This document shows positions 1 through 12,496 of a stretch of DNA of 12,496 bases, piece after piece; position 1 is the first letter of the stretch, and each line of letters begins with the position of its first letter. Below the pieces are notes generated by a model. The model was not told where the DNA came from, did no database searches, and saw nothing but the letters and a program-made list of their open reading frames with translations. The DNA lies in NCBI GenBank assembly GCA_024640925.1, contig JAHEEB010000033.1:1-12496 (forward strand). The letters are read 5' to 3'. Position numbers and translations under genes: made by a program. The DNA is from Bacteroidota bacterium. Lineage in GTDB: Bacteria > Bacteroidota > Bacteroidia > Bacteroidales > UBA10428.

Positions 1-147
1 TAATCGTGCTTTATAAAAATTATCCAATCATGAAAAAGTTCAATCTGTTTTTCATTCTGATAAAAATAGAATATTGAAAAAATTACAGACATTTTATACC
101 AGTCAGTACCCAACCGGGTTTAATTCACCTTTGATACATTGAACTAC

Positions 148-162
148 CCTGCCTATGGCAGG
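148..162. repeat. Perfect 6-bp hairpin with 3-base loop
   Basis: CCTGCC (148-153), loop TAT, GGCAGG (157-162). The stem is GC-rich in otherwise AT-rich DNA. No T-run follows on either strand, so it is not a classical intrinsic terminator. Its role is unknown. Confidence 0.45.
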
Positions 163-254
163 CTTGGTAAAGAGGTTTGCGGATCCCAATATGCATAGGG
201 ATGGCACGTAAAAAAGTAAGCAATGAACTAATAGGTTATCTTATTTATTAATCC

Positions 255-278
255 CAAATTACGCAATAACGTAATTTG
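255..278. repeat. AT-rich 9-bp inverted repeat
   Basis: CAAATTACG (255-263), loop CAATAA (264-269), CGTAATTTG (270-278). It is directly followed by a small GCCC-AAC-GGGC hairpin (278-288) and then the larger stem-loop at 288-322. Read on the minus strand it is the third of three consecutive hairpins after the stop codon of the small broken gene. It may contribute to transcription termination or mRNA 3'-end protection. Confidence 0.45.
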
Positions 279-287
279 CCCAACGGG

Positions 288-322
288 CTGACGAAAACTG
301 TAATTGTACAATTTTTCGTCAG
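288..322 (-). terminator. Stem-loop just after the small exported-protein gene
   Basis: CTGACGAAAA (288-297) pairs perfectly with TTTTCGTCAG (313-322), and TGTA/TACA (299-302 / 307-310) can pair inside the loop. The right arm ends two bases beyond the stop codon of the minus-strand gene (325-327), where a transcription terminator is expected. There is no T-tract outside the stem on the minus strand, so a classical Rho-independent mechanism is uncertain. Two further hairpins (278-288, 255-278) follow at once. Confidence 0.4.
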
Positions 323-324
323 GT

Positions 325-739
325 TTAATATAAGTCCGATAAGAGATCATACTCAACCAGTAATTCTTCGCCATCATAAATCTGAAAGCAAACATACTTC
401 TTACCGGAATTATAGCTCCAGTCGCCATACATAAAAACCCTGGTGTTTCCATCTTCTTTTAACAATTTCATAAAAACATAATTTTCTGTAATTTTCCCAT
501 TCATATATAACGGAAGCTTTTATAAACCGACCCCTTTATACAATAGGACTCTATTTGTTCGAGAGGAAGTGTCAATTTATCTCCGCAAAGAAGTATTATC
601 CTCGCATTTAAATCTGTGATTGTGATTTTTTTTACAAAGGTTTTTCCATCAATTGCATTGACCCACGAACTGTCATCGTCTTTTGCCGACATTGTCAGGC
701 TGTATCCAGCCAGAAAAAAAAAAGTATAAGTATTTTCAT
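325..739 (-). pseudogene. Small exported protein of unknown function, broken by two frameshifts
   Basis: The gene reads as one protein of about 138 residues only if two bases are added back. Frame A starts at ATG 739-737 with MKILILFFF, the start of a signal peptide, but a run of ten T (714-723) leads to an early stop. Eleven T would continue in frame into LAGYSLTMSA and the mature part that begins at the internal ATG 692. That frame again fails at AAAA (518-521). A fifth A would continue as YKKLPLYMNGKITENY and on to the stop at 325-327. The mature part has alternating hydrophobic residues suggesting beta strands, with motifs IDGKTFVKKI, LTLPLEQIESY and FMKLLKEDG. The pattern resembles small secreted proteins I recall from Bacteroidales genomes, which I cannot verify here. 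A promoter (773-804) and a terminator-like hairpin (288-322) frame it, so it is a stand-alone unit. No function can be assigned. Confidence 0.6.
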
Positions 740-772
740 CTCACATAATTTTAATTATTAATAAGTTTCAAT

Positions 773-804
773 CAAAGATTCATATTAATAATACAGGGTA
801 CAAA
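773..804 (-). promoter_or_regulatory. Bacteroidota-type promoter for the small exported-protein gene
   Basis: On the minus strand TTTG (804-801), a 20-base spacer, then AATCTTTG (780-773). This matches the Bacteroidota sigma-ABfr consensus (TTTG at -33, TAnnTTTG at -7, 19-21 apart) at all but one -7 position. It would start transcription around 766-768, giving a leader of about 28 bases before ATG 739. The -33 box lies inside a small palindrome ACAAA-TT-TTTGT (800-811). Spacing and position agree well with the gene model. Confidence 0.6.
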
Positions 805-948
805 TTTTTGTGTTATGCAACCTGGTTTTGTGATTATAAATACGTTGCCTGTGAAATTAACTTAATATTCACATTTACACACTGGCGCGTGTTTATTTCA
901 TTAAGGTAAGGGATTATTTGAATCCTCTCCCGATTATCTCTGTGAACC

Positions 949-978
949 TCTGTGGTAAATCGTCAGAAAAACCACAGA
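949..978. repeat. 8-bp inverted repeat, possible dispersed-repeat piece
   Basis: TCTGTGGT (949-956), 14-base loop, ACCACAGA (971-978). The left arm is the second half of an imperfect tandem, CTCTGTGAA then CCTCTGTGG (938-955). Runs like CTCTGTGAACCTCTGTGG recur, as far as I remember, in intergenic regions of many environmental genomes, so this may be a dispersed intergenic repeat. It could also form a weak stem-loop downstream of the kinase operon. Confidence 0.4.
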
Positions 979-1091
979 AGTTTATTGATATTGACAATGA
1001 CCTACAAAGCTTCAATGGTTTGTGTTGCGCACTGCCGAACCGCAGAGTCGAAAATAACAGTAATAATTTGTTAAATCGTTAGATCGAAGAA

Positions 1092-3422
1092 TTATCTTTT
1101 TGAATATGCGATTTGTTTCTTAAATTGATCATTTATTATACTTATCAATTGTTCCTCATTAAATGGTTTACTTATAAAACCATTACACCCGCAAGAAGTT
1201 GCTCTATCTATATCATTTTTTTCCACAAAAGCAGTTTGAGCAATCACTGGTAAGTCTGGTCTAAATTCCTTAATCTTTTTTGTTGCTTCAAATCCATCCA
1301 TTACAGGCATTTTTATATCCATCAGTATCAAATCAATGTCAGCTCTTTCATTACAAAATTCTACTGCCTGCAGACCATTAACTGCCCAGATTATTTTATA
1401 GTTTCTACCGGATAATAATTCCTGTATATATAAAAAATTATTCTCTTCATCCTCAGCAATAAGAATAGTCCTTGATAAAGTATCAGGAATCAGATTAGAA
1501 ATAGCATCATGGACATCCTGTTTTGTCTGGAGAGTCGCTTTTTTAAATGGAATGGTAAAATAGAATGTGGTACCTTTGGCTGGTTCTGATTCCAACCAGA
1601 TTTTACCTCCCAGCTGGTTAATATAGGCTTGCGAAATAGATAGCCCTAATCCGGATCCGCCGTAATGTCGTTCCGGCGAAAAATCAATTTGTCTGAACCT
1701 TTTAAATATCTCTTCGTGCATATTTGCTGGTATTCCAATACCTGTATCCTCGACCTGAAACTGAACAAAAGAGTTTTCTACCCTATAGCCATATTTAATT
1801 TGACCTTCTTTTGTAAACTTAAGTGCATTACCTAAAAGATTGCTTAAAATTTTTACCAGTTTAGCTTCATCCGTTAAGATATTAGCATCTTTATCAGGGA
1901 GATTTTTCTGTAAATTAAATATTAGATTTTGTTTTTGTGCGATAGTAATAAATTGATTATAAATATAATCAAGTAGTGAATTTAAATTAGTTATTTCTTC
2001 CTTAATTGTATCCTGGCCTGCTTCAATGGTCGCTATACTAATTATATCAATTATTATTGACAATAATCGATTACTGCTCTGGACTATTGTATTCGTGTAA
2101 AATTGTCTTTTATCTGTTGATAAATCCTCACTATTTAATAATTCTGAAAAACCTACTATTGCATTCATTGGTGTGCGTATTTCATGAGAAATATTATGAA
2201 GAAATGCTGTTTTAAGCCGATCGCCTTCTTCAGCTTTATCCTTAGCATATATCAGCTGTTCTTCAAATTTTTTACGTTCGGTAATCTCATGACCAAATCC
2301 GACTAAACCAACAATTTGATTATTTTCGCCGAACAATGGTATTTTGTTTATAAGCCTCCAATGTTCTTCTCCATTTTTATCAAAATAGTTGTCCTCTTGA
2401 TTTAATATTTGCTGGCCGGTTTGCATAACCTTCATATCTTCAGAATATCCGCGCATACCGGTTATAGAATCATAAATATCAAGATCGGTCTTTCCAATTA
2501 TTTCAGCTTCTGAAGCACAATTCATTATTTGCAAGTCAGCACTATTTGCAATTAACTTTCGACCATTACTATCTTTTACGTATATGGCATCAGGCAAATT
2601 ATCGATTAGCGTGCGAAGTAGAATTCGTTCCTGACGTATAGTTTCTTCAGCATCTTTTTGTTCAGTCAAATCACGGATAATCATACTGGTCTGCTCTTTA
2701 CCCTCTCTGTTTAAAAAAATTACAGAAGAAACCTCTCCCTGAAATTTTGTACCATCTTTTTTTATAAAAGTTAATTCTCCGCTTGCACGGTCATTTTTTC
2801 TTCTTTCATCTAAGAGTATTGATAATCTTGGGTCACTGATATCAACCAATTCATTTCTTCCTACCTGGCAAATCTCTTCATTAGTTCTGTCAAATAGCTT
2901 ACAAGCACAATTGTTTGCCGATAAAATACTTCCATCTGGAGTTGTTAATAAAATGGCAATACTCGAATTATTATAAACAGAACGGTACATATCTTCGCTT
3001 TCACGAAGTGTTTCAAGAGCAATTTTACGTTCAACAAGTACTTTTTTATTTTCCAGCACTTTTTTAATAGTAGGAGCCAATCCTTGAATATGTTTAACTG
3101 ATTTGATAACATAATCAGCAGCACCCATCTTCATGGCCTGAATTGCTATTTCCTCTGAGCCTGTGCCAGTAACAATGATTACGGGTACATCAGGGCATTT
3201 CTCCTTTACAAATTGCAAAACCTGCAACCCATCGAACCCCAATATATTAAAATCACTCAATATCAAATCATAATCTCCTCTGGCCAGATATTTCTCAAAG
3301 TCCTCACGGTTATCGGCTTCAACAATTTCAAAACCATTCTGTTCTTTTTGCAGGGCATCCTTAACGAGCTGCCGATCGTGTATATTATCATCGATATGTA
3401 AAATACGAATCATGGTTTTCAT
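1092..3422 (-). CDS. Hybrid histidine kinase, REC-PAS-PAS-HisKA-HATPase-REC
   Basis: A 776-residue cytoplasmic two-component hybrid with no membrane segment or signal peptide. Domains in order: receiver (5-125; acidic pair D11/D12, phosphoacceptor D57, T85, K107), PAS (about 140-260, ending in the usual IRDLTEQKDAEE linker), PAS (about 265-385, ending EITERKKFEEQ), HisKA with H413 in SHEIRTPMNAIVGFSELL, HATPase_c (N-box N528-N532, G1 DTGIGIP at 559, G2 GGSGLGL at 588-594), and a C-terminal receiver (652-768; D658, D702, T730, K752). All catalytic residues are present. It can in principle accept phosphate at D57, autophosphorylate H413 and pass phosphate to D702. It is the last gene of the operon, 28 bases after the single-domain regulator, whose phosphate or partner kinase may feed its N-terminal receiver (inference). 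ATG at 3422 is used; an in-frame ATG at 3413 (MIRILHIDD) is equally possible. Confidence 0.93.
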   Translation of the reverse strand: MKTMIRILHIDDNIHDRQLVKDALQKEQNGFEIVEADNREDFEKYLARGDYDLILSDFNILGFDGLQVLQFVKEKCPDVPVIIVTGTGSEEIAIQAMKMGAADYVIKSVKHIQGLAPTIKKVLENKKVLVERKIALETLRESEDMYRSVYNNSSIAILLTTPDGSILSANNCACKLFDRTNEEICQVGRNELVDISDPRLSILLDERRKNDRASGELTFIKKDGTKFQGEVSSVIFLNREGKEQTSMIIRDLTEQKDAEETIRQERILLRTLIDNLPDAIYVKDSNGRKLIANSADLQIMNCASEAEIIGKTDLDIYDSITGMRGYSEDMKVMQTGQQILNQEDNYFDKNGEEHWRLINKIPLFGENNQIVGLVGFGHEITERKKFEEQLIYAKDKAEEGDRLKTAFLHNISHEIRTPMNAIVGFSELLNSEDLSTDKRQFYTNTIVQSSNRLLSIIIDIISIATIEAGQDTIKEEITNLNSLLDYIYNQFITIAQKQNLIFNLQKNLPDKDANILTDEAKLVKILSNLLGNALKFTKEGQIKYGYRVENSFVQFQVEDTGIGIPANMHEEIFKRFRQIDFSPERHYGGSGLGLSISQAYINQLGGKIWLESEPAKGTTFYFTIPFKKATLQTKQDVHDAISNLIPDTLSRTILIAEDEENNFLYIQELLSGRNYKIIWAVNGLQAVEFCNERADIDLILMDIKMPVMDGFEATKKIKEFRPDLPVIAQTAFVEKNDIDRATSCGCNGFISKPFNEEQLISIINDQFKKQIAYSKR

Positions 3423-3450
3423 ATTTTTTGCTTTTTAAAAAGTATTGAGA

Positions 3451-3894
3451 TTAAACTCCAGGAGCATTTATATTTAAAGTAAACCAATAATCATCAATCT
3501 TTTTTACCACATCAGTAAATCCATCGAACGAAACAGGTTTCAGTAGATAGCTATTGGCACCGATATCGTAACTTAATGTGCGATCTCCTTCTTCTTTTGA
3601 TGAAGTAAGAATAATAACCGGAATTCGTTTAAGTACTTCGGTGCTTTTTATCTGACGTAATACTTCGAATCCATCAATTCCGGGCATCTTTAGATCAAGT
3701 AAAATCAGATTCGGCATTGGATATATAGTCCGATCATTAAACTTATTACGCCCTAAAAGGTAGTCTAATGCTTCCTGCCCATTCCTCACCACTTTTATTT
3801 CATTTTTAAGTTTAGCTTCCCTGAAAGCATCGAGTGTGAGAATAATATCCATCTGGTTATCTTCCACTAATAGTATTTTAGCTGGGTTTTCCAT
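3451..3894 (-). CDS. Single-domain response regulator, Rcp1-like
   Basis: A 147-residue stand-alone receiver with no output domain. Seen: acidic pair E11/D12 in ILLVEDNQMD, phosphoacceptor D67 in LILLDLKMPGIDG, T97 in VIILTSS, and K119 in LLKPV. The longer alpha1-beta2 stretch (LDAFREAKLKNEIKVVRNG) and the insertion before the D67 strand (LLGRNKFNDRTIYPMP) are typical of the Rcp1 family, which pairs with phytochrome-type kinases. The start MENPAKILL at 3894 is preferred over an upstream ATG at 3948, because it begins right at the first receiver strand. The gene overlaps the 3' end of the preceding kinase by 17 bases, implying translational coupling and a cognate pair. The output must be through protein contact or phosphotransfer to another component. 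Confidence 0.92.
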   Translation of the reverse strand: MENPAKILLVEDNQMDIILTLDAFREAKLKNEIKVVRNGQEALDYLLGRNKFNDRTIYPMPNLILLDLKMPGIDGFEVLRQIKSTEVLKRIPVIILTSSKEEGDRTLSYDIGANSYLLKPVSFDGFTDVVKKIDDYWFTLNINAPGV

Positions 3895-6184
3895 TTTGAT
3901 TTTTATTTGGTGGTAAACTAATAATAAAAGTAGATCCCTGTCCAACAACTGAATCTACCCATACTGTTCCATTGAGTAAACTCACTGCTTTTTTAACGGT
4001 GGCTAGACCAATACCAGTGCCGGGATAAGCCTCTTCGCTATGTAAGCGCTGAAAAATTTTAAATATCTTTTCCCAATATTCTCTTGGTATGCCAATACCA
4101 TTATCAACGATTTTCAGTAAATAGCCTTCTGAAACTGTTTCGGAGTGGATACCAATTTCTAAGGGAACGTCATTTCGCCGGTAGGTAATGGCATTTTCAA
4201 TCAGATTGGTAAAAATCTGGCGTAACAAGCTTTCATCTCCTGAAATTACAGGTAAATCATTATCCACAGCGAATCTAGCCTGTATTTCTTCCAATCTCTG
4301 TTTAAAATCGGCATATACAGTATCAATTATTTTATTTAATGATAGGGGTCGCATATCTAACGATTTCCTGCCCAGACGTGAATAATTTAGTAAATCATTG
4401 ATAAGTTGTTCCATCCGAACACTTGCTTCAACAATATAATCCATATATTGTCGGCCTTCTTCGTTAAGTGATTCGCGGTGGCGCCGCGAAAGGATTTGTG
4501 AAAAGCCGAAAATGGCCCGAAGCGGGGCGCGTAAATCGTGTGAGATAGAATAACTGAATGACTCCAATTCTTTATTAATCGATACCAGTTGAGCAGTTCT
4601 TTCGGCAACATTGTATTCTAAGGTTTGATTTAACTTTTGTATTTCTTCTTCGGCCTTTTTACGATCGGTTATATCTATTATTACTGCTATGCGGCATTCC
4701 CGGCCCATATATTCCAAATCGTTTGAAGTGACAATAATTGTTATTACCGAACCATCTTTCCGGATATGGTGCCATTCACCAACATAAGCCCGACTTTGTA
4801 AAGTTTTTGCTAATTCAACAATACGTTCTTTTTCTTCAGGTGGATAAAGATCAGGCAGAGACATAGAAAGTAATTCATCCGATGAATATCCATAATGATT
4901 AATAAAAACTTCGTTAATGGCTAATAATTTAAATGTATTACGGTCATATATTAGCATCGGAACAGGATTTTGCTCAAATAAAAAGCGATACCTTTCTTCG
5001 CTTATTCTTAATGCCTCTTCAGCCTTTTTACGTCCTGTAATGTCGTGAATTATCCCTAAATATCCCGACGAAGGATTATCTTGCTGAATGGGAGCGATAG
5101 TAAGAATTACATAAATTAAAGTACCATCGCTTCGGATCATTCTTGATTCGACCGATGAAATACCTTTTCCCTTAAGATCTGTGTATAATACCTCACCTAT
5201 CCGGTTCCACTCATTATCGTTTTCATATAACATGCGGGTTGATTTACCAAGCAGGTTTTCCTCAGTATAACCCAATATTTTGCACCAATAACTATTAATA
5301 CTTGTTTGTTTACGGTCTTTCAATATGCCAATACCTACAGGGGCAGCAGCGAATAAACTTCGAATAGTGCCTTCGCTCTGTTTTAGTTCTTCTTCCCTTT
5401 GTTTGCGCTCAGTTAGTTCGATATGCAACTGTTCGTTAGTCGTATTAAGTTTTGCTTCAGCAATATCCCGTTCAATCTGTCGTTGAGAAATTTGAAACAT
5501 TAAATTATCGAATTGTTGGTATAGAATTCCAATTTCATCATTCCCGGAATAATATAGCCTGTTTGAAAAGTCCTGACTAATAGAAAGATTTTCACTCACC
5601 TCAGCTAATTTCAGAATAGGAACAGAAATTAATTTCTGTAATCGTGATGAAATGAAATATACGATCAGGAAGAGCAGAAAAATGATAATTCCGGAAACCA
5701 GTAAATTCTTTTGAAATCTATCTTTTAATGCAATGGCAGAGATTTTTAAATAAATGGCGCCACAGTACTTTTCTTTAAAGGTTATTACGTGATAGATATG
5801 TAAATATCCTTTTGAAAATATAATACTTTCATTCTGCAGGCTTGGAAACACAAATGATTTATCAGGTGTTTTCTGGTATGATGCAATTATTTCACTGGAT
5901 AATGCACTATATAAGCAGGCATCCTGAATATCAGGGATTGAATAAAGTTTAGAAAGAATGTCTCTGGCTTCATCAGAATAACCAAAGAGCAAAGGAGCAA
6001 CAGAATATTGTCCGACAAGCTCAGCATTAAGTAAGGCATTTTTTTTTAAATCATTTTTAATCCCAGCCATATCGAATGATATATAAGTGATTAAAGCAGC
6101 AATAACAGCAATAAAGCTGGTTGACATGATAATTAATACCAGCTTTGTTTTAATCGCCTGGTTTTTGAATACAAATCGCTTCAT
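3878..6184 (-). CDS. Membrane sensor histidine kinase, CHASE8-HAMP-PAS-PAS-HisKA-HATPase
   Basis: A 768-residue inner-membrane kinase. TM1 is at about 14-36, the periplasmic domain at 37-160, TM2 at about 161-179 (VSGIIIFLLFLIVYFI) and HAMP at 180-235. A coiled linker leads to PAS (271-388) and PAS (395-510), then HisKA with H549 in YSISHDLRAPLRAIFGFSQIL, and HATPase_c (N660-N664, DNGIGIP at 694, GTGIGLA at 722). The last two are phytochrome/Cph1-type. The periplasmic part carries the signature of CHASE8, the sensor of YfiN/DgcN: the segment APLLFGYSDEARDILSKL (63-80), then IPDIQDACLYS and IIASYQ. Its ATG overlaps the stop of the yfiR-like gene as ATGA, so the two are translationally coupled. 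By analogy with YfiR-YfiN, the neighbour probably holds this sensor in check in the periplasm (inference). It lacks the GGDEF domain of YfiN. The likely phosphoacceptor is the Rcp1-like regulator that follows. Confidence 0.92.
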   Translation of the reverse strand: MKRFVFKNQAIKTKLVLIIMSTSFIAVIAALITYISFDMAGIKNDLKKNALLNAELVGQYSVAPLLFGYSDEARDILSKLYSIPDIQDACLYSALSSEIIASYQKTPDKSFVFPSLQNESIIFSKGYLHIYHVITFKEKYCGAIYLKISAIALKDRFQKNLLVSGIIIFLLFLIVYFISSRLQKLISVPILKLAEVSENLSISQDFSNRLYYSGNDEIGILYQQFDNLMFQISQRQIERDIAEAKLNTTNEQLHIELTERKQREEELKQSEGTIRSLFAAAPVGIGILKDRKQTSINSYWCKILGYTEENLLGKSTRMLYENDNEWNRIGEVLYTDLKGKGISSVESRMIRSDGTLIYVILTIAPIQQDNPSSGYLGIIHDITGRKKAEEALRISEERYRFLFEQNPVPMLIYDRNTFKLLAINEVFINHYGYSSDELLSMSLPDLYPPEEKERIVELAKTLQSRAYVGEWHHIRKDGSVITIIVTSNDLEYMGRECRIAVIIDITDRKKAEEEIQKLNQTLEYNVAERTAQLVSINKELESFSYSISHDLRAPLRAIFGFSQILSRRHRESLNEEGRQYMDYIVEASVRMEQLINDLLNYSRLGRKSLDMRPLSLNKIIDTVYADFKQRLEEIQARFAVDNDLPVISGDESLLRQIFTNLIENAITYRRNDVPLEIGIHSETVSEGYLLKIVDNGIGIPREYWEKIFKIFQRLHSEEAYPGTGIGLATVKKAVSLLNGTVWVDSVVGQGSTFIISLPPNKNQNGKPS

Positions 6185-6756
6185 TCAATTGTAGTATTTA
6201 CAATTTTGGAAACTCGCAATAATTTATAATCAATGGTGAATCCAGCAGATTCCATTGCTTTTTGATTTATTTCGAAATGCAATTTATCTTCGTAATTATA
6301 AAAACTGATAAAACAACCGGCTTCGGCAAATCCTTGCTTATCGGCTATAATAAGTATGGGTTTGTTATTAATAAAATCCAGGATATCTTTTAGCTCATTT
6401 TTTTTTATTTCAGGAATAAACAGGATTTGACATTCCGGTAAGTCACGAATGTCTTTTATATAAACAATTTTAACGGTTTTATCCTTTATCTTATGACCAT
6501 TATATACTCTTTCCAGGATATTTCCAAATGGGCTCTGGCCAAATACAGTAATAACAAATTGATCGTTTGTTTCATTAAAAGTATTTGGCGGCCAATCGAT
6601 AAATAGCGACAGTTTCTCAAACGCCACAGCTTTTACTTCATATTCAGGGGTTTGAGAGTACAAATCGAACTCAAAAAAGAAAGCTATAAGAATAATCAAG
6701 ACTAAATTGAAATGTTCCGATAGAAAATGAATAGTATGTGCAGGCTTTTTTCTCAT
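6181..6756 (-). CDS. YfiR family periplasmic protein (DUF4154)
   Basis: A 191-residue exported protein, close to the 190 residues of Pseudomonas YfiR. A signal peptide with a hydrophobic core (LVLIILIAFFF) precedes the likely mature start near QTPEYEVKAVAFEKLS. Family hallmarks: EYEVKAVAFEKLSLFIDWP, then FVITVFGQSPFG, ECQILFIP, ILIIADKQGFAEAGCFISFY, and LHFEINQKAMESAGFTIDYKLL near the end. Two cysteines remain in the mature part (in LPECQ and AGCF), fewer than the four of P. aeruginosa YfiR. YfiR is a periplasmic repressor of the CHASE8 cyclase YfiN. The next gene, overlapping by four bases, has a CHASE8 sensor, so the same contact is expected here with a kinase. The start MRKKPAH at 6756 lies two bases after the receptor stop. 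A start at 6792 would overlap the receptor and lengthen the peptide before the signal sequence, so it is less likely. Confidence 0.9.
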   Translation of the reverse strand: MRKKPAHTIHFLSEHFNLVLIILIAFFFEFDLYSQTPEYEVKAVAFEKLSLFIDWPPNTFNETNDQFVITVFGQSPFGNILERVYNGHKIKDKTVKIVYIKDIRDLPECQILFIPEIKKNELKDILDFINNKPILIIADKQGFAEAGCFISFYNYEDKLHFEINQKAMESAGFTIDYKLLRVSKIVNTTIE

Positions 6757-6758
6757 TT

Positions 6759-8153
6759 TTATTTGAATGTAATTTTCAATCCAAACATGCATGAAAATCC
6801 TGTATTTTTAAACTGCCATGGCATTTCATAATTGTTGTTGGTTATATTATAAAGTTGTGCAGTACATTCAACCCTAAATGAATTGCTTTTGGCAATGCAT
6901 TGAGCAATATAGATATTTACTAAAACACCCGGAGTAAACCGTGTTCTTTCCGTTTTTGACATACTATCGAAATAACCCCCGTTATAATTCAGCGTGGGTG
7001 CAAGAGTAAGGCCAAAAGGTGCGCTATAGTTTATACCGAAATTTAATATTCTATTCGGCGAAAAAGGTATTGCTACGTTATTCATAATTAGATTGGAATC
7101 ATTTTTTATATTTGAAGCTATAAGAGTGACATTAGCAAACCATGATAACTCATTGTTTATTCGTTGCGATACTTCTATTTCTCCGCCTTTTGAGTCTGAT
7201 GTGGCATTAATTGATTGTGTTTGCGAAGGATTCTGGCTTACAATATTGTCTATTATCGCTTTATTTAAAATAGTATAGAATAACCGGGCATCTACTTTGA
7301 GATGCATTGCTAGCTTGCATTCTGTTCCGAAATCAACACCGGTTCCCATTTCAGGTTTTAAACCAGGATTTGGCAGTTGTCCGTTATGACCAGGAACTTT
7401 GAAATCACCAATAGGAATCGTTCCGATGGCAGATTTAATTCCAGGTGGAGCAAAACTGCTTCCACCATTAGCAAAAACAGCAATCATCTCGTTCAGTGAA
7501 AATTTACCTCCTGCACTCCATATAAGTTTTTCCCATGAAGTTGTATTATTATCAGGCGAGATACTGTTTACAAGAGAAACCAGATTTTTGGTATACGTGT
7601 ATCGGATTCCACCCCGTATCATAAGTTTGTTAACAGGATGCCATTCTTCCTGGAAGTAAATGCCACTTTGAATACTCCCCGATTTATTGCCTAAAATTTG
7701 ATATCCAATCAGTGGATCAGACCATGTTGTATATGTTGCCCGCTGATAATCGATTCCTATACTGGTTAAACTCTTTTTTTCATATTGCCATGCAATTGAT
7801 ATATCAGCCGGTATGATAACCTGATTGACCCCATTATTCGATTTAAGGGTATCAATTATTCCGTAGATACTTTCCTGCCAGTCGCGGTCGTATGAACGTA
7901 TTCCAAGATGAGATTGCAGGTGGAGATTATCCTTCAGAGAAATATCATATCCGAAATTAAATGTTCTGTATTGGTTGTCATATCCACGATATACCCGTCC
8001 GGCATCACCCTTATGAATAGTTTCATGGTAGAAAAAAGATATTTTTTGTTTTTCATTTTTATCAAGGGGCAATGTCAACCCACCATATATCTTAATTTTA
8101 TCATATTCTGGGTTCTTTTTCATATTTAACCAAGAATTATCGGTTCCATAATT
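6759..8153 (-). CDS. TonB-dependent receptor, beta-barrel part (frameshifted from plug part)
   Basis: This frame is the downstream two-thirds of the outer-membrane receptor whose plug is encoded at 8126-8818. It is open from 8153 (NYGTDNSWLNMKKNPEY...); the first ATG is at 8123, but a protein starting there would have no signal peptide. The sequence has alternating amphipathic strands, long extracellular loops and a TonB-receptor style LKPEMGTGVDFGTE segment. It ends in FSCMFGLKITFK, with an aromatic residue next to the end as in BAM-recognised barrels. With one A added at 8152-8155 the two pieces join into a receptor of about 686 residues, the normal length for a simple receptor without a carboxypeptidase-like or STN domain. 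The substrate cannot be read from the sequence. It lies two bases upstream of the yfiR-like gene, so it heads that operon. Confidence 0.82.
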   Translation of the reverse strand, partial: NYGTDNSWLNMKKNPEYDKIKIYGGLTLPLDKNEKQKISFFYHETIHKGDAGRVYRGYDNQYRTFNFGYDISLKDNLHLQSHLGIRSYDRDWQESIYGIIDTLKSNNGVNQVIIPADISIAWQYEKKSLTSIGIDYQRATYTTWSDPLIGYQILGNKSGSIQSGIYFQEEWHPVNKLMIRGGIRYTYTKNLVSLVNSISPDNNTTSWEKLIWSAGGKFSLNEMIAVFANGGSSFAPPGIKSAIGTIPIGDFKVPGHNGQLPNPGLKPEMGTGVDFGTECKLAMHLKVDARLFYTILNKAIIDNIVSQNPSQTQSINATSDSKGGEIEVSQRINNELSWFANVTLIASNIKNDSNLIMNNVAIPFSPNRILNFGINYSAPFGLTLAPTLNYNGGYFDSMSKTERTRFTPGVLVNIYIAQCIAKSNSFRVECTAQLYNITNNNYEMPWQFKNTGFSCMFGLKITFK

Positions 8154-8818
8154 TTATAATCCGATATTTCGTATGTTACACCGCAGAAATAGTTAAGCTG
8201 ATTATGCCTATTTGCATGAAAAATCTGGCCGTTCAAGGTATTATATGAACCATATGAAGTTTGAAATGTATTGGAAAGCTGTTGTATTTTTTCTTTTAAA
8301 ACCAAGTTCACTGTTCCGGCTAAGGGACTTTGATTTCCAGCAAAATCCTGTGATAAATAATTCGGATAAATGACAGATGCTGGTCCTCTTTGTACTTCAA
8401 TACGATCAATTGCTTGTATGTCAAGTGACATAGGATCAATAAAAGCATCTATAGGAATTCCCTGTAACATATAGGTACTATATTTTGGTCCAATACCACC
8501 ATAGGTACCCCAATTTGCATCATTTCTTGAGAGAACGCTTATCGAAACTCCAGGCAATTTAGCAATAGCTTCGCATATATTTCGGTTGCCAAATACAGTA
8601 TTTTCGAGTTCATTAGAACTAATTAAATCTACTTTTTGAGTGACTTCATTTTCAGATTGTGGAAACTTGCAGGGAGTAATGACAACATTAAGGAAGTCAT
8701 CAAGGCTCAATTGAAATAATTGATCAACCGTAACTTTATTTATAGTATCCTGTGCTATTATTGCCGGATAATGGGCAATTACTAATAAACTTATTGCAAT
8801 ATTTATCCTTTTAAACAT
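8126..8818 (-). CDS. TonB-dependent receptor, signal peptide and plug part (frameshifted)
   Basis: The first 230 codons of the receptor. The signal peptide is MFKRINIAISLLVIAHYPAIIA. Then comes LFQLSLDDFLNVVIT, the short segment before the plug seen in receptors of the LSLEELLN type, and the plug (about 50-178): GNRNICEAIAKLPGVSIS, YMLQGIPIDAF, IDRIEVQRGPASVIYP, and AGTVNLVLKEK. The first barrel strands follow (FQTSYGSYNTLNGQ, YFCGVTYEISDY). After Y221-K222 the frame runs into nine unrelated residues and TAA at 8128-8126. The proper continuation sits one base out of phase at 8153. As written, the product would be a plug with little barrel and non-functional. If the missing base is a sequencing error the gene is intact. 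No STN domain is present, so it does not look like a FecA-type transducer. Confidence 0.82.
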   Translation of the reverse strand: MFKRINIAISLLVIAHYPAIIAQDTINKVTVDQLFQLSLDDFLNVVITPCKFPQSENEVTQKVDLISSNELENTVFGNRNICEAIAKLPGVSISVLSRNDANWGTYGGIGPKYSTYMLQGIPIDAFIDPMSLDIQAIDRIEVQRGPASVIYPNYLSQDFAGNQSPLAGTVNLVLKEKIQQLSNTFQTSYGSYNTLNGQIFHANRHNQLNYFCGVTYEISDYKIMEPIILG

Positions 8819-9009
8819 TGATTCGCTTTTTAAACAAGTTATTCTTAAAAAACTGGTATTTTCTCTACTTAAGTTTTGAAGGCTCTTAACAAAAATCTGT
8901 CTGAAATGTGAGTCTGCATAGTTTTGTATTGTTTCTGTTTTGAAAATTTATCTAAACCACCGTTAAAAACATAATATAAGGTAATTAAATCCAGACAATA
9001 ATTTACTAT

Positions 9010-9029
9010 TTGATGATATCTATCATCAA
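9010..9029. promoter_or_regulatory. Perfect 8+4+8 dyad, possible operator
   Basis: TTGATGAT (9010-9017), spacer ATCT, ATCATCAA (9022-9029). It lies about 110 bases before the plus-strand kinase gene and about 190 bases before the receptor gene. The arms are too AT-rich for a terminator, and the symmetry suits a dimeric DNA-binding protein acting on either operon. No DNA-binding regulator is encoded in the window, so any ligand protein is unknown. Confidence 0.35.
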
Positions 9030-9088
9030 CTTCCTGCAATAACTTGATTTTGTTTAATTTTTAAAAAAAGCTATGTACTGGATTTTCT

Positions 9089-9098
9089 ATTGGCCAAT
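9089..9098. promoter_or_regulatory. 10-bp palindrome ATTGGCCAAT
   Basis: A perfect palindrome 39 bases before the kinase start codon at 9138, touching the TTTG of a weak promoter candidate (9098-9129). It could be an operator, but a 10-base palindrome can occur by chance. Confidence 0.25.
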
Positions 9099-9129
9099 TT
9101 GCTAATTATCTGTTTTTTTAGTAATTTAT
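9098..9129 (+). promoter_or_regulatory. Weak promoter candidate for plus-strand kinase operon
   Basis: TTTG (9098-9101), 20-base spacer, TAATTTAT (9122-9129). The -33 box and spacing fit the Bacteroidota consensus; the -7 box matches four of six fixed bases. It would place the transcript start within a few bases of ATG 9138, giving an almost leaderless mRNA, which makes it doubtful. Confidence 0.22.
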
Positions 9130-9137
9130 AGATAGTT

Positions 9138-11468
9138 ATGGACACAGATAATATTAAAAGTGGAAAACCGAAAATCCTGATAGTTGACGATCAACCAGCA
9201 AATAGGATTTTGTTGGAGGAACAATTAGGCTGTCTGGAGGTTAATTTTGAACATGCTGAATCCGGTGAGCAATGTTTAGCTATGTTAAACGATAAATCTT
9301 ACGCCTTAATCTGTCTTGATGTAATGATGCCTGATATGAATGGATACCAGGTACTGGAAAAGATCCGTGCAAATCCGTTAACTGATACAATTCCGGTAAT
9401 TATGATATCGGCTGTCTTTCAAGGTGACGAACATATAATAAAGGGTATTTCAAAAGGAGCTTTCGATTTCCTTCCAAAGCCAATAAATGTTGAAATACTT
9501 ATCAGCAAAGTAAACAATTTTATTCAGCTCTATGAAAAACAAAAGAGATTAGACGATTTGGTTAAAAAGTTAGAAATCACCAACAAAAGACTGCTTGAAA
9601 ATGAACAAAAATTTAAACGAATTACTCAATCTGCAAATGATGCCATCGTAGTACTAAGTCCATCCTACGAAATTAAATTTTACAATAAAGCTTGTCTTGA
9701 AATTTTTGGTTATAACCGTTACGAAATTCTTCTGGAAAATATCTTTGAATGTCTCATTGTTAAGAATTCGGAAAAAATACTTGTGGAGAATATTGAAAAA
9801 TTAAGACAGTCCAAGGGATTGTCTAGTAAATCTTTTCGATTAACCGGAAAAAACAAAGTGGGACTTGAATTTCCGGTTGAATTGTCCCTTGCTTTATATG
9901 AAACTGCTGAGGAAGAGTTTAATTATACATTAATTATAAGGGATATTAGCCATCAGGTAAAAACTGAAAAAGAAGCATTGGCCGCGAAAGAGCTAAGAGA
10001 AGCTAATAAAATAATGAAAGAATTTGTTGACAAGGTTACCCATGAGCTAAGAAGTCCGATGACTGCTATAATAGGAATTTCTGATTTGCTAATCAAATAT
10101 AATTCTCAAAACTTACAAAATAAACAAATAGAAGGGTTAAAATTAATCAATCAAAGTGGCAACCGGTTACTTGATCTTATTAATGATATACTCGATGTTT
10201 CCAAGCTGGAAGCAAAAAAACGTGAAGTACGTGTTGAGCGGTTTAATTTGAATGAATTTCTTGCAGAAATACGATCAATAGGTATGACCCTTATCGGTGA
10301 TAAGCCTATCAAATTCATTGTTCGAAAGAGTCCTGCCGTTTCTGAGTTTATTTCTACCGATCCAAATATTCTCTCACAAATACTTAACAATCTGCTTAGT
10401 AATGCGGTAAAATTTACCAATGAAGGCACAATAAGACTGCTAATACATCCTAAAGATAACTTCCTGTATTTCGAAATTAGTGATACCGGGATAGGCATCA
10501 GTCAAGAAAATCTGAAAATTATTTTCCGCAAATTTGAACAGATTGATAATTCTGCCAGCAAACAATATAAAGGTACCGGATTAGGATTGTATATTATAAA
10601 AAAGCTTATTGAACTCATGAAAGGTGAAATTCATGTAGAAAGTCAGATTGATGTTGGCACTAACATGATGTTCCATATTCCTGTTGTTCTGGAAGAAGTG
10701 ATTTTGCATGATGATATGCATGAAAAAGAAAACCCCCTTTTATATTTTAATAGAATAGACAAAACTACATCAAAGATTGCTGTGATTATTGATTTCAGAA
10801 CAGAATCTCATTATTTGTTAATACCTGTACTAGAAGAAGAAAATTATTTAGTATGTTCCTGCTATAGCTCGAATGCGGGATTATATGCAATAAAATCATA
10901 CTTGCCAGATATTATAATTCTTAAAATGGAAATGCCTAAAATACATGGCCATATGATTTTAAGAGAGATTGAAAATAACCTTTATCTTTCATCCATACCG
11001 GTCTTAATAATAAGTTCTATTGATGATTTTTCTCAAAAACCTATAATTAATCCATACAAGATCATTGATGAACCTCTTATTGCAAAAGATTTTATAAGGA
11101 ATGTCCGCAAACTCAATCTAAAACAATTTAACAAACTGAAAGTGGAGAACGTAATTATTACAGAAAAGCATAATAGGACTATTTCAAGCAAAGCGAAAAA
11201 CACAGAATTATTTGAAAATACGGATTTTGAATGCACTCAGCTTATAATCTTTAGAAGAATAATTATGCGATTGATACTTGATGGTATGGAACCAAACTCA
11301 AATAATTATAAAATTCTCGAATGGATTTTATCCAATAAAAGCAAATGTATTGAGGAATTTTATGTGATTGCTGAAGATCTTCCAACTAAAATATACAATT
11401 TGGTAAATACAACTCCAAACATCAAGATTATAAAAGAACAGGAGGTAAATTTATTCACAGCTCAGTAA
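9138..11468 (+). CDS. Hybrid histidine kinase, REC-PAS-HisKA-HATPase with degenerate receiver and extra tail
   Basis: A 776-residue cytoplasmic protein without membrane segments. N-terminal receiver (11-128; D17/D18, phosphoacceptor D61 in CLDVMMPDMNGY, S91, K114), coiled linker (130-158), PAS (159-275), HisKA with H302 in VTHELRSPMTAIIGISDLL, HATPase_c (N418-N422, DTGIGI at 449, GTGLGL at 479-484), then a receiver-like domain (545-660) and a tail (661-776). The receiver-like domain keeps the strand pattern and the MPKIHGH loop, but the phosphoacceptor position is K596 (ILKMEMP) and the usual KP lysine is E645 (DEPLI), so it cannot be phosphorylated in the normal way. The tail has no motif I recognise. 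The gene starts a plus-strand unit; the next kinase follows after 14 bases. Its length equals that of the other hybrid by coincidence: the domain order differs. Confidence 0.9.
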   Translation: MDTDNIKSGKPKILIVDDQPANRILLEEQLGCLEVNFEHAESGEQCLAMLNDKSYALICLDVMMPDMNGYQVLEKIRANPLTDTIPVIMISAVFQGDEHIIKGISKGAFDFLPKPINVEILISKVNNFIQLYEKQKRLDDLVKKLEITNKRLLENEQKFKRITQSANDAIVVLSPSYEIKFYNKACLEIFGYNRYEILLENIFECLIVKNSEKILVENIEKLRQSKGLSSKSFRLTGKNKVGLEFPVELSLALYETAEEEFNYTLIIRDISHQVKTEKEALAAKELREANKIMKEFVDKVTHELRSPMTAIIGISDLLIKYNSQNLQNKQIEGLKLINQSGNRLLDLINDILDVSKLEAKKREVRVERFNLNEFLAEIRSIGMTLIGDKPIKFIVRKSPAVSEFISTDPNILSQILNNLLSNAVKFTNEGTIRLLIHPKDNFLYFEISDTGIGISQENLKIIFRKFEQIDNSASKQYKGTGLGLYIIKKLIELMKGEIHVESQIDVGTNMMFHIPVVLEEVILHDDMHEKENPLLYFNRIDKTTSKIAVIIDFRTESHYLLIPVLEEENYLVCSCYSSNAGLYAIKSYLPDIIILKMEMPKIHGHMILREIENNLYLSSIPVLIISSIDDFSQKPIINPYKIIDEPLIAKDFIRNVRKLNLKQFNKLKVENVIITEKHNRTISSKAKNTELFENTDFECTQLIIFRRIIMRLILDGMEPNSNNYKILEWILSNKSKCIEEFYVIAEDLPTKIYNLVNTTPNIKIIKEQEVNLFTAQ

Positions 11469-11482
11469 ATTATAATAATAAG

Positions 11483-12496
11483 ATGGAACTGCCAAAAATT
11501 TTAATTGTTGATGATGAACCGGCCAATTTATTTTTAATATCTGGTCTTTTAAATTCGAATGGATATGAAACTTATACCGTAGATAGTGGAATAAAGTGTT
11601 TCGAATTTTTGGAGAAAAATATGCCGGATTTGATTTTACTTGATATTATGATGCCAAAAATGACTGGCAACGATGTTCTCGTTAAACTTATAGAATCAGA
11701 GGTTTACAGGAATATACCTGTGATAATGGTAACGGCAAAAGTAGCTGCCGAAGATGTAAGTGAATCATTAAATAGAGGTGCCATTGATTATATTCGAAAA
11801 CCATTTAATGAAATAGAATTATTAGCACGGGTGAAAGTAGGTATCCGATTAAAGCTAAACGAAGACAATTTGCGCAATATGGTTCAGCAACGAGATAACT
11901 TCGTAAGAATAATATCCCATGATTTACGATCGCCATTTACGGCAATTCATGGTTTTGCCCAGTTGCTAATGAATGAAGAAAATCTGACTTCCGAACAAAA
12001 GGAGTTTGTAAATTATATTATCGATTCTGTTCAATATAGCAATGACTATTTTAATAAACTTCTTAGTTGGACAATGCTAGAATCATCGGATTTAAAGTTG
12101 AATTTATCGGAAGTGAATTTGTATAAACTTTTTGAAGGAGTGATTAGAATATTTCATAATAACTCGAATGAAAAATCGATACTTATCCTATCCAATGGTG
12201 ATGAGAACCTTACGATTCGAGCTGATGAGACTTTTTTCAGGCAAGTTATTGCAAACCTAATTAATAATGCTATAAAATTTACCCCTGAAAATGGCATCAT
12301 TGAAGTTAAAGCAGTAAAATCATCCGATAAAATTTATATATCGGTAAGTGATACGGGGGTTGGTGTACCTGCGGAAACCACTAATGATGAATTATTTTCG
12401 GGTAAAATTTTAAAATCGGAACGTGGAACAAAAGGCGAGAAGGGAACAGGTATTGGTTTGTCCATATGTAAAAAAATAGTTGACGCTCATTCCTTT
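11483..12496 (+). CDS. REC-HisKA-HATPase histidine kinase, 3' end beyond window
   Basis: Partial: 338 codons up to the window edge, no stop. Receiver (4-120; D10/D11, phosphoacceptor D54 in LILLDIMMPKMTGN, T84, K106 in YIRKPF), short coiled linker, HisKA with H146 in IISHDLRSPFTAIHGFAQLL, and HATPase_c (N258-N262, DTGVGVP at 290, GTGIGLS at 321). The window ends just after the G2 box, so only about 20 to 30 residues of the ATPase domain, or further domains, are missing. There is no membrane segment. This is the regulator-first, soluble kinase type common in Bacteroidota. The ATG at 11483 begins the first receiver strand (MELPKILIVDDE). It follows the preceding hybrid after 14 bases and is probably co-transcribed. 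It could take phosphate from another kinase on D54 and adjust its own H146 activity (inference). Confidence 0.9.
   Translation, partial: MELPKILIVDDEPANLFLISGLLNSNGYETYTVDSGIKCFEFLEKNMPDLILLDIMMPKMTGNDVLVKLIESEVYRNIPVIMVTAKVAAEDVSESLNRGAIDYIRKPFNEIELLARVKVGIRLKLNEDNLRNMVQQRDNFVRIISHDLRSPFTAIHGFAQLLMNEENLTSEQKEFVNYIIDSVQYSNDYFNKLLSWTMLESSDLKLNLSEVNLYKLFEGVIRIFHNNSNEKSILILSNGDENLTIRADETFFRQVIANLINNAIKFTPENGIIEVKAVKSSDKIYISVSDTGVGVPAETTNDELFSGKILKSERGTKGEKGTGIGLSICKKIVDAHSF

Follow-up and report, generated by a model that had tools for sequence, protein, structure and literature searches.

A YfiR-CHASE8 sensor kinase locus with a TonB-dependent receptor in Bacteroidota: a possible transenvelope switch

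Introduction

In the YfiBNR system of Pseudomonas aeruginosa, the periplasmic protein YfiR is encoded beside a sensor that combines HAMP with a periplasmic domain of the YfiN type, the output is a GGDEF domain, and YfiB is the outer-membrane partner (PMC3375315, PMC4655355). The stretch of DNA analysed here, 12,496 nucleotides long and called the window below, shares the YfiR and sensor pair, an AAVVF-type phenylalanine in the sensor, the counterpart of YfiR Phe162, and an outer-membrane partner. It differs in that the output is a histidine kinase with a receiver, the outer-membrane partner is a TonB-dependent receptor rather than YfiB, and three of the four YfiR cysteines are missing. What, then, is a TonB-dependent receptor doing at the head of a YfiR locus?

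The core of the locus has precedents: a 2012 paper described YfiR-YfiN cores that lack YfiB and have a kinase as output (PMC3375315). These divergent Yfi systems have kinase, Hpt or GGDEF-EAL outputs, almost all are without YfiB, and they share with the window a YfiR plus YfiN-PAS/HAMP core, a sensor kinase output and the absence of yfiB (PMC3375315). In the available part of that paper, the section on divergent systems names no receptor, whereas the window has one, and the term TonB does not occur in the main text. No paper on a link between YfiR and TonB receptors was found in a search of open-licence literature. NCBIfam does hold three consecutive models for the same three kinds of gene: NF053590 (TOL_0244 receptor), NF053591 (TOL_0243 YfiR-like) and NF053592 (YfiR-associated kinase). 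The YfiR and kinase of the window match the latter two below cut-off (104.8 bits against 125, and 138.8 against 194), and NF053590 gave no match at E 1e-3 with either receptor half or with the intact receptor of a related locus, L016.

Genes of the locus

Table 1. Features of the window, in order of position
Feature	Position	Strand	Evidence
REC-PAS-PAS-HisKA-HATPase-REC hybrid kinase	1092..3422	-	Pfam
Single-domain Rcp1-like response regulator	3451..3894	-	Response_reg, 69.4 bits
CHASE8-HAMP-PAS-PAS-HisKA-HATPase sensor kinase	3878..6184	-	Pfam
CHASE8 domain of the kinase	5843-6058	-	Pfam, residues 43-114
APLLF motif in CHASE8, counterpart of the YfiR-binding AAVVF of YfiN	5984..5998	-	Alignment; AAVVF from PMC3375315
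YfiR-like periplasmic protein	6181..6756	-	PF13689, 120.7 bits, cut-off 24.9, E 6.9e-35
Receptor beta-barrel half, second frame	6759..8153 (ATG ORF 6759-8123)	-	Pfam TonB_dep_Rec_b-barrel, 97.6 bits
Frame break in the receptor gene	8126..8156	-	L016 match ends at residue 221 in the first frame; second frame open from 8153
N-terminal half of the TonB-dependent receptor, comprising a signal peptide (judged by eye), the pre-TonB-box segment and the plug	8126..8818	-	Pfam Plug, 48.4 bits, cut-off 23.9
Segment DQLFQLSLDDFLNVVIT ahead of the TonB box, which marks YfiR-linked receptors	8675..8725	-	16.8 bits

An earlier note, made from the sequence alone, had described a YfiR-CHASE8 pair whose output is a PAS-PAS-HisKA-HATPase kinase, and this description was right. 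In addition to its strong PF13689 match, the YfiR-like protein has an AF2 model (pLDDT 88) resembling solved YfiR: the best 15 Foldseek matches in the PDB were all YfiR chains, at 12-16% identity. Phmmer gave no PDB match, and a profile search then recovered YfiR. The CHASE8 match of the kinase is partial (profile positions 2-70 of 102) and above cut-off (30.9 bits against 27); HAMP falls slightly below its cut-off (24.1 bits against 25), and two PAS, HisKA and HATPase domains follow C-terminal to them. A chance CHASE8 match was ruled out by the score, the retained motif phenylalanine and the frequency of YfiR neighbours; across 148 genomes, YfiR adjoins 11 of the 15 CHASE8 places above cut-off, and the window's own genome supplies two of these 11. 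The ATGA shared by the YfiR and kinase genes (6181-6184) and the 17-base overlap with the receiver, whose ATG lies at 3894 inside the kinase gene, were both found exactly as claimed.

The phenylalanine of the AAVVF-type motif (F67 of APLLF in the window) is kept in 18 of 18 aligned CHASE8 sensors, 17 of them YfiR-linked, and just seven of the 18 fit a stricter pattern. On the YfiR side, Phe161 is invariant in 53 sequences once four divergent YfiRs, which carry isoleucine there, are set aside; the position is phenylalanine in 26 of the 30 sequences of alignment A2. Judged from these alignments, the published YfiR/YfiN contact residues are largely kept in the window pair.

A kinase output fits the genomic setting, because GGDEF was matched in none of 21 genomes, including the window's own (82% complete), while a control recovered it in 8 of 14 known genomes. 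No OmpA/Pal-like lipoprotein of the YfiB type was found among the eight window proteins in a domain scan at E 0.01. Relatives of the receiver in the PDB include RcpA, RcpB and Rcp1. The hybrid kinase, which the earlier note left outside its cluster, probably belongs to it, since in L090 and L097, too, the kinase is followed by a REC gene and then a REC-PAS-HK gene, with variants in L016 and L099; the hybrid kinase is likely the next step of the relay. An Rfam scan gave no matches, and promoter signals were no commoner than in shuffled sequence.

The receptor and its signature

The receptor had been described as the first gene of the set. Its plug and barrel domains are indeed there, but they lie in two frames and not in one open reading frame. 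The N-terminal half aligns with residues 21-221 of the L016 receptor at 72% identity and the barrel half with residues 223-686 at 59%; both L016 and a paralogue on contig C202 have an uninterrupted frame at the break site. The break is either a genuine mutation or an assembly error in the draft genome. Only Plug was found in the N-terminal half, with no STN domain (scan at E 0.01).

Just ahead of the TonB box, receptors linked to YfiR carry a recognisable segment, which the window receptor shares; the motif model giving its score does not include DQLFQLSLDDFLNVVIT. As the top 13 matches in the motif ranking are members of the model, leave-one-out scoring and a background set were used. At 5 bits or more, the motif was found in 17 of 20 receptors in leave-one-out scoring, in none of 30 background receptors (highest 2.6 bits), these being the loci with the best Plug scores regardless of YfiR neighbours, and in none of six plasmid receptors without YfiR. 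It was also present in 12 of 15 held-out YfiR-adjacent receptors, which are not fully independent because L109 and L163 are closely related to members of the model, as are L167-L169 to one another. The three misses were L063 (4.2 bits), L099 (1.9) and L101 (-0.5). This count excludes three receptors that lie at the ends of contigs (L142 with 16.7 bits, L143 with 2.1 and L148 with 10.2), the remnant in L072 (-3.6) and a pair of L106 entries in which the segment is visible by eye (FSLKNLMDVRIVT and FSLKSLMEVRIVT). Three of eight receptors not adjacent to YfiR and selected for their likeness to the model also carry the motif (L146, L147 and L149), so it may merely mark a receptor clade. The helix of the motif is predicted at very low confidence.

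Gene order across genomes

Among 148 Bacteroidota genomes, a TonB receptor lies within two genes of YfiR and on the same strand at 18 of the 23 YfiR places outside the window's genome. It does so in all 14 cases in which YfiR stands beside a CHASE8 sensor (12) or is part of a typed YfiR-kinase fusion (two); within this count, the three loci of genus g42 have their receptor two genes upstream, where the receptor profile listed none, with a Pfam check in L087 and the receptors of L086 and L088 inferred from this sister locus. L104 ends at a contig edge past CHASE8-HAMP, and G071:C47, where a receptor adjoins a YfiR frame of 715 aa, was left out of the 14, the remainder of that frame being untyped. 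Abundance of receptors alone was ruled out as the cause, as genomes of about 2-6 Mb hold from 2 to at least 64 Plug matches (61 genomes), against 14 of 14 adjacent.

The arrangement extends beyond the phylum. Receptor sequence lies upstream of YfiR in all six plasmid records with a YfiR match, and the order also occurs on proteobacterial plasmids, one of them from Sphingobium indicum B90A, with a kinase or EAL output; four TBDR-YfiR-EAL sets in Burkholderiales were reached by a receptor query and missed by YfiR queries. At L103, a single open reading frame encodes CarboxypepD_reg-TonB_C-YfiR and adjoins a receptor with the motif. All five YfiR genes found in the class of L103 are fused to or adjoin a TonB_C gene; further searches gave no second TonB_C-YfiR fusion, leaving L103 a single case. 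TonB_C genes are plentiful in this class. Across 27 pairs, receptor distances correlate with YfiR distances (Mantel r 0.65, a value attained in 0 of 5000 shuffles). Species phylogeny is part of this correlation, and in just 12 of the 27 do the two proteins agree on their nearest neighbour.

Conservation of gene order, which the earlier note had asked for in related genomes, holds within the phylum but fails in the closest relatives. None of the 20 nearest showed the full receptor-YfiR-CHASE8-kinase order; their five YfiR-CHASE8 loci comprise two at contig ends, two without a receptor and one with a receptor remnant (L072). Four of five YfiR-kinase fusions in the family of the window's genome, this genome included, have no receptor. 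A single-sequence scan of genome contigs gave two loci. The receptor is also interrupted or split on two Pseudoalteromonas plasmids. As it is thus broken in the window, in L072 and on these plasmids, the remaining genes can persist without it.

Discussion

Three things favour the suggestion that the receptor replaces YfiB: a gene order that recurs in more than one phylum, the segment that marks these receptors and the YfiR-TonB_C fusion of L103. The broken frame and the missing order in the 20 nearest genomes weigh against this suggestion. The proposed link now has stronger support than the earlier note could have known, and the putative partnership looks widespread. We propose that receptor, YfiR and CHASE8 kinase form a transenvelope switch, a reading to which we give an even chance. 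YfiR grip on the sensor domain is established for YfiN (PMC3375315); in the window, the residues kept suggest that YfiR would grip the APLLF face of CHASE8 and fix the kinase in one state. The receptor would be the input: on ligand binding, TonB would pull on the plug and free the helix just ahead of the TonB box (LSLDDFL), which would capture YfiR and so release the kinase. Helix and kinase would thus compete for YfiR, and the released kinase would phosphorylate the Rcp1-like receiver, and probably also the hybrid kinase behind it.

The receptor could instead be cargo: it would serve uptake and share a transcript with, or be controlled by, a YfiR-kinase system whose signal is something else, for example stress at the envelope or a small ligand that YfiR binds. 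We consider this somewhat unlikely, though receptor-less YfiR-kinase pairs (L065, L080) and fusions (L014, L076, L078, L084) agree with it, as does a CHASE8 kinase at L160 that is preceded, by eye, by another periplasmic protein. The YfiR fold, moreover, is one lobe of substrate-binding proteins (PMC4655355), and 8wgl and 3lft are among the Foldseek matches. Such cargo sits less well with the recurrence next to YfiR of one type of receptor, bearing one pre-TonB-box segment, at loci with a kinase, an EAL protein or no visible output, and with the existence of the YfiR-TonB_C fusion.

Rather unlikely, in our estimate, is that the switch is decaying or already receptor-less in the window's genome, the break being real and YfiR and kinase acting without receptor input. 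The broken receptors here, in L072 and on the two Pseudoalteromonas plasmids are what this would produce, but the paralogue on C202 is open across the break site and both halves match L016 over almost their full length. At 72% and 59% identity, the halves point to a recent break or to a fault in the assembly, a draft of 1131 contigs. That YfiR is chiefly a redox brake seems improbable. A redox role is reported for P. aeruginosa YfiR (PMC4655355) and for Y. pestis HmsC (PMC5550408), and C109, the counterpart of Cys110, is conserved in at least 90% of 39 relatives. The window positions aligned with Cys71, Cys145 and Cys152, however, are not cysteine, and the sole other cysteine of the window YfiR domain sits elsewhere (GCF).

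In the FecARI system, a TonB receptor signals through its N-terminus, FecR and a sigma factor. The proposed switch shares with such transducing receptors a TonB receptor whose N-terminus would signal toward the inner membrane, but STN is present there and the window receptor has only Plug and barrel, and the parts played by FecR and the sigma factor would fall to YfiR and a kinase. Extended further, and only tentatively since we would doubt it sooner than endorse it, YfiR might ordinarily be partnered at the outer membrane by TonB receptors, with YfiB a special case. The short helix ahead of the TonB box would then be the handle for YfiR, and a loaded receptor, when pulled by TonB, would directly shuttle YfiR to and from the inner-membrane sensor. 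Signalling TonB receptors would then be of two kinds, the STN/FecR/sigma one and this one, whose outputs (kinase, GGDEF-EAL, perhaps MCP) could be exchanged for one another and whose collapsed form would be the YfiR-TonB_C fusion.

The proposal makes a sharp prediction, namely that YfiR binds a single short peptide located ahead of the TonB box. If the switch is real, it would explain the input of the divergent YfiR systems, since almost all of these are without YfiB (PMC3375315), and it would offer bacteria a general route to read uptake at the outer membrane through kinases or c-di-GMP enzymes, beyond sigma factors.

Gene organization of the window

The earlier note had described 3451-8818 of the window as a YfiR-CHASE8 switch wired to a histidine kinase, with a TonB-dependent receptor in place of the outer-membrane lipoprotein YfiB; the minus-strand genes are listed in order in the table. 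Two bases separate the end of the receptor from the YfiR start codon, and the ORF coordinates contain both the ATGA overlap of YfiR with the kinase and the 17-base overlap of the kinase with the receiver. Profile searches bore out the two domain assignments, DUF4154 in the YfiR product and CHASE8 in the kinase, where the match is partial (30.9 bits against a cut-off of 27) and HAMP falls 0.9 bits below its cut-off. The predicted YfiR model has a mean pLDDT of 88, and its best 15 PDB matches are all YfiR chains (identity 12-16%, query TM-score 0.55-0.59). The receiver had been called Rcp1-like, and RcpA, RcpB and Rcp1 are among its PDB relatives. Divergently from the receptor, the plus strand encodes two further receiver-headed kinases (9138-12496).

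Table. Minus-strand genes of the window, in order
Feature	Position	Strand	Support
TonB-dependent receptor, first gene, as two ORFs	8126-8818 + 6759-8123	minus	
YfiR	6181-6756	minus	DUF4154, 120.7 bits
CHASE8-HAMP-PAS-PAS-HisKA-HATPase kinase	3878-6184	minus	Pfam
Single-domain receiver	3451-3894	minus	
REC-PAS-PAS-HK-REC hybrid kinase	1092-3422	minus	

The source genome carries six DUF4154 genes, two of them in receptor-YfiR-CHASE8 sets. The second set, on contig C1115, comprises the 3' end of a receptor gene, YfiR, a CHASE8 kinase again overlapping YfiR by four bases, a 120-aa gene and a receiver. Elsewhere in this genome are a YfiR-receptor pair without a kinase (L011) and, by Pfam, a YfiR-kinase fusion (L014); the other two YfiR genes, L013 and the contig-end L012, have neither a receptor nor a kinase in view.

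Outputs and previously recognized systems

Because no GGDEF domain was found in 21 genomes (relatives and source genome) by a search positive in 8 of 14 control genomes, a kinase output is as expected. At other loci YfiR is accompanied by EAL proteins or by a methyl-accepting chemotaxis protein (MCP; L068), or is fused to a SpoIIE phosphatase domain (L081:6599-8416 and L085:6881-8434). Kinase outputs and loss of YfiB in Yfi systems were published in 2012 (PMC3375315). Additionally, NCBIfam release 20 holds, under consecutive accessions, a TOL_0244 receptor, a TOL_0243 YfiR-like protein and a YfiR-associated kinase. The receptors and YfiRs of Indioceanicola and Sphingobium indicum exceed the cut-offs of these models, whereas their kinases score 85.6 and 80.7 bits, below the cut-off of 194, and the window proteins exceed none of the three. 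The window architecture is real and is a diverged form of a kind already recognized. Literature searches in an open-licence library turned up no paper linking YfiR to a TonB receptor.

Gene order across Bacteroidota

DUF4154 is present in 19 of 148 Bacteroidota genomes, source genome counted. Neighbourhoods of all listed YfiR places outside the source genome were typed with home-made profiles, and in the 148-genome set a same-strand TonB receptor lies at most two genes from YfiR at 18 of 23 places. These 18 comprise 12 beside a CHASE8 sensor (including L104, whose contig ends after HAMP), two YfiR-kinase fusions (L097, L099), a 715-aa YfiR frame whose remaining part is untyped (G071:C47) and three others (L101, L103, L106). 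Three of the 12 (L086-L088) come from a single genus and have a SusC-like receptor two genes upstream, confirmed by Pfam for L087 only. At L100 the gene order is reversed. The five places without a receptor fall in G166 (three), G069 and G065. Viewed from the sensor, 11 of 15 CHASE8 places over the cut-off adjoin YfiR, two of them in the source genome.

A second receptor-YfiR pair (L016:2573-7719) lies divergent from the receptor-YfiR-CHASE8 set of L016; in the kinase of this second pair an NMT1 substrate-binding domain replaces CHASE8 (Pfam). The L016 record, SACF01000004.1, is titled Alphaproteobacteria and is probably mislabelled, as its cluster looks, from the ORF lists, almost identical to that of a Bacteroidales MAG (L017).

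Plasmids of other phyla

A tblastn search of plasmids with two YfiR proteins gave six records, all with receptor sequence upstream of YfiR. With CHASE8 called by our own profile, the receptor-YfiR pair accompanies a CHASE8 kinase in Sphingobium indicum pSRL1, Sphingobium sp. TomTYG65 and Indioceanicola, and a CHASE8-HAMP protein carrying GGDEF and EAL in Pseudoalteromonas Bsw20308; the other two records are HL-AS1 and CuT4-3. A receptor query matched 318 plasmid records; among the 18 examined of 60 listed rows, ten receptors adjoin YfiR (H5-H13, H15), four are not YfiR-linked (H18, H23, H24, H26), two lie in unannotated sequence and were left untyped (H16, H21), and two from Massilia (H14, H17) precede another kind of protein, substrate-binding-like by eye in H14, and then a kinase. 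CHASE8 or CHASE8-like kinases with a non-YfiR protein at the place of YfiR occur at L160:7177-9568 and L165:6096-8489, that protein being PhnD-like or ABC-substrate-binding-like as named by eye from sequence.

Receptor signature and TonB_C domains

In alignment A1, YfiR-linked receptors share a segment like xxLxxLSLEELLNVxV immediately before VTSAS, which we take to be TonB-box-like. The signature scored at least 5 bits in 17 of 20 model members, each left out in turn, and in 12 of 15 held-out YfiR-adjacent receptors, the window's among them (16.8 bits), compared with none of 30 background receptors, selected on their Plug scores in a search of 61 genomes, and none of six plasmid receptors without YfiR. 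It was also found in three of eight receptors without adjoining YfiR that were chosen for model resemblance (L146, L147, L149); the genome of L147 (G107) has, on another contig, a YfiR-TonB_C-kinase-receiver cluster without a receptor there. At least 5 bits were likewise reached by 79 of 119 L016-receptor homologues longer than 600 aa. For the L016 receptor, AF2 models the segment as a lone helix (residues 31-42) of very low confidence (block means 28-32).

One class of 98 genomes yielded five YfiR genes, three by Pfam and two divergent ones by our profile, and a CarboxypepD_reg/TonB_C-type gene is fused to or beside all five (L103, L144, L145, L106/L223, L221). TonB_C is assigned by Pfam in L103, L144 and L145; Pfam gives CarboxypepD_reg only for L106, and L106 and L221 were placed by alignment to the L103 protein, a single 434-aa CarboxypepD_reg-TonB_C-YfiR ORF. 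This fusion is a single case: no second was seen in the 98 genomes, and a protein search returned only itself (P0167, with the same four domains precomputed). As TonB_C genes are frequent there, with 11 matches in G153, the argument from linkage is weakened, not removed.

Close relatives and receptor loss

The receptor-YfiR-CHASE8 order recurs within the 148-genome set, but the complete order with kinase was not seen at 56 YfiR places in 20 relatives. With the source genome counted, 15 of the 21 genomes in the relatives set have DUF4154. The relatives' five YfiR-CHASE8 loci lie at contig ends (L049, L070), lack a receptor (L065, L080) or retain a 93-aa receptor remnant (L072), and one of the family's five YfiR-kinase fusions has a receptor fragment (L074), the others none (L014, L076, L078, L084). 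YfiR is followed directly by a receptor, with no kinase, at five relatives' loci (L038, L042, L048, L058, L063), and L068 reads YfiR-YfiR-MCP-receptor. The relatives thus speak against a strict receptor-YfiR rule, although the receptor profile used may overlook SusC-type receptors. Tandem YfiR pairs occur at L039, L067, L068 and L091, and L045 (G005:C27) has four in tandem with neither receptor nor kinase adjoining. Among 5.8 billion proteins searched, 14 of 46 YfiR homologues lie on contigs identical in size to that of one of the 120 receptor homologues listed, suggesting that the two genes are co-located.

A receptor does head the window cluster, as proposed, but in two frames of this assembly and not as one ORF. 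Against the intact receptor of L016, the first ORF aligns to residues 21-221 with 72% identity, and the second half, in another frame open from 8153, to residues 223-686 with 59%. Contig C202 of the source genome carries a paralogue that is open across this site. Since the source genome is a draft of 1131 contigs with 82% completeness, the break could be either mutation or assembly error. Broken receptors beside intact YfiR-output pairs recur (window 8126-8156, L072:7211-7492, L162, L163). In Pseudoalteromonas HL-AS1 an IS30 transposase separates receptor from YfiR, and in CuT4-3 the receptor is annotated as two CDSs. Loss of the input may be under selection.

Contact residues and the receptor-YfiR partnership

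PMC3375315 gives the contact as Val160/Phe162/Leu183 of YfiR and AAVVF of YfiN, the CHASE8-type sensor. In the window sensor the motif reads APLLF; its Phe is present in 18 of 18 aligned CHASE8 sensors, one (C851) at a contig end with its neighbour out of view, and the fuller pattern A[AP]xxF in seven. The Phe is missing from a Massilia kinase without adjoining YfiR. Phe161 of the window YfiR corresponds by alignment to Phe162 in the solved structure of YfiR and is invariant in alignment A3 (53 sequences), which excluded four divergent YfiRs with Ile at this position (L100, L102, L104, L105); the fair count is 26 of 30, from alignment A2. Of the four cysteines of P. aeruginosa YfiR (PMC4655355), the window YfiR keeps only the Cys110 counterpart. 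In that study YfiB binds the same C-terminal face of YfiR, offering a model for a competing outer-membrane partner. The putative receptor-YfiR partnership is the interesting part of this system, and comparison of sequences and gene orders gives it good support.
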